From: Clostridiaceae bacterium
GTDB lineage: Bacteria; Bacillota; Clostridia; Oscillospirales; Acutalibacteraceae
Assembly: GCA_030530095.1 (NCBI GenBank)
Contig: JAUMVO010000002.1
Location: 124,001 to 188,000 of the forward strand
DNA length: 64,000 nucleotides
Direction of reading: 5' to 3'
The notes beneath the pieces were generated by a model. That model was not told where the DNA came from, did no database searches, and worked only from the letters and a program-made list of their open reading frames with translations. Positions 1 to 64,000 of this stretch are shown one piece after another. Positions within the stretch are counted from its first letter, which is position 1, and each line of letters starts with the position of its first letter. Made by a program: the position numbers and the translations under genes.

Positions 1-16
1 AGCGGTATATTTCTGT

Positions 17-22
17 TATAAT
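17..22 (+). promoter_or_regulatory. -10 box for the flavodoxin gene
   Basis: A perfect TATAAT lies 29 nt before the flavodoxin start codon. The matching -35 box would fall off the left edge of the window, so this is only half a promoter by sight. Confidence 0.45.
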
Positions 23-50
23 TGATTTATTACATAGCGGAGGTGCTGTT

Positions 51-521
51 ATGTCAAATAAACTTGTAGCGTATTTTTCGGCAAGCGGAGTTACAGCCGA
101 TAAGGCAAAAGCGCTTGCAGACGCGGCTTCGGCAACGCTTTATGAAATCAAACCCGAAAAGCCGTACACGGATGCAGAGCTTAACTGGCGCAATCCCCTT
201 TCACGCTGCAACCGTGAAAAGATTAAAGGAACAAAGCCCGAAATAATCAAAGGCGATATCGATATCGGCGCTTATGACGTTATTTTCATCGGCTTTCCTA
301 TCTGGTATTACCGCGAACCGCTCGTTATAGACAGTTTTCTTGACGCCTATGATTTCGGCGGCAAAACCGTTGTACTTTTCGCAACAAGCGGCGGCAGCGC
401 CTTCGGTAAGACTATCGAAAAGATAAGCGCAGAATACCCAAATGCAAAATTCGTCGAGGGCTTAGTGCTCAATGGAAATTACAGCCCGGAACAGTTAAAA
501 GAATTTGCGGAGAAATACTGA
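51..521 (+). CDS. Flavodoxin family protein
   Basis: This 156-residue protein has a flavodoxin-like fold by motif. The N-terminal beta strand runs into an FMN phosphate-binding loop (FSASGVT, residues 9-15). FPIWYY near residue 82 and FATSGGS near residue 111 match the two later flavin-contacting loops. Such proteins bind FMN and carry electrons or reduce quinones in the cytoplasm. GGAGGTG sits 6 nt before the ATG. A membrane-protein gene follows after 2 nt, so the two are probably co-transcribed. The physiological partner cannot be told from sequence. Confidence 0.85.
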   Translation: MSNKLVAYFSASGVTADKAKALADAASATLYEIKPEKPYTDAELNWRNPLSRCNREKIKGTKPEIIKGDIDIGAYDVIFIGFPIWYYREPLVIDSFLDAYDFGGKTVVLFATSGGSAFGKTIEKISAEYPNAKFVEGLVLNGNYSPEQLKEFAEKY

Positions 522-523
522 TA

Positions 524-1045
524 ATGGAAAACACCAAGAAGCTGAAAATAACCGCTGTTATCAGCGGCGTGCTGACCGCGGCAATCTGCGCGGTTATGAA
601 TTTCATATTTATACCCGCAATTGAAAAGGGCGCCGCAACGCGTTGCTTTGATATGACCTTCGGCTATAGCTTTACCGACGCACTTCGCTTCCTTTCAACA
701 ATTTCCGCGGAAGGCAAAGCAATTTATCTTAGCAGACAGCTACCGCTTGATTTCATTTATCCCATAGCTTACTGCGTATTCTTCTGCGTTCTGATTTATC
801 TGCTGATGGAGTCAAAAAGCCTGCTGTTTATATTCCCTGTTATGCTTGCGATTTTTGACTATATCGAAAACGTCTGCGTAGTTATAATGCTGAAAGCTGA
901 GGTGCCGTCAATTGTTTTCGTCAGCTTCGCTTCGTCGGCTACAATGATGAAATCAATGCTGATGTATGTATGCTTCTTACTGATAGCGGTGCTGATTATA
1001 CTCAGAATTGTTGCAAATACCAAGAAAAAGCGAAAAGCTGAATAA
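524..1045 (+). CDS. Small integral membrane protein of unknown function
   Basis: A 173-residue protein with about four predicted membrane segments (roughly residues 10-30, 75-95, 98-120 and 138-162) and a basic C-terminal tail (KKKRKAE). I do not recognise the family. It starts 2 nt after the flavodoxin stop and a strong terminator follows, so the pair forms a short transcript. A membrane redox role with the flavodoxin is possible but is inference from position only. Confidence 0.7.
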   Translation: MENTKKLKITAVISGVLTAAICAVMNFIFIPAIEKGAATRCFDMTFGYSFTDALRFLSTISAEGKAIYLSRQLPLDFIYPIAYCVFFCVLIYLLMESKSLLFIFPVMLAIFDYIENVCVVIMLKAEVPSIVFVSFASSATMMKSMLMYVCFLLIAVLIILRIVANTKKKRKAE

Positions 1046-1055
1046 TGAATGTAAT

Positions 1056-1086
1056 AATAAAGCTCCCTCATTGAGGGAGCTTTATT
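1056..1086 (+). terminator. Rho-independent terminator, bidirectional
   Basis: A 15-bp perfect stem (arms 1056-1070 and 1072-1086, core AGCTCCCTCA/TGAGGGAGCT) is A-rich at its left foot and U-rich at its right foot. It ends the flavodoxin transcript and can also serve the convergent SLH gene. Confidence 0.9.
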
Positions 1087-1098
1087 TATTGTTTTTGA

Positions 1099-2172
1099 TT
1101 AAAACAGATTGAACATATCAGCCTTATCCATACGCATAACTATCGTTGCGATTTCAGCACGTGATGCCGTTGCAGTGGGAGCAAGATTTCCGCTCTTGCC
1201 GGAGATTATAGAGTTCTGAACTGCCCATGCCATAGCATTCTTTGCGAATGAGCTTACGGTTGCCGCATCCGGAAACGATGCAAGAGTCGAATCGGCATTT
1301 GTAATCTCGGGCGAACCCATGTATCTGTAAAGAATGGTCGCAACCTGCTCTCTTGTAATCTTATCTCCGACACCGAACCTGCCGTTATCGTAACCTTTGA
1401 TGATATCGTGGTCAACCGCCCAGCAGACGGACGAAGCATAATACGAGCCATTCACAATGTCGGGCATAGTAGTCGAAAATTCATCATAAGCTGAAACGTA
1501 CGCGTCTGCAATTCTCGCAAGAATTACAACGAAGTCCTGACGCTGAAGCGCATCAGCAGGGCCAAACTTGCCGTTCTTGTAGCCGGTAATCCAGCCGCGC
1601 GAAGCGTTGTAAACAGCGGCTTCTTTATACCAGGCATCATCCGAAATATCGGGGAAACTGATCTGATCGTGCTCGGTAGCAGGTTCCATAGGAATATAAA
1701 CTCTTACTGCATTCCAAGGCTCATTATACCATACAACGGCATCGGTAACCTCTTCACCGTTAATGATTATACTGAAACCTTCAATTTCAGACAGAGGCTT
1801 GGTCTCCAAATTGCCTATTGCCTTTACACTGTCAATCCAGTCATATCCCGGTTTAAGTTCGCTGTAAAGCTCAACCGTGTACAATCTGTCAAGCTTGACC
1901 TGATCTTCGCCGTAACCTATACCGTGAGTAACACCGTTAGAAAGATATCCAAGAGCTCCGACGGGGTTTTTGCTGCCGTCAAACGTTATCTCAAAATTGT
2001 GGGCAATATTCTTTTCAACTTCTCCCTCAGTATGTTCCGCACTGAGGAATATTTTGCTGTAATCAACCGTAGCCTCAAAAACGTTTACCTCAACAACATC
2101 GGCATAGGCAATAAGTGAGAACGCCGAAAGCATTAACAAAACGGAAAGAATTAATGATATAGTTCTTTTCAT
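1099..2172 (-). CDS. SLH-domain surface protein (three SLH repeats)
   Basis: A secreted protein of 357 residues from the ATG at 2172. A signal peptide ends near AYA (residue 24). About 150 residues of unrecognised, probably beta-rich sequence follow, then three S-layer-homology repeats to the C-terminus, marked by FPDI, ITGYKNGKFGP, ITREQVATILYRY and TASRAEIATIVMRM. SLH repeats bind secondary wall polymer and hold proteins on the cell surface. A GTG lies 9 nt upstream, but GGGTGA fits the ATG better. The SLH part closely resembles that of the next gene, pointing to tandem duplication. The role of the N-terminal part is unknown. Confidence 0.85.
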   Translation of the reverse strand: MKRTISLILSVLLMLSAFSLIAYADVVEVNVFEATVDYSKIFLSAEHTEGEVEKNIAHNFEITFDGSKNPVGALGYLSNGVTHGIGYGEDQVKLDRLYTVELYSELKPGYDWIDSVKAIGNLETKPLSEIEGFSIIINGEEVTDAVVWYNEPWNAVRVYIPMEPATEHDQISFPDISDDAWYKEAAVYNASRGWITGYKNGKFGPADALQRQDFVVILARIADAYVSAYDEFSTTMPDIVNGSYYASSVCWAVDHDIIKGYDNGRFGVGDKITREQVATILYRYMGSPEITNADSTLASFPDAATVSSFAKNAMAWAVQNSIISGKSGNLAPTATASRAEIATIVMRMDKADMFNLF

Positions 2173-2193
2173 AAAAATCACCCTTTAACTTTC

Positions 2194-2214
2194 AAGGGCG
2201 GAATTAACCGCCCT
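2194..2214 (-). terminator. Stem-loop between the two SLH genes
   Basis: AGGGCGG/CCGCCCT arms (2195-2201 and 2208-2214) enclose a 6-nt loop just downstream of the second SLH gene. Its U-tract is weak, so it may attenuate rather than fully stop transcription into the 1099-2172 gene. Confidence 0.6.
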
Positions 2215-2255
2215 CGAAAATATAATATGGAAAAACCCAAAAGAAAACTTACGGA

Positions 2256-3665
2256 TTAAAACATACCCTTCTGGTCCATACGCATAATGATAGTTGCGAT
2301 TTCAGCGCGGGAAGCGGTTGCGGTAGGAGCAAGAGTTCCGTCCTTCTTACCGCTGATTATACCTTTATTTACTGCCCAAATCATAGCATTGTCAGCAAAT
2401 TCACTGATCCTTGCTCTGTCGGGGAAGCCGTTGATAATATTTGAGCTACCCGCTGCAGGACTGCCTAAATATCTGTAAAGAATAGTTGCGACCTGCTCTC
2501 TGGTAATCTTATCGCCTACACCGAACTTACCGTTGTTGTAACCCGTGATAATATGCTCAGAAACAGCCCAGGCAACTGAAGGACCGTAATAAGAATCCAT
2601 AGCAACGTCCGAAAGGCTGCAACTCTTATATAACGAAAGATTAGCACCCGCAATTCTCGCAAGAATTACAACGAAGTCCTGTCTCTGAAGCGGATCGGCG
2701 GGACCGAACTTGCCGTTCTTATAACCGGTGATGAATTCCTGCTTTGCACAGTACTGAACCGCATCGTAATACCAGTCGGTCTTCGCAACATCCGGGAAAA
2801 CGAAATCCTCTGAAAGCGCGGGAAAGACATAAATAACCATGTAATCCTGCGCATAATCGGTCATAAGCTCGGGATCGGCAAAATAGCCTGCCGCTTCTTT
2901 GTTGTTTACGGTAATGCTGCCGTCAAATATATAAGGGAAGGCATAATCTTCCTTTGCCCTGAGGAAAACGGTTACCGAATAAGTATGATTTTTGACAAAG
3001 GTATCGTTAGCAGTTAAGGTTTTGCTTTCATTAAGGTCATACCACTGAACGCCGTTCTTGGTGTTGTTATAATCATATGCTTCGGTAATTGAATAAGGCG
3101 CATTTGTATCAACACTTGCCGAAAATACCGGCTTGGCGCCGATTTCTGGAGCGGTAACGCCTGTAACGGCGATAGATTTGATAGTTTCAGCAAGAGGCGG
3201 GAATACAAGCCAAACACGATAGCCGTTTGACCAAGGGGATGAACTTGGAACAATATAGTCACCTTCTGCAGGTATACCGTTAATCGACATATTAATACTA
3301 CTGCTGTTTAACGGGAACATATTATTGCTGCCGATATTAGTAAGGAAGACCATAACGCTGTATGAATGACCAGCCTGGAAGGTGTCGTTCTTGCCCATTA
3401 CAGAATCGGCAGTAACATCATACCATTGAATTCCGCTATTCACATTGGTATAACCGTCCGAAATACCGTTGTAATCATCATAAATACGGAAAGTCTCGGC
3501 ATTGTTGGCATTTGCAGAATATGTCGGCTTTGCGCCTACGACAGGTGTAACAACACCCTGAATGCTGATATAATCAATAGCCTGATAAGAAACAGCATAT
3601 CCGGCAATGCTGAAAACGCTCATAATCATAAGCGCCGCAAGCATAATGCTTAAAACTTTTTTCAT
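2256..3665 (-). CDS. SLH-domain surface protein with duplicated N-terminal module
   Basis: A secreted protein of 469 residues from the ATG at 3665, chosen because GGAGGAAACAAACA precedes it; the frame stays open 22 codons further upstream without a ribosome site. A signal peptide (MKKVLSIMLAALMIMSVF) ends near GYA. Two related modules of about 120 residues follow, each starting with a GV-P-GAKP-(Y/F)SA pattern, and then three SLH repeats to the end. It is probably wall-attached. Its start region overlaps the 3' end of the upstream gene out of frame. The N-terminal modules match no family I can name. Confidence 0.85.
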   Translation of the reverse strand: MKKVLSIMLAALMIMSVFSIAGYAVSYQAIDYISIQGVVTPVVGAKPTYSANANNAETFRIYDDYNGISDGYTNVNSGIQWYDVTADSVMGKNDTFQAGHSYSVMVFLTNIGSNNMFPLNSSSINMSINGIPAEGDYIVPSSSPWSNGYRVWLVFPPLAETIKSIAVTGVTAPEIGAKPVFSASVDTNAPYSITEAYDYNNTKNGVQWYDLNESKTLTANDTFVKNHTYSVTVFLRAKEDYAFPYIFDGSITVNNKEAAGYFADPELMTDYAQDYMVIYVFPALSEDFVFPDVAKTDWYYDAVQYCAKQEFITGYKNGKFGPADPLQRQDFVVILARIAGANLSLYKSCSLSDVAMDSYYGPSVAWAVSEHIITGYNNGKFGVGDKITREQVATILYRYLGSPAAGSSNIINGFPDRARISEFADNAMIWAVNKGIISGKKDGTLAPTATASRAEIATIIMRMDQKGMF

Positions 3666-4971
3666 TGTTTGTTTCCTCCTTTTTTGAAATAAAAGAAAAA
3701 AGTACATAACAGTACACAAACTCGTCTTCATTTATGAAATAATCATAAAGAGCCAGTTCTTCCGGATCCTCAGGTTCAACAATCTGAGTTACTATGCTGA
3801 GTTCTTCCGCGTTTATTTCGCTGTTGAGTTCTGTGTAGTAAACATGCTCAAATCCCTCAACCTCGGTAATATTGTAAACCTCATAGTAGTATTCCTCAAG
3901 CTCCTCATCATAATTTTCTAAAATTCCGTAGAGGTTGCCGTCCGCGTCCGCGGCGAGAGTGTAATAACCCATAAGAATTGGATTTTCATTAATGAATTCC
4001 ACGGGTTCTCCGTCCTCAAGAACAAAAGCAAAGCCTAATTCTTCAAAGTCCTCCTCTAACAAAAACGCAAAGCCTGTTCCGTCAAATGCAGAGAAGTCGG
4101 GAAGATAAGTGTCATATTCTTCACAGTAAGCGTACTTCACGATTATATATATAGCCGTATCGTCATCCGAATCGGGCTCAGGCTCGGTGTTGTCATCATC
4201 GGGTTCAATATCAAGAAATCCGAAGTCAAGAACCGTGGCTGTGTAGATACCGTCGGGATCGTCGGCATAATTCACACGCATACCGTATGACTGAGGTTCG
4301 TCGAGCTCCTCAGGGTCTATCGGACTGAAGCCGAATATCTGAACATCCTGTTCATAGGGGTTAACCGTGCGTACTTCATGCGCTTCGCCGTTTTCAAATA
4401 CAATTGCCTTTCCCGCGTCGGAAACCGTTGTTTCAACCACGCCTACCGTAAATTCTTCGCCGTAAGCAATTACGTTCACGGTCTTACCGAAACTGATTGC
4501 CGACTCCGAATTCTCGGCCTCAACGAGTATTCCGTATGAAACATAACCGTCCTTATTGACCTCGAGCGTTCCGCTGCCTTCAAATCTTATGCTTCCGCCG
4601 TAGCCGTCGCCCCAGATTTTCATATTTGCTATTGAACAAACGCCCGTAATGTAAACGGTAAAGTCGTCGCCCATGCCGTTTGTTTCAAAAACAAGCTCGG
4701 GATACTCCAGATTATCGAGATAGAGAGTATTTGTTTCCGGTTCGTAGCGTACACCTTCGAGCTCGTTTAATTCAGCCTCCGGGTCCGTGTCAAAAATATA
4801 GTAATCAACACCCGAGTAGTTGCCTTCGGAATCAACCTCGTAAGCACTGATATACGCCGACACAAAATCTTCGGGATCGTACGGCTTCGGGCCGTCGTCC
4901 GCAAACGCAGAAACCGGCAAGAGTGCAAACACCATTACCAGTGAAAGAATAATTGCTAGGGCCTTTTTCAT
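3574..4971 (-). CDS. Acidic secreted protein, 3' end apparently disrupted
   Basis: A 465-residue protein with a clear signal peptide (MKKALAIILSLVMVFALLPV, cleavage near AFA) and a very acidic mature part rich in Asp, Glu and Tyr. AAGGAGTG precedes the ATG. I do not recognise a domain; the middle looks beta-rich. The last 30 or so residues run through the ribosome site and signal-peptide region of the next gene in a different frame, and they are Cys-, Lys- and Arg-rich, unlike the rest. That tail is probably not natural: a deletion or frameshift near 3720-3740 likely removed the original C-terminus, which may have carried SLH repeats like its neighbours. Function unknown. Confidence 0.7.
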   Translation of the reverse strand: MKKALAIILSLVMVFALLPVSAFADDGPKPYDPEDFVSAYISAYEVDSEGNYSGVDYYIFDTDPEAELNELEGVRYEPETNTLYLDNLEYPELVFETNGMGDDFTVYITGVCSIANMKIWGDGYGGSIRFEGSGTLEVNKDGYVSYGILVEAENSESAISFGKTVNVIAYGEEFTVGVVETTVSDAGKAIVFENGEAHEVRTVNPYEQDVQIFGFSPIDPEELDEPQSYGMRVNYADDPDGIYTATVLDFGFLDIEPDDDNTEPEPDSDDDTAIYIIVKYAYCEEYDTYLPDFSAFDGTGFAFLLEEDFEELGFAFVLEDGEPVEFINENPILMGYYTLAADADGNLYGILENYDEELEEYYYEVYNITEVEGFEHVYYTELNSEINAEELSIVTQIVEPEDPEELALYDYFINEDEFVYCYVLFSFISKKEETNNEKSFKHYACGAYDYERFQHCRICCFLSGY

Positions 4972-5012
4972 TTTTCCGACACTCCTTTTTGTTAGTATAA
5001 ACGTGTAAAACT

Positions 5013-5054
5013 GTTTACGGATTTATTATACAATAAAACAAAATCTCCGTAAAC
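5013..5054 (-). promoter_or_regulatory. Promoter flanked by inverted repeat (possible operator)
   Basis: Read leftward, TTTACG (5048-5053), a 17-nt spacer and TATAAT (5025-5030) form a plausible sigma-A promoter for the acidic secreted protein. A 9-bp inverted repeat, GTTTACGGA (5013-5021) and TCCGTAAAC (5046-5054), brackets the -10 box and contains the -35 box. That is a typical operator position, but no cognate regulator is identified. Confidence 0.5.
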
Positions 5055-5120
5055 AAAAAACTAACAAAATCATTAACAAATAATCAAACAGTTTTTTGTA
5101 ATTTTGTTCAATATACTGTG

Positions 5121-5720
5121 TCAGCTTTTGATAAACAAAGTTGCAGTAAGATAAACGGCAATAAGAAGCAGGGTGAAATTATAACCGCTTTTTATAAGTA
5201 CAAAAGCACCGATAAAATCAATTATTACAACAAAAACGAAAGAAACTGCTTTAAGAATTTTCTCAGCCTTCTGAGCTTCAAAGCGCATTTTAAGCGTGCA
5301 TTCCAGCGCACGTCCGCCGTCAAGTGAGAATACAGGCATCAGATTAAACGCGGCTATAAGAAAATTGACCGCAAAAGCGGTCATGAAAACAGGTTTGCCC
5401 GAAGACTTAAATGCGCAGTAAAAAATGCTCGAAAAAAGCACATTTACAAGCGGACCGGCAAGTGCCGTGAAAATCTCAGCGGAGTAATTGCAGGACATAT
5501 CGCTGCGTTTAACAATAGTCATACCGAAAAGCCCGAAGGCTATTTGCTTCGGGCGCTGTCCCGTAAAAATTATTGCCGTCAGATGTCCGAGCTCATGCAA
5601 TATTGAAAACAAAAGTGCCAGTCTTATTTCTTCCCTGAAATCAAAGCAGAGCAGTATTGCGAGTACCCAGAAAAATGAAAAGCCAAAAGAAATTTTCACA
5701 CCGCGAATTTCAAGCTCCAT
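5121..5720 (-). CDS. spoIVFB: SpoIVFB-like intramembrane metalloprotease (site-2 protease, M50)
   Basis: A 199-residue membrane protein from the ATG at 5720; a TTG lies three codons upstream. It has the zinc motif HELGH (42-46) and the third-ligand motif NLMP with LDGG (126-136), which define M50 site-2 proteases of the SpoIVFB group. In Bacillus this enzyme sits in the outer forespore membrane and cuts pro-sigma-K in the mother cell. Its gene overlaps the 3' end of the M23 gene by 11 nt, and bofA lies just beyond, so all three parts of the known complex are together. The assignment rests on motif plus context; sigK is not in the window. Confidence 0.85.
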   Translation of the reverse strand: MELEIRGVKISFGFSFFWVLAILLCFDFREEIRLALLFSILHELGHLTAIIFTGQRPKQIAFGLFGMTIVKRSDMSCNYSAEIFTALAGPLVNVLFSSIFYCAFKSSGKPVFMTAFAVNFLIAAFNLMPVFSLDGGRALECTLKMRFEAQKAEKILKAVSFVFVVIIDFIGAFVLIKSGYNFTLLLIAVYLTATLFIKS

Positions 5721-6489
5721 CGCAGTCAATTACCCATTCGGGATTGTAGTAAATCCCGTTTATGCGTATTTCAAAATGCAGATGCGGTCCGGTTGCCTGA
5801 CCGGTTGAGCCGACCTTCGCTATAACCTGCCCCGCCTCAACTTCGTCGCCCTCGCTTACGAGCAACTCGGAGCAGTGGCAGTAAACGGTTTTGATGTTAC
5901 CGTCGGAATTAAGAAAAATATAATTGCCGCGGGCAGGAGATTTATCGGCCTTTTCGACAACGCCGTCAAAAGCGGCGCAGATATCGGCGCCCTCGTCTGC
6001 TGCCAAGTCAAGTCCCGAATGAAAGCCGTATTCATTTGTTACGGGGTTGATTCGGTAACCGAAGCGCGAGGTTATGCGCTCCGAGACAACGGGTTTATGA
6101 ATGGGCATACTCAGATAAATCGGCGAAAATGAAGCGTTATCGCGCGGGGAAATCAGGTCCTCTCCCCCTGCCCCGTACGGACCGTCTGAGCTTGTCGTTT
6201 CTTCGGTTTCGCCGCCGTCCTGCGGCAAAAAGACAAAACCCATAACATCCTTCGCCTTTGAAAACATTTCAGACGCGGTATAGTCCTTGACGAAGAGATT
6301 TTTGTATAATTCTTTTAACCTGTCAGCCGAACCCGAACCGCTGCGTGAAATAAAAAAAACAATTAAGGCAAGAATTGTAAATACAACCAGTTGAGTGAGT
6401 ATTACCCTGCCCATAAAATAGGTTTTCACCGTCTCCTCTTCCTGATTGTAAGAACGTCCCGCAATTTCGTATTCTCTTGTGTTCTGCAT
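5710..6489 (-). CDS. spoIVFA: SpoIVFA-like membrane protein with M23 domain
   Basis: A 259-residue protein from the ATG at 6489, where AGGTGA is well placed; 24 further in-frame codons upstream lack a site. One membrane segment lies at residues 29-49, then a linker of about 80 residues, then an M23 (LytM) domain at about 135-250. All zinc and catalytic residues are visible: H157 and D161 (HSGLD), H205, and H236 and H238 (HLH). SpoIVFA scaffolds SpoIVFB and BofA during sporulation, and overlap with spoIVFB supports this identity. The intact active site means it could also be a working peptidase, and a SpoIIQ-like role cannot be excluded by sequence alone. Confidence 0.72.
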   Translation of the reverse strand: MQNTREYEIAGRSYNQEEETVKTYFMGRVILTQLVVFTILALIVFFISRSGSGSADRLKELYKNLFVKDYTASEMFSKAKDVMGFVFLPQDGGETEETTSSDGPYGAGGEDLISPRDNASFSPIYLSMPIHKPVVSERITSRFGYRINPVTNEYGFHSGLDLAADEGADICAAFDGVVEKADKSPARGNYIFLNSDGNIKTVYCHCSELLVSEGDEVEAGQVIAKVGSTGQATGPHLHFEIRINGIYYNPEWVIDCDGA

Positions 6490-6584
6490 AAAATCACCTA
6501 AGAATAATATGCAGAAAATATCGTTATAATTACACAGGAATACAAGCCGTACAATCCTCATATAATTCTTCGGAGGGATTGTCT

Positions 6585-6839
6585 ATGAAAGCTTTTGTTG
6601 TTATATCGCTTGCCGCGGCAGGCTTACTTGTTTTGATATCAATGCTTCGCTGCGGGCGTTTCTTTTCAGCGCTTGTACTCACCGCGCTTGAAGGAATCGC
6701 AGCGCTGTTTGCGATAGACTGGATTGGTTCGTTTATCGGTGTCAGTCTGCCCGTAAACGCTTACACTGCGGCGTTTTGCGCCATCGGCGGAATCCCGGCG
6801 GTAGTTTTTCTGCTAATTGCGGATATAATTTTAAGATAA
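6585..6839 (+). CDS. bofA: BofA-like pro-sigma-K processing inhibitor
   Basis: A small, very hydrophobic protein (84 residues) from the ATG at 6585, with GGAGGG 7 nt upstream; a TTG two codons earlier is too close to that site. It has about three membrane segments and ends in a glycine/proline-containing hydrophobic stretch (AIGGIPAVVFLL), as in BofA proteins. BofA holds SpoIVFB inactive until the forespore signal arrives. In Bacillus bofA follows recR; here it is divergent from spoIVFA instead, while recR lies 7 kb away. Similarity is short, so the call leans on context. Confidence 0.7.
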   Translation: MKAFVVISLAAAGLLVLISMLRCGRFFSALVLTALEGIAALFAIDWIGSFIGVSLPVNAYTAAFCAIGGIPAVVFLLIADIILR

Positions 6840-6850
6840 GCCTATACAAA

Positions 6851-6938
6851 GTTCAAGTTTGTCAACATTAGCTATGCAAATAAATAAAAGGATAGCAAAC
6901 GCTATCCTTTTATTTATGGTGGACATTAACGGACTTGA
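6851..6938. repeat. Direct repeat copy 1: tRNA-Val 3' end plus terminator hairpin
   Basis: This block is about 95% identical by eye to 7017-7105. It holds a T-arm-like stretch (GTTCAAG), then GTCAACATTAGCTATGCAAA, then a hairpin (GGATAGC 6890-6896 / GCTATCC 6901-6907) with an A-tract before it and a U-tract after it, then a copy of the last 22 or so nucleotides of tRNA-Val on the minus strand. The rest of the tRNA is missing here, so this is a pseudo-tRNA end. The hairpin may terminate bofA. Confidence 0.85.
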
Positions 6939-7012
6939 CAGCCTCGCTGCGCTCGACTGTCGTCGGGCAACAATTTTTTGTTCCTTTTGCTGACGCAAAA
7001 GATGAACAATTA
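6936..7012. other. Hairpin-rich spacer between the two repeats
   Basis: No gene is seen. It holds an imperfect hairpin with GACAG and CTGTC feet (6935-6960) around a GC-rich centre (CTCGCTGCGCTCG), and a longer one in which TTGTTC and GAACAA feet enclose TTTTGC-TGAC-GCAAAA (about 6978-7009). The origin is unknown. Confidence 0.5.
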
Positions 7013-7016
7013 CGCG

Positions 7017-7105
7017 GTTCAAGTCCGTCAACATTAGCTATGCAAATAAATAAAAGGATAGCAAATGCTATCCCTTTTGTTTATGGTGGACATTAACGGA
7101 CTTGA
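7017..7105. repeat. Direct repeat copy 2, overlapping the true tRNA-Val 3' end
   Basis: Second copy of the block at 6851-6938, differing at a few positions (one extra C and about four substitutions). Its hairpin (7056-7062 / 7067-7073) is the likely terminator of the leftward tRNA-Val. On the plus strand GGTTCAAGTCCGT (7016-7028) is the inverse of ACGGACTTGAACC (7096-7108), so the terminator is bracketed by opposed T-arm sequences. Confidence 0.85.
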
Positions 7106-7159
7106 ACCGCTGACCCTTCGCACGTCAAGCGAATGCTCTGCCAACTGAGCTAAATGTCC
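7084..7159 (-). tRNA. tRNA-Val (anticodon GAC)
   Basis: A 76-nt cloverleaf on the minus strand: acceptor stem GGACATT pairs with AATGTCC, discriminator A, and an encoded CCA. The D-arm has AGCTCAGTTGGCAGAGC. The anticodon arm is TTCGC-TTGACGT-GCGAA, giving anticodon GAC (valine). The T-arm contains GGTTCAAGTCC. Confidence 0.95.
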
Positions 7160-7209
7160 TTTGATGTGAGTATTATATACAACTTTATGCTGAAAATCAA
7201 GACCTATTT

Positions 7210-7662
7210 TCACTGCCTGTTAAAATAATCCTCATCGCTGATGAAATAAGTTCTAATAAACCCGTCGGTTGAGACGAAGACAATTTCACCCGTCGATTTC
7301 AGAAAATAGATGTGATCGCCGTCCTCAGCCTCGGTCTTGTAAAGCGCTGACGGATTGTTGATAACGGCATTTGCCATATCGACGTATTCGTTTTCAGACT
7401 TGGCGCCTACCTCCCTGCCGTGCTTCTCGAAATGCTGAGTAAGCTGTTTTGACGAACGGAAGGTGTAACCATCAAAGTATGCTTTTTCGGTAGTTTTCTG
7501 CGCCTGCTCCGTAACGGCGGCAGCAGTCGTTTCTGCCGCTTTGGCCGTTGATTTGGTGTCGGAATCAGAGCCGCCGAATTTCGTTATACCGAAAACTGCC
7601 GCAAGTATAAGAATAATTACGGAAGAGATAATCTTTTTAGCATTTGGTGACAGGTTTTTCAT
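7210..7662 (-). CDS. Membrane-anchored protein with possible BECR-type nuclease-like domain
   Basis: A 150-residue protein from the ATG at 7662 (an in-frame TTG 11 codons earlier lies inside the upstream gene). A basic N-terminus leads into one membrane segment (about 9-26), then a Thr/Ala/Glu-rich linker (about 33-62), then a compact domain at about 65-150. That domain has LTQHFEKHG (73-82), a helix with EYVDMANAV, and VSTDGFIRTYF (130-140). The pattern resembles barnase-EndoU-ColicinE5/D-RelE (BECR) nuclease-like domains found at toxin C-termini, as I recall the family, but I cannot confirm this without a profile search. No immunity gene is evident. The acyltransferase stop is 4 nt upstream, suggesting a shared transcript. 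Confidence 0.55.
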   Translation of the reverse strand: MKNLSPNAKKIISSVIILILAAVFGITKFGGSDSDTKSTAKAAETTAAAVTEQAQKTTEKAYFDGYTFRSSKQLTQHFEKHGREVGAKSENEYVDMANAVINNPSALYKTEAEDGDHIYFLKSTGEIVFVSTDGFIRTYFISDEDYFNRQ

Positions 7663-7666
7663 ACCG

Positions 7667-8845
7667 TCAGACAGCCTCTCTTTCTTTTTTCTCAAATAAT
7701 CTGTTCCAGAATGCTATCAGCTTATTCTCAATAAACAGACATAATTTATCAACTTTTATTAGCTTGAACAGCTCAAAGCGAAGCATATCAATCATTATAC
7801 AAATTACGAAAATCGCCAGCGCCGTGCCGAGTACGGCAAGTACAAGAAGAACCGGATTGAGTTTTGCATAGCCTTCAAAGAGCGAAGCAAGTATCTGTTC
7901 AAATATAAATTTGTTTGTATGAATAATGTAAACGCTGAACACAAGCGGTACTAAAGAAACCGCCCTGTTTTGCAGAAATTTGTTCTTCAATTTAATTTTT
8001 GAGAAAACAGCAAGCAACAGAATTGAGTTGATTACAGTGGTCGGAAACGTATAGTTTGCAAACATACTCGGCCTCATAAAATTTGAATATATGCCGAATT
8101 GATTTGAAAGCACCTCTGCCTGAGCGTCGATATTCACCTCAGCGACGTTTGTATAGTACAGATTCAGCAGAACGTGAGCGGAAACGGTAATAATTAACGA
8201 TAGTGCAAGGGCAATAAGGATTTTATAAATTTTAACATTTTCAAACAGTTTATACTTTGAAATGTAAGCTCCGACTATAAACAGTGCTGAAAGCCAAAGA
8301 TACGAGTATCCGTTTGTGGTGTGAAAATAATCGGTTCCCATAACTGCAGGAATAATGCAATATATTAATAAAAGAACAACTATTAAAAATGCGTGCTTTT
8401 TTCTTTCCAGTTTATTAATTACATAATTGAAGAACGGCATCAGCATAAACATAATTGCATATGCCGTGAAATACCAGTAGTATAAAGGATTAGTGTTGCT
8501 GAAAGAAGGAAATACGGCTTGAAGGAAGTTGTTAAAGCCGAAATTGTTTTTATCGACAGCCGAAAACAGGGCGAGAAAAACAATACCGTAAAACAAAACG
8601 ATAAAATACAGTTCAATGATTTTTCTCGGTCTGAATTTAGCTTTATAGCCGACATAACCGCTTGCAAGCGCAAAGCAATTGACAGACGTGTACGCAAAAA
8701 GCGTCAGTCCCCATGCAACTACGTAATTTGCAGAAAACTTTTCCGTACTGATTACTACTCCCCCCTGTCCGAGTACGTGAAGTACGCAGACAAGGTACAT
8801 TGCAAACATCTTGAAAATATCGATTCCGTAATTTCTCTCTTTCAT
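7667..8845 (-). CDS. Acyltransferase family 3 membrane protein
   Basis: A 392-residue polytopic membrane protein (about ten hydrophobic segments) from the ATG at 8845 with GGGTGA just upstream. It opens with the family-3 signature (GIDIFKMFAMYLVCVLHV), with the conserved His in the first membrane helix; IHTNKFIFE near the end is also typical. These enzymes move acyl groups, often O-acetyl, onto surface glycans or lipids. The target is unknown. It lies downstream of glpK and 4 nt ahead of the anchored-domain gene. Confidence 0.85.
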   Translation of the reverse strand: MKERNYGIDIFKMFAMYLVCVLHVLGQGGVVISTEKFSANYVVAWGLTLFAYTSVNCFALASGYVGYKAKFRPRKIIELYFIVLFYGIVFLALFSAVDKNNFGFNNFLQAVFPSFSNTNPLYYWYFTAYAIMFMLMPFFNYVINKLERKKHAFLIVVLLLIYCIIPAVMGTDYFHTTNGYSYLWLSALFIVGAYISKYKLFENVKIYKILIALALSLIITVSAHVLLNLYYTNVAEVNIDAQAEVLSNQFGIYSNFMRPSMFANYTFPTTVINSILLLAVFSKIKLKNKFLQNRAVSLVPLVFSVYIIHTNKFIFEQILASLFEGYAKLNPVLLVLAVLGTALAIFVICIMIDMLRFELFKLIKVDKLCLFIENKLIAFWNRLFEKKEREAV

Positions 8846-8873
8846 CCGATCACCCGTGTCCCTAATCAATCAA

Positions 8874-8893
8874 GGGCAGGATTTCTCCTGCCC
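8874..8893. terminator. Stem-loop between glpK and the acyltransferase gene
   Basis: An 8-bp stem (GGGCAGGA/TCCTGCCC, 8874-8881 and 8886-8893) with a short loop lies just after the glpK stop. The run of T is on the plus-strand side, so termination of the leftward glpK transcript may be partial. Confidence 0.6.
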
Positions 8894-8908
8894 GGTTTTT
8901 ATTGACGG

Positions 8909-10417
8909 TTAATGCTCAATCCAGTCTCTTGAGCGCTCAACTGCACGCAGCCAGCCGTGATAATATCTGTTACGGTCGGCAATATCCATCTTCGGCTCAA
9001 AGAGCTTGTCAACCTGACGGATCTGGGCAATTTCGTTGGTATCCTTCCAGAAGCTTACCGCAAGACCTGCGAGATAAGCAGCGCCGGCAGCGGTAGTCTC
9101 AACCATCATGGGACGGTTAACGGGAGTTCTTATCATATCGGCCTGCATCTGCATCATAATATCGGAAACGGATGCGCCGCCGTCAACACGGAGTTCGAAG
9201 AGATTGATGTCGGAATCCTGCTTCATAGCTTCAAGAAGGTCGGTCATCTGATAGCAGATAGCCTCAAGCACACTGCGGCAGATATGAGCACGGTTAACGC
9301 CTCTTGTGATGCCGACAATAGTGCCTCTGGCATACATATCCCAGTAAGGAGCGCCGAGTCCCGTAAATGCGGGAACGAAGTATATGCCGTTCGCATCGGG
9401 AACGCTCTCTGCAAGCTCATCGCAGCGTGAAGCCTTGTCAATCATATTAAGGTCGTCACGAAGCCACTTGATAACCGAGCCTGCGTTGAATGCAGAGCCT
9501 TCGATTGAATACGTAACCTTGCCGTCAAGTCCCCACGCAACGCCCGTAACGAGGTTATGATGGGATTCAACCCTCTTGTTACCTGTATTCATAAGCAGGA
9601 AACAACCTGTGCCGTAGGTATTCTTAGCCTGGCCTGCGTCAAAGCAGCCCTGACCGAACAGCGCCGAAGGCTGGTCGCCGATAGCGCCTGCAATCGGTAC
9701 GCCCGCAAGCTGTTCGAGTCCCATAACGCCCGAAGCAACCTCGCCGTAAACCATACTCGAGGGCTTAGCCTCGGGAAGCATAGACATAGGAATGCCGAGC
9801 TTTTCGCAGAGGTATTCGTCCCAGCAGAGCTTGTCAACGTCGAAGAGCATAGTTCTTGATGCATTTGAATAGTCGGTAACGTGAACCTTGCCGCCGGTAA
9901 GATTCCAGATAAGCCATGTTTCAACCGTACCGAAGAGCAGGTCGCCCTTTTCCGCCATTTCTCTTGCACCCTCAACATTGTCGAGAATCCAGCGGATTTT
10001 CGTAGCTGAGAAATAGGCGTCAACAACAAGACCCGTGTGCTTTACTATGTACTCGGAAAGCTCCTTGTCAGCCTTGATTTTTTCGCACATTTCGGCAGTT
10101 CTTCTGCACTGCCACACGATTGCGTTATAAACGGGCTTGCCGGTGTTCTTGTCCCAGACAAGCGTTGTTTCACGCTGATTTGTAATACCGATAGCAGCAA
10201 TTTCCTCTACCGGAATTCCGCTGGTCGCAAGCACCTCGGTCGCGGACTGAAGCTGCGAGAAGAGGATTGACATCGGGCTGTGCTCAACCCAGCCTGCCTG
10301 CGGATAAATCTGAGAGAACTCGTGCTGCGCCTTTGCGCAGATTTTGCCGTTCTTGTCAAAAAGAATGGCGCGCGAGCTTGTAGTTCCCTGATCCAAAGCC
10401 ATTACGTATTTTTTCAA
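8909..10417 (-). CDS. glpK: Glycerol kinase, TTG start
   Basis: Phosphorylates glycerol to glycerol 3-phosphate with ATP. It is a FGGY-family kinase of 502 residues, the usual GlpK length. The phosphate-binding loop ([13 protein letters not shown]) is near the N-terminus, with QWRRTAE-like and [10 protein letters not shown] motifs in the middle and VDGGASVSD in the C-terminal ATPase lobe. The start is taken as TTG at 10417: AAAGGGG lies 9 nt upstream and the product then begins [10 protein letters not shown], as in relatives. The TTG at 10426 directly abuts that site and is unlikely. A good promoter lies upstream. No glpF or glpD is beside it. Confidence 0.95.
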
Positions 10418-10457
10418 ATATAACAACCCCTTTGTTGTGATTTTTGTTTACCCGTCT

Positions 10458-10486
10458 ATTATAACAAAACATTTCAATAATATCAA
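10458..10486 (-). promoter_or_regulatory. glpK promoter
   Basis: On the minus strand TTGATA (10481-10486), a 17-nt spacer and TATAAT (10458-10463) give a strong sigma-A promoter 41 nt before the glpK start. Confidence 0.8.
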
Positions 10487-10539
10487 TATGAAAGTGATTA
10501 TTACTTTTCAAATACCTTTAACTTTGATTATAAAAAGCC

Positions 10540-10568
10540 TTTACAAGCAGTCTGTTTTTTTGTAAAAT
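10540..10568 (+). promoter_or_regulatory. Promoter of the glycerophosphodiesterase gene
   Basis: TTTACA (10540-10545), a 17-nt spacer and TAAAAT (10563-10568) lie 35 nt before the start codon, divergent from the glpK promoter. Confidence 0.75.
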
Positions 10569-10603
10569 AGTCTTATAAATCTATTGCAAAAGAGGTAATA
10601 ACC

Positions 10604-11344
10604 ATGCCACTGGTATTAGCACACAGAGGAGCCAACAAAAGAGCTCCGCAGAACACAATTCCCGCCTTCAGAAAGGCTGTTGAATTCAATGCGGACGGTA
10701 TCGAAACAGACGTTCATCTTTCAAAGGACGGAAAGATAGTTATCTGCCACAACGACACCATCGACGCAACTTCAAACGGCACTGGCGCAGTCTGCGGCTA
10801 CACCTGCGAGGAATTGAAAAAGTTTGACTTCGGCTCATATTTCAGCGAGGAATTCAAAGGCGTTACCCTGCCCACGCTTGATGAATGTCTTGACGTTGTC
10901 AGGAATATGACCCTTATCAATATCGAGATTAAGAATCCGCCTGTAAAGAACGACCTTGTAAAGCGTACAATTGAGACGGTTCACGAATACGGAATCAGCG
11001 ACTCCGTAATCATTTCCTGCTTTAATCCCGAGATTATAAGGGAGTCGAAGGAAATAGATCCCTCAATAAGAACGGGACTGCTTTACGGAGACGACGAGCT
11101 CGGAAACGAGATAAGAAGCTTCGGCGTTGAGAAATACTGCGCGCAGCTTAACGCAAACGCGGCGCATCCGCAATTCTCGCTTATTACCGAGGACGAGGTA
11201 AAGCGCCTTCACGCACTGAATATGGCGGTTAACGTATGGACAGTCAACGATAAAGAAGTCATTGAGAGGCTTACCGCTTGGGGCTGCGACTCTCTTATTT
11301 CGGACATACCCGATTATGTGCTCAGCGTTCTAAGGGGCGAATAA
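10604..11344 (+). CDS. Glycerophosphodiester phosphodiesterase
   Basis: A 246-residue GDPD-family enzyme that hydrolyses glycerophosphodiesters to glycerol 3-phosphate and an alcohol. The family pattern is visible: LAHRGA (5-10), PQNT, GIETDVHLSKDG with its metal-binding Glu and Asp, then ICHND with the second catalytic His, and NIEIKNP further on. There is no signal peptide, so it should be cytoplasmic. AGAGGT precedes the ATG. It is transcribed divergently from glpK, which shares the glycerol 3-phosphate pool; a regulatory link is inference. Confidence 0.92.
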   Translation: MPLVLAHRGANKRAPQNTIPAFRKAVEFNADGIETDVHLSKDGKIVICHNDTIDATSNGTGAVCGYTCEELKKFDFGSYFSEEFKGVTLPTLDECLDVVRNMTLINIEIKNPPVKNDLVKRTIETVHEYGISDSVIISCFNPEIIRESKEIDPSIRTGLLYGDDELGNEIRSFGVEKYCAQLNANAAHPQFSLITEDEVKRLHALNMAVNVWTVNDKEVIERLTAWGCDSLISDIPDYVLSVLRGE

Positions 11345-11365
11345 GATTTAATACAAAAAGCACAC

Positions 11366-11399
11366 AGAGATACGGTGCTTCATACCGTATCTCTTTTTT
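11366..11399 (+). terminator. Rho-independent terminator
   Basis: An 11-bp stem (AGAGATACGGT/ACCGTATCTCT, 11366-11376 and 11384-11394) followed by a T-run ends the glycerophosphodiesterase transcript. Confidence 0.92.
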
Positions 11400-11445
11400 C
11401 GTAAAATTCTTCAAAAACAAACAGTAAAAAAGTATGATTTTTCTA

Positions 11446-11474
11446 TTGCATTTAATATAGCTTTATATTATAAT
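11446..11474 (+). promoter_or_regulatory. SRP RNA promoter
   Basis: TTGCAT (11446-11451), a 17-nt spacer and TATAAT (11469-11474) place the start of transcription at about 11481, the 5' end of the SRP RNA fold. Confidence 0.85.
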
Positions 11475-11480
11475 ATTATT

Positions 11481-11617
11481 GCCTTAATTGAATCATGTAC
11501 CGTGTTGGTCCTGTGCGACAGAGCTCTGTGAATCATGTCAGGCGGGGAACCGAGCAGCATTAAGCGGTCAGCCTGTGCGATACAGTCAAGCCTGCACGGT
11601 GCATGACTGAATTAAGG
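11481..11617 (+). ncRNA. ffs: Signal recognition particle RNA (bacterial small type)
   Basis: The ends form one long hairpin: CCTTAATTGAATCATGTACC at the 5' side pairs, with a few mismatches, to the matching strand ending in GAATTAAGG at 11617. The apical part carries the conserved SRP motif with a GGAA tetraloop (GTCAGGCGGGGAACCGAGCA, then GCATTAAGCGG). The RNA binds Ffh and targets nascent membrane and secreted proteins. At about 137 nt it looks like the short form without a full Alu domain. Its place directly before dnaX is the usual Firmicutes arrangement. Confidence 0.9.
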
Positions 11618-11642
11618 TTATTATTATGTCAGGAGGTTAATT

Positions 11643-13403
11643 ATGTATCAGGTACTCTACCGCAAGTGGCGTCCGAAGGTCTTTTCTGACGTTTACGGTC
11701 AGGAGCATATTACAAAAACGCTGATGAGTGCCGTCGAGTCGGGCCGTGTTTCGCACGCGTATCTGTTCACCGGCTCAAGAGGTACGGGTAAGACCTCCTG
11801 CGCAAAAATACTTGCAAAAGCGGTTAACTGCGAGCATCCCGTAAACGGCAATCCCTGCAACGAATGCGCTTCGTGCAGAGGTATTGACGAGGGCAGCGTG
11901 GTTGACGTAGTGGAGATTGACGCGGCATCAAACAACGGCGTTGACAATATACGCGATCTTCGTGAAGAAACGAACTACACGCCGTCTCAGGTCAAATACA
12001 GAGTATATATAATCGACGAGGTTCATATGCTCTCGACGGGCGCATTCAACGCGCTTCTGAAAACGCTTGAAGAGCCGCCCGAGCACGTAAAGTTCATACT
12101 TGCTACGACCGAGGTGCATAAGCTTCCCGCAACGATACTTTCGCGTTGTCAGCGCTTTGATTTCAAACGCATTTCAACCGAGGATATAGTCAGAAGACTC
12201 AACTACGTTGCCGAGCAGGAAAAGATTAAGCTCACGCCCGACGGCGCCCTGCTTATAGCAAGAGTTGCCGACGGCGGTATGCGTGACGCGCTCTCGCTTC
12301 TCGACCGTTGCGCTTCCTTCGGCGAAGAGATTAACGAGGCGCTCGTTTCGCAGGCGGCGGGAATAGCCGGCAGAGAGCATATTTATTCCATAGTTGACGC
12401 AATTAATACGCACGACAGCGCACAGGCGCTTTCTGTGCTCAGCGAGCTTTACGAAAACTCCTGCGATATGGAAAGACTGTTTGCGGAGCTTCTGAGCCAT
12501 CTGCGCAATATGATGATAAGCGTTTCCGTGCCGAATTATAAGGAGCTGATTCTTGCTTCCGACTCGGAAATTGAAAAGATACACGCTCAGGCTAAGGAAC
12601 TGACGCTTGAAACCGTGCTCTCGTGTATGAATACGGTTAACGACACTATTATCGAACTGAAGCGCGGTGCCGACAAGAGAATCTGCGCCGAGCTTGCGAT
12701 GATAAAAATGACCACCCCCACGCTTGAAAGCGATAATGCCACGCTTCTTCGCAGGATTTCAGAGCTTGAAAGAGCCGTAAGAAGCGGCGGAATTACAACT
12801 GCCGCAATGCCCGTTGTAACACCCGAACCCGTTAAAGCGGCTGAACCCGAGCCTGTGAAGGAGCCCGAACCGACAGTTGAGGAAAAGCCAGCACCGGTAG
12901 TTCGGGAAGAACCTGTTGTTAAGGAAACGCAGCCTTTAGTTGAGGATGAAGCTCCCCTGCCCGATTTTGAGCCCGTGAGCGAGCCTTCAAACAGCTTTGC
13001 GGATTTATTACCCGATGAGCCCAAAGCCGAAGAACCGCAGGAAGGCGCGTTCAATCAGTGGGCGGAGGTAAAGGAGCTCGTTTCGCAGAGAGATCCGATG
13101 ATTTCGGGATTTCTCAATAATTCAACTGCTTTTGTCAGCGGAGAAGCGCTTCTTATAAAAGCGTCAAATCCCCTGCTTGCTACGTTCATTTCAAAGAAAG
13201 AGCATTGCGAAACCATAGAGCAGGCCGTCCTTGAAACCGTTGGCAAGGCGTACAGAGTTTCGGTTTACAAGCCAAACGGCGAAGACGATAAAAAAAGCGA
13301 CGCCGGTGATACGGGCGAACAGAAAAGCCCGCTTGAAATGTTTATAGAAAGAGCTAAACAGCTTGATATTAAAATAGGCGAAGATAAAAAGGAGACTGAA
13401 TAA
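11643..13403 (+). CDS. dnaX: DNA polymerase III subunit gamma/tau
   Basis: The clamp-loader ATPase of the replisome, 586 residues. The Walker A motif is GSRGTGKT (44-51). A zinc module uses C63, C72, C75 and C78. Walker B is IIDEVHML, and ATTEVHKLPATILSRCQRF contains sensor 1 and the SRC motif. After about residue 385 comes a Pro/Glu/Val-rich linker of roughly 80 residues, and then a small C-terminal domain that would contact the polymerase. AGGAGG precedes the ATG. The stop overlaps the ybaB start by 1 nt (TAATG). I see no clear frameshift signal for a shorter gamma form. Confidence 0.97.
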   Translation: MYQVLYRKWRPKVFSDVYGQEHITKTLMSAVESGRVSHAYLFTGSRGTGKTSCAKILAKAVNCEHPVNGNPCNECASCRGIDEGSVVDVVEIDAASNNGVDNIRDLREETNYTPSQVKYRVYIIDEVHMLSTGAFNALLKTLEEPPEHVKFILATTEVHKLPATILSRCQRFDFKRISTEDIVRRLNYVAEQEKIKLTPDGALLIARVADGGMRDALSLLDRCASFGEEINEALVSQAAGIAGREHIYSIVDAINTHDSAQALSVLSELYENSCDMERLFAELLSHLRNMMISVSVPNYKELILASDSEIEKIHAQAKELTLETVLSCMNTVNDTIIELKRGADKRICAELAMIKMTTPTLESDNATLLRRISELERAVRSGGITTAAMPVVTPEPVKAAEPEPVKEPEPTVEEKPAPVVREEPVVKETQPLVEDEAPLPDFEPVSEPSNSFADLLPDEPKAEEPQEGAFNQWAEVKELVSQRDPMISGFLNNSTAFVSGEALLIKASNPLLATFISKKEHCETIEQAVLETVGKAYRVSVYKPNGEDDKKSDAGDTGEQKSPLEMFIERAKQLDIKIGEDKKETE

Positions 13404-13747
13404 TGAAGGCAAGAATTCCCGGCCAGCCTCAGGGCGGCGGCAATATGATGAAGAGACTGCAGGAAATGCAGGCGAATATGGAAGCCAAGCAGGCTGAGCT
13501 TGCCGAGGCTGAATACACTGCTTCTTCTGGCGGCGGAGCGGTTGACGTAACCGTTAACGGCTCGCATGAGGTTGTTTCAATCAAGATTCAGCCCGACGTT
13601 GTTGACCCCGAGGACGTTGAAATGCTCGAGGATATGCTTATAGCCGCGCTTAACGAGGCTATGAGAAAGGCAGACGAAACGGCTGAAAGAGAATTAGGTC
13701 AGATTACCGGCGGACTTAACATCCCCGGCATGGGCGGTATGTTTTAA
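13403..13747 (+). CDS. YbaB/EbfC family nucleoid-associated protein
   Basis: A 114-residue member of the YbaB/EbfC family, small dimeric DNA-binding proteins. It has the typical N-terminal helix rich in Met, Gln and Glu (MMKRLQEMQANMEAKQ), the middle strand VDVTVNGSHEVVSIKI, and the PGMGGMF tail. It sits between dnaX and recR, as in most Firmicutes, and overlaps each by 1 nt. GGAG lies 8 nt before its ATG, inside the dnaX end. Confidence 0.93.
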   Translation: MKARIPGQPQGGGNMMKRLQEMQANMEAKQAELAEAEYTASSGGGAVDVTVNGSHEVVSIKIQPDVVDPEDVEMLEDMLIAALNEAMRKADETAERELGQITGGLNIPGMGGMF

Positions 13748-14346
13748 TGGCTAACAATATTCCTGCGCTCGACAGACTGGTTGACGAGTTCCGCAAGATG
13801 CCGTCAATAGGCAGTAAATCCGCCGAGAGACTTGCGTTCTACGTTTTAGGTCTCGACGAAAAGGAAGTTGAGGGGCTCACTCAGGCTATCAGCGACGCAC
13901 ACGATAAAATTCATCAGTGCAGTATCTGTAAGAACCTGACCGAGGACGAGGTCTGCCCTATCTGTAAGAACGACAAACGCGAACACGGTACAATCTGCGT
14001 TGTAGAGGACCCGAGAGACGTTATCGCGATTGAGCGCACTCACGAGTACAGAGGGCTTTACCACGTGCTTCACGGCGTTATCTCGCCTATTAACGGTGTA
14101 GGTCCCGACGATCTGACAATTAAAGAGTTATTATCGCGATTAAATGACAATACTGTTAATGAGGTCATAATGGCTACTAACCCGACTGTCGAGGGTGAGG
14201 CTACGGCAATGTATGTTTCAAGACTGCTCAAGCCGCTCGGCGTAAAAGTTTCACGCCTCGCCTACGGAATACCCGTCGGCGCCGACCTGGAATATGCCGA
14301 CGAGGTTACTCTCTCAAGAGCATTGGAAGGAAGAACTCAGTTATAA
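13747..14346 (+). CDS. recR: Recombination protein RecR
   Basis: A 199-residue protein that works with RecF and RecO to load RecA on gapped DNA. It starts with a helix-hairpin-helix ([17 protein letters not shown]). A four-Cys zinc finger follows (C58, C61, C70, C73), then a Toprim domain ([13 protein letters not shown]) and a Walker-B-like C-terminal region ([14 protein letters not shown]). Length and order are standard. It overlaps ybaB and smpB by 1 nt each. bofA, which follows recR in Bacillus, is not here. Confidence 0.97.
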
Positions 14347-14804
14347 TGATTACAAACGGCACAGTTGCACAGAACAAAAAAGCCTACCACGATTACTTCG
14401 TACTTGAAGAATACGAGGCGGGCATTGAACTGTTCGGCACTGAGGTCAAAAGTATTCGCGAAGGCAGAGTCAATCTGAAGGACTCGTGGTGCAGTATCGA
14501 CAAGGGCGAAATTTTCGTAAACGGTATGCACATAAGTCCTTACGAGCAGGGCAATATTTTTAACCGCGACCCGATGCGCGTCAAGAGATTGCTCATGCAC
14601 AAGAAAGAGATTAACCGCCTTTACGGTACAATCAAGCAGCAGGGACTGACGCTCATTCCCCTCTCAGTTTATTTCACCAAGGGCAGAGCAAAAATCAAGG
14701 TCGGTCTTTGCAAGGGTAAAAAACTCTATGACAAACGTGAGGTTGCCGCCAAAAAAGAGGCAAACCGAACAATTGACAGAGCAATAAAGGAAAAAATGAA
14801 GTAA
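14346..14804 (+). CDS. smpB: SsrA-binding protein SmpB
   Basis: A 152-residue RNA-binding protein of trans-translation; it escorts tmRNA to stalled ribosomes. Signature segments are visible: [30 protein letters not shown], and a basic tail ([20 protein letters not shown]) that enters the mRNA channel. Its start overlaps the recR stop (TAATG). The tmRNA gene starts 28 nt after its stop, so protein and RNA partner can share one transcript. Confidence 0.97.
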
Positions 14805-14832
14805 AACTGATTATCATTTTCAGAATTCACAC

Positions 14833-15183
14833 GGGGACGAAAGGATTTCGACGGGGATTTTGAACCGTGATAAGCGAGCAGCGGCGAGGAACCGCTATAA
14901 ACTCCTCAAGTTTAGAAATAAACGACAACAATACAGTTTTACGCGCTGCCTAATTTAAGGTAGCTGTTCCCCGGGGGAGTACTGCGGCCCCTGACGGAGC
15001 ATCAAGCAGCAGTAAATGTGAACGGATGAGCGTCCCGTATTCCGTCACAGACAACGGGACTACCGAAGCTTAAAGCCTGCCGTCAGGCGTTTTGCAGAGG
15101 GAATTACAATTTAACGGCTACGCTCGTAGAAGGTTACGGTAAGAGGTTTTCGGACGCGGTTTCGACTACCGCCGTCTCCACCA
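14833..15183 (+). ncRNA. ssrA: Transfer-messenger RNA (tmRNA)
   Basis: The 5' end GGGGACGAAAGGATTTCGAC and the 3' end TTCGACTACCGCCGTCTCCACCA-type terminus (CCA at 15181-15183) mark a one-piece tmRNA of 351 nt. The tag frame ends GCT GCC TAA at 14945-14953. Reading back, it encodes NDNNTVLRAA preceded by an ATA codon (14918-14920). With the upstream TAG element at 14913-14915 at the usual distance, ATA would be the resume codon, giving an Ile-started tag rather than the common Ala. The AA end is normal for proteolysis signals. It tags stalled peptides and frees ribosomes, with SmpB. Confidence 0.95.
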
Positions 15184-15184
15184 T

Positions 15185-15210
15185 GAAAAACCGCCTTTCG
15201 GCGGTTTTTC
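15185..15210 (+). terminator. Rho-independent terminator of the tmRNA
   Basis: An 11-bp stem GAAAAACCGCC/GGCGGTTTTTC with a TTTC loop starts 2 nt after the tmRNA CCA end. Confidence 0.92.
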
Positions 15211-15350
15211 AGCTAAATACGCCTGACGGCGTGCTAAATTGACTTCGTCAGCTAAGAGCTAAATGTGCCTTTGGCACGCTGAGGCGTATTTTATTTAGCT
15301 GTTTTCGTAAGAAAACTATTTAGCGTTTTCCGAGAGGAAAACATTTAGCT
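15211..15350 (+). repeat. Symmetric GCTAAAT/ATTTAGC hairpin array
   Basis: Three direct heptamers GCTAAAT (15212-15218, 15233-15239, 15258-15264) are mirrored by three inverted ATTTAGC (15293-15299, 15318-15324, 15343-15349). The first and last extend to 8-bp matches, as does the inner pair. Five short hairpins fill gaps: ACGCC-TGAC-GGCGT, TGAC-TTC-GTCA, GTGCC-TTT-GGCAC, GTTTTC-GTAA-GAAAAC and GTTTTCC-GAGA-GGAAAAC. A degenerate seventh copy (GCTAAGA, 15251) and GGCGT (15283-15287) add to it. The whole can fold as a nested stem with side hairpins. It lies between the tmRNA terminator and a four-helix-bundle gene, whose ribosome site follows 9 nt later. Confidence 0.9.
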
Positions 15351-15370
15351 AATCCAATAGGAGTATTCAT

Positions 15371-15733
15371 ATGTCAGAAAGTATAATGCTAAACAAATCA
15401 AAAGAATTCGCCGTTGATATAGTAAATATCTGCAAATCAGTAAAGTCCGTTCACAAAGAATCGGTTTTGACAAACCAATTACTTCGTTGTGGTACTTCAG
15501 TAGGAGCAAATATTTTTGAATCAAAATATGCTCAGTCAACCGCTGACTTCATTTCAAAAATGCAAATCGCCCTTAAAGAGTGTTACGAAAGCGAATACTG
15601 GCTTGAGCTGTTGTTCAAAACTGATTATATCAACGAGGAAGACTATAAAAAGCTCAACGATGAGTGCGGCAATATTAGAAGAATGCTGATTTCTTCAATC
15701 AACACATCAAGGCAAAAAGGATATAATCAATGA
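15371..15733 (+). CDS. Free-standing four-helix-bundle protein (23S rRNA IVP family)
   Basis: A 120-residue, mostly helical protein of the S23/IVP family (TIGR02436-type by recollection). Hallmarks are a first helix near KSKEFAVDIVNICK, LTNQLLRCGTSVGANIFESK (about 35-54), a third helix with DFISKMQIALKECYESEYWLELL, and a final helix ending MLISS. Relatives are encoded in intervening sequences of 23S rRNA or act as Avd in diversity-generating retroelements; they form pentamers and bind nucleic acid. Here there is no rRNA and no reverse transcriptase. AGGAG lies 7 nt before the ATG. The stop overlaps the cca start (ATGA). The gene is visibly more A+T-rich than its neighbours, suggesting recent arrival. 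Confidence 0.85.
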   Translation: MSESIMLNKSKEFAVDIVNICKSVKSVHKESVLTNQLLRCGTSVGANIFESKYAQSTADFISKMQIALKECYESEYWLELLFKTDYINEEDYKKLNDECGNIRRMLISSINTSRQKGYNQ

Positions 15734-17064
15734 CATTCTCACTCCCACCGCAAGTAAATAATGCTATACGGCTGTTGAAAGACAACGGCTTTGAGGCGTA
15801 TTGCGTGGGCGGCTGCGTGCGCGATATGGTTATGAAGAAAGAGCCGCACGACTATGACATTACAACCAGTGCGGCACCCGAGGAAATGAAGCGGGTTTTT
15901 GACGGTTTTCGCGTTATCGAAACGGGCATTAAACACGGCACGCTTACCGTACTTTCCGACGGTATGCCGCTTGAAATAACGACTTACCGAGTTGACGGCG
16001 AGTATCTTGACAACCGCCATCCCGATACTGTCACCTTCTCACGCGAGCTTAAGGACGACTTGTCAAGACGCGACTTTACGGTAAACACGCTCTGCTATAA
16101 TGAGGACGAGGGAATTATTGACCTTTTCGGCGGTATTGAGGACATTAACAATAAAACCATACGCTGTGTCGGAGAGCCCGATAAACGCTTTTCAGAGGAT
16201 GCGTTACGTATAATCAGGGCGTTACGCTTCGCGGCAGTGCTCGGATTTGAAATAGAGCCCGAAACTGCAAAAAGTATATTAAAGAATAAAGACCTGCTTT
16301 CAAACATAGCCATCGAACGAATCAGAGACGAATTCACAAAGCTTATCTGTGCAAATAAGGTTCACGGACTTCTCAATGAATATCACGCCGTAATCGAGGT
16401 GTTTTTGCCCGAAATCGCGGCTTTGCGCGGCTGTGAGCAGAACACGCCATACCACATCTACGACGTCTTTGAGCACACTTTACGGGCTGTTGACGGAATT
16501 GAAAGCGATAAGGCACTCAGGCTGACAATGCTTCTGCACGATATCGCCAAGCCCGTTTGTAAAAAGACCGACGAAAACGGTCAGGACCACTTCAAGGGAC
16601 ACGCGCTCGTCGGTTCCGGCGAAGCGCTCAATATACTCAAACGCCTTCGATACGATAACAAGAGCGTTGATAAGGTCTGCAAGCTGATTGCGATACATTC
16701 CCTGCCCGTTCCAAACACCAAGGCGGAAGCCAAGCATTTTCTGAACGAGCACGGAGTTGAAAACAGTTTGGATTATATTAAAGTCAGGTTTGCTGACCTT
16801 TCCGCAAAGGCAAACCCGCACTGTCAGGATGAAAGGCTCAAGCGCTTCAGAGGTTTTATTGATGAGATAACAGCCGGTAATGAGTGCTTTACTCTCGCAC
16901 AGCTTGAAGTCAACGGAAACGATTTGAAGGAAATAGGCATAACGAACGGCAAAGCGATTAACCGCGTGCTGTCGGTACTGCTGACAGAGGTAATTGAGGA
17001 AAGCATTGAGAACAAAAAAGAAGCCCTTCTTAAAAGGGCGAAAGAATATGCAAAAACGCAATAA
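15730..17064 (+). CDS. cca: CCA-adding tRNA nucleotidyltransferase
   Basis: A 444-residue class II nucleotidyltransferase that adds or repairs the CCA end of tRNAs. The active site shows CVGGCVRD (25-32) and the metal-binding pair D41 and D43 (DYDIT). The RRDFTVN and RIIRALRFA motifs come next, and an HD-type domain follows in the middle (LLHDIAKP). Length and order suit the bacterial CCA enzyme with an HD domain. Its start overlaps the preceding gene by 4 nt and its ribosome site (AAGG) lies inside that gene, so the two appear translationally coupled. Confidence 0.93.
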   Translation: MTFSLPPQVNNAIRLLKDNGFEAYCVGGCVRDMVMKKEPHDYDITTSAAPEEMKRVFDGFRVIETGIKHGTLTVLSDGMPLEITTYRVDGEYLDNRHPDTVTFSRELKDDLSRRDFTVNTLCYNEDEGIIDLFGGIEDINNKTIRCVGEPDKRFSEDALRIIRALRFAAVLGFEIEPETAKSILKNKDLLSNIAIERIRDEFTKLICANKVHGLLNEYHAVIEVFLPEIAALRGCEQNTPYHIYDVFEHTLRAVDGIESDKALRLTMLLHDIAKPVCKKTDENGQDHFKGHALVGSGEALNILKRLRYDNKSVDKVCKLIAIHSLPVPNTKAEAKHFLNEHGVENSLDYIKVRFADLSAKANPHCQDERLKRFRGFIDEITAGNECFTLAQLEVNGNDLKEIGITNGKAINRVLSVLLTEVIEESIENKKEALLKRAKEYAKTQ

Positions 17065-17068
17065 AATA

Positions 17069-17094
17069 CTGCCGGAGAAAAAGTTCTCCGGCAG
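17069..17094. terminator. Bidirectional terminator between cca and lipoprotein gene
   Basis: A 10-bp stem CTGCCGGAGA/TCTCCGGCAG (17069-17078, 17085-17094) with T-rich sequence on either strand. It serves the two convergent genes. Confidence 0.88.
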
Positions 17095-17107
17095 CCTTTA
17101 TTTGTAC

Positions 17108-17731
17108 TTATTTTTCAAAAGAAATCACATAACTGTCATGCGAATACTCGTCACTGTAAAAATAACCGACATTTTCTTCAGTATTTATTAAATTCAGAGT
17201 TAATTCCACATTCTCACAACTGTTATAAAGCTCATCGGAAACCGAAGCATAAACGATAAGCGGTAATGTTTGAAGCGATTTAACACTTCCGTAAAATGAA
17301 TTACCGTCAACATCTTCGGCATCCATATTAGCAGGTACGCGATATTTACCGTTAATTAAGACTTCCGCTTCACCGCAGTATGTAATGTCTAGGACCTCAC
17401 CGGCAAGATTTTTAATCTCGCCGCGGACAACGAAATACTTTTCACCGTCGTTATCAGACAAATAAGAATATACGCCGTTTGTATTTGAGGGCAGAATCTC
17501 CTCGCACCATTCACAAGACGTTAACGTAATTGTCATTACTTCTCCTACGGTAAACTGCTCGTTAAGCGTAACGGATATTCTGGAATCGGCAGGTGCCTGA
17601 GTTGTATCCGCAGTATTATCTGTTATCGGATTCGCGTTTTGACTTGGATTATTATTTGTTGATTGCTGACCGCAAGAAGCCAATAAAAAGATGAAAACCA
17701 AACTTAATACAATTGCAAATACTTTTTTCAT
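17108..17731 (-). CDS. Putative lipoprotein, DUF4352-like
   Basis: A 207-residue secreted lipoprotein from the ATG at 17731; GGAGG lies 7 nt ahead, whereas it would touch the ATG at 17737. The signal peptide ends in a lipobox (LLASC). An Asn/Thr/Gln-rich linker follows, then a beta-rich domain at about 55-205 with the layout of DUF4352 immunoglobulin-like extracellular domains (VGEVMTITLTS, KYFVVRGEIKN). No enzyme motif is seen. It is probably anchored to the outer face of the membrane. The gene has its own promoter. Confidence 0.8.
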   Translation of the reverse strand: MKKVFAIVLSLVFIFLLASCGQQSTNNNPSQNANPITDNTADTTQAPADSRISVTLNEQFTVGEVMTITLTSCEWCEEILPSNTNGVYSYLSDNDGEKYFVVRGEIKNLAGEVLDITYCGEAEVLINGKYRVPANMDAEDVDGNSFYGSVKSLQTLPLIVYASVSDELYNSCENVELTLNLINTEENVGYFYSDEYSHDSYVISFEK

Positions 17732-17753
17732 TTTCATTCCTCCTTTTTTTGTA

Positions 17754-17782
17754 ATTATAACACACTACAAAAACAGCGTCAA
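17754..17782 (-). promoter_or_regulatory. Promoter of the lipoprotein gene
   Basis: On the minus strand TTGACG (17777-17782), a 17-nt spacer and TATAAT (17754-17759). Confidence 0.85.
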
Positions 17783-17799
17783 TCTTAAAAAGAAAAAAC

Positions 17800-17827
17800 G
17801 AACGCCGAAAGCACAGTCTCGGCGTTC
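17800..17827 (-). terminator. Terminator of the greA-lysS transcript
   Basis: Stem GAACGCCGA/TCGGCGTTC (17800-17808, 17819-17827) followed on the minus strand by a T-run. A second hairpin with AAAACGG and CCGTTTT feet lies nearer the lysS stop (about 17857-17908). Confidence 0.82.
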
Positions 17828-17910
17828 TCTTGCACTAAAAACGAAATAAATAATTGCCTTTGAAAACGGTGTACACTTACGAAACGTCCTTTACGGATAG
17901 CCGTTTTTAC

Positions 17911-19416
17911 TTATTCCTTAGTTGACTTAAGCGTGGGGAAAAGAAGCACGTCGCGGATTGACGGCGAATCGGTAAGAAGCATTACCATTCTGTCAATGCC
18001 GTAGCCGATACCGCCTGTGGGCGGCATGCCGAGTTCAAGCGCATAAAGGAAGTCCTCGTCGGTGGTGTTGGCTTCCTCGTCGCCGAGTGCAAGCTGCTCC
18101 TCCTGAGCCTTGAAGCGTTCACGCTGGTCGATAGGATCGTTAAGCTCGGAATAGGCGTTTGCCATCTCCCAGCCGTTCATAAAGAACTCGAAACGCTCAA
18201 CGTAATCGGGATTTCCAGGCTTTTTCTTGGTAAGCGGCGAAATCTCAATCGGATGATCCATTACGAAGGTCGGCTGAATGAGATGCTCCTCAACGAATTC
18301 CTCAAAGAAGAGATTGAGTATATCTCCCCTCTTATGTCTCTGCTCATATTCAACGTGATGCTCGTCGGCTGCCTTTCTGGCTTCTTCAAGCGTCTTGATT
18401 TCGCTGAAATCAACTCCCGAGTATTTCTTGACGGCATCTACCATTGTGATTCTCTCAAATGGCTTGCCTAAGTCCATTTCAACGCCCTTATAGCTTATCG
18501 TAGTAGTACCGAGAACCTCGTTGGCAACGTAGCGGAAAAGATTTTCCGTAAGGTCCATCATGCCGTGGTAGTCTGTATATGCCTGATAGAGTTCCATGAG
18601 CGTAAACTCGGGGTTGTGTCTTGTATCAATACCCTCATTACGGAAAACACGTCCGATTTCATAAACTCTCTCAAGTCCGCCTACGATAAGTCTCTTCAAG
18701 TAAAGTTCAAGCGAAATACGAAGCTTGAAGTCCTCGTCAAGCGCGTTGTGGTGAGTTTCAAACGGTCTTGCCGCCGCGCCGCCCGCATTGGAAACGAGCA
18801 TGGGAGTTTCAACCTCCATAAAGCCCTGAGTATCAAGATAACGGCGGATTGCGCTGATAATCCTGGAACGCTTGATAAAGGTATCCTTCGACTCGCCGTT
18901 CATTATAAGGTCGATATAACGCTGTCTGTAACGAGTATCGGTATCGGTAAGTCCGTGAAACTTCTCGGGTAAAATCTGAAGGCTCTTTGAAAGCAGAGTG
19001 AGCTTGGAGGCGTGAATTGAAATCTCGCCCGTCTTTGTCTTGAAAACCTCGCCCTCAATACCGACGATATCGCCGATATCCATTTTCTTGAAAGCCTTGT
19101 ATTCTTCCTCGCCTATTGAATCTCTGGCGACATAGGACTGAATATTGCCCTTAAGGTCCTGAATATTACAGAAGGAAGCCTTGCCCATGATACGCTTTGA
19201 CATCATTCTGCCTGCAACGGTGACAACCGTGCCCTCAAGGGAGTCAAAATTCTCCTTGATATCGGTGCTGTGATGAGTTACGTCAAACTTGGTTATTACA
19301 AACGGGTCGTTACCGTTCTGCTGTAAATCGGTAAGCTTGTCCCTTCTGATTTTAAGAAGCTCGCCTATATTCTGCTGAGGCTGCTGATTTTGCTGATTGT
19401 TCTGATTATCTGACAT
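17911..19416 (-). CDS. lysS: Lysyl-tRNA synthetase, class II
   Basis: Charges tRNA-Lys with lysine; 501 residues from the ATG at 19416, set 9 nt from AAAGG (the ATG at 19425 almost touches that site). After an Asn/Gln-rich start, an OB-fold anticodon-binding domain runs to about residue 150. The class II catalytic domain follows, with motif 2 ([14 protein letters not shown]) and motif 3 ([13 protein letters not shown]) near the end. It is downstream of greA, as in many Firmicutes. A hairpin sits between the two genes. Confidence 0.96.
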
Positions 19417-19435
19417 ATTTAACATCCTTTAACAA

Positions 19436-19456
19436 AAGGGCGGTTATGCCGCCCTT
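19436..19456 (-). terminator. Stem-loop between greA and lysS
   Basis: An 8-bp stem AAGGGCGG/CCGCCCTT lies in the greA-lysS gap. On the minus strand it is followed by only a short T-run and then the lysS ribosome site, so it looks like an attenuating or processing hairpin. Confidence 0.6.
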
Positions 19457-19469
19457 GAATTACAGTCAA

Positions 19470-19940
19470 TTATTTTGAAATCGCGGTAATCTTATAGGTT
19501 ACTTCGCCGTTAGGTGTTTCAACAACTACCTTGTCGCCGACCTTGTGTCCCATAAGAGCCTTACCGACGGGGCATTCGTCGGAGATTTTGCCGTTGATCG
19601 GATCCGCCTGAGCGAAGCCGACAATTCTGAATTCCTTCTTCTGCTTCTTGGAATCGGTAATAGTAACCTTTGAGCCTATATGAACGTTCTTTGTACCTGC
19701 CGAAGATTCGTCAAAAATCTTGGCGTTTTTAATCATATTCTCGATTTCGCTGATGCGTGCTTCCAGTTTAGCCTGGTCGCTCATAGCTTCATCGTACTCG
19801 GAGTTTTCCGAAAGGTCGCCGTAGCTTCTGGCTACCTTTATTTTTTCGGCAGCTTCTTTTCTGCCGACTGTTTTCAACTGTTCGAGTTCGTCCTGTAACT
19901 GCTTAAGGCCTTCTGCGGTAAGTAAGGTTTCCTGAGGCAT
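19470..19940 (-). CDS. greA: Transcription elongation factor GreA
   Basis: A 156-residue factor that rescues backtracked RNA polymerase by stimulating transcript cleavage. It has the N-terminal coiled-coil (LKQLQDELEQLKTVGRKEAA) with the acidic tip region SYGDLSENSEYDEA, then the C-terminal FKBP-like domain (VHIGSKVTI, ISDECPVGKALMGHKVGD). Length is standard. It has a consensus promoter upstream and leads into lysS. Confidence 0.96.
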   Translation of the reverse strand: MPQETLLTAEGLKQLQDELEQLKTVGRKEAAEKIKVARSYGDLSENSEYDEAMSDQAKLEARISEIENMIKNAKIFDESSAGTKNVHIGSKVTITDSKKQKKEFRIVGFAQADPINGKISDECPVGKALMGHKVGDKVVVETPNGEVTYKITAISK

Positions 19941-19980
19941 AGTATAAAAAACTCCCTTCGTTTTTCTTTACAAGTTAAAT

Positions 19981-20009
19981 ATTATAATTGAAAACGGGGT
20001 TATTGTCAA
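19981..20009 (-). promoter_or_regulatory. greA-lysS promoter
   Basis: On the minus strand a full-consensus TTGACA (20004-20009), 17-nt spacer and TATAAT (19981-19986). Confidence 0.9.
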
Positions 20010-20045
20010 GCATAACAATATATATAATATTTTATACTATATATG

Positions 20046-20819
20046 TTATTTTACGGAATCTATAGCCTTGAAATCCGCGAACACCAGCTTCCCTAAGTTC
20101 TCAATACGGCAATATTTATAAAGAGCATAAACAAATTCAAGTTTATTGACTCCCTGCGGCGCGACAGCCTTGACATTATCGGGAATTTTAAGCTCATGTC
20201 CCCTGAAAACGTCGAGCAAGCCCGTTGACGGATTTTTAATGATAACGGTGTTGTTGAAAAGCTTGTAAAGATTGAACTGAGGCGAAATCGTAAAATCATA
20301 CGATGAAAGCTTGCCCGCGCTCTTGCCTATAATCACACTCAGACCGAATTCGTCATAGAGTCTGTCGCAGATTTCACTGTACGCCGACGGCTCGTCGGTC
20401 ACTACGGTTATTTCACCCGCATATTGCGATAATGCAGGCAAGTATTCAGAGTATTCACCCTTTTTATCAATAAAGCATAGCTTCAGCCGCGAATTGTCCG
20501 CGCACCTGCTTTTCAGAAGCTCCTGCGCTGTATTGATAAGCGCCGTCTGCAGAAAGCCCTCCGCTCTTATTCTTTTGAAGTACGCCGAAGCTTCGGCTTT
20601 TTCACCGCAGAATAAAACTCTGTCGGCGCAGCTGCCGAGAAGCTCGCGTATAACCGCAGGGTTGTCCTCGATCTGCTTACGGTAAATCTCGAGATAATAG
20701 AAAAAGGACTCCCCGCTAACATTTATGCGTTCAAGCATCGGCAAAGGCTTTTTGAAAACGTGGTGAATTCTTTTAATCAGGCTTTTCTCATCTTTGAGTA
20801 TTTTAACGACTGCGAACAT
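20046..20819 (-). CDS. Conserved-looking protein of unknown function
   Basis: A 257-residue cytoplasmic protein with no signal peptide. Segments such as DRVLFCGEKAEASAYF and ITVVTDEPSAYSEI suggest alternating strands and helices, perhaps Rossmann-like, but I do not recognise the family. It is last in the ftsE-ftsX-envC-S41 run. Its ribosome site (GAGGTG) is the 3' arm of the terminator that follows the S41 gene, so its expression may depend on readthrough. Function cannot be assigned. Confidence 0.65.
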   Translation of the reverse strand: MFAVVKILKDEKSLIKRIHHVFKKPLPMLERINVSGESFFYYLEIYRKQIEDNPAVIRELLGSCADRVLFCGEKAEASAYFKRIRAEGFLQTALINTAQELLKSRCADNSRLKLCFIDKKGEYSEYLPALSQYAGEITVVTDEPSAYSEICDRLYDEFGLSVIIGKSAGKLSSYDFTISPQFNLYKLFNNTVIIKNPSTGLLDVFRGHELKIPDNVKAVAPQGVNKLEFVYALYKYCRIENLGKLVFADFKAIDSVK

Positions 20820-20827
20820 AAAAAAAC

Positions 20828-20851
20828 ACCTCGCATAAAAATATGCGAGGT
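20828..20851 (-). terminator. Terminator overlapping a ribosome site
   Basis: A 10-bp stem ACCTCGCATA/TATGCGAGGT followed on the minus strand by seven T that run up to the ATG of the next gene at 20819. The GAGGTG of that gene lies in the downstream arm. Confidence 0.85.
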
Positions 20852-20869
20852 ATTTGAGTTTAATGATTA

Positions 20870-22069
20870 TCAGTTTGTGAGAAGTTCAAGCGCTTTCTGA
20901 TACTGAGGGTCTTCGCCCTGATCAAGTATCGCAAGCTTTGAAGCCTGCTCGCCTGACAGCTTGACCTCATAGTCGGGCGTTAAGCCGACGCCGTTGTAGC
21001 TCTTGCTGACATACGGCGTAATCTCGGCAACCGTAAGAATCAGCGCACCGCCGTCGCTTAACTGGAAGCTCTGCTGCATAGTGCCGTTGCCGGCAGTCTG
21101 CACGCCTACAAGCTGAGCCTTACCGAAATCGCGAAGGTCGCATGCAAAAAGCTCGGCAGGACCTGCTGTATTGCCGTTGACAAGCACCATCATTCTCATC
21201 TGTACGCTGTCGGCATCCGCAGTAAAGGTGTCGATAACCGCGCCCTCTTTATTGGTAGCGGTTGCGAGTGCGCCGTTGCCGTCGCTGGCAAGCGGAACAA
21301 GTACGTCAAGCGCATCACAGGCGTACTGAACCGTACCGTTTGACGTATCGCGGACGTCAAATATTACACTCGCCGCGCCGTCCTGCATAAGCGCCTTTAC
21401 GGCCTTTTCAAGCTGAGAAGCGGTGGTCGAATAGAAGTCGGTAATCTTGATATAGCCTACGGTTCCGTTCTTTGAGTAATACACACTTTGAGCGCTGTAG
21501 CCCTTGACGACGCCCGCCGCCTGCTCTTTTCCGTCGTGAACGAAACGAACGGAGATTGAGCTGAGTCGGTCGCCCGTAAGTTTTTCAATCAAATCCTTAT
21601 AGTTGTAAGCTGTGACCGTTTCCTCGTCAATTGCAACAATTCTGTCGCCCTTGGAAATACCTGCCTGAGCCGCGGGAGAGCCCTCGGAAACCTGAGCGGC
21701 AATTATTGCGGGATCGGAAGCGTCATAATACGCGATAATGCCTACGCCGACCTTCTCACCCTTAAGCTCATTTGAATATGTTTCGTATTCCTCAGCGGTA
21801 AGATAATAGCTGTACTTATCGCCCAGACCGTTTGCATAGCCCTCGGAAACCTGAGAATTAAGCAATCCCTCATTGACGAATCCGTAATAATTGGTACGGA
21901 CGATATCGTCAATTTCGGAAACGTTGGAGTACATTCTCGCTCTGTCGGGAAGATCCTTTATAAGATTGTTGTAGGTTTTCATGGAAACGCTCATAGTGAC
22001 GGCTACGGTTATCGCTATTGCGATAAACATTACCGCGAGAGCCAATCCAAGGGGAATTTTTCTGTTCAT
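20870..22069 (-). CDS. S41/CtpB-like protein lacking the catalytic dyad
   Basis: A 399-residue membrane-anchored protein: one N-terminal membrane segment (about 7-29), a helical region, a PDZ domain (about 95-175, with KVGVGI and GISKGDRIVAID), then an S41 peptidase fold (GYIKITDFYSTTA, AASVIFDVRDT, MVLVNGNTAGPAELFA). Active S41 proteases have GSASASE and TFGKG. Here the matching stretches are NTAGPAE and TAGNG, so the nucleophile Ser aligns with G303 and the general-base Lys with N328. The protein should be unable to cut peptides. It follows the EnvC-like gene in the ftsEX run, the place of ctpB in Bacillus, and may act as a binding or scaffold protein. Confidence 0.85.
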   Translation of the reverse strand: MNRKIPLGLALAVMFIAIAITVAVTMSVSMKTYNNLIKDLPDRARMYSNVSEIDDIVRTNYYGFVNEGLLNSQVSEGYANGLGDKYSYYLTAEEYETYSNELKGEKVGVGIIAYYDASDPAIIAAQVSEGSPAAQAGISKGDRIVAIDEETVTAYNYKDLIEKLTGDRLSSISVRFVHDGKEQAAGVVKGYSAQSVYYSKNGTVGYIKITDFYSTTASQLEKAVKALMQDGAASVIFDVRDTSNGTVQYACDALDVLVPLASDGNGALATATNKEGAVIDTFTADADSVQMRMMVLVNGNTAGPAELFACDLRDFGKAQLVGVQTAGNGTMQQSFQLSDGGALILTVAEITPYVSKSYNGVGLTPDYEVKLSGEQASKLAILDQGEDPQYQKALELLTN

Positions 22070-22095
22070 AGAAGCCCCTCTCTCGATAAGATTTA

Positions 22096-23433
22096 TCAGT
22101 TGTGCGGAACCGCGGGAATCCAGGGTTCGGGATTAACGCGGGAACCGTTGATAATTACCTCAAAATGAAGATGTGCGCCGGCATGGGGATTGTCGCTCGA
22201 CGGACGCGGATAAACGTTACCGGTGTTGCCGACATAGGCGATAATCTGTCCCTGAGCTACGTGTGAGCCCGAGGAAACTGCAACCGAGCTGCAGTGTGCG
22301 TAACGTGTGCTGACGCCGTTGCCGTGGTCGATGGTTACGAAGTTTCCGTAGCTCCACGATGAGCCCGAACCGCCGCCTGCAAATACTACCGTACCCGCTG
22401 CCGCGGCTCTGATAGCCTTGCCGTATGTATTGCCCGTGGCGCCCTTAGTTATAAGGTCGATGCCTTTATGGCCGGAATAACTGCCCCACCATGCGCTCGC
22501 TACAACGCCCGAATACTGAAGCGGTAAAATCATACCCTTCGACGAAACGGGATAGTCGCCTATCGAGTCTCCGCCTTCAATGGTACCCGAGCCCTGAGAA
22601 AGCAGTGCCGCCTGCTGACGGTTATACTCTTCCTCAGCCGCCTGAATAGAAGCAATAGCCTCTCTGTAAGCCGCGGTGCTCGCATCAAGCTTTGAGATTA
22701 CGCTCTCAATCTGACCGACCTTTTTCTCCATAGTGGCCTGCTTGGAAGCAATCTCGTTGCGTGAGGACTGAACCTCGCTGCGTTTTGAAACGATTTCGGC
22801 CTTCTCAGCCTCGATAGCAGCCTTTTTCTCCTCCTGCTCGGCCTTCTTCTGGGTGATTGATTCGAGCATTTCATTGAGGCTTTTAATCTCATTTTCAAGG
22901 CTTTCTATAACCTGAGCGTCGTGTCTGGAAATAGCCTGAACGAGTTCAAGTCTCGTAAGGAAGGATTCATAGTCCTCCGCTCCGAGGAGTATCTCAAGCG
23001 ATGAGGTCTCGCCCGCCATATACGACGCGCGCATTCTCTCGACAAGCAGATCATAGGTCTCGTCAATCTTTGCATTGAGCGAATCAATCTGAGCGTTGGT
23101 CTGATTAATTTCATCCTCAAGCTGAGTAATCTCGGCTTCGTACTGGCCGATAAGCTGATTCTTTGCCGAAATATCCTCATTGAGCGCGCCAATCTTGTCA
23201 TTATAGACATCAAGCTGATCCTGCATATCGTTGATGTCCTCCTGAAGCTCAGCAACAGACTTTTCCTGATCCGACTTCTTGGAATTGTTGGCGTCAATTT
23301 TCTTTTCGATTGCATCAATCTCGGCCTGGAAGTCTCTTGCGGCAGACGTCTTCATCGAAGTGCCGGTAAAGAGTACAACAAGAACCGTAAACATTGATAC
23401 AAGTCTTAAAAAGCTTTTTCTCTTATCATTCAT
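22096..23433 (-). CDS. EnvC/CwlO-type murein hydrolase with coiled coil and M23 domain
   Basis: A 445-residue secreted protein. A signal peptide or anchor (about 8-32) is followed by a long coiled coil (about 35-270, Glu/Lys/Gln-rich heptads), a short linker, and an M23 metallopeptidase domain (about 305-435). Zinc residues are in place: H322 and D326 (HKGID), H421 and H423 (HLH). Such proteins are switched by FtsEX and open peptidoglycan cross-bridges during growth and division. The start overlaps the ftsX stop by 8 nt, matching the functional pair. Confidence 0.93.
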   Translation of the reverse strand: MNDKRKSFLRLVSMFTVLVVLFTGTSMKTSAARDFQAEIDAIEKKIDANNSKKSDQEKSVAELQEDINDMQDQLDVYNDKIGALNEDISAKNQLIGQYEAEITQLEDEINQTNAQIDSLNAKIDETYDLLVERMRASYMAGETSSLEILLGAEDYESFLTRLELVQAISRHDAQVIESLENEIKSLNEMLESITQKKAEQEEKKAAIEAEKAEIVSKRSEVQSSRNEIASKQATMEKKVGQIESVISKLDASTAAYREAIASIQAAEEEYNRQQAALLSQGSGTIEGGDSIGDYPVSSKGMILPLQYSGVVASAWWGSYSGHKGIDLITKGATGNTYGKAIRAAAAGTVVFAGGGSGSSWSYGNFVTIDHGNGVSTRYAHCSSVAVSSGSHVAQGQIIAYVGNTGNVYPRPSSDNPHAGAHLHFEVIINGSRVNPEPWIPAVPHN

Positions 23434-24346
23434 TGTTGACGATACTCCTTTGCTCTTTAAGATACTTATTCATCGAAACCATACTTCCCACACCGCCGGT
23501 AAAGATACCGATAGCGGCAAATGCGGCTAAAATGTACCAGATATAATCAGTGAATTCAACGAACTTAAAGCCAAAGCCGAACATATTGACTGTCGATGAG
23601 AACGCGTAAACGATAAGCTCATATATACCCCAAAGCAGCAGCAGAGAAACCACACTCGATATGACGCCGAGCAGTATGCCCTCAATAAAGAAGGGCCAGC
23701 GGATAAAGCTGTTGGTCGCGCCTACCGCCTTCATAATATTTATTTCAAGCTTACGCGAATACATAGTGATTCGAACAGTGTTCGATATAATAAACAGTGA
23801 AACAAGGAACAGCATAAGCACAAGTCCCGCGCTGACTATTGTAACAGCCTGCCGCATTGAGACAAGCTTTGAGGCAAGGTTGCTGTTCTCACGCACATTC
23901 ATAACCTTGTTCAAGCCCTTAATCTGTTCAACCGTCTGTTCATACAGCGTAAGGTCGTCAACGCTTACACGGTAGCCGTCGGGAAGCGGGCTTTCATCAA
24001 GTCCCGCGAACAGCGCCGAGTCAACGCCCATCTGCTCAATCTGCTTCTGGAAGGCATCTTCCTTAGGGATGAACTCGCAGCTCTTGACGTTGTCAAGATT
24101 CTTGATATCAATCCCCAGCTGTGAGGTTTCGACATCGCTCGCCTCATAGTCAACGTAAACCATAACGATATTCTGATCCTCGACTATATCGAGCAGAGAG
24201 TTGATATTGAAATACATCATGGCGCCCACGCCGATAATTACAAGGCAAGCCATAAGCACCGTAACCGAAGCCAGCGACATAAGGCGGTTTACCCAGATGT
24301 TTCTGAAGCCCTCGCGGGTCAGATATTTAAGACTTCCGCTCTTCAT
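23426..24346 (-). CDS. ftsX: Cell division ABC transporter permease FtsX
   Basis: A 306-residue membrane protein: one membrane segment near residues 22-44, a large extracellular loop (about 50-165) that would contact the coiled-coil hydrolase, then three C-terminal membrane segments. Typical words are REGFRNIWVNRLMSLASV at the start and EINIMKAVGATNSFIRWPF, the FtsX coupling region. It pairs with FtsE; the genes overlap by 1 nt (TAATG). Confidence 0.95.
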   Translation of the reverse strand: MKSGSLKYLTREGFRNIWVNRLMSLASVTVLMACLVIIGVGAMMYFNINSLLDIVEDQNIVMVYVDYEASDVETSQLGIDIKNLDNVKSCEFIPKEDAFQKQIEQMGVDSALFAGLDESPLPDGYRVSVDDLTLYEQTVEQIKGLNKVMNVRENSNLASKLVSMRQAVTIVSAGLVLMLFLVSLFIISNTVRITMYSRKLEINIMKAVGATNSFIRWPFFIEGILLGVISSVVSLLLLWGIYELIVYAFSSTVNMFGFGFKFVEFTDYIWYILAAFAAIGIFTGGVGSMVSMNKYLKEQRSIVNNE

Positions 24347-25311
24347 TATTTATCGCCTCCGTTCTCTTCGGTAAGACTTTCGAGATAAATCGAGTAGTCT
24401 ATCTCCGTGTCCGACTCGTCGTCGGTATCAACGCCGTAATTGGCGATAAACTCTTCAAGCTCGCTGTCGGAATTGGGCTGGGCGAAATAAACGCTTTCCT
24501 TATCCTCATCAACCGTGATTTCCTCGGTGATTATTTCCGCTATATCAACGGGCTCCGCCTCCTGCGTTTCGGCAGTCTCAGTATCTGCTGAGGCCTCAGA
24601 CGGATACATCTGTTCATACTTTTCATAATCCTCGGGAAGCTTGTCCGAATCGTCGGAATCAGAAATAACTGCGCCCTGATCGATTGTTATAACACGGTGA
24701 TGGAAATGACGTACAAGATTGTGCTCGTGCGTTACCATAACAACCGTGGTTCCGTTTGCGTTTATATGGTTGAGCAGGTCAACTATCTCATATGACATCT
24801 CGGGGTCGACGTTGCCCGTAGGCTCGTCGGCAATTATAAGTCCCGCGTTGTTGACAAGCGCTCTGGCAAGAGCCACTCTCTGCTGCTCGCCGCCGGAAAG
24901 CTGAGTGGGCAGATGTCTCGCCTTTGAGCTTAAGCCGACAAGGCTGAGAATATAGGGAACCCTCTTTCTTATTTCCTTTTCCTTTGCACCGATAACGCGC
25001 ATCGCAAACGCTACGTTATCGTAAACTGTCATTGTATTGATAAGTCTGAAGTCCTGAAAAACGATACCGAGAGTTCTTCTGAAAAGCGGTATCTGCTTTT
25101 TCTTCATTTTATTGAGATTATAGCCGTTAATCATTACGGTTCCCTTATTCGGGACCTGCTCGCGCATAATGATTTTAAGGAAGGTGCTCTTGCCTGCGCC
25201 GGATGCGCCGACTATAAAAACGAACTCGCCGTCGTTGATTTTTATATTAACATCTTTCAATGCCTGAGTTCCGTTATCATAAGTTTTTGAAACGTTTATA
25301 AATTCAATCAC
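24346..25311 (-). CDS. ftsE: Cell division ATPase FtsE with acidic C-terminal extension
   Basis: A 321-residue ABC ATPase with Walker A GASGAGKST, Q-loop VFQDFR, signature LSGGEQQRV and Walker B LIIADEPTGNVD. FtsE is usually about 225-230 residues; here about 90 extra residues rich in Glu, Asp, Ser and Thr follow. The start is GTG at 25311, with GAGG about 8 nt upstream. FtsE powers FtsX to activate the EnvC-like hydrolase encoded next. The tail has no motif I recognise. Confidence 0.95.
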   Translation of the reverse strand: MIEFINVSKTYDNGTQALKDVNIKINDGEFVFIVGASGAGKSTFLKIIMREQVPNKGTVMINGYNLNKMKKKQIPLFRRTLGIVFQDFRLINTMTVYDNVAFAMRVIGAKEKEIRKRVPYILSLVGLSSKARHLPTQLSGGEQQRVALARALVNNAGLIIADEPTGNVDPEMSYEIVDLLNHINANGTTVVMVTHEHNLVRHFHHRVITIDQGAVISDSDDSDKLPEDYEKYEQMYPSEASADTETAETQEAEPVDIAEIITEEITVDEDKESVYFAQPNSDSELEEFIANYGVDTDDESDTEIDYSIYLESLTEENGGDK

Positions 25312-25340
25312 TTACACAACCTCGATTCCACACAAATAAA

Positions 25341-25382
25341 TTAGGCAGCATACTGAACATAACTGTCCAATATACTGCCTAA
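25341..25382 (-). promoter_or_regulatory. 5' leader hairpin of the ftsE transcript
   Basis: TTAGGCAG (25341-25348) and CTGCCTAA (25375-25382) close a 42-nt stem-loop with further imperfect pairing inside. It would form at the very 5' end of the ftsE mRNA. It may protect the message; no ligand is suggested. Confidence 0.5.
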
Positions 25383-25383
25383 C

Positions 25384-25411
25384 ATTATATCACAAAAACG
25401 GCCAGTTGTAA
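25384..25411 (-). promoter_or_regulatory. ftsE promoter
   Basis: On the minus strand TTACAA (25406-25411), a 16-nt spacer and TATAAT (25384-25389), 72 nt before the GTG start. Confidence 0.7.
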
Positions 25412-25529
25412 CGCATTTAACCAAATGTTCATAAACTTTGTAATAATAAACAAATTTATTACATTATAATATGCAATATACACGAAATATCACAAGATAT
25501 TGTTAAAAATACGTTACCGAATACTGTAA

Positions 25530-26618
25530 TTAGTACTTTATGGGATTGGAATCAAGGTATTTCTTAACCATCAGAGCTACCTTGAAAACTATCGCGTCGT
25601 CGAACTCGCGAAGGTCAAGACCGGTGAGCTTTTTAATCTTTTCAAGTCTGTAAACAAGTGTGTTTCTGTGGACGAAAAGCTTTCTGGAGGTCTCGGAAAC
25701 ATTAAGGTTGTTTTCGAAGAACTTCTGAATTGTAAACAGAGTTTCCTGATCAAGAGAATCAATGGAGCCCTTCTTGAAAACCTCTCTTAAGAACATATCG
25801 CAGAGAGTTGTCGGAAGCTGATAGATAAGACGCGCGATACCGAGATTGTCATAGCTGACTATGGTCTTTTCGGTATCGAAAACCTTGCCGACCTCAAGAG
25901 CAACCTGAGCCTCTCTGAACGAGCGGGCAAGATCCTTGACAGATTCAACGGTTGTGCCTATACCGACGAGAACGTGTGAGTAGAACTCCGCACCGAGGCT
26001 GTCCGCAATTGAACGCGCAAGCTTTTCAAGGTCTTTGGAGTCAACCTGACTGCCGACTTCCTTGATAAGCGCGATGTCGGTCTCGCTTACGTTGATAACA
26101 AAGTCCTTGTTTCTGTCGGGGAAAAGTCCCGAGATAAGATCAAACGCGGAAACGTCAACCTTCTCAACAAGTCTGACAAGGAACACCACTCTGGCAACGT
26201 CGTTGTTAAAGCGAAGCTCTCTTGATTTGAGATAGATATCACCGGGAAGAATATTGTCAAGAATTACGTTCTTAATAAAATTGCTTCTGTCGTATTTTTC
26301 GTCATAATACTGTTTTATGCTCGAAAGCGAAACGGAAAGAATTGCGGAATACTTAGCCGCAAGGTCATCGTCGCCCGAAACGAAAACAGCATATTCGGAA
26401 TGCATGTGGGTACCAAAGGCTCTGTAGGTGTAGCCGTCAAATATAAGCAGCTCGGAATTACCGCTGAATATCGCGGCAACGTCGCTTGAGAGCACTTCGC
26501 CTATCTTGCGAAGCTCGCTGCAGGAAATAACGGTACCCGTCTCGTCGATAACGCCGATAATTCTGTCAATAGAATCCGTCATCTGATGAACTATACTCTG
26601 GAACAGTCTGTTGGACAT
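25530..26618 (-). CDS. CdaR/PucR-family transcriptional regulator
   Basis: A 362-residue regulator. The C-terminal helix-turn-helix of the PucR type is clear (NVSETSRKLFVHRNTLVYRL, then EKIKKLTGLDLRE, about residues 305-340). The N-terminal two-thirds has a CdaR-like layout with GIGTTVESVKDLARSFREA, the segment before the HTH. The family controls sugar diacid, purine or amino acid use; the effector here is unknown. GGAGGT precedes the ATG. A palindrome lies between its promoter and start, consistent with self-regulation. Neighbouring genes do not point to a pathway. Confidence 0.85.
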   Translation of the reverse strand: MSNRLFQSIVHQMTDSIDRIIGVIDETGTVISCSELRKIGEVLSSDVAAIFSGNSELLIFDGYTYRAFGTHMHSEYAVFVSGDDDLAAKYSAILSVSLSSIKQYYDEKYDRSNFIKNVILDNILPGDIYLKSRELRFNNDVARVVFLVRLVEKVDVSAFDLISGLFPDRNKDFVINVSETDIALIKEVGSQVDSKDLEKLARSIADSLGAEFYSHVLVGIGTTVESVKDLARSFREAQVALEVGKVFDTEKTIVSYDNLGIARLIYQLPTTLCDMFLREVFKKGSIDSLDQETLFTIQKFFENNLNVSETSRKLFVHRNTLVYRLEKIKKLTGLDLREFDDAIVFKVALMVKKYLDSNPIKY

Positions 26619-26641
26619 ACCTTGACCTCCAAATGTTTATA

Positions 26642-26689
26642 CATTTTGTACAAATGAATGTATTATACATTTTACACAAACATACACAA
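26642..26689 (-). promoter_or_regulatory. Promoter and palindromic site upstream of the regulator gene
   Basis: On the minus strand TTGTGT (26684-26689), a 16-nt spacer and TATAAT (26662-26667) form a fair promoter. Downstream of it, a TTTGTACAAA palindrome (26645-26654) lies in the leader, a candidate operator. Confidence 0.5.
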
Positions 26690-26836
26690 AAAATCAAGCG
26701 ATTTTTTTATTTTTTCGGATTTTTGTTTGCATTTTCAACAAAAACGGCGCATATTTTTGTCTAATAAGATAATAGACTGAAAAATGTGCCGATTGCAATA
26801 ATATACTGTTTGTTGAATATAACTAAAGCAAAATCA

Positions 26837-27544
26837 CTAAATGTTGTGTTGTCCGAGACTTCTTACGAGCTTTTTATCGTCAGAATTAACACGGAAAGAG
26901 TCAACTATTTTTTGTTTGGTCCTTAAAAAAGTTTTTTCGTCAAGTTCGCCGTTTTTAAGATAAACGAGTGTCTTTTCCTTAAAATTTATAAAGCAGAAAG
27001 ACAGCGCCCACGCGACAGCCATACTCGTATAGTAGTAGCTGCAATCAACCTTGTAAAGCATTTTGAGCACTTTGTCAATATAATCATCGGTAATCAGATA
27101 ATCGAGTATAAGCACGACAGAGAGTCGAATTTCGTATTCATACTCGGCATAAATATGCTTATTTACAAACTCATAAATCTCGCCAAGCTCTGATTGCTTT
27201 GGCTTAAGCTCGCTGCAGAAGGCGTCGCACACAGCCCAGTTGTCAACAAGCGGTATGAACGCTTCAATATCGCTTATCTTGTCTGCAAAGGGCTTTCTCT
27301 CCCCTGCAATAACGAGAGCCTTTATCATATTCTCTTCGTAGCTTGCAGGTTCAAACTTCTTTATTTCTTCAGCAAAGCCGTCTTTAATCAGCTTTTTTTC
27401 AAGTTTCCTCAGCTGCGGAAGACGCACGCCCTTTATTTCAAGCTTTGAGGTTTTACAAAGGCCGAGATGAAAGCTTCTGTACTTTTCGTCGGCTGAAGTG
27501 TCCAGCTCTTTTCTCAGTGCTTCTATATCAAATTGACCGTTCAT
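26837..27544 (-). CDS. AlkD-like DNA alkylation repair protein
   Basis: A 235-residue, all-helical HEAT-repeat-like protein of the AlkD/AlkC glycosylase group, which removes alkylated bases. Recognisable parts are KGVRLPQLRKLEKKL, a central VDNWAVCDAFCSELK, and YYYTSMAVAWALSFCF. Of the in-frame starts, the ATG at 27544 is best spaced from AGGTG. It is monocistronic and divergent from the beta-galactosidase gene. Confidence 0.85.
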   Translation of the reverse strand: MNGQFDIEALRKELDTSADEKYRSFHLGLCKTSKLEIKGVRLPQLRKLEKKLIKDGFAEEIKKFEPASYEENMIKALVIAGERKPFADKISDIEAFIPLVDNWAVCDAFCSELKPKQSELGEIYEFVNKHIYAEYEYEIRLSVVLILDYLITDDYIDKVLKMLYKVDCSYYYTSMAVAWALSFCFINFKEKTLVYLKNGELDEKTFLRTKQKIVDSFRVNSDDKKLVRSLGQHNI

Positions 27545-27596
27545 TCGCATCACCTGTTAATAAGTTGTAAATTTATTATATATTTTTCAAAATAGT

Positions 27597-30683
<3,087 letters not shown>

Positions 30684-30686
30684 AGC

Positions 30687-30715
30687 AAAAAAGCCGCCTA
30701 TAAGGCGGTTTTTTT
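30687..30715. terminator. Terminator after the beta-galactosidase gene
   Basis: CCGCCT/AGGCGG stem with an ATA loop, an A-run on the left and a T-run on the right; it works for the galactosidase gene and, in reverse, for the tRNA-Gly. Confidence 0.9.
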
Positions 30716-30717
30716 AT

Positions 30718-30792
30718 TGGAGCGGGTGATGGGAATCGAACCCACACGGCCAGCTTGGAAGGCTGGAATTCTAGCCATTGAACTACACCCGC
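30718..30792 (-). tRNA. tRNA-Gly (anticodon TCC)
   Basis: A 75-nt cloverleaf on the minus strand: GCGGGTG pairs with CACCCGC, discriminator T, encoded CCA. The anticodon arm is CCAGC-CTTCCAA-GCTGG, giving TCC. The T-arm has GGGTTCGATTCCC. Confidence 0.95.
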
Positions 30793-30852
30793 GTTTCAAT
30801 GCTCGAATATATTATCAAATTACATCCGATTTGTCAAGTTAATTAAATAAAT

Positions 30853-31410
30853 TCAATGAAACTCTTTTATTCTCGGTTTGAGTAACCTTATCAGCAAAAG
30901 AGCAAATCCGATTTTAATCAAGTCGGGAATTATGAACGGCAGTACACACATCGACAGCGCAGCTGCATATCCGATAGGCTCGACCTTAGCGGAATAGACC
31001 TCGACAAACCAGACAGTGCCGAAGGCGTAGCAAACGGCAAGACCGATTATAAAGGAAACTGCCTGCATATACAGCTTTTCATTTGTCAGCTTCGTTATCA
31101 GCCAATAGACGAGCGCAGAGCCGACGAAACCGATAATATATCCGCCGGTAGGTCCGACAATAGCGGCGATACCGCCCTTAAAGCCGGAAAAGACCGGCAA
31201 TCCGACAAGACCTAAGAGAATATAAATGAGTACGGATACAGTTCCCCTTCTGCCGCCTAAAAGCCCGAGGCACAGAAAAATGCCGAAGGTCTGAAGCGTG
31301 AAGGGAATTACCGACGGAATTGTAATCCATGCACAGACGGCCGTCAGCGCCGCAAACAGAGCGATTAACGACGCGTCAAATATGTTGTTTTTTAGATTAT
31401 CTCTATTCAT
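30853..31410 (-). CDS. bioY: Biotin transporter substrate-binding subunit BioY
   Basis: A 185-residue membrane protein with about six membrane segments. BioY hallmarks are TIPSVIPFTLQTFGIFLCLG near residue 30, LLGLVGLPVFSGFKGG, and GPTGGYIIGF. It is the S-component of an ECF importer that takes up biotin. The energizing EcfA1-EcfA2-EcfT module is in the window at 37.2-39.7 kb, so BioY probably uses that shared module. I see no clear ribosome site, since a terminator hairpin lies only 11 nt before its start codon. Confidence 0.93.
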   Translation of the reverse strand: MNRDNLKNNIFDASLIALFAALTAVCAWITIPSVIPFTLQTFGIFLCLGLLGGRRGTVSVLIYILLGLVGLPVFSGFKGGIAAIVGPTGGYIIGFVGSALVYWLITKLTNEKLYMQAVSFIIGLAVCYAFGTVWFVEVYSAKVEPIGYAAALSMCVLPFIIPDLIKIGFALLLIRLLKPRIKEFH

Positions 31411-31421
31411 AACACAAACAT

Positions 31422-31447
31422 AAGACCGAAGAAAGATCTTCGGTCTT
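31422..31447 (-). terminator. Terminator after the clpE-like gene
   Basis: An 11-bp stem AAGACCGAAGA/TCTTCGGTCTT lies between the Clp ATPase stop and the bioY start. The T-tract is short. Confidence 0.75.
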
Positions 31448-31452
31448 TACTA

Positions 31453-33741
31453 TTATTTAATTTCAAAGCTTATCTCGCCGTCTTTTACGCTCAAAACAAC
31501 TTTAGCAATTGAATTGTCATAATGCTCGACGATATACGATGATATTTTATCCTCGACGTTACGCCGTATGACGTTGCGAAGGTCTCTCGCGCCTCTCGTG
31601 TCGCCGCTCATCTTAGATACCAGAAGCTCGCAGACATCCTTACTGTATTCAAAGGTGATTCCCCTGTCTGAAAGCGAGGTCTTAAGCTCGTCAAGCATAA
31701 GAGCCGCAATACCGCAGTAATTCTCGTGAGAAAGCTCGTTAAAGACAACTATCTCGTCAACTCGGCCTATAAACTCGGGACGGAGGAATTCCCTAAGAGC
31801 CTTGACCGCAGCTTCCTTCTTGACCTCACCGCTGTCCTTGGCGAAGCCCAGAGCGTTCTGCTTACGCTCACTGCCAGCGTTGGATGTCATTATAATTACG
31901 GTATTTGCAAAGCTTACGGTTCTGCCGTGAGCATCATTTGTCTTGCCCTCGTCAAGTATCTGTAAAAGAATGTTCATTACGTCGGGATGAGCCTTTTCAA
32001 TCTCGTCGAAAAGTATGATTGAATAGGGCTTTCTTCTTACCTTTTCGGTCAGCTGTCCCGCTTCGTCATAGCCGACGTAACCGGGAGGCGAACCGATAAG
32101 ACGGGAAACGGAGTGCTTTTCCATAAACTCCGACATATCGAAGCGTATCATCGTTTCGGGAGTGTCAAACAGTTCAAGCGAAAGCTGCTTGACAAGCTCT
32201 GTTTTGCCGACGCCCGTAGGTCCGACAAAGATAAATGAAGCAGGTCTCTTCTGCAGTGATAGCTGAACACGGCTTCTCTTGATAGCCGCGGCTACAAGCT
32301 CAACCGCTTCGTCCTGACCTATAATGTGTTCCTTGAGTCTGTCCTCAAGGCCTGCAAGCCGCTTCAGGTCACCCTCGACAACCTTTGAGGCAGGAATGCC
32401 TGTCCAGAGATTGATAACAGTTGCAAGGTCAGCGTCGGTAACATCGTTGTCGCTCGCCTTTTCCTGTACCTCGGGAAGTCTGCCCTCGGAGCTTAACAGC
32501 TCGGCGCGTATCTCGGCAAGGCGCTCATAGTCGATATTCTCGGTCTCGCTTGACAGCTCGTCCTCTTCGGCTTTTAGCGAATCAATCTCATCGAGAAGCT
32601 TCTCGTACTCGCTTATCGCCTTATTGCGAAGATTGGCGCAGGTGCACGCCTCATCAAGCAGATCAATAGCCTTATCGGGAAGGAATCTGTCGGTTATATA
32701 GCGCTCGGACAGAGTTACCGCCTTATAGACAAGGTTGTCGGCAATCTTAACCTTATGGAAGTCCTCATAGTACTTCTTGATACCCAGAAGCATCTTATAG
32801 GTATCCTCAATCGAAGGTTCCTCAACCTTGACGGGCTGGAAACGTCTTTCAAGAGCGGCGTCCTTTTCGATATTCTTACGGTACTCGTTAAAGGTAGTTG
32901 CGCCTATAACCTGAATTTCACCGCGCGAAAGCGCAGGTTTAAGAATATTGGCGGCGTTCATCGAGCCTTCCGCGTCTCCCGTACCGACGAGATTATGAAC
33001 TTCGTCGATAAAGAGTATGATATTTCCCTCGGATTTAACCTCCTCAACAAGTCCCTTTATTCTCGACTCAAACTGTCCTCTGAACTGAGTACCCGCTACA
33101 AGCGCGGTCAGGTCGAGAAGGTGTATTTCCTTGTCGGCAAGCTTCGCGGGAACATCGCCCGCAGCGATTTTCTGCGCCAGTCCCTCCGCAATAGCGGTTT
33201 TACCTACGCCGGGTTCGCCGATAAGGCAGGGATTGTTCTTGGTTCTGCGGCAGAGTATCTGCTCGGTTCTCGAAATCTCCTTTTCCCTGCCGATAATGTT
33301 ATCGAGTTTGCCTTCCCTTGCGCGCTCGGTAAGATCGGTGCAGTAGAGTCCGAGATACTTACGCTTTTTATTATCTTTTTTCTTTTTCTTGCCCTTGGGC
33401 GCTTTTTCGTCGTCTTTGTTTTCCGACACGTCAACTTCACCGTCGGGCTGTTCCGATTTATCCCCAAACATCCCTTGCATAAAGGACAGCGGAAGCGCTC
33501 CGCCCGGCTGGAAGCCCTCGCCGTCAGAGTCCATCATCTGCTGCATCTGCTCGGAAACCTCTTCCATCTCATCCTCGGTAATGCCCATACTTTCCATTAC
33601 CTGCTTTATGGGACCGATGTTGAGCTCCATAGCGCACTTGATGCACAGTCCTTCATTTGTAGTTTTGTCGCCGTCAACCTTCGATATAAAGAATACCGCA
33701 GGGTTTTTGTGGCATCTTGAGCAAAGCATGTTTTTGTTCAT
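31453..33741 (-). CDS. ClpE/ClpC-type AAA+ unfoldase with N-terminal zinc finger
   Basis: A 762-residue Hsp100 ATPase that unfolds proteins for ClpP. It starts with a four-Cys zinc finger (C7, C10, C33, C36), as in ClpE. A charged linker (about 85-130) with a Lys-rich patch follows, then two AAA+ modules: Walker A GEPGVGKT (175-182) and, later, GPTGVGKT. Between them is a helical insertion (about 395-435). The C-terminal D2 domain has GYVGYDEAGQLTEKVRRKPY. It has no N-terminal Clp repeat domain, so ClpE fits better than ClpC. It ends the ruvC run. Confidence 0.9.
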   Translation of the reverse strand: MNKNMLCSRCHKNPAVFFISKVDGDKTTNEGLCIKCAMELNIGPIKQVMESMGITEDEMEEVSEQMQQMMDSDGEGFQPGGALPLSFMQGMFGDKSEQPDGEVDVSENKDDEKAPKGKKKKKDNKKRKYLGLYCTDLTERAREGKLDNIIGREKEISRTEQILCRRTKNNPCLIGEPGVGKTAIAEGLAQKIAAGDVPAKLADKEIHLLDLTALVAGTQFRGQFESRIKGLVEEVKSEGNIILFIDEVHNLVGTGDAEGSMNAANILKPALSRGEIQVIGATTFNEYRKNIEKDAALERRFQPVKVEEPSIEDTYKMLLGIKKYYEDFHKVKIADNLVYKAVTLSERYITDRFLPDKAIDLLDEACTCANLRNKAISEYEKLLDEIDSLKAEEDELSSETENIDYERLAEIRAELLSSEGRLPEVQEKASDNDVTDADLATVINLWTGIPASKVVEGDLKRLAGLEDRLKEHIIGQDEAVELVAAAIKRSRVQLSLQKRPASFIFVGPTGVGKTELVKQLSLELFDTPETMIRFDMSEFMEKHSVSRLIGSPPGYVGYDEAGQLTEKVRRKPYSIILFDEIEKAHPDVMNILLQILDEGKTNDAHGRTVSFANTVIIMTSNAGSERKQNALGFAKDSGEVKKEAAVKALREFLRPEFIGRVDEIVVFNELSHENYCGIAALMLDELKTSLSDRGITFEYSKDVCELLVSKMSGDTRGARDLRNVIRRNVEDKISSYIVEHYDNSIAKVVLSVKDGEISFEIK

Positions 33742-33747
33742 TGATTA

Positions 33748-34443
33748 TTATTCCTCGTTGTTGTTATCTTTGGTTTCATCTGTAACAGTGTGATTCTTCA
33801 TTTCCTTACCGAGTATCTGCCGTGCGGCGTCGGGTATATAGCTGGCAAAGGCTACGAAGGTAAGTATAACCGCAATTACGACGAGTACGAACATTGCGTT
33901 TTCGGGCAATGTAAATTTAGGATACAGGGTGCTGATAGCGCCTACTTCGGGTCCGAATGCGATTATAAGAAGCATAACCACATAAAATACGAAGGTAGCC
34001 GCCTTGCCGTAAATTGCTGCGGGTGCGGGACGCGCGCCTCTTGAAATAATCGCAAGTCCGCCCAGAAGCATAATTACGTCCTTGATAATGAAGAGCAGGA
34101 ATACCCACGCGAAAGCCTGCATTGCAGGACTCTGGGCGCTCTTGAACTTAATAAAGAGCACAATAGCAAGCGTGAATATAGTCAGCTTATCGGCTATCGG
34201 GTCAAGCATCTTGCCCAGGTTGCTGACCTGATTGAACTTTCGGGCAATTTTGCCGTCAAAGAAATCGGAAAGTCCCGAAATCGCAAGCACGAGCACCGCC
34301 CACCATACATAGCCCTTCATATAAAGAACGGCAAATACGGGAATGAGCAGAATTCTCGCAAGCGACATGAAATTCGGCACGGTGCACGCACCGTCAAAAA
34401 TCTTATGAAGATTTTGCTTAAAGGTTAATTTTTCTTCTGCCAT
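33748..34443 (-). CDS. pgsA: CDP-diacylglycerol-glycerol-3-phosphate 3-phosphatidyltransferase
   Basis: Makes phosphatidylglycerophosphate, the committed step to phosphatidylglycerol. The 231-residue membrane protein has the CDP-alcohol phosphotransferase motif in full (SDFFDGKIARKFNQVSNLGK, then MLDPIADK, about residues 58-86). About five membrane segments are visible. A charged C-terminal tail follows. It lies between cvpA and the Clp ATPase gene. Confidence 0.93.
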   Translation of the reverse strand: MAEEKLTFKQNLHKIFDGACTVPNFMSLARILLIPVFAVLYMKGYVWWAVLVLAISGLSDFFDGKIARKFNQVSNLGKMLDPIADKLTIFTLAIVLFIKFKSAQSPAMQAFAWVFLLFIIKDVIMLLGGLAIISRGARPAPAAIYGKAATFVFYVVMLLIIAFGPEVGAISTLYPKFTLPENAMFVLVVIAVILTFVAFASYIPDAARQILGKEMKNHTVTDETKDNNNEE

Positions 34444-34464
34444 AATACTTATTACCTCTGAATA

Positions 34465-35193
34465 TTATTCGTCCAGAAATGCCTGAGCCATGGAAATTGC
34501 CTCCATGGGATTGAAGTTATCGCAAATCTGAACTATCTTGGAATCTGAAATAGCCTGTTTTGTTTCGGGCTTCTCAATTCTCGGTTGGATGTAAACGAGC
34601 AGGTTGCAGATAAGGAATACTACTACCACACCCTCTGCAACGCCAATAAGGGCTCCGATGAATTTGTCGGTCTTTTCTACAGCGTCGCTTGACAGCATAC
34701 CCTTCGCTATCGCACCGAGAATCAGCTTAAGTATAATTCCGTAAATGATAGCAAGGAAGAAGTACAGAATGTGTTTGAGCACCTCGGTTGCGATAGGCCT
34801 TACAATCTTGTCCTCAAGCTCTTTGTACATATCGGTTGTACCGAGCTTGGTCTTCTGAAGCTGAGTAGTGATGGTCGAAACGTTGATGCCGACCTTCTCA
34901 CACTGCTTTTGAGCAAACTCAGGCATATTGTCGAAGCAGTACTGAGCCTTTTGTGAGGCGGTAAGTCCCTTGCCGTCCGAAGGAAGATTCTCGTAAAGCT
35001 CTCTCTGTACGGTCTTGTAGAAGAATGCCTTGTACATTACCTGTGCAACGGGCTTTGCGGTATATGCTGCAAGTACGATTGCAATTACAAAAGCGAGAAC
35101 CTCGGCAATCATAACAACAATACCTCTTCTGGCCGCAAGAATTACAATAACGATTAATACTGCAACCAGTGCCAGATCAATAACAATACTCAT
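34465..35193 (-). CDS. CvpA family membrane protein
   Basis: A 242-residue protein with about four membrane segments, starting with the CvpA layout (IDLALVAVLIVIVILAARRG). The middle holds a hydrophilic insert (about 70-125). The late segment ILGAIAKGMLSSDAVEKTDK, then GALIGVAEGVVVVFLICNLL, is typical. CvpA in enterobacteria affects colicin V production and envelope homeostasis; the role in Clostridia is unclear. GGAGG lies before the ATG. Confidence 0.82.
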   Translation of the reverse strand: MSIVIDLALVAVLIVIVILAARRGIVVMIAEVLAFVIAIVLAAYTAKPVAQVMYKAFFYKTVQRELYENLPSDGKGLTASQKAQYCFDNMPEFAQKQCEKVGINVSTITTQLQKTKLGTTDMYKELEDKIVRPIATEVLKHILYFFLAIIYGIILKLILGAIAKGMLSSDAVEKTDKFIGALIGVAEGVVVVFLICNLLVYIQPRIEKPETKQAISDSKIVQICDNFNPMEAISMAQAFLDE

Positions 35194-35224
35194 AGTTTTT
35201 TCCTCCTAAAAAACTTGATTATTT

Positions 35225-36457
35225 TTACGCGTTTTCAGCGTTTTTTTGCGTGGTTGTTTTTTCCTTAGTTTCGTTGTTCCCGAAAGTCTTGAACGAATTG
35301 ACGGTGCTCGTGGTAAGAACATAGACGCTGTCGGCGTCGCAGTAGCAATTAATACCGTCGCTTGAAACGTCAGCCGTACCGATTATTTTTCCGCGGCGGT
35401 TGAAGTTTATAAGTTGACGGTCGGTAAGCACCGAAATATTTCTGCCGTCGCAGGAAACAGAGCGCACCGCCGAGTTAATCTCGGACGAGAACATCTCCTT
35501 ACCGTCGGCATTATATAGCGTGAGAATTTTTGAGCTTGACGAACCGTATTTTGAGAACACAGCGGCAGTGATGTTATTCTCCGCCGTGCACTGTCTTGCA
35601 AGGCTGTTGAGCGAAAGATCGATATCGACTCTGTTTGCCTTACGGTCTATAAAGCTCATGATATTAGGTCCGCTTGCAAGAAGCATCTTTCCTTTTACAA
35701 ATTCGACCTTTGAAACGGTATTTGAGCCGTAGTTGTATTCAAACACGGGCTCCTGATAGTCAAAGTCGAAAATAAGAACTCTCGTGTACAGTTCACCGTT
35801 TTCTGCGCCGATTACACTGACGGCTACTCTGTCGCCCTTATCGGAGATATCGGTTGAAATAATCTCGTCCTTCGAGCAGTCCCAGCGGAAGATTTCCTTG
35901 CGGTTGGAATTGAAAACAATGAGCTGGGAAGCCGAGTTTTCGCCGCGTGTGGCTATTGCAACGGAACCGTTTCTGCCGACACAGGCGGTCAGAATTTTCT
36001 GGTCCGTCGAGCCTTCGTAAAGTATCTTTGTCTTTGAAAGCACGCGGTAACTGAAGCCGCCTACATCAAAAAGTATAGCTCTGCCGTTACAGCTGTCGAT
36101 AAGCGGATTTGAATACGAATGGGTAAAGCCGGAAAGCTTTCTCGCGGTCGAGTCGAGTACGTAGGTACTGTCAGACGTGAGCACGAGCAGATCAGAATCA
36201 ATCTGCTTTACGTCGATGGGAGTAGAGCTCTCAAAATAGTAAGGATAACCGTCGCCGCGCTTTGAGCCTAAAACCATACTGTAAAAATAGTCGCCCACGC
36301 TTGAAAATGTGATATTGCCGAAACGGTCAGCAGCAATAAACAACAGTATGAGCACGGCAAAAATAACGCTGACTACCTTAAGCACGGTAATAAGCCTGCC
36401 CTGATTAATATCGTCTTTAATTTTGGCTTTTCTGATTTTTATACTTCTCTTCTTCAT
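35225..36457 (-). CDS. DUF5711-type membrane-anchored beta-propeller-like protein
   Basis: A 410-residue protein from the ATG at 36457 (GGTGG upstream; a GTG three codons earlier is less well placed). A basic cytoplasmic start (about 1-25) leads to one membrane segment (about 28-45). The outside part has repeated strands of the kind seen in beta-propellers (LLVLTSDSTYVLD, AVAIATRGE-like, ISVLTDRQLINF). I match it to DUF5711 by layout and memory. Function unknown. It sits between truA and cvpA. Confidence 0.7.
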   Translation of the reverse strand: MKKRSIKIRKAKIKDDINQGRLITVLKVVSVIFAVLILLFIAADRFGNITFSSVGDYFYSMVLGSKRGDGYPYYFESSTPIDVKQIDSDLLVLTSDSTYVLDSTARKLSGFTHSYSNPLIDSCNGRAILFDVGGFSYRVLSKTKILYEGSTDQKILTACVGRNGSVAIATRGENSASQLIVFNSNRKEIFRWDCSKDEIISTDISDKGDRVAVSVIGAENGELYTRVLIFDFDYQEPVFEYNYGSNTVSKVEFVKGKMLLASGPNIMSFIDRKANRVDIDLSLNSLARQCTAENNITAAVFSKYGSSSSKILTLYNADGKEMFSSEINSAVRSVSCDGRNISVLTDRQLINFNRRGKIIGTADVSSDGINCYCDADSVYVLTTSTVNSFKTFGNNETKEKTTTQKNAENA

Positions 36458-36472
36458 CTTTTCCACCGAAAA

Positions 36473-37207
36473 TCAATAATTGACTTTATCCAAATACAGT
36501 CCGCAGGGCTTAACCGTTGCGCCTGCCTGCTGTCTGTCCTTTGAAGCTATAATCGAAGCTACGGCGCCCTTTTCGATTTTACCCGAATTAATGTCGAGCA
36601 GAGTGCCGACTATAATGCGCACCATATTGTAAAGGAAGCCGTCGGCTTCAACAGATATTTCAACAAAGTCGCCGTTACGCTTAACGGAAATGCTTTTAAT
36701 TGTTCTTGTCTTGTCCTCTACCGAGCTGTCAGCCGAGCAAAAGGCAGAGAAATCGTGAGTACCGAGAAACGCCTGAGCTTCGCTGTTCAGCATATCTACG
36801 TCGATTTTATAAGGATAAAAAAGCGCTCTGTCAACATAAAACGGATTTTCAAAATCTCTGTTGAATATCAGGTATTTATACTGCTTGGATTTACAGTCAT
36901 AACGTGCATGAAATTCATAAGGTACACTACGAATTTCGGTAACCGCCACACTGTCTGGTAAAACCGCATTGAGCGATTTTTTTAAGGCGGTGCAGTCGAT
37001 GTCCTTTTCGGTTCTTATATTGCAGCAGAACATATTCGCGTGGACGCCCGCATCGGTACGGCTGCAGCCGGTAACGTTTTCGCGAACGCCGAGTATGCGT
37101 TCAACGGCGTCCTGCAAGCTCTGCTGAACGGTCACGGCGTTGGGCTGAACCTGCCAGCCGTGAAAACGCGAACCGTCAAACATAAGTGTCAGTAAATAAT
37201 TATTCAT
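36473..37207 (-). CDS. truA: tRNA pseudouridine synthase A
   Basis: Makes pseudouridine at positions 38-40 of tRNA anticodon arms. It has 244 residues from the ATG at 37207, where it overlaps the ecfT stop by 1 nt (TGATG); the frame is open 48 codons upstream but that part lies within ecfT. The catalytic Asp is D52 (CSRTDAGVHA). FLYNMVRIIVGTL near the end is the conserved C-terminal motif. truA after ecfT is the common Firmicutes order. Confidence 0.95.
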   Translation of the reverse strand: MNNYLLTLMFDGSRFHGWQVQPNAVTVQQSLQDAVERILGVRENVTGCSRTDAGVHANMFCCNIRTEKDIDCTALKKSLNAVLPDSVAVTEIRSVPYEFHARYDCKSKQYKYLIFNRDFENPFYVDRALFYPYKIDVDMLNSEAQAFLGTHDFSAFCSADSSVEDKTRTIKSISVKRNGDFVEISVEADGFLYNMVRIIVGTLLDINSGKIEKGAVASIIASKDRQQAGATVKPCGLYLDKVNY

Positions 37208-38022
37208 CACAGCACCGTCGGAAAATAATGATTGAGTAAGATTATACCCGCAACCGTCGCTGCTACGACGATAAGCGAGATATAATCGCGCACAGCGCAC
37301 TTCATAACGCGAAGTCTTGTTCTGCCCTCGCCGCCCTGATAACAGCGGCATTCCATCGCAAACGCAAGCTCATAGGCTCTGCGGAACGAGTTTATAAACA
37401 GCGGAACGAATATCGGCACCAACGCTTTTCCGCGCTGAACGATATTACCGCTTTCAAGGTCCGCACCCCTCGATTTCTGCGCCGACATTATCTTGTCAAC
37501 CTCGTCGATAAGAGTCGGAATGAAACGCAAAGCAATAGTCATCATCATTGCTATTGAGTGAACATTGATCTTAAATACCTTCAGCGGACAGAAAAGCCTC
37601 TCGATAGCGTCTGTGAGCATAGTGGGGGAAGTCGTGTAGGTAAGCATAGAGCTTGCAACGACCAGAAGAATAATCCTCAGCGTTGTAAACAGCGCCATAT
37701 TCACGCCGCCCGTTGTGATTTTAAGCTTCCACCATTCCCAGAGCACCTCGCCCGTTCTGTTGTAAATAAGCTGTAAAAGCGAGGTTATGATAACGATAAT
37801 AACTATCGGTCTTACGCTCTTTAATATGAGCTTGGGCGAAATACGCGAAAGCAGTATGACGGCAAGCAGCAGTATGAACATTATGCCCATAGCGTAAAAG
37901 TTTTTGCAAAGGAAAATGGCAACTATATAAGCAAAAACAAGCACTATTTTAATTCTCGGGTCAAGTCTGTGTATCACGGAATTACCGGGAAAATACTGGC
38001 CGAGGGTGATGTCCTTAATCAT
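37207..38022 (-). CDS. ecfT: ECF transporter transmembrane subunit EcfT
   Basis: A 271-residue membrane protein that joins the two ATPases to interchangeable S-components. About five or six membrane segments are visible. The coupling motifs are present: KSRGADLE (near residue 185) and MECRCYQGGEGRTR (near 225). It begins with the family pattern HRLDPRIKI. Overlaps ecfA2 by 4 nt and truA by 1 nt. Confidence 0.94.
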   Translation of the reverse strand: MIKDITLGQYFPGNSVIHRLDPRIKIVLVFAYIVAIFLCKNFYAMGIMFILLLAVILLSRISPKLILKSVRPIVIIVIITSLLQLIYNRTGEVLWEWWKLKITTGGVNMALFTTLRIILLVVASSMLTYTTSPTMLTDAIERLFCPLKVFKINVHSIAMMMTIALRFIPTLIDEVDKIMSAQKSRGADLESGNIVQRGKALVPIFVPLFINSFRRAYELAFAMECRCYQGGEGRTRLRVMKCAVRDYISLIVVAATVAGIILLNHYFPTVL

Positions 38023-38885
38023 ACCTGCACCCCCTTCTTTTTAAGAAGCGAGAGCAACTCGTCACGCGCAGCGGTAACCGAATAGATATCGGTGCGCACA
38101 TCGTAACCCTTTTTCTTAAGGTCCATGAAAATACGCGTAATCTGCGGCGCGTCAAGTCCGATTTCGACTAAGCGGTCAATTCCCGAGAAAACCTCGTCAA
38201 CCGTGCCGCAAAGTTCAATTTTACCCTTATTCATCACAATTACCTTATCGGCAAGACGTGCAACGTCCTCCATACTGTGGGAGACGATAATAACCGTATT
38301 TTCCGTAGCCTGACGGTAGTCGGCTATCATATTCTCTATCTTCTGTCTGCCGCGCGGGTCAAGTCCCGCGGTAGGCTCGTCAAGTATAAGCACCTTAGGC
38401 TCCATAGCCATAACGCCCGCTATTGCGACACGGCGCTTCTCACCGCCGGAAAGGTCGAAGGGAGATTTTTTGAGCATTTCCTCCTTAAGTCCGACAAATG
38501 ACGCCGCCTTCATAACATGAGCGTCAATCTCGTCCTTGTCAAGTCCCATATTCCTGGGGCCGAAGGCTATATCGTCGTAAACCGTGCTCTCAAAGAGCTG
38601 ATATTCGGGATACTGGAAGCAAAGTCCGACCTTGAAGCGGACGCTGCGCGTATAGTCCTTTGACGAATGAATATCGGTTCCGTCAAACAGTATCTTGCCC
38701 TTTGAAGGTTTGAGAATACCGTTAAGATGCTGAACGAGCGTCGATTTACCCGAACCTGTATGACCGATTATTCCGACGAACTCGCCCTCGTCAATCTGCA
38801 CGTTGACGTCGTCAAGCGCTCTGACTTCAAAGGGTGTGTTCTCGGAATAGATATATGATAGATTTTGTGTTTCAATCAACGCCAT
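38019..38885 (-). CDS. ecfA2: ECF transporter ATPase EcfA2
   Basis: A 288-residue ABC ATPase: Walker A GHTGSGKST, Q-loop CFQYPEYQLFE, signature LSGGEKRRV, Walker B VLILDEPTAGLD and the H-loop His in IIVSHSMEDVA. The second of two paired ATPases in the energy-coupling module for vitamin uptake; position and the Q-loop YPEYQLF support the A2 label. Overlaps its neighbours at both ends. Confidence 0.93.
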   Translation of the reverse strand: MALIETQNLSYIYSENTPFEVRALDDVNVQIDEGEFVGIIGHTGSGKSTLVQHLNGILKPSKGKILFDGTDIHSSKDYTRSVRFKVGLCFQYPEYQLFESTVYDDIAFGPRNMGLDKDEIDAHVMKAASFVGLKEEMLKKSPFDLSGGEKRRVAIAGVMAMEPKVLILDEPTAGLDPRGRQKIENMIADYRQATENTVIIVSHSMEDVARLADKVIVMNKGKIELCGTVDEVFSGIDRLVEIGLDAPQITRIFMDLKKKGYDVRTDIYSVTAARDELLSLLKKKGVQV

Positions 38886-39745
38886 TATCGGTCTCCGATC
38901 AGTTTTTCAATTCTCTCCACAAGTTCTTCCTCGTAGATGATATCCGGTGAAATATTAACTCCGCTTTTTGAAAGTTCCTCGGCAAGATATGCAACCGAAG
39001 GTACATCAAGGCCGATATTTCTCAAAGCTTCTCTGTTTCTGAATACTTCCTTCGGAGTGCCGTCCATAACTACTTTCGCGTTATCCATAACGACAACTCT
39101 CGAGGCAAGTGTAGCTTCCTCCATAAAGTGAGTTATAAAAACTATTGCCATACCGTACTCACGGTTGAGCTTGATTACGGTCTTCATAACCTCTTTCCTG
39201 CCCTGAGGATCAAGCATGGCTGTAGGCTCGTCAAAGAATATGCACTTGGGGAGCATTGCTATAATACCCGCAATTGCAACCCTCTGCTTCTGACCGCCCG
39301 AAAGCTTGTGCGGCTCGGACAGACGGTGCTCGTACATACCGACAGCCTTCAATGAGTCGTCAACTCTCTTTCGTATTTCATCACGCGGCAATCCCAGATT
39401 TTCGGGGCCGAACGCGACGTCCTCCTCAACTATGGAGGCAACTATCTGATTGTCGGGGTTCTGAAAGACAACGCCGACAGTTTTTCTGATATCGTAGGAT
39501 TTTTCCTCGTCGGCGGTATCCATACCGTCAACGGTGACGGTTCCGCTTTCGGGAATGAGTATCGAATTTGAAAGCTTGGCAAGCGTCGATTTTCCCGAGC
39601 CGTTATGCCCGAGTATTGCGACAAACTCGCCCTCTTTAATATCAAGACTTACGCCGTCAACGGCAAGAGGAAGCTTCTCACCCTCCTCGGCCGCTTCGTA
39701 GCGGAAGCTGACGTTATCAAATTTTACAATACTCTTTTTATCCAT
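38885..39745 (-). CDS. ecfA1: ECF transporter ATPase EcfA1
   Basis: A 286-residue ABC ATPase: Walker [11 protein letters not shown]-loop [11 protein letters not shown], signature LSGGQKQRV, Walker [13 protein letters not shown] and H-loop [10 protein letters not shown]. With EcfA2 and EcfT it forms the shared engine for several S-components, one of which (BioY) is encoded 6 kb away. The stop overlaps the ecfA2 start (TAATG). Confidence 0.94.
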
Positions 39746-39763
39746 ATTTTACCTTTTTGTAAA

Positions 39764-40627
39764 TTATTTGTGCCAGATTGCGGACGCTCCGCACGGCAGA
39801 ACCATACCGGTCCGGGTTACGGGAAGTCCGATTTCATCGCTTTCAACCGAGCCGCCGAATTTCGGCTTGATTACCGCTCCGAGTATGTACTGCATAACCG
39901 CAGGTGAAAGTCCGGTAGTGTATGAGTTTATCAATACCATAAGAGGATTGTCGGAAAGCACCTGAGCGCACAGTTCGACAAAGCTGTATACCTCGTTTTC
40001 AAGCTTCCAGATTTCGCCGCCCGGTCCCCTGCCGTATGACGGCGGGTCCATAATGATAATATCGTAGCGGTTGCCGCGTCTTATTTCGCGCTGTACGAAC
40101 TTTACACAGTCGTCAACTATCCAGCGAACATTTCTGTCTGCAACGCCTGATAAAACGGCGTTCTCCTTTGCCCACTGCACCATACCCTTTGAAGCGTCAA
40201 CGTGAACAACGTCCGCTCCCGCCTTAAGCGCGGCTACGGTTGCGCCGCCGGTGTATGCAAAGAGGTTAAGCACCTTAACGGGTCTGCCCGCCTCTTTTAT
40301 AAGCTTAGCAGTGTAATCCCAGTTGACTGCCTGCTCGGGAAATATACCCGTGTGCTTGAAGCCCATGGTCTTAACGTTAAATGCAAGCTCACCGTAGTTT
40401 ATACGCCAGAAATCGGGAAGCTTCTTTTTGATTTCCCAGCTGCCTCCGCCCGAATTCGAGCGGTGATACACTGCGTCGGCATTCTTCCACTTCGGATGGG
40501 TTTTCGGCGTGTTCCAGATTACCTGCGGGTCGGGTCTGATAAGCGTTATTTCTCCCCAGCGTTCAAGGCGTTCGCCGCCCGAACAGTCGAGGAGCTCATA
40601 ATCCTTCCATAAAGACGAATAACGCAT
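39764..40627 (-). CDS. Class I SAM-dependent methyltransferase (RlmI/RlmK-like)
   Basis: A 287-residue methyltransferase. The SAM-binding motif is VLNLFAYTGGATVAALKAGA (about 118-137), followed by VVHVDASKGM and the catalytic region IIMDPPSYGRGPGG. It resembles the RlmK/RlmI 23S rRNA cytosine methyltransferases but lacks their N-terminal PUA domain. An rRNA target is therefore likely but not shown. Its stop is 18 nt before ecfA1; its start overlaps the glmM stop. Confidence 0.82.
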   Translation of the reverse strand: MRYSSLWKDYELLDCSGGERLERWGEITLIRPDPQVIWNTPKTHPKWKNADAVYHRSNSGGGSWEIKKKLPDFWRINYGELAFNVKTMGFKHTGIFPEQAVNWDYTAKLIKEAGRPVKVLNLFAYTGGATVAALKAGADVVHVDASKGMVQWAKENAVLSGVADRNVRWIVDDCVKFVQREIRRGNRYDIIIMDPPSYGRGPGGEIWKLENEVYSFVELCAQVLSDNPLMVLINSYTTGLSPAVMQYILGAVIKPKFGGSVESDEIGLPVTRTGMVLPCGASAIWHK

Positions 40628-41976
40628 CAGACGAGCCTTTCCTCAACAACCTTGGCTATTGAATCGGCAAGGTCCTTTATCTTATCGTAATCCTTGCCCT
40701 CAAGCATAACTCTGACAAGCGGCTCCGTACCCGAAACGCGGACGAGCACTCTGCCGTCCTCACCGAGCTCCTGCTCGGCTTCCCTGATTGCAAGCTGAAC
40801 CTCGGGGTCCTTATCGAGACGCTGCTTGCCGAAATTGGAAACGCGGACATTTACAAGTACCTGCGGGAATACCTCCATCTCGGAAGCAAGTTCGGAAATT
40901 TTCTTACCCGTTCTCTTCAAGACGTTGAGCACCTGGATTGCAGACATCTGACCGTCGCCGGTTGTTGCGTGGTCAAGGAAAATAATGTGTCCCGACTGCT
41001 CGCCGCCTATGCAATGGCCGTTTGCAACCATATTTTCAAGCACGTAACGGTCGCCTACCTTGGTCTTTTCACAGTGAATACCGTTTTCATCACAGAACTT
41101 AAAGAAGCCCATATTGCTCATTACCGTAACAACAGCGGTATCGTTCTTAAGCTGGCCGTTCTGCTTCATATACTTGGCGCATATTGCTATAATCTTATCG
41201 CCGTCAACTATATTGCCGTTCTCGTCAACAATGAGCATTCTGTCGGCGTCGCCGTCAAACGCGAAGCCTATGTCGCACTGATTGTCAACAACGTACTTCT
41301 GAAGCTGTTCCATATGAGTTGAGCCGCACTTGTCGTTTATATTAACGCCGTTGGGATCGTCATTGATGATAAAGCACTTTGCGCCGAGCCTTGTGAACAG
41401 AGCTCTGGCGGTAACGGATGATGAACCGTTAGCGCAGTCGAGGGCTATTCTCATACCCTTGAAGTCGCCGTCAGAGGTCATGGCAAGGTGGAAAATGTAG
41501 TCGTCAACCGCAGTTGTCGAGAAATGAATTCTGCCGACATCACCGCCGAGAACTACGGGCGGAACCTTGGACTCGTCAAGTATGATTTCCTCAATTTCGT
41601 TTTCAAGCTCATCGGGAAGCTTATAGCCGTTGTACTGGAAAATTTTGATTCCGTTATATTCGCACGGGTTGTGCGAAGCAGAAATCATAACGCCCGCATC
41701 GTAGCCGTATTCCTTAACAAGAAACGCGACCGCAGGTGTAGGAACTACATCAAGCACAAGCACATCCGCGCCTACCGAGCAAAGACCGGCAGAAATGGCC
41801 GAGCAGAGCATGTGCGAGGACGCTCTGGTGTCCATGCCGATAAGAACCTTCGGCTTGTGTGACAAATTCTCGGTGAGCACCATGGCAGCCGCTCTGCCGA
41901 TTTTCATTGCAAGCTCACACGAAAGCTCCGTATTTGCGACGCCTCTTGCGCCGTCGGTACCGAATAATCTACCCAT
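40627..41976 (-). CDS. glmM: Phosphoglucosamine mutase
   Basis: Converts glucosamine 6-phosphate to glucosamine 1-phosphate for peptidoglycan precursor synthesis. The 449-residue protein starts RLFGTDGARG, as in GlmM. The phosphorylated serine is S101 in SASHNP. The metal loop is DGDADR and the C-terminal phosphate-binding loop is RVSGTEPLVRVM. It lies between ruvB and the methyltransferase gene, in the long leftward run. Confidence 0.96.
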   Translation of the reverse strand: MGRLFGTDGARGVANTELSCELAMKIGRAAAMVLTENLSHKPKVLIGMDTRASSHMLCSAISAGLCSVGADVLVLDVVPTPAVAFLVKEYGYDAGVMISASHNPCEYNGIKIFQYNGYKLPDELENEIEEIILDESKVPPVVLGGDVGRIHFSTTAVDDYIFHLAMTSDGDFKGMRIALDCANGSSSVTARALFTRLGAKCFIINDDPNGVNINDKCGSTHMEQLQKYVVDNQCDIGFAFDGDADRMLIVDENGNIVDGDKIIAICAKYMKQNGQLKNDTAVVTVMSNMGFFKFCDENGIHCEKTKVGDRYVLENMVANGHCIGGEQSGHIIFLDHATTGDGQMSAIQVLNVLKRTGKKISELASEMEVFPQVLVNVRVSNFGKQRLDKDPEVQLAIREAEQELGEDGRVLVRVSGTEPLVRVMLEGKDYDKIKDLADSIAKVVEERLV

Positions 41977-41993
41977 TGTAAAATCTCCTCAAA

Positions 41994-43037
41994 TTATAAA
42001 TCAAATCTTTGCTGTCCGTTGTCGTTGCCGCCGTTAAATGGTATTCCCAGATGCTTGTAGGCAAGCGGCGTGGCAACTCTGCCTCGCGGCGTTTTGGCAA
42101 GAAAGCCTATCTGTAAGAGATACGGCTCAACGACATCCTCAACGGTTATCGCTTCCTCACCTATTGTAGCGGCGATGGTGTCGAGTCCGACCGGACCGCC
42201 GTTATAATTCTTAATCATTGACGTCAAAAGCAGTCTGTCAATTGAGTCGAGACCGAGCTCGTCAATCTCCATCCTCGAAAGCGCAATTTTCGCTATGTCC
42301 GAAGTAATTGAGCCGTTGCCCATAACGTCGGCAAAATCTCGCGAACGCTTAAGAAGCCTGTTGGCTATTCGCGGCGTACCGCGCGAACGCGATGCAATCT
42401 CGAGCGCGCCGTCGGGGTCAATCATAACGCCTAAAATTCCCGCGGAACGCCTGACTATCTGAGCAAGCTCGTCGGGTGAGTACATTTCAAGACGTTCAAT
42501 ATCGCCGAAACGGTCGCGCAGCGGTGCCGAAATCTGACCGCTTCTGGTCGTGGCGCCGACAAGTGTGAAGCGCGGAAGGTCAAGTCTTATCGACCTTGCA
42601 GACGGGCCCTTGCCGATTATGATATCGAGCGCGTTGTCCTCCATCGCAGGATAGAGCACTTCCTCAACCTGACGCGAAAGACGGTGGATCTCATCTATGA
42701 AAAGCACGTCGCCCTCGTTAAGGTTGGTGAGCAAAGCTGCGAGGTCACCCTGCTTCTCGATAGCGGGTCCCGAGGTAACTCTCATCTGAACGCCCATCTC
42801 GTTGGCTATAATGCCCGCGAGCGTGGTTTTACCGAGTCCGGGAGGTCCGTAGAGAAGAATGTGGTCGAGCACGTCGCCTCTCGACTTAGCCGCTTCGATA
42901 TAGACCTTTAAGTTTTCCTTAGCCTTCTCCTGACCGATATACTCGTTAAAGGTTTTCGGTCTTAACGAAACTTCAATATCGTTGTCAATCTCGTTCAGGT
43001 CGGGAGAAATAATCCTGTTTTCGTTATCAAAATCCAT
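41994..43037 (-). CDS. ruvB: Holliday junction helicase RuvB
   Basis: A 347-residue AAA+ motor that drives branch migration with RuvA. Walker A is GPPGLGKTT, Walker B FIDEIHRL, sensor 1 LVGATTRSG and the C-terminal winged helix has [11 protein letters not shown] and [12 protein letters not shown]. Length is typical. It follows ruvA after 6 nt. Confidence 0.97.
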
Positions 43038-43043
43038 ATTGCG

Positions 43044-43652
43044 TTACCCTATTCTTGAAAGCTGTTTTAATGCCTGCTTTATAAGTTCCTCGGTTGAAAG
43101 CGATTTGTCAAGTCTGCCGACCGCAGAAGCCGCCTCACTCTGCGAATAGCCGAGCATTGTAAGCGCCGATACCGCCTCGGAGGTGTTAGCCGCATTCATC
43201 GCGGCGTTTGCACTCTCAACCTCGATTCCCGACGAGCCTAAATCAAGTCCCGCAGCGAGCTTGTCCTTAAGTTCAAGCACTATGCGCTGAGCGAGCTTGG
43301 GACCGACACCGTTTGCGCGGGTAATGGACTTACTGTCGCCCGACGCTATCGCAAGCGCAAGCGAATCGGGAGTAAGCTCGCTTAAAATAGCGAGCGCCAC
43401 CTTCGGGCCGACGCCCGAAACGCTCAGAAGCACCTTGAAGCATTCCATCTCGGTTTCGGTATAAAAACCGAAAAGGTCAAGCGCATTTTCCGAAACGTTA
43501 AGGTAGGTAAACAGAGTTACCGTTTCGCCCTTTGACGCGATATTTTTAAGCGTGTTCATTGTGGTGAAGCACTTGAACGCAACGCCGTTGCAGTTAACGG
43601 CAACACACTGTGTATCGTAGAATACGACTTCACCCGTTATTGAATAAAACAT
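43044..43652 (-). CDS. ruvA: Holliday junction protein RuvA
   Basis: A 202-residue junction-binding protein. Start is the ATG at 43652 (MFYSITGEVVFYD; GAGG 8 nt ahead); in-frame sequence further upstream belongs to ruvC. It shows the N-terminal OB fold, two helix-hairpin-helix motifs (SVSGVGPKVALAIL and ANGVGPKLAQRIVLELKDKL) and the C-terminal RuvB-binding domain after a linker. Confidence 0.96.
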   Translation of the reverse strand: MFYSITGEVVFYDTQCVAVNCNGVAFKCFTTMNTLKNIASKGETVTLFTYLNVSENALDLFGFYTETEMECFKVLLSVSGVGPKVALAILSELTPDSLALAIASGDSKSITRANGVGPKLAQRIVLELKDKLAAGLDLGSSGIEVESANAAMNAANTSEAVSALTMLGYSQSEAASAVGRLDKSLSTEELIKQALKQLSRIG

Positions 43653-43662
43653 AATCTTTTCC

Positions 43663-44163
43663 TCACCTGATATTTCGCAGTTTACCCATAAGCGAGCCGC
43701 TTGAATGAGCGTGGCAGACAGCCATCGCAAGCGCGTCCGCGGTATCGTCGGGTTTGGGCACCTTCTCAAGATTGAGAATTACGCGTATCATTTCCTGAAC
43801 CTGCTTTTTCTCGGCTCTGCCGTAGCCGACTACGCTCTGTTTTACCTGAAGCGGCGTGTATTCGAAAATTTCGGCTCCGTTCTGATGTGCGGCAAGTACC
43901 GTAACGCCCCTCGCCTGAGCAACGTCGATAACCGTTTTGGCATTCGTGTTATAGAAAAGCTTTTCTATAGCCATAGCCTCAGGCTTATACTTTGCAAAAA
44001 GCATATTCAGGTCCTTGTAGATAACGTCAAGGCGTTCGACAAACGGCATACCCGCCGGCGTGGTAATCGCGCCGTAATCGAGTACGGTGAAGCGGTTTGC
44101 TTCGTATTTAATTACGCCGTAGCCGACTATAGCATAGCCGGGGTCGATACCTAAAATTATCAT
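43663..44163 (-). CDS. ruvC: Holliday junction resolvase RuvC
   Basis: A 166-residue endonuclease that cuts Holliday junctions. The catalytic acids are visible: D7 (GIDPGYA), E67 (AIEKLF) and the paired Asp of [10 protein letters not shown]. It opens the ruvCAB set, and a sigma-A promoter lies just upstream. The order ruvC-ruvA-ruvB is standard. Confidence 0.96.
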
Positions 44164-44195
44164 AAAACCTAATACCCCATATTAGTATTTTTATA

Positions 44196-44224
44196 ATTAT
44201 ACTATAACTTATAAAATAATGCAA
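44196..44224 (-). promoter_or_regulatory. Promoter of the ruvC-clpE run
   Basis: On the minus strand TTGCAT (44219-44224), a 17-nt spacer and TATAAT (44196-44201). I see no comparable promoter in the gaps of the following 12 genes. Confidence 0.82.
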
Positions 44225-44225
44225 T

Positions 44226-44254
44226 AAAAAAGAGCGAATTAATCGCCCTTTTTT
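44226..44254 (-). terminator. Terminator of the DUF512-der transcript
   Basis: GCGA/TCGC core flanked by further G-C pairs with one mismatch and by an A-run/T-run, directly after der and just before the ruvC promoter. Confidence 0.8.
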
Positions 44255-44268
44255 GAAGTTTTATTGAA

Positions 44269-45609
44269 TTATTTGTAATCCTTTTTGCCGTTTTTCTCGC
44301 GTTCGCGGATAACGTAGCGCGTAGGCGTTCCCTCAAGGCCGAAAACCTCGCGTATCTGGTTGTCAATGTAACGCTGATAGCTGTAGTGAAAAAGGTCCTT
44401 TGAATTGACGAAACAGACGAATGTAGGCGGTCTGGTTGAAGCCTGAGTCATATAATAGATTTTAAGTCTCTTGCCCTTGTCGGTAGGCGGCTGAACACGC
44501 GCCGTCGCAGCGGCAAGGACGTCGTTGAGCTTGCCCGTCGAAATGCGCATGGAATTCTGCTCATTGACGAACTTGATAAGCTCGAAAAGTCTGTCGAGAC
44601 GCTGTCCCGTTTTGGCTGAAATGAAGATAATCGGAGCATAGCTCATAAACGCAAAATCGCCCATCAGCTTCTTGCGCTCGACATCCATGGTATGACCGTC
44701 CTTTTGGACGGCATCCCACTTGTTTACCGCGATAATGCACGCCTTTCCCTGCTCGTGCGCTATGCCCGCAACCTTGGAATCCTGCTCGGTGAAGCCTTCC
44801 GTTGCGTCAATCATTATTACGCAGACGTCGGCTCTTTCAACCGCCATTCTCGCACGTATTACCGAATATTTTTCTATCTGATCGTCAACCCTGCTTTTGC
44901 GGCGGAGTCCCGCAGTATCAATAAAGACAAAGCTTCCCTTGTCGTTTTCAATTATCGTGTCGGTCGAGTCGCGCGTAGTGCCGGCTATATCCGAAACTAT
45001 TGCTCTCTCCTCGCCCGCTATGGCGTTGACAAGCGAGGATTTGCCGACGTTGGGTTTGCCTATAATTGCAACCTTGACGGTTTCGGAATCGAATTCATCC
45101 TCTTTTTGTTCGGGCAGATACTTAATTACCTCGTCAAGAAGGTCGCCCGTGCCGTGGCCGTGAACGGATGATACGGCTATCGGATCGCCGAGACCGAGAT
45201 TGTAAAACTCATAGAAATCGGGCGGAAGCTCGCCTATCGTGTCGCATTTGTTGACGCAGAGAACTATTGGCTTTCCGCTCTTCTGAAGCATCGCGGCAAC
45301 CTCCATATCGGTCGCGACAACGCCTGAACGAACGTCGGTAACGAGAACGATTACGTCCGCGCTGTCGATGGCTAACTGAGCCTGACGGCGCATCTGAGAG
45401 AGGATTACATCGTCGGAATGCGGCTCAATACCGCCCGTATCGACGAGCAGCATATTGTAGCCGAGCCACTCACAGTCGCCGTAAATACGGTCGCGGGTGA
45501 CGCCGGGTGTATCGTCAACTATAGAAAGACGTTTGCCGATTAACTTGTTGAAAAGCGTGCTTTTGCCGACGTTCGGTCTGCCGACAATCGCGATTACGGG
45601 TCTGCTCAT
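44269..45609 (-). CDS. der: Ribosome-associated GTPase Der
   Basis: A 446-residue protein with two GTPase domains in tandem. The G1 motifs are GRPNVGKSTLFN (about 9-20) and GKPNVGKSSLVN (about 180-191); the G4 motifs NKCD and NKWD are also visible. The C-terminal KH-like domain ends RERKNGKKDYK-like. Der is needed for 50S ribosome assembly. It abuts the DUF512 gene directly (TAA then ATG). Confidence 0.97.
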   Translation of the reverse strand: MSRPVIAIVGRPNVGKSTLFNKLIGKRLSIVDDTPGVTRDRIYGDCEWLGYNMLLVDTGGIEPHSDDVILSQMRRQAQLAIDSADVIVLVTDVRSGVVATDMEVAAMLQKSGKPIVLCVNKCDTIGELPPDFYEFYNLGLGDPIAVSSVHGHGTGDLLDEVIKYLPEQKEDEFDSETVKVAIIGKPNVGKSSLVNAIAGEERAIVSDIAGTTRDSTDTIIENDKGSFVFIDTAGLRRKSRVDDQIEKYSVIRARMAVERADVCVIMIDATEGFTEQDSKVAGIAHEQGKACIIAVNKWDAVQKDGHTMDVERKKLMGDFAFMSYAPIIFISAKTGQRLDRLFELIKFVNEQNSMRISTGKLNDVLAAATARVQPPTDKGKRLKIYYMTQASTRPPTFVCFVNSKDLFHYSYQRYIDNQIREVFGLEGTPTRYVIREREKNGKKDYK

Positions 45610-46932
45610 TTAATCAACCCCCAGTATTATTTTCGCAAACTGCGCGCCGTCGTTATAGGCGAGCTTTATATCGGTTTTAAGTTCGTTTTTTGCCTGCTCA
45701 TAGGTCACGTCGTCAAGGAAAACGCCGTCAACCTTTTCGGGATAAGTTCCCTTTACCATAGAAGCGGAAATTATAAGATATTCACCTAAGTCTTTGCCTT
45801 TAAGCTGATTAATCAGGTCCTGTCCGACTATAAGTCCGGCGACGGTGATATTCTCGCCGAAGAAGTCGTTTTTTATCTCATAGACGTTTATCTTAAGTCC
45901 GTCGCACTTTGCACAGATTTTGTCGCAAAGCTCTGCTATAAGCGGATATGCGGCAACGCCTGCAGCACAGCTTAAAGTCTTTGAAAGCGGCTTTATGTCG
46001 GCGGTTTCAAGGTAGTTTTCAAACTCCTCCTTGAACAGAGTCCACATGCCGACGCCGTTATCAAGCTGAGGATAATCCTCATAGAATTCACCGCAGGGAA
46101 GCGGTCTCTGAGCCTTCAGATAGAACTCGTCGGCAGGATAGGCAAGGCGCGTGCCGTGCTCCTTATAAAAAGCGTCGCCGAAGCGCTCGATTATGTCTAT
46201 GGTTTCCCCTGCCCGTTCTTTTGTATAAGGCTTAATCGGGTAAAGTCCGTCGCGGAATTTTGTGATGCCGACGGGAACGGCGGCGATACTCTGAACCGCA
46301 GGATAAAGTGCGGAAAGCTCTTTAAGCGAGTATTCAAGCTCCTTGCCGTCATTGATTTCGGGGCACAGAACAAGCTGAGTATTCATTGAAATACCCGCGT
46401 CGGCAAAGCGTTTTATAAGCTTCAGCGACTCGCCCGCGTTCTTGTTTTTCATCATCTCGACGCGAAGCTCGGGATTCATGGTGTGAACGGAAATATTGAC
46501 GGGACTTATGTGCATGTCAATAATCCGCTGTGTCTCGTGCTCGGACAGATTGGTAAGCGTTATGTAGTTACCGAAAAGGAACGAAAGACGGCTGTCGTCA
46601 TCCTTGAAATACAGTGTGTCGCGCATACCCTTCGGCAACTGATCGACAAAGCAGAAAATGCACTTATTGCGGCAGGAATGCTGCTTATCCATAAGGTAAG
46701 TCTCGAATTCAAGCCCTACATTGTCGGCGTTCTTTTCGGTAATTTTAACCGTCTTTTTCTTGCCCTTTAAGGTCAGAAAAGACAGTTCGGCGGGAAGGTC
46801 GTTCATATAAAAATCGTAGTCGAGCACGTCCTCGATTTCACAGCCGTTGATATGCGTCAGACTGTCCCCCGCCCTGACGCCGTTAAGCCAGCAGAGCGAA
46901 AAGCGCTTTACATCGCTGATTTTTACAGACAT
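45610..46932 (-). CDS. DUF512 protein with PDZ-like and radical-SAM-like parts
   Basis: A 440-residue protein. The first 70 residues resemble a PDZ domain (LNGVRAGDSLTHINGCEI). Then comes a Cys motif CRNKCIFC (CxxxCxxC) that fits a radical-SAM iron-sulfur cluster, and a barrel-like region (ISVHTMNPELRVEMMK). DUF512 fills the C-terminal part. The biochemical role is unknown. It is commonly found next to der in Clostridia, as here, which hints at ribosome or translation work. AAAGGAGGTG precedes the ATG. Confidence 0.88.
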   Translation of the reverse strand: MSVKISDVKRFSLCWLNGVRAGDSLTHINGCEIEDVLDYDFYMNDLPAELSFLTLKGKKKTVKITEKNADNVGLEFETYLMDKQHSCRNKCIFCFVDQLPKGMRDTLYFKDDDSRLSFLFGNYITLTNLSEHETQRIIDMHISPVNISVHTMNPELRVEMMKNKNAGESLKLIKRFADAGISMNTQLVLCPEINDGKELEYSLKELSALYPAVQSIAAVPVGITKFRDGLYPIKPYTKERAGETIDIIERFGDAFYKEHGTRLAYPADEFYLKAQRPLPCGEFYEDYPQLDNGVGMWTLFKEEFENYLETADIKPLSKTLSCAAGVAAYPLIAELCDKICAKCDGLKINVYEIKNDFFGENITVAGLIVGQDLINQLKGKDLGEYLIISASMVKGTYPEKVDGVFLDDVTYEQAKNELKTDIKLAYNDGAQFAKIILGVD

Positions 46933-46959
46933 ATTCCCACCTCCTTTACACGATAAAAA

Positions 46960-46985
46960 GGCGGGGAAGATACACCTTCTCCGCC
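46960..46985 (-). terminator. Terminator of the yceD-rpmF transcript
   Basis: A 10-bp stem (GGCGGGGAAG/CTTCTCCGCC with one G-U pair) followed on the minus strand by TTTTTA. Confidence 0.88.
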
Positions 46986-47012
46986 CTCCTGAACAATCAA
47001 ATCAAGAGTTAA

Positions 47013-47198
47013 TTACGCTTCTTCAACAGTGATAACCTGTCTGCCGTTGTAGTAACCGCAGCTCGGGCATACTCTGTGGGCTCTCTTGTACTCGCCGCAA
47101 TTGGGGCACTTCTGAAGCTCAGGTGCGTTCATTCTCCAGACGTTTGAACGTCTCTTGTCTCTTCTTGCCTTGGAAACTCTTCTCTTCGGTACTGCCAT
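47013..47198 (-). CDS. rpmF: 50S ribosomal protein L32
   Basis: A 61-residue protein beginning [18 protein letters not shown], the family start. It has the zinc ribbon form with C31, C34, C44 and C47. It sits downstream of the DUF177 gene, the usual yceD-rpmF pair, with a strong terminator after it. Confidence 0.97.
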
Positions 47199-47237
47199 TT
47201 CAATTACTCCTTTATCAAACGAATTATCAGTTGTTGG

Positions 47238-47711
47238 TTAATCGAGAAACTGTTTAAGCGCTTCAAGCCGCGGATCAACGGGCTTTCTGCAGTCGCACTG
47301 CTTCTCATTGAGATTTGTGCCGCAATAAGGACAGATTCCTTTACAGTCCTCACTGCAGAGAATCTTTGTCGGTAACGACAGAAGTATATCCTCTCTGACG
47401 AGCTCGTCAAGGTTAAGATTCATATCCTCGACAAGATAATACTCGTCATTATCCTCGTCATTAAGCTCGCTTACGAGGAAATGAGCGATTGCAAGCTCCT
47501 CATTCCTCTTAACCGGTGCGGCGCAGCGGTCACAGAGCGTGTCAAGCTCATAGACGGCATTTACCTCAAGCGAAACTATTCCGGTGCGGTTAAAGACTTT
47601 GCCTTTAACGTCGACCGATTTAATCTCGTCGCAACCGTCGGGAGTGAACTGATAGGATATCTCCTTTTCAGCGCCCTCGCAGTTGAAAATCGGTTCAAGC
47701 TCAATAAACAT
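47238..47711 (-). CDS. yceD: DUF177 (YceD) family protein
   Basis: A 157-residue protein. The DUF177 pattern is visible: ALCDRCAAPVKR-like (LDTLCDRCAAPV, near 60), VREDILLSLPTKILCSEDCK and GICPYCGTNLNEKQCDC near the end, with Cys pairs that could bind zinc. YceD/DUF177 is linked to 23S rRNA and ribosome maturation in other organisms. It precedes rpmF and has a full-consensus promoter. Confidence 0.92.
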   Translation of the reverse strand: MFIELEPIFNCEGAEKEISYQFTPDGCDEIKSVDVKGKVFNRTGIVSLEVNAVYELDTLCDRCAAPVKRNEELAIAHFLVSELNDEDNDEYYLVEDMNLNLDELVREDILLSLPTKILCSEDCKGICPYCGTNLNEKQCDCRKPVDPRLEALKQFLD

Positions 47712-47742
47712 AAATATACCTCGTCACACTAACGCAAAAAGT

Positions 47743-47771
47743 ATTATATACATAATAATTGCGTTTGTCAA
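47743..47771 (-). promoter_or_regulatory. yceD-rpmF promoter
   Basis: On the minus strand full-consensus TTGACA (47766-47771), a 17-nt spacer and TATAAT (47743-47748). Confidence 0.92.
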
Positions 47772-47797
47772 CAAAAAATTTAATATAAAAAGATAAA

Positions 47798-47820
47798 CGG
47801 CGGAGTGAAGCACCCCGCCG
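47798..47820 (-). terminator. Terminator after the P-loop gene
   Basis: CGGCGG/CCGCCG stem with further pairing (GAGTG/CACCC, imperfect) followed on the minus strand by T-rich sequence. Confidence 0.82.
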
Positions 47821-47832
47821 TGAAAAGCATAA

Positions 47833-48252
47833 TCAGTTAATCTTAACGCAATACTTGAAAATTCTCTCGGGAAGATTCTCAACGTCCGTAGAAATCGTGA
47901 ACGTAAATGCAGTTGACGATTTGTCGGCAAGAGTGTTGATTTTCTCAAGAAAATCGGCAAGCTGTTCGTAATCGCGGCCGCCTATTCTGAAAGTAGCATC
48001 AACAAAAATGTCGGTGATGTCGTTGTCGCCCGCGCAGATTCCGCTCAGGAAGCCGTAGAAAGCATCAAAGCCCTCAACCGCAAATTCGTCGGTCGAAATA
48101 AGTCTGCAACGGTAGTTGACATCGTATGTAAGGTTGTTAGCCTTCTCAACGCAAACAACATTGCCCGCCGAACGCTCGGTAGCGCTGTTGACTGCGTCAA
48201 CTAAAATTTTTGTTTTTCCCGAGCCTTTATGCCCGATAATAAGAGATATCAT
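47833..48252 (-). CDS. Small P-loop NTPase-like protein
   Basis: A 139-residue protein with a Walker A motif right at its start (IIGHKGSGKTK, about 5-15) and a hydrophobic strand ending in Asp (ITDIFVDA, about 79-86) that could be Walker B. No other domain is seen, and the protein is short for a full NTPase. Similar genes are sometimes labelled PilT-like, but no pilus gene is near. GGAGGAG precedes the ATG. It lies 49 nt downstream of pgi and may be read from that promoter. Confidence 0.75.
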   Translation of the reverse strand: MISLIIGHKGSGKTKILVDAVNSATERSAGNVVCVEKANNLTYDVNYRCRLISTDEFAVEGFDAFYGFLSGICAGDNDITDIFVDATFRIGGRDYEQLADFLEKINTLADKSSTAFTFTISTDVENLPERIFKYCVKIN

Positions 48253-48301
48253 AAAAATCTCCTCCTTTTAATTTATAACCGCCCTTTTTGGGATTGTTAA
48301 C

Positions 48302-49642
48302 TTATTTTGAAAGTCTGTCGAGAAGCTGCTGACGTCTGTCCTCGTAGCCGGGTTTACCGATGAGAGCGAACATATTTTTCTTATAGCTCTCAACGCCTGG
48401 CTGATTGAAGGGATTAACGCCGAGCACGTAACCCGAAATCGCACATGCCTTTTCAAGAAAATAAACGAGGTAACCGAATTCATACTCGTTCATCTCGGGG
48501 ATTTCAAGGACTACGTTCGGAACACCGCCGTCACAGTGAGCGAGCAATGTACCCTCAAAAGCCTTGCGGTTTACGAAATCCATTGTCTTGCCTGCAAGGA
48601 AGTTGAGCCCGTCGAGGTTACCCTCCTGCTCCCCGATTGTGATTTCGCTCTTGGGCTTGTCAAACACAACCGCTGTTTCGAAGAGAATTCTCTCGCCGTC
48701 CTGTATGTACTGACCCATAGAGTGAAGGTCGGTCGAGAAAACGGCGGATGCGGGGAAAAGCCCCTTTCCGTCCTTACCCTCGGACTCACCGAAAAGCTGC
48801 TTGAACCACTCGTTCATCATGGTATAGTCGGGTTCATAGGCAACCATCATCTCGACAGCCTTGCCCTTGCGGTAAAGTATATTGCGTATTGCCGCATATT
48901 TATAGCAATCGTTCTTTTCAAGGTCGGTATCGCAGTAGGCGCTTCTTGCGTCAGCGGCGCCCTTCATCATACTGTCGATATCGCAGCCCGCAACGGCTAT
49001 CGGTAAAAGGCCTACCGCCGTAAGCACGGAATAACGGCCGCCGACGTCGTCAGGGACGACGAAAGTCTCATAGCCTTCACTGTCGGAAAGCGCCTTGAGA
49101 GTGCCCTTCTGTCTGTCGGTGGTGACGTAGATACGCTTAGCCGCTTCGTCCTTACCGTACTTCTTTTCAAGCAGAGCCTTGAAAATTCTGAAGGCTACGG
49201 CAGGCTCGGTAGTAGTACCCGACTTTGATATAACGTTAACCGAAAAATCGGTATTTTCGCAAATTGAAACAAGCTCATTAAGCGTTGACGAGCTTATGGA
49301 ATTGCCAGAGAAGAAAATCTGAGGCGTGTCTTTTGCAATTACGTTGTAATTCTGGGACTTGCAGAACTCGATAGCCGCTCTCGCACCGAGATAACTGCCG
49401 CCAATTCCGATAACAATAAGTACCTTTGAGTCGGACTTAATTTTATCGGCCGCCTTTTTAATTCTCGCGAACTCCTCTTTATCGTAGTCTACGGGCAGGT
49501 CAATCCAGCCCAGAAAATCGCTGCCCTCACCGCTTCTGTTTTCAAGAGTGGCTGCGGCGCGTCTGATTTCGTCGGAAATGCCCGAATAATCCGCGGCATC
49601 AATAAAGCCGTTGAGATAATCGGCATTCAGTTTCAAAGACAT
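48302..49642 (-). CDS. pgi: Glucose-6-phosphate isomerase
   Basis: Interconverts glucose 6-phosphate and fructose 6-phosphate. The 446-residue length suits the short Firmicutes form. Motifs visible are [11 protein letters not shown] (sugar-phosphate loop), [12 protein letters not shown] (SIS domain), [17 protein letters not shown], and the C-terminal [16 protein letters not shown] good promoter lies upstream. Confidence 0.96.
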
Positions 49643-49691
49643 CGGTATTAAAACTCCTTTGATGTTTCACATCCTAAAATATCACGTTTAT

Positions 49692-49720
49692 ATTTTAACC
49701 CATCCGCGGATTTATTTCAA
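49692..49720 (-). promoter_or_regulatory. pgi promoter
   Basis: On the minus strand TTGAAA (49715-49720), a 17-nt spacer and TAAAAT (49692-49697). Confidence 0.75.
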
Positions 49721-49789
49721 CAACTATTTGTTAAATTTATAATTTTTTAACAGTTTATCTAATCAATGTATGATTTACCGAAGAAAATT

Positions 49790-50941
49790 CTAAATTATTG
49801 ACGTAACGAGACGTTTCCAGCGCTCGAAAAAGCTGAGCTTTTCGACTGAATGCGGCGCTTTCAGCGTATAGACGGCTAAATCCTCACCGTCAAGCTTAAA
49901 ACTGACAGTGCCGAGCGTCTGGCCGTTTTCCACGGGCGCTTCGACGTCAACGGGAAGCTCGACAACCTGAACAATATCGGCCTGTCTGCCCTTCGCGACT
50001 ACTGCCCTTTGCGTTTCGGGAAGGTCGGGAGTTATGATATCCTCCCTGCCGTTTATTACGCTAATCGGAACAATGAGAGTCTGGTCAACAGCCAGCTCAA
50101 CACTCGAGTAGTTCGCAAAGCCCCAGTCGAGCATCGCACGCGCAGAATTAAATCGGTCGTTTGAATTATCCGAGCCCATTACGACGGCGATAAGTTCAAG
50201 TCCGTCGCGTTCGGCGGTTGCGGACACGCAACACCCTGCCTTTGAGGTAGTTCCGGTTTTAAGCCCCGTTGCGCCGTCATAGAAGCGGATGAGCTTGTTG
50301 GTGTTTGTAAGCGCGGTTTCGCCGCCGCGAAGCGTATCGGTCCATATAGTCGAATAATTACGGATTCGCTCGTGCTTCAGAAGCTCGCGGGACATAAGCG
50401 CTATGTCGTAAGCGGTTGTAAGATGTCCGTCAGCGGTGTCGTCAAGGCCTGTGCAATTTTCAAAATGCGTGTTGTTCATACCGAGCTCTTTTGCGCGCTC
50501 GTTCATTTTATTAACAAATGCATCCTCGCTGCCTGCGATAAACTCACCCAGCGCGGTGCACGCATCGTTGGCGCTGGCTACGGCGGTTGCCTTGAGCATA
50601 TCGTCAACGGTCATCTGCTCGCCCTCTTTAAGCCATATCTGCGAGCCGCCCTTTTTCGACGCGTATGCGCTTGCAGTTACAATATCCGTAAGCGCTATCT
50701 GTCCGCGGTCAATTGCCTCGGTGACAAGCAGCAGCGACATAATTTTGGTGACTGATGCGGGATAGACCTGCATATCGGCATCTTTCGCCATAAGCACCCT
50801 GCCCGTTGACGCTTCCATCAGAACTGCAGATTTACAGTGAACTTCAACCTGCATTTCGGGATAATCAGCGGCGTAAGCCCCGAGCTGAAAAGTCAGAAAA
50901 AGCAAAACGCAGACCAATATAAACGATAAAGTTTTCTTCAT
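49790..50941 (-). CDS. D-alanyl-D-alanine carboxypeptidase (DacF/PBP5-like)
   Basis: A 383-residue secreted penicillin-binding protein from the ATG at 50941 (AGGAGG 7 nt ahead). A signal peptide ends near AYA (24). The transpeptidase-fold triad is complete: S63-x-x-K66 (SVTK), S123-A-N125, and KTGTT. A C-terminal beta domain and a final hydrophobic/amphipathic helix (ERWKRLVTSII) anchor it to the membrane. It trims the last D-Ala of peptidoglycan stems. DacF-type enzymes in spore formers can be forespore-specific, which the sequence does not decide. Confidence 0.93.
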   Translation of the reverse strand: MKKTLSFILVCVLLFLTFQLGAYAADYPEMQVEVHCKSAVLMEASTGRVLMAKDADMQVYPASVTKIMSLLLVTEAIDRGQIALTDIVTASAYASKKGGSQIWLKEGEQMTVDDMLKATAVASANDACTALGEFIAGSEDAFVNKMNERAKELGMNNTHFENCTGLDDTADGHLTTAYDIALMSRELLKHERIRNYSTIWTDTLRGGETALTNTNKLIRFYDGATGLKTGTTSKAGCCVSATAERDGLELIAVVMGSDNSNDRFNSARAMLDWGFANYSSVELAVDQTLIVPISVINGREDIITPDLPETQRAVVAKGRQADIVQVVELPVDVEAPVENGQTLGTVSFKLDGEDLAVYTLKAPHSVEKLSFFERWKRLVTSII

Positions 50942-50985
50942 ATCACACCTCCTGAAATATTCATTAATATCTATGACGTTTCGAG

Positions 50986-53028
<2,043 letters not shown>

Positions 53029-53050
53029 AAAACTCTAATATATGCAAAAA

Positions 53051-53072
53051 CACCGCTTCATACGAAGCGGTG
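53051..53072. terminator. Bidirectional terminator between ligA and rpoD
   Basis: A 9-bp stem CACCGCTTC/GAAGCGGTG flanked by an A-run and a T-run serves both converging genes. Confidence 0.93.
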
Positions 53073-53090
53073 TTTTTTCTGTTCAATCTA

Positions 53091-54215
53091 TCAATCAAGG
53101 AAGTCCTTGAGTTTCTTGGAGCGTGAGGGATGGCGGAGTTTACGAAGCGCCTTAGCCTCAATCTGACGGATTCTCTCACGGGTAACGTCGAAGGTCTTGC
53201 CGACCTCTTCAAGCGTTCTCGGATGGCCGTCCTCAAGGCCAAAGCGAAGCTTCAGTACCATAGCCTCTCTCTCGGTCAGTGTGCCGAGCACCTCTTCAAG
53301 CTGTTCTTTAAGAAGAAGCATTGAAGCCGCGTCTGCAGGTGCGAGCGCCTCGTCGTCGGGAATGAAGTCGCCAAGGTGGCTGTCTTCCTCCTCGCCTATG
53401 GGCGTTTCAAGCGAAACGGGTTCCTGCGATACGCGCATAATCTCTCTTACCTTGTCAACGGGCATATCGAGTACCTCGGCGATTTCCTCAGCCGTCGGAT
53501 CTCTGCCGTTCTTGTGAAGAAGCTGAGAGTTGGTCTTCTTGACCTTATTGATAGTTTCAACCATGTGAACGGGAATACGGATAGTTCTCGCCTGATCGGC
53601 AATAGCTCTCGTGATTGCCTGTCTTATCCACCACGTAGCGTAGGTTGAGAACTTGAATCCCTTGGTGTGATCGAACTTCTCGGCAGCCTTGATAAGACCG
53701 AGGTTGCCTTCCTGAATCAGATCAAGGAACTGCATACCTCTGCCGACATATCTCTTGGCAATACTTACAACAAGACGAAGGTTTGCCTCCTCAAGACGCT
53801 TTTTTGCGTTAGCGTCGTTTTCGGCAATTCTCTCGGCAAGCGCGATTTCCTCCTCGGGAGTGAGAAGCGGAACGCGGCCGATGTCCTTAAGATAGACCTT
53901 TACGGGATCGTCCATGGCGTTGCCGTGGCCCTCGCCCGTGCCCTCGGTTGACTCCTGAACCTTTGCGATGTCCTCTTCAAAGTCAACTGTGTCGAGGTTT
54001 AAGTCGAAGTCGTCGATAATCTCGATATTGAGTGCTTCAAGGCTTTCGTAAACCTTTTCAAGGTCCTCCATTTCAAGATCGGACTCAACCATCGCGGTAT
54101 CGATTTCCTGAGTCGTTACCTTACCGGAAATCTTACCCTTTTCGATAAGTTCGGTAATCGGGTTTTTCTTTTCGTTAGGGGTAGGAGTTGCGTTTGCGTT
54201 TTCTTTGTTTTCCAT
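53091..54215 (-). CDS. rpoD: Primary sigma factor (sigma-A/RpoD)
   Basis: The housekeeping sigma factor, 374 residues from the ATG at 54215 with GAGAGGG ahead. Region 1.1 is shortened and acidic. Region 1.2 is [20 protein letters not shown]. Region 2 shows [18 protein letters not shown] and [17 protein letters not shown], region 3 follows, and region 4 has the [23 protein letters not shown]. Located after dnaG, in the classic dgt-dnaG-rpoD order. Its presence matches the many TTGACA/TATAAT promoters seen here. Confidence 0.97.
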
Positions 54216-54254
54216 TGTTTTCCCTCTCACATCTTTATATTTGCTTATTTCTGA

Positions 54255-56015
54255 CTAATTATTATTTCTGAAGATATTAAGAAAATCCTCTTCGGTCATT
54301 TCGGCGGGCTGTTTGCGCGCCGCTTTCTTCTTATCTTCCCTGATTATTGCGATACAGTCCTCACACTCATCAACAGAGTTTGTGATAAACTGTGCCTTGT
54401 TTGCGATAATTGATGATATTACCGACAGCTCGTCCGACGTAAACGACGACGAAAGCGAGGTTATATCAACCGCTTTTCCCTCTTCGAGTCTTTCGCAAAG
54501 CGTTTTGTAAACCTTCGCATTGAACGGGGTTACAAAATCGTCAGCGCTGATTAATGCGGAAAGCTTCCTGTAAAGCGAGGGATTGCTCATCAGCGTCGCT
54601 AAAACGGTTTCCTCCGCCTTAGCGGCGTGTAGATTGTTGCGCCGCTCGGAATTAACCTTATTGATAAGGTCATTGGGATTGTTGAACGAGCGCTGTATCT
54701 CCTTAAACTGCTCCTTGCGGTCGGACTGTTTTTTCTTACGCCTGTTTTTCGCAATTTCCGAGTTAATTGCCTCTTTGTTGACCGACAGTTCGTTGGCAAG
54801 CTTAGAGGCATAGACATCAACCTCAATGGGACTGTCAAGCGCCGCGAGTATCTTCGCAGCCGCTCTCATAAAGCTCACCTTACCGTCGGAAGTCAGCATA
54901 TCGTGCTTCTGCATTTCCTCGGAAAGACGGTATTCGATATCGTTTGAAGCACCGTCAATAAGCGCCTTAAAACGGGCAACGCCGAAGTTTTTGATAATCT
55001 CGTCGGGGTCCTTGCCGCCCGTCATCTTTATTACCTTGGTATGTACGGTTGTGCGGGCAAATATACCCAGCGCCTTTTCAACCGCCTTTGCTCCCGCCTC
55101 GTCGTTGTCGTAGCACAGCAGTATTTCGCCCGTATAACGTGAAAGCAGCTGAGCCTGATCCTCGGTCAGTGCGGTGCCCAGAGCGGCTACGGCGTTGTCA
55201 AAGCCAGCCTGATGGAGCATTACGACGTCAATATTGCCCTCGCAGAGTATAAGGTTGTCCGCCTTGGTCTTTTTGGCAAGATTGAGTCCGAAAATCTCCC
55301 TGCCCTTTTTATAAATAAGCGTGTCGGAGGAGTTGACGTATTTTGCCCTGTCCTCTTCGTTAAGCCGTCTGCCGCTGAAGCCTAAAACGTTTCCCCTTAA
55401 ATCGACTATCGGGAATACAAGTCTGTTTCGGAAGGTATCGAAGCAGCCGCCGTTTCTGCCCTTCTTGGCAAGGTCGGCCTCGATAAGTTCCTCGGTCGTG
55501 AAGCCCTTTGATTTAAGATGATTGGTAAGGCTGTCCCAGCTGTCGGGCGCGTAGCCTATACCGAAAAGCGTTACCGTATCTTTTGTAAGCTGTCTTTTCT
55601 TACAGTAGTCTCGGGCGATTTTACCGTTTGGCTCAAACAACTGCTTGTAGTAAAAGCGCGCCGCTTCGCGGTTGGCCTCATAAAGCCGTGTGCGCTTTTT
55701 TGAAAGCCCGTTGTCATAGTTGTCCTCGGGCATTGAAAGTCCGTATTTTTCGCATAAAAAGCGAACGGATTCAATGTAGTCGAGGTTTTCGATATTCTTG
55801 ATAAAAGTTATGGCGTCGCCGCCGCTGCCGCAGCCGAAGCAATAGTACGACTGAGTTTCGGGATAGACGTAAAACGACGGAGTTTTCTCGTTATGGAACG
55901 GACACAGTCCGCCCAGAAGCTTGCCCTTACGCTTGAGTGTAACGTAGGGAGAGATTACGCTTTCAATATCGACTCTGTCGTGAAGTTCCTGCAAAAAGTC
56001 ATCGCTTAATGCCAT
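54255..56015 (-). CDS. dnaG: DNA primase
   Basis: Makes RNA primers for replication; 586 residues. The CHC2 zinc finger is visible (LCPFHNEKTPSF, then YYCFGCG, about 37-65). The central RNA-polymerase core includes the Toprim motif (LILCEGNIDVVMLHQAG and CYDNDEAG). The C-terminal helicase-binding domain is short and divergent, as usual in Clostridia. Lies between dgt and rpoD. Confidence 0.97.
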   Translation of the reverse strand: MALSDDFLQELHDRVDIESVISPYVTLKRKGKLLGGLCPFHNEKTPSFYVYPETQSYYCFGCGSGGDAITFIKNIENLDYIESVRFLCEKYGLSMPEDNYDNGLSKKRTRLYEANREAARFYYKQLFEPNGKIARDYCKKRQLTKDTVTLFGIGYAPDSWDSLTNHLKSKGFTTEELIEADLAKKGRNGGCFDTFRNRLVFPIVDLRGNVLGFSGRRLNEEDRAKYVNSSDTLIYKKGREIFGLNLAKKTKADNLILCEGNIDVVMLHQAGFDNAVAALGTALTEDQAQLLSRYTGEILLCYDNDEAGAKAVEKALGIFARTTVHTKVIKMTGGKDPDEIIKNFGVARFKALIDGASNDIEYRLSEEMQKHDMLTSDGKVSFMRAAAKILAALDSPIEVDVYASKLANELSVNKEAINSEIAKNRRKKKQSDRKEQFKEIQRSFNNPNDLINKVNSERRNNLHAAKAEETVLATLMSNPSLYRKLSALISADDFVTPFNAKVYKTLCERLEEGKAVDITSLSSSFTSDELSVISSIIANKAQFITNSVDECEDCIAIIREDKKKAARKQPAEMTEEDFLNIFRNNN

Positions 56016-56064
56016 AAAAGCACTCTCCTTTCGTTACTATTTTGCCATAATTAATGTACCAATA

Positions 56065-57060
56065 TCAGGTCATCCAGGCTCTGGGGATAAATAATTCGTT
56101 ATAAATATTCAGTACGTAGCCGTCGGACATACTCGAGACGTAGTCGCAGGCCGCGCGCTCGGCACCCTCAAGGTCAACGACCTTTTTGTAGAGGTCGGGC
56201 ATGGTGTCGGGATTGTCACGGTAGTATTCATAAAGCGTTTTTATAAGCGCTTCCGCCTTCTTCTCCTCGCCCTTTACGTCGGAGTTGGTATAGACCATTT
56301 TGAACATAAACGAGTGAAGCGCGTCAAAGGCTTCCTTGATATCGGGTGCAAGACGTATATCGTCGGTGCTGTTCTGGATAGCCGAAAGAACGAGTGTGTT
56401 GATGCGCTTTGATTTCGAAGTTCCGAGAACGTCGGTTATGCTCGTCGGAATATCACTCTCGCACAAAACTTTAGCTCTTATTGCATCGTCGATATCGTGA
56501 TTGAGAAACGCTATTCTGTCTGCGAGCTTGACTACCCTGCCCTCAAGAGTATCGGCTTCCTTGCCGACGGTGTGGCAGAGTATGCCGTCGCGTACCTCGT
56601 AAGTAAGATTAAGTCCCTCGCCGTTTTTTTCAAGCTTGTCAACTACGCGCAGGCTCTGCTCATAGTGCTTGAAGCCGCCGGGATAGACGACGTCGAGCGC
56701 CCTCTCGCCGGCGTGACCGAAGGGTGTGTGTCCGAGGTCGTGGCCCAGCGCAATAGCTTCGGTCAGGTCCTCGTTTAATTTAAGGCATTTCGCTATGGTT
56801 CTGGCTATCTGCGAAACCTCGAGAGTGTGTGTAAGTCTCGTTCTGTAATGGTCGCCCTCGGGTGAGAGGAATACCTGAGTCTTATGCTTGAGACGGCGGA
56901 ACGCGTTGGAATGGATTATTCTGTCGCGGTCGCGCTGATAGCAGGTGCGGATTTCGCACTCTTCCTCGGGTGCAAGTCTGCCCTTAGTATTGACGGCAAG
57001 CGCCGCATATTCACTTAAGAGCTCTTTTTCAAGACGCTCGGAATCCTCACGGATTGACAT
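56065..57060 (-). CDS. dgt: dGTPase-family HD phosphohydrolase
   Basis: A 331-residue HD-domain enzyme of the deoxyguanosinetriphosphate triphosphohydrolase group, which splits dNTPs to nucleoside and triphosphate. From the ATG at 57060 (AAAGGGG 7 nt ahead; in-frame sequence upstream has no site). Motifs are IIHSNAFRRLKHKTQVF, RLTHTLEVSQIARTIA and the HD centre GHDLGHTPFGHAGE. Gene position upstream of dnaG is common in Clostridia. The natural nucleotide preference is not known. Confidence 0.93.
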   Translation of the reverse strand: MSIREDSERLEKELLSEYAALAVNTKGRLAPEEECEIRTCYQRDRDRIIHSNAFRRLKHKTQVFLSPEGDHYRTRLTHTLEVSQIARTIAKCLKLNEDLTEAIALGHDLGHTPFGHAGERALDVVYPGGFKHYEQSLRVVDKLEKNGEGLNLTYEVRDGILCHTVGKEADTLEGRVVKLADRIAFLNHDIDDAIRAKVLCESDIPTSITDVLGTSKSKRINTLVLSAIQNSTDDIRLAPDIKEAFDALHSFMFKMVYTNSDVKGEEKKAEALIKTLYEYYRDNPDTMPDLYKKVVDLEGAERAACDYVSSMSDGYVLNIYNELFIPRAWMT

Positions 57061-57141
57061 ATCTTTACCCCTTTCGGAAAAGGCACTCAAATAATATATA
57101 CCGCCGAAAAGCAGAAACTCCACTAAAAGAATGCAAAAAAG

Positions 57142-57768
57142 TTAAAAATTCGTCCTTTTATACCCTTCTGCGAGCTTTTCGGGTTTGAATTTGCCGTTTG
57201 AAGCTTCAAATACGGCGTTTATTATATTCTCCTCATTTTCGCTGAGAACGTAAAAATCAACCGTAACCTTTTCGCCGAAATCGGTGTTATCTACAGCACC
57301 GCCCGCATTGGCAACGATTGTCTGAAGACGGGAATAAAAGTTATAGTCGCATTCAAGGCGAAGCGTGCTTGTAAGCGACATTTCGGCAACACCGCCCGCT
57401 TCGAGCGCAAGCTTGGCGGCCTGAGTGTAGGCACGGAAAAGTCCGCCGCCGCCGAGAAGTATACCGCCGAAATAGCGTGTTACAACCACGCAGACGTCGC
57501 ACAGTCCGCTCTTTTCGATAACCTCAAGAACGGGCATACCCGCAGTGCCCTGAGGCTCGCCGTCGTCGGAGTATTTTTTAACGCCGCCGTCCTTAAGTAT
57601 ATAGGCATAGACATTATGTTTGGCGTCAAAATGCTTCGATTTTATTGCGGACACAAAAGCATTAGCCTCGTCAGCGGTTGTGACGGGCTTTACGTAGCCT
57701 ATAAAGCGCGAACGCTTCTCAACGAATTCGTCGCTTGCTTCTCTGATTACGGTCTTGTATGAATTCAT
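57142..57768 (-). CDS. YigZ/IMPACT family protein
   Basis: A 208-residue protein from the ATG at 57768. The UPF0029/IMPACT N-terminal domain is clear: RSRFIGYVKPV, HNVYAYIL, YSDDGEPQGTAGMPVLEVI and VVTRYFGGILLGGGGLFRAY. A C-terminal DUF1949-like domain follows. The family is linked to translation control in eukaryotes; the bacterial role is not settled. Preceded by the rpmE terminator and followed by dgt. Confidence 0.9.
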   Translation of the reverse strand: MNSYKTVIREASDEFVEKRSRFIGYVKPVTTADEANAFVSAIKSKHFDAKHNVYAYILKDGGVKKYSDDGEPQGTAGMPVLEVIEKSGLCDVCVVVTRYFGGILLGGGGLFRAYTQAAKLALEAGGVAEMSLTSTLRLECDYNFYSRLQTIVANAGGAVDNTDFGEKVTVDFYVLSENEENIINAVFEASNGKFKPEKLAEGYKRTNF

Positions 57769-57789
57769 AAATATCTCTTCAGAAAACAA

Positions 57790-57809
57790 AAAGCGGCATA
57801 AGCCGCTTT
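57790..57809 (-). terminator. Terminator of rpmE
   Basis: An 8-bp stem AAAGCGGC/GCCGCTTT with a 4-nt loop, followed on the minus strand by TTTTTGTTTTC. Confidence 0.85.
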
Positions 57810-57816
57810 AATGTTA

Positions 57817-58023
57817 TTATTTGCTTTCGAGATTGTATCTCTTGTTAAATCTGTCAACACGTCCGCCTGTATCAACAAGCTTCTGCTTACCGGTAAAGAA
57901 CGGATGGCAGTTTGAGCAGATATCAACACGTATGTTCTCCTTAGTAGAGCTGGTCTCAAATGTAGCTCCGCACGCACACTTTACAGTTGTGGGTTTGTAC
58001 TCGGGATGAATTCCTTCCTTCAT
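57817..58023 (-). CDS. rpmE: 50S ribosomal protein L31
   Basis: A 68-residue protein from the ATG at 58023 (GAGGTG ahead; a GTG three codons earlier lies within that site). The family start MKEGIHPEY is clear. Cys residues of CACG and [13 protein letters not shown] mark the zinc-binding form. The end ([12 protein letters not shown]) is typical. It has its own promoter and terminator. Confidence 0.97.
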
Positions 58024-58068
58024 CGTTTTCACCTCTTTTTCGAAATAACGAATTCAATTAGCCTTGAT

Positions 58069-58097
58069 AATATACCATATCAATTATAAAAATGCAA
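58069..58097 (-). promoter_or_regulatory. rpmE promoter
   Basis: On the minus strand TTGCAT (58092-58097), a 17-nt spacer and TATATT (58069-58074). Confidence 0.75.
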
Positions 58098-58113
58098 GTG
58101 TTTTTTTCAAAAA

Positions 58114-61100
58114 TTACAGCTTAACCTCCTCGCCGAGCGCGAAGCTGTAAAGCAAAAGCTCGCTTACATCTTTGCCGAAGCATTCCTCGGCGGCAATTTT
58201 ATAGACCTCAAGCTGACGGTGGTAAAGCCCTGCCAGATGCCCGGCTTCGCTGACGCGGTCGGTCTTGTAGTCGAGCACGACTGTCTTACCGTTTTCAAAG
58301 AATGCACAGTCGATAACGCCCTGAACGAGCACCTTTTCATCCTTTGCGGCATCGCCTAATTCGGGATTCACGAAAGACGCAGGAACAAATACGGTAAATT
58401 TCTGCTCGCGCATAACTTTCGAAGATTTTGCAATTCTTGAGTAAACTTCGCTTTCGAAGAACTTCGCCAGCGCTTCGATGTTGAGCACCTCGCCCTGCTC
58501 GGGTGTGAGAAGCTTTTCGGCAACAAGACGGTCGCGTTCTGCTGCGGCGTCCGCCTTCGCCCTTTCAAAGTCGCAGACCTCCATAAAGCGGTGCATCGCC
58601 GTACCGCGCTGAGCGCCCGTCATAGCGCCGTCACGCGCAAACTGCGGCACGTCGAAGGCAAAGTACTCGCCCGCTTCGAGCGAATCGTCGTTGAAGGATG
58701 AAGCGGATTTTTTGGTCACGAGCGTTGCAAGAGCCGAGTACGGATACTCGTATTCAACTCTCTGTCTGATAAGCTCAACCGTTTCGGCGTCGGGATGAAT
58801 TTCAGCCGTATCTGCAATTTCCTGCTGAGTGTCCTGTTGATCGGGACTCTCATTTATAATATTAAAGGAAATGTCAAAGTTTTTGTTATCGTCTGCCTTA
58901 ATATCAAAGTCAATGGCGTCGCGTATCGCCTTACAGTCGGGATGTTTAACAAAAGCCTTGATTATAAGGTCTATAAAATTATTCGTTCCCGATACCTCAA
59001 GAGGATCTACTTTGCCGAGCAGAGCCACGCTGTCAGCAGATGCAAAGCGCTTCGACGGATTCTGAAGCTGTGCGGTTATTATAAGACGTTCCATAGCTCT
59101 TGTCATTGCAACATAGAGAAGTCTTAACTCCTCGGAGTATTCCTTCTGTCCCCTCGCAAGCTTGGCAGCTGTAAACTGGACAGTGCTGTAAGTCTTATAT
59201 TTCTTTTTATCGCAGATTTTGAAACCTATACCTACAGATTCATCAACGGAATAATCGTCATAATCGTTCGCGCCTGAGCCTGTTCCTACAAGAAATACTA
59301 TTGGGAATTCAAGTCCCTTACTCTTATGTACTGTCATTACCCTGACAACGTCAGCGCCTTCGTTTACGGCGGCTGCCGGCTCGAAGTCGGTATTCGAGTC
59401 GCGGCAACGTTCAAGATAGCGCACGAAGCCGGCAAGACCGAGAGAGGAATTTTCTTCATAGGCTGCGGCGTAATCGATAAGGAGCATCAGGTTCATCTGT
59501 CTGAACTCGCCGTTTGTAAGAGCGCCCGCAACGGTATAATAGCCCGTGCGCTCATATATTTCACGAATCAGCGCGCTTACGGGAAGCACACTTGCAAGAC
59601 GTCTGAACTGCGTATAGCGTTTAATAAAATCGACGCATTTTTCGTCGTCCGATTCCCTTACTGCATAGTACAGTCTCCCCTCGCGTTTGCCGATGCGGAT
59701 TTTTGCCAACTCGTCGGCACTGAAGCCGAATATCGGAGAAGCCAGCACACACAGCAACGGTATGTCCTGAAGCGGATTGTCAAGTATCTCAAGGAAAGAC
59801 AGCATTGTCCTGATTTCGTTGAATTTGAAATATCCTTTCTTAGCGTTGTAATACGCAGAAACTCCGTTGTCGTTAAGTTCGGTTGCATATTTTGCGCATG
59901 CAGAATTACTTCTGCAAAGCACACAGATATCACGCAATGTTACGGGACGGGTAATCTTTTTCTTCTTGTCATAAACACTTTCGGTCGCAAGAATCTGCTT
60001 TATTCTCTTCGCAACAAACTGAGCCTCGGTAATATTCTCTGAGTTTTTAGGCCTGCAGACAATATCGAACTCGACCTGATTTGCGTCGGGCGTCGGAAAT
60101 TTGAAACCGGGCTTGAGTGCTTCGTCGGCGTCATAAGCGATATCGCCTACCTTTTCACTCATGGTTTTTTCAAAAAGATAGTTTACACAGTTAAGCACAC
60201 CGGCACGGCTTCGGTAATTGCAGTCCAGATTGATATACTCGGCATATTCAACGTCCTTACGCTTCCATTCCTTTATCTTTTCGATAAACATATACGGAGA
60301 AGCGAGCCTGAAGCCGTAAATAGCCTGCTTAACGTCACCGACAAGGAAAAGATTCTTAAGGTCGTCGGAAATAAGCTTGAAAATAGCGTCCTGAGCCTCG
60401 TTTGTATCCTGATACTCGTCTATCAGTATTTCGTCAAATCTCTTTCGCACCTCGAGCGCAACGTCGGAAGCAGAGCCGTCGACGTTACGAAGAAGCTTCA
60501 GAGCAAGATGCATAACGTCATTAAAATCAAGCGATTCGTTTTGATTCTTCTTTTCGGTAAAAATGCGTCTGTATTCGTGAATGAAACGTATAAGCTCTCT
60601 CACAACAGGTTCAAGCAGTTTGACATCCTCTGCAAACTGTTCGGCAGTAGCGGGAATAAGTCCGGAAACCCAGCCGATTATATCCTTCGACTTATCGCGC
60701 ATTGTTTTTGCCTGAATATATTCGTTTGAGCTTCGCAATTCTTCGGGCACGCTTCGCCACTTTATCTGTGAATAATTCTTTCTGTAGGTTTCAAGATAGC
60801 TCTTAAGCTCGTCCCACTTTTTGTCCGCAGCAAGTTCAATTACTTTCCGTGGAATGCTTCTTTCGTCGCTTAACTGGCGGTGAATAGTTTCGAGTCCTTC
60901 AAAATCCTCGCAGCATTTTATACCGTTGTCGAGCACGCGCAGAGAATACTCCGCCGTTTCGGTAATATGGTCAAGCAGAATCTTCCCGAAAACCGTATCG
61001 GCAACATTGACCGAGGAGTCGTTGAACTCAACTATATTGTCAAGCCACTCGTCGGGCGAAACGTGGGAATCGGCAAAATCGTTGAGCGAGCTAACGATTG

Positions 61101-61653
61101 CAAAAAGGTCATTTTCGCCTTTCTTACCCACCGCATCAACAAGCAAACGGAATTCCGGCCTGTTTTCATCATAGAAAATGTCAAGCGTTTCATTAAACGA
61201 CTCGTTTATCATGAGGTCCTTCTGAGCAGTGTCGATAATTCTTAAATCGGGTGAAATCCCGAGTCTGTGCGCATTTTCCCTGACAAGCGTCAGCAAAAAG
61301 CTGTCAATACTCGAAACGTTTGCAAGCGGAAGCATACGCTTCTGCCTGAGAAGGAAGGCGTTGGTCGGATCTTCGGCAATTCTCTCGTCAAGCTTTTTAC
61401 GCAGACGCTGACTCATTTCCTTAGCAGCAGCTCTCGTGAATGTTACGATCAGGAAGCGGTCAAAACTGACGGGATTTTCCTCGTCGCAGATGCGTTGAAT
61501 AATCCTCTCGACAAGAACGGCTGTTTTTCCCGAGCCTGCGGCGGCAGAAACAACTATGCCTTTACCCTTGTGTCCGATAGCTGCAAGCTGCTCATCGTTC
61601 CATGAAAATTCTTCGTTCTGCTGTTGCTCTTCAAGCTTAGCTTGTTCAACCAT
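58114..61653 (-). CDS. addA: Helicase-nuclease subunit AddA
   Basis: The RecBCD-like motor and nuclease subunit that processes double-strand ends in Firmicutes; 1179 residues from the ATG at 61653 (GGAGGGTGA ahead; overlaps the addB stop by 8 nt). UvrD-type helicase motifs are present: Walker A SAAAGSGKTAVL (about 36-47), Walker B ILIDEYQDTNEAQ, VGDVKQAIYGFR, and VMTVHKSKGLEFPIVFL. The C-terminal nuclease motif is VLDYKTDRV. Length is standard (about 1200). Confidence 0.96.
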   Translation of the reverse strand: MVEQAKLEEQQQNEEFSWNDEQLAAIGHKGKGIVVSAAAGSGKTAVLVERIIQRICDEENPVSFDRFLIVTFTRAAAKEMSQRLRKKLDERIAEDPTNAFLLRQKRMLPLANVSSIDSFLLTLVRENAHRLGISPDLRIIDTAQKDLMINESFNETLDIFYDENRPEFRLLVDAVGKKGENDLFAIVSSLNDFADSHVSPDEWLDNIVEFNDSSVNVADTVFGKILLDHITETAEYSLRVLDNGIKCCEDFEGLETIHRQLSDERSIPRKVIELAADKKWDELKSYLETYRKNYSQIKWRSVPEELRSSNEYIQAKTMRDKSKDIIGWVSGLIPATAEQFAEDVKLLEPVVRELIRFIHEYRRIFTEKKNQNESLDFNDVMHLALKLLRNVDGSASDVALEVRKRFDEILIDEYQDTNEAQDAIFKLISDDLKNLFLVGDVKQAIYGFRLASPYMFIEKIKEWKRKDVEYAEYINLDCNYRSRAGVLNCVNYLFEKTMSEKVGDIAYDADEALKPGFKFPTPDANQVEFDIVCRPKNSENITEAQFVAKRIKQILATESVYDKKKKITRPVTLRDICVLCRSNSACAKYATELNDNGVSAYYNAKKGYFKFNEIRTMLSFLEILDNPLQDIPLLCVLASPIFGFSADELAKIRIGKREGRLYYAVRESDDEKCVDFIKRYTQFRRLASVLPVSALIREIYERTGYYTVAGALTNGEFRQMNLMLLIDYAAAYEENSSLGLAGFVRYLERCRDSNTDFEPAAAVNEGADVVRVMTVHKSKGLEFPIVFLVGTGSGANDYDDYSVDESVGIGFKICDKKKYKTYSTVQFTAAKLARGQKEYSEELRLLYVAMTRAMERLIITAQLQNPSKRFASADSVALLGKVDPLEVSGTNNFIDLIIKAFVKHPDCKAIRDAIDFDIKADDNKNFDISFNIINESPDQQDTQQEIADTAEIHPDAETVELIRQRVEYEYPYSALATLVTKKSASSFNDDSLEAGEYFAFDVPQFARDGAMTGAQRGTAMHRFMEVCDFERAKADAAAERDRLVAEKLLTPEQGEVLNIEALAKFFESEVYSRIAKSSKVMREQKFTVFVPASFVNPELGDAAKDEKVLVQGVIDCAFFENGKTVVLDYKTDRVSEAGHLAGLYHRQLEVYKIAAEECFGKDVSELLLYSFALGEEVKL

Positions 61654-64000
61654 TTTCTTCACCCTCCCCGTCTGAATCTTCTTCAAGTATGCGCCGTACA
61701 TCCTCATCGGTGTACTCGGTCAGTTGGAGCACATCATCGCCGTCCTCAAAGCCGCAAACCGGCTTGAAATCGCAGTAGCTGCAAGCGGATTCAAGCGGAA
61801 GCGCGGGTATTTCACCGCGATGCAGCTTCTCTGCAATATCGGTCAACGTTTCGTCTACCTTTTCCTTAAGCTTCATCAGCGCCTTGAGAGAAATGAAGCT
61901 GCCTTTGAGCGTTCCGTCCTCATCACGACTGACGGGAATGAAATAGCCGTTCAGGTCTCTTTCCATACCTTCGAGTACAGTTATATCGTCGATAGCGATA
62001 CCGGTCATCTGATTGGAATGAAGCTGTTTTTCCGTTATCTGAGAATCATCCGCATCACGTCCGAGATCAGGCTCGGCGGTATTGGCGGGCATATAGAACA
62101 CGCCGCTCGGAACAAAATCTCCGCCTAAAGCCTCGCTGCCGTTTGTATAAATTGCAAACAGATAAATGAGCATCTGCAGGTTGAAGCCGTTGAGTACGTC
62201 AACCAGCGAGAAACTCTTGCCGCTCGTTTTATAGTCGATAATACGAAAATAGTTTCCGTTATCGGTTTTCATTACATCAACGCGGTCGACCTTGCCGTTA
62301 AGCATAATTGCGCCGCCGTCGCTGAGTTTAAGCGTGTACGGTGCAATACCGTCCTTGCTTCCCATGCCTATTGAAAGTTCAAGCTTAACCGGTTCGAATT
62401 CACAGCATCTGAATTCTTCGCAAATGCGCTTGAAAACCACAAGCAATTCTTCGGCAAGAGCACGGTAACCGACCAGAAAACGCTTCGTTCTCGATTCGGA
62501 GCCGCCCATATACCTGTTCAGGTACTCCTCAAGCGCCGCTGAAATCTCGGCGGCAAGCGTTTCGTCGTCAAGCTCTTCAAGCTGAGTTTTGCTGTATTTC
62601 TTCAGAAGAGTTTCAAAAACGTTATGAAAAATAGTACCCTTGACAGAATAATCGATTGTCGCTTCGCTTCTCGGTGAAGCCTTGAGTCCGAATTCACAGA
62701 AGAAGCGGAACGGGCATTTTTTATAGGTATCAACCTTCGTTGCGGAAAGAATTATATCGTTTCCGAAAAGCTCTGTTGCCACAATGCTGTCACTTATCTG
62801 CTTTGTTCGTTTTTCGGCTGCATTTACGAGAGTTCTCACCCTGCCCTCATAAAGCGAGTCGGAGTTGAAAATTTCCCTCAGAGAAGCGTTGAAGCCCGTT
62901 TTCGACGAGTAACCCTTAGCAAATTCAACGAAAGCCGAAGCTCCGCTTTCAATGCGTTCAACAGGGCTCAGGTCGTCAGGATTATTAATTCTGATTTTTG
63001 GGAAAATCGCCTTTATTTCGGTAACGGTCTGCGACTCGGACATTTCGGTTCCGCGGTAATCAGAGCGACTGAAGGTTACAAACAAGCCTTCGGTTGCCGA
63101 GCAAACTGTATTATAGGCGATATATTCCTCCTCGACTCCCTTATACTGAGCTGTTTCGGCAAGCTCAATACCGGCCAGGCGAAGCTTAATGCGTTCGCTG
63201 TCGTTGAGAAGTCCCTCGCTTGACGGAGCCTTCGGAAATACGCCGTCATTGGCGCCGATTATGAAAACATATTTCTTAAGGCCCGCTCTTGTTCTGTCGG
63301 CAAGAGCAAGCGTTACATCGTCCAGTCCCTGAGGCAGAGTACCGAGATCGCTGACGCTGACCAGCATATTGAAAAGTTCGCAGAAACGCTTAGGCGAAAC
63401 GTTGTTAGTTTTACAGGCAGCGTAAAGCTTGTCGAGTATTTCCGTAAGAAGCGACCAGACGGCATCCTGCTCCTCAAAAAGAGCGAGGTCTGCACCGTCG
63501 GCAAGCACCATTGAAAGTTCCTTGAGCCGCTTCGCAGTTGAATTTTTCTTAAGAAAGTCGTAGAGCACCGTCGCCTTTTCTTCATATTTTGCGGCGGTGA
63601 AATCTCTTTTGAATTCAATTATGGGTTCTATAGCTTTTTTACGGCATGAATTCAGATTGCGCAGAGTATTTCTGTCAGAGTCTTTAAGCTCCTTGCCGAA
63701 CCCCCTTGGATTATCGGTGAACTCGTTTTTCCATTGAGACGTCTTTATGTTCCATGTAAAAGCATAATTCTCCAGCTCATCAATTTCGTCTTCGCTTAAT
63801 GGCGAAAGTCCCGTTTTAAGATAACGCATCAGCGATTCAGTCGTGATTCCGTTACATACAAGCTCCATCAACGAGCTGACAAAAACCATAAGAGGCTGAG
63901 CGTCAACGGGCTGACGTCTGTCCTCAAAAAACGGCACGCCGTAACGGCGGAAGGCAGAGACAAGCTCGCTGTCATATCCGCCCTTTTCACGCTGATAGAC
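61646..64000 (-). CDS. addB: Helicase-nuclease subunit AddB (5' part beyond window)
   Basis: The C-terminal part, about 785 residues, of AddB. The frame stays open to the right edge (reading VYQREKGGYDSELV at the border), and full AddB is about 1150 residues, so the N-terminus is outside. The iron-sulfur cluster Cys residues are visible: YKKCPFRFFCEFG in the middle and CSYCDFKPVC near the end. The nuclease motif is FRIIDYKTSGK. It acts with AddA and its stop overlaps the addA start. Confidence 0.94.
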   Translation of the reverse strand, partial: VYQREKGGYDSELVSAFRRYGVPFFEDRRQPVDAQPLMVFVSSLMELVCNGITTESLMRYLKTGLSPLSEDEIDELENYAFTWNIKTSQWKNEFTDNPRGFGKELKDSDRNTLRNLNSCRKKAIEPIIEFKRDFTAAKYEEKATVLYDFLKKNSTAKRLKELSMVLADGADLALFEEQDAVWSLLTEILDKLYAACKTNNVSPKRFCELFNMLVSVSDLGTLPQGLDDVTLALADRTRAGLKKYVFIIGANDGVFPKAPSSEGLLNDSERIKLRLAGIELAETAQYKGVEEEYIAYNTVCSATEGLFVTFSRSDYRGTEMSESQTVTEIKAIFPKIRINNPDDLSPVERIESGASAFVEFAKGYSSKTGFNASLREIFNSDSLYEGRVRTLVNAAEKRTKQISDSIVATELFGNDIILSATKVDTYKKCPFRFFCEFGLKASPRSEATIDYSVKGTIFHNVFETLLKKYSKTQLEELDDETLAAEISAALEEYLNRYMGGSESRTKRFLVGYRALAEELLVVFKRICEEFRCCEFEPVKLELSIGMGSKDGIAPYTLKLSDGGAIMLNGKVDRVDVMKTDNGNYFRIIDYKTSGKSFSLVDVLNGFNLQMLIYLFAIYTNGSEALGGDFVPSGVFYMPANTAEPDLGRDADDSQITEKQLHSNQMTGIAIDDITVLEGMERDLNGYFIPVSRDEDGTLKGSFISLKALMKLKEKVDETLTDIAEKLHRGEIPALPLESACSYCDFKPVCGFEDGDDVLQLTEYTDEDVRRILEEDSDGEGEENG

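Follow-up and report, generated by a model that had tools for sequence, protein, structure and literature searches.

IVP (S23) proteins are probably sequence-specific binders of nucleic acid, and the arrays of repeated heptamers found upstream of many IVP genes are their cognate sets of binding sites, a reading to which we give a probability of about 0.65. That the array and the IVP gene found in the window (the whole 64,000-nt stretch of DNA analysed here) are partners is highly likely from covariation, in a comparison with about 200 relatives. We propose that each IVP subfamily would read its own heptamer, referred to below as its word.

The array between the tmRNA and cca genes

The array lies behind the tmRNA gene (ssrA; 14833–15183, forward strand; ARAGORN and Rfam RF00023), which ends in an encoded CCA. 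This is followed at 15184–15211 by a palindromic terminator-like hairpin, TGAAAAACCGCC-TTTC-GGCGGTTTTTCA, on the forward strand, recognised from the sequence and from comparison with a close relative, genome G023. The left half of the array (15212–15264, forward strand) has GCTAAAT at 15212, 15233 and 15258, and hairpins at 15219–15232 and 15240–15257. The centre (15265–15292, no strand assigned) consists of a hairpin, GTGCC-TTT-GGCAC, and then an unpaired stretch. The right half (15293–15349, forward strand) has ATTTAGC at 15293, 15318 and 15343, and hairpins at 15300–15317 (loop GTAA) and 15325–15342 (loop GAGA). Three copies therefore face three copies at steps of 21, 25, 35, 25 and 25 nt, and all five gaps contain an inverted repeat, exactly as a preliminary description of this DNA had reported; its starting coordinate of 15211 needs correction, as the first heptamer begins at 15212. 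Chance alone would give a mean of 14 matches to GCTAAAT/ATTTAGC in the whole window; it contains nine, six of which are clustered within 138 nt (15212–15349).

The IVP reading frame (15371–15733, forward strand, 120 residues) starts 21 nt after the array, and its stop overlaps, as ATGA, the start of a nucleotidyltransferase gene of the cca type (15730–17064, forward strand). The name cca was adopted from the preliminary description and agrees with the order of the neighbouring genes. The same description had placed the array between the tmRNA terminator and an IVP gene that overlaps cca, and all of this is borne out: the protein scores 102 bits against PF05635 (cut-off 33.8) and 113 bits against TIGR02436 (cut-off 24). 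Residue 4 of the protein is Ser, and base 7 of its word is C. Its five closest homologues among the matches listed (L189–L193, 69–73% identity) all have GCTAAAT words. At the Rfam gathering threshold only tmRNA, SRP RNA and tRNAs are found in the window, and the array corresponds to no known RNA family. The SRP RNA is of the bacterial small type (RF00169), at 11502–11600, upstream of a dnaX-type gene.

A structure model of the window IVP (pLDDT 94) predicts helices at residues 2–28, 32–53, 57–83 and 89–118. The model matches 2RLD with a TM score of 0.91, which places the protein within the four-helix-bundle family, and it also matches 2GSC (the Xcc0516 pentamer). The predicted fold is shared with the Avd protein of diversity-generating retroelements (DGRs), with weaker matches to 4DWL (E 0.027, TM 0.76) and to 8UBE, a chain of a DGR ribonucleoprotein (E 0.066, TM 0.72). 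No reverse transcriptase and no template/variable repeat linked to the window IVP was seen, and the only reverse transcriptase of the source genome is on contig C7, while the window is on C13; the avd-linked reverse transcriptase that marks a DGR is lacking here. Word arrays are not known as a feature of DGRs.

The S23p of Xanthomonas is described as a toroidal homopentamer (PMC4990558), and Avd as a member of a pentameric four-helix-bundle family with a link to the IVP family (PMC10053308). Because the solved relatives are ring-shaped homopentamers, we suggest that successive subunits of the IVP ring would take successive words, one word per subunit. The accessible text of PMC4990558, PMC10053308 and PMC11270868 assigns no function to IVP/S23 proteins.

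Words upstream of IVP genes and the protein that goes with them

The test for an array was at least five copies of one 7-mer, on either strand, within 300 nt upstream of the reading frame. The first set was drawn from PF05635 matches, present in 36 of 59 genomes; 92 of the 96 matches listed were used together with their flanks, the others (G055:C19, G013:C169, G039:C108 and G035:C28) being fragments or below the cut-off, and four lacked the flank. Of 88 loci, 39 have at least five copies upstream and 3 have them downstream; control pieces taken from these loci reach that number in 2 of 318 cases. The second set comprised named Clostridia (the best 80 of at least 589 pattern matches) plus 17 viral loci, and gave 58 of the 91 with flank upstream; the downstream count was 4 of 95, and the controls gave 9 of 632. 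Three loci of this set (L204, L231 and L251) are identical or nearly identical to loci of the first set and were dropped from later tests. Words in the first set include ATTTAGC, ATTTCAC, ATTTCAT, ACATCAT, ACATCAC, ACTTCAC, ATATCGC, ATATCAT and AATTCAT, although some of the top words counted are A-rich or palindromic and probably noise (for example at L016, L096 and L125). One genome may contain IVPs with different words: the source genome has ATTTAGC, ATTTCAC and ATATCGC. The remaining 49 of 88 loci have fewer than five copies and so no array by this test, and subfamilies such as MESPLLDKSLEFA or NIIENKSF have none by the upstream 7-mer test. At four loci (L025, L090, L105 and L121) word arrays are also found downstream of the IVP gene, and at three of these (L025, L105 and L121) they are inverted relative to the upstream arrays.

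IVP genes were also sought in plasmids. The 27 plasmid records found by tblastn were mostly from Nostoc and other cyanobacteria; in the 14 of these that were examined, 12 have a 7-mer that occurs four times or more on one or both sides of the IVP gene (control 1 of 56). In most cases the words follow one another without a gap, and the orientation on one side of the gene is often the reverse of that on the other. In cyanobacteria, intergenic heptanucleotide repeats are known as STRR. Runs of period 7 of at least 14 nt occur at 9 of the 14 loci, and runs of period 5, 6, 8 or 9 at none. In other phyla, the proposed sites would be directly tandem words with a period of exactly 7.

Several of the plasmid IVP genes are located inside defence clusters (L177, L178, L185, L186, L187 and L188). 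The defence contexts seen include an IVP between HsdS and HsdR in Monoglobus, between DrmD and PglX in Planktothrix, beside csx2/cas1 in Pseudanabaena, with a helicase and a methyltransferase in Dolichospermum, and between DUF1156 and Swt1-HEPN genes in Gloeocapsa and Chlorohelix.

The control counts of the two sets and of the plasmid loci reject chance repeats. They also make it scarcely credible that the arrays are ordinary intergenic terminators or attenuators in which repeats have arisen by chance. Arrays do come after terminator hairpins and do contain hairpins, as such an origin would have it; yet the words change strand once, and once only, in 86 of 97 arrays, and in the source genome the pattern GCTAAATN{3,33}GCTAAAT has 12 matches (forward/reverse) in four arrays, as against none for the control pattern.

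The word follows the protein. Across 68 loci, a repeated 6-mer is shared by 22 of 23 pairs with a protein identity of at least 0.8 and by 100 of 2096 pairs below 0.6; the mean identity of pairs sharing a 6-mer is 0.603, compared to a permutation maximum of 0.504. At 51 new array loci of Clostridia among the matches listed, the word of the nearest training protein occurs at least four times in 45, and ranks first of 25 words in 41 (the 25 include shifted forms of one word). Random training words gave a mean of 4.7 and a maximum of 11 in 300 draws.

The rise of word sharing with protein identity is also what would be expected if array and IVP were a single cassette with a shared history and no interaction, so that likeness of words simply mirrored relatedness. 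We regard this as unlikely. In 225 pairs of loci with the same word and 60–80% protein identity, the upstream DNA, with words masked, can be aligned (over 60 nt) in only 21; by this measure the words persist while the remaining upstream DNA diverges. Common descent would also have to account for unlinked dispersed elements, which carry the words of IVPs from their own genome, and for the correlated changes in protein and word described next.

A relation between single positions was found in 65 loci whose word has a core ending in TCA and a consistent seventh base. Where residue 4 is Ser, base 7 is C in 22 of 22; where it is Asn or Asp, base 7 is T in 42 of 43, the exception being L119 (C7). 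This holds within each of the cores ATTTCA, ACATCA, ACTTCA and ATATCA. The loci used to test the relation are those in which it was noticed. The tested columns were masked in building the tree, which has 15 path-disjoint contrasts in base 7; residue 4 changes concordantly in 14, discordantly in none, and is unchanged in one. When all columns are ranked for tips with T against tips with C, residues 7 and 4 come out on top (22 and 16 of 30, the next having 10). Arg or Lys at residue 7 goes with C at base 7 in 21 of 23. These data suggest that residue 4 predicts base 7 of the word, and residue 7 may contribute to its reading. In the proposed mechanism, it would be the N-terminus of the IVP, through residue 4 and perhaps residue 7, that reads the last base of the word.

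For bases 1, 2, 3, 5 and 6, the highest mutual information is with columns 103, 100/75, 65, 57/74 and 6, respectively. In the structure model the order of these positions would run along helices 3 and 4. Base 3 and residue 65 give three concordant, one discordant and two unchanged contrasts (n = 6), and the base–residue pairs at residues 65, 75, 100, 57 and 6 mostly fail or are not settled by contrasts. Recognition rules for these bases were set aside and a rule is claimed for base 7 only, since contrasts for the others are few and mixed.

The preliminary description had proposed the array as the nucleic-acid partner of the protein, to be checked by covariation of the heptamers as RNA stems. 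Because the heptamers of one array are all the same word, that is the wrong test: as far as sequences can tell, what covaries with the protein is the word, and not a heptamer stem. The proposal gains from the tracking of word and subfamily in new genomes and from the covariation of residue 4 with base 7, but GCTAAAT arrays also occur away from IVP genes.

Hairpins, promoters and the likely substrate

The gaps between words are usually hairpins. In 330 gaps between words on the same strand, 9–30 nt long, a stem of at least 3 bp is present in 79%, and the mean stem is 4.08 bp, compared to 2.16 in shuffled gaps. Read on the word strand of the gene-proximal words, the loops of the left half are GN(N)A in 74 cases, TN(N)C in 3 and other in 29, and those of the right half GN(N)A in 39, TN(N)C in 6 and other in 67. 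GNA and GNNA loops are reported to form exceptionally stable DNA mini-hairpins (PMC4686876). We envisage that the mini-hairpins between the words would be spacers that fold away, so that words 9–19 nt apart could still be engaged.

The heptamers of the window array had been suggested to pair 1–6, 2–5 and 3–4 as a nested stem. With DNA parameters this is exactly the free optimum of 15212–15349 (−31.9 kcal/mol), but with RNA parameters a different fold is slightly better (−50.0 compared to −48.4 kcal/mol for the nested one). The region does fold well as RNA: the fold of 15183–15375, which includes the terminator, has z = −7.27, and none of 200 shuffles was as good. RNA structure was rejected as the main signal, there being no Rfam family for the array and the nested fold not being the RNA optimum.

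It is worth considering whether the partner might nevertheless be RNA, the array being transcribed and bound by the IVP in autoregulation of its mRNA, in the manner of type III toxin–antitoxin systems, or as Avd–RNA. This we consider doubtful. Apart from the stable fold, and the similarity to Avd (including the ribonucleoprotein chain 8UBE), it draws on the short distance between the last word and the start codon: of 104 array loci, 43, among them that of the window, have less than 40 nt here. Such a space leaves no room for a separate promoter, and at these loci the mRNA may include the right half of the array. Against it, a promoter-like sequence (at least 9 of 12) lies between the last word and the reading frame at 46 of the 61 loci that have a space of 40–160 nt, and in 23 of these 46 no more than about 4 nt separate the end of the last word from the start of the −35 box. 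In addition, the mirror halves place the loop–word unit on opposite strands, the nested fold is second best as RNA, and the array lies behind a terminator. As for a type III toxin–antitoxin system, which would have direct RNA repeats ahead of an endoribonuclease toxin, PF05635 was the only family found in the window protein, and the window repeats are mirrored rather than direct.

Our preferred reading, that the IVP binds the words of its array, would have DNA as the favoured substrate, probably the word strand, either single-stranded or extruded as a nested cruciform. DNA is favoured because GNA/GNNA loops are found on the word strand in both halves, because the nested fold emerges with DNA energies, and because a promoter frequently lies between array and gene.

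Mobility, dispersed copies and related systems

In 40 of 96 arrays, the first exact word comes no more than 14 nt behind the end of a stem of at least 9 bp, as against 1 of 96 in the control. Of 93 array loci, 50 have a tRNA or tmRNA gene in the same orientation, of many isotypes, in the 550 nt upstream of the IVP; the control figure is 1 of 89. We propose that terminator, array and IVP would form a compact element at the 3' ends of tRNA and tmRNA genes.

The ssrA–cca gap could be compared in G023 only, since elsewhere the listed genes are not neighbours and four genomes have no cca match. G023 matches the window at 98.2% identity for 1683 nt, as far as 15183. This position is the final base of the tmRNA and the exact left boundary of the inserted segment; identity (90.2%) resumes at 15731, at the start of cca, which forms the right boundary. 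Between these, G023 has 297–298 nt of other sequence, with a different terminator, a fragment like the 3' end of ssrA and a promoter-like stretch. Since the window terminator is unlike that of G023, the hairpin at 15184–15211 probably belongs to the segment. On this comparison, terminator, array and IVP are gained or replaced as a block, at a site that is otherwise conserved; it is a replacement and not a clean empty site, and shows no direction. The earlier suggestion of a small mobile unit, to be checked at this gap, therefore holds in so far as the segment 15184–15730 is absent in a close relative and units of array plus IVP lie behind many different tRNA genes; but the unit contains no recombinase gene and no enzyme was found, and at the compared site, which is filled by other sequence, a target duplication may have gone unseen.

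ARAGORN located 31 ssrA loci, two of which are unreadable behind ssrA, and in seven (G000, G033, G035, G030, G055, G057 and G038) a mirror array comes directly after the terminator. In G035, G030, G057 and G038 no IVP follows this array, and the G055 contig breaks off within it. Fragments like the ssrA 3' end, with their own CCA and terminator, follow ssrA at L288 (G023:C134), L160, L161 and L174, and look like repeated integration at ssrA.

Three of the four GCTAAAT arrays of the source genome have no IVP. The array on contig C18 is 92% identical to that of the window and lies directly behind a terminator hairpin, with no IVP match on the contig. The other two, on C8 and C38, are part of a longer dispersed repeat, a few hundred nucleotides in length (L045, L046 and L304–L323), which starts with CAAATCGGAGTTTATCGAGGTCTTCGACC, contains GTAGGGGCGATTCACGAATCGCCC and has many copies in the source genome. 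Its GTGAAAT form was aligned in 17 copies, 14 from the source genome and three from G023, of which three are cut by contig ends and one (L307) has a deviating word; its GCTAAAT form is found on C8 and C38, and there are further GCTAAAT pairs in G023. The flanks and hairpin stems of the two forms are the same, with two hairpins swapped, and all four words are switched. The source genome has one IVP with the word GTGAAAT and another with GCTAAAT. We suggest that copies consisting of an array only would be satellites of the terminator–array–IVP element.

Pairs of GCGATAT number 11–38 in all six genomes that have the cognate IVP (in G055 its word is ATATCGA), and reach 11, a threshold chosen afterwards, in 2 of 53 other genomes (G045, 49; G042, 27). 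GTGAAAT pairs, by contrast, are common in genomes whose IVPs have other words (31 in G046, 20 in G057), and no cognate IVP was found for the GCTAAAT arrays of G055 and G057. In G055 there are five mirror arrays of GCTAAAT, and among its nine IVP matches none of the GCTAAAT subfamily was found. The link in trans between words and cognate IVP thus appears weaker for GTGAAAT and GCTAAAT than for GCGATAT. Strict co-occurrence of array and IVP at the level of genomes holds only partly, and the expectation that arrays would go with PF05635 genes stands for enrichment upstream of individual genes but is imperfect across genomes.

These inverted hairpin units beside a dedicated gene, with dispersed copies, resemble REPtrons, in which one gene (TnpA_REP/RAYT) has dispersed cognate units of motif plus hairpin, often inverted (REP/BIME; PMC8266576). 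The arrays might then be REP/BIME-like satellites moved by a Y1 (RAYT) transposase or a reverse transcriptase, with the IVP as a passenger. This is very unlikely, as it leaves the link between word and IVP unexplained. Moreover, the Y1 transposase domain PF01797 has no match in the source genome (95.8% complete), G038, G046 and G058, and PF00078 has one match in the source genome and none in G038, G046, G051 and G058, these absences being provisional as the genomes are drafts. A constantly linked Y1 transposase or reverse transcriptase was rejected, as neither domain is constant in array-rich draft genomes. Under the reading that IVPs recognise the words, catalysis would therefore have to be supplied from elsewhere than the IVP, and the bound array would most likely serve maintenance or spread of the element, together with autoregulation of the IVP.

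The resemblance to REPtrons, which lies in short motifs placed at hairpin bases, in their inverted pairing and in their dispersal, is one of plan only: there is no homology between the IVP and a Y1 nuclease, and the IVP motif is a variable 7-mer that we propose to be read by a residue of the protein. A second relative is the intervening sequence (IVS) of 23S rRNA, which shares the protein family and a link to a stable-RNA gene, and for which one case is reported, and not generalised, of two to three heptameric repeats in tandem immediately before the S23p reading frame; the accessible text calls it a selfish element and makes no tie between repeats and protein specificity (PMC4990558). In contrast, the window unit lies outside rRNA, between tmRNA and cca, and its array is mirrored and contains hairpins. 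Many genomes, of cyanobacteria, Beggiatoaceae and Bacteroidetes, also have heptanucleotide repeats such as TAACTGA; these are intergenic arrays of 7-nt period that lack an explanation, and the accessible text names no protein partner for them (PMC4679880). Because the window system lacks a defining feature of each system compared, we rate this kind of system as new; it works most like a REPtron. The preliminary description knew of no account of such a pair, and within the accessible text of the open-access literature we found none linking IVP proteins to heptamer arrays in general, with PMC4990558 as a partial precedent for one S23p. The partnership of the IVP family with repeated DNA is to this extent new as a general link.

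The implications may be wider, with a likelihood that we place a little short of even. IVP/S23 proteins could be word readers throughout the bacteria, with a simple code from residue to base. Their cognate sites would then include the heptamers of the 23S IVS and the heptanucleotide repeats known from cyanobacteria and other phyla, and dispersed elements could switch all their words together to suit another IVP. If so, the function of the IVP and the mechanism of heptanucleotide repeats would become one testable question, with the concrete prediction that Ser4 reads C7 and Asn4 reads T7, and a small, helical and apparently retargetable word reader would represent a new type of sequence-recognition module.
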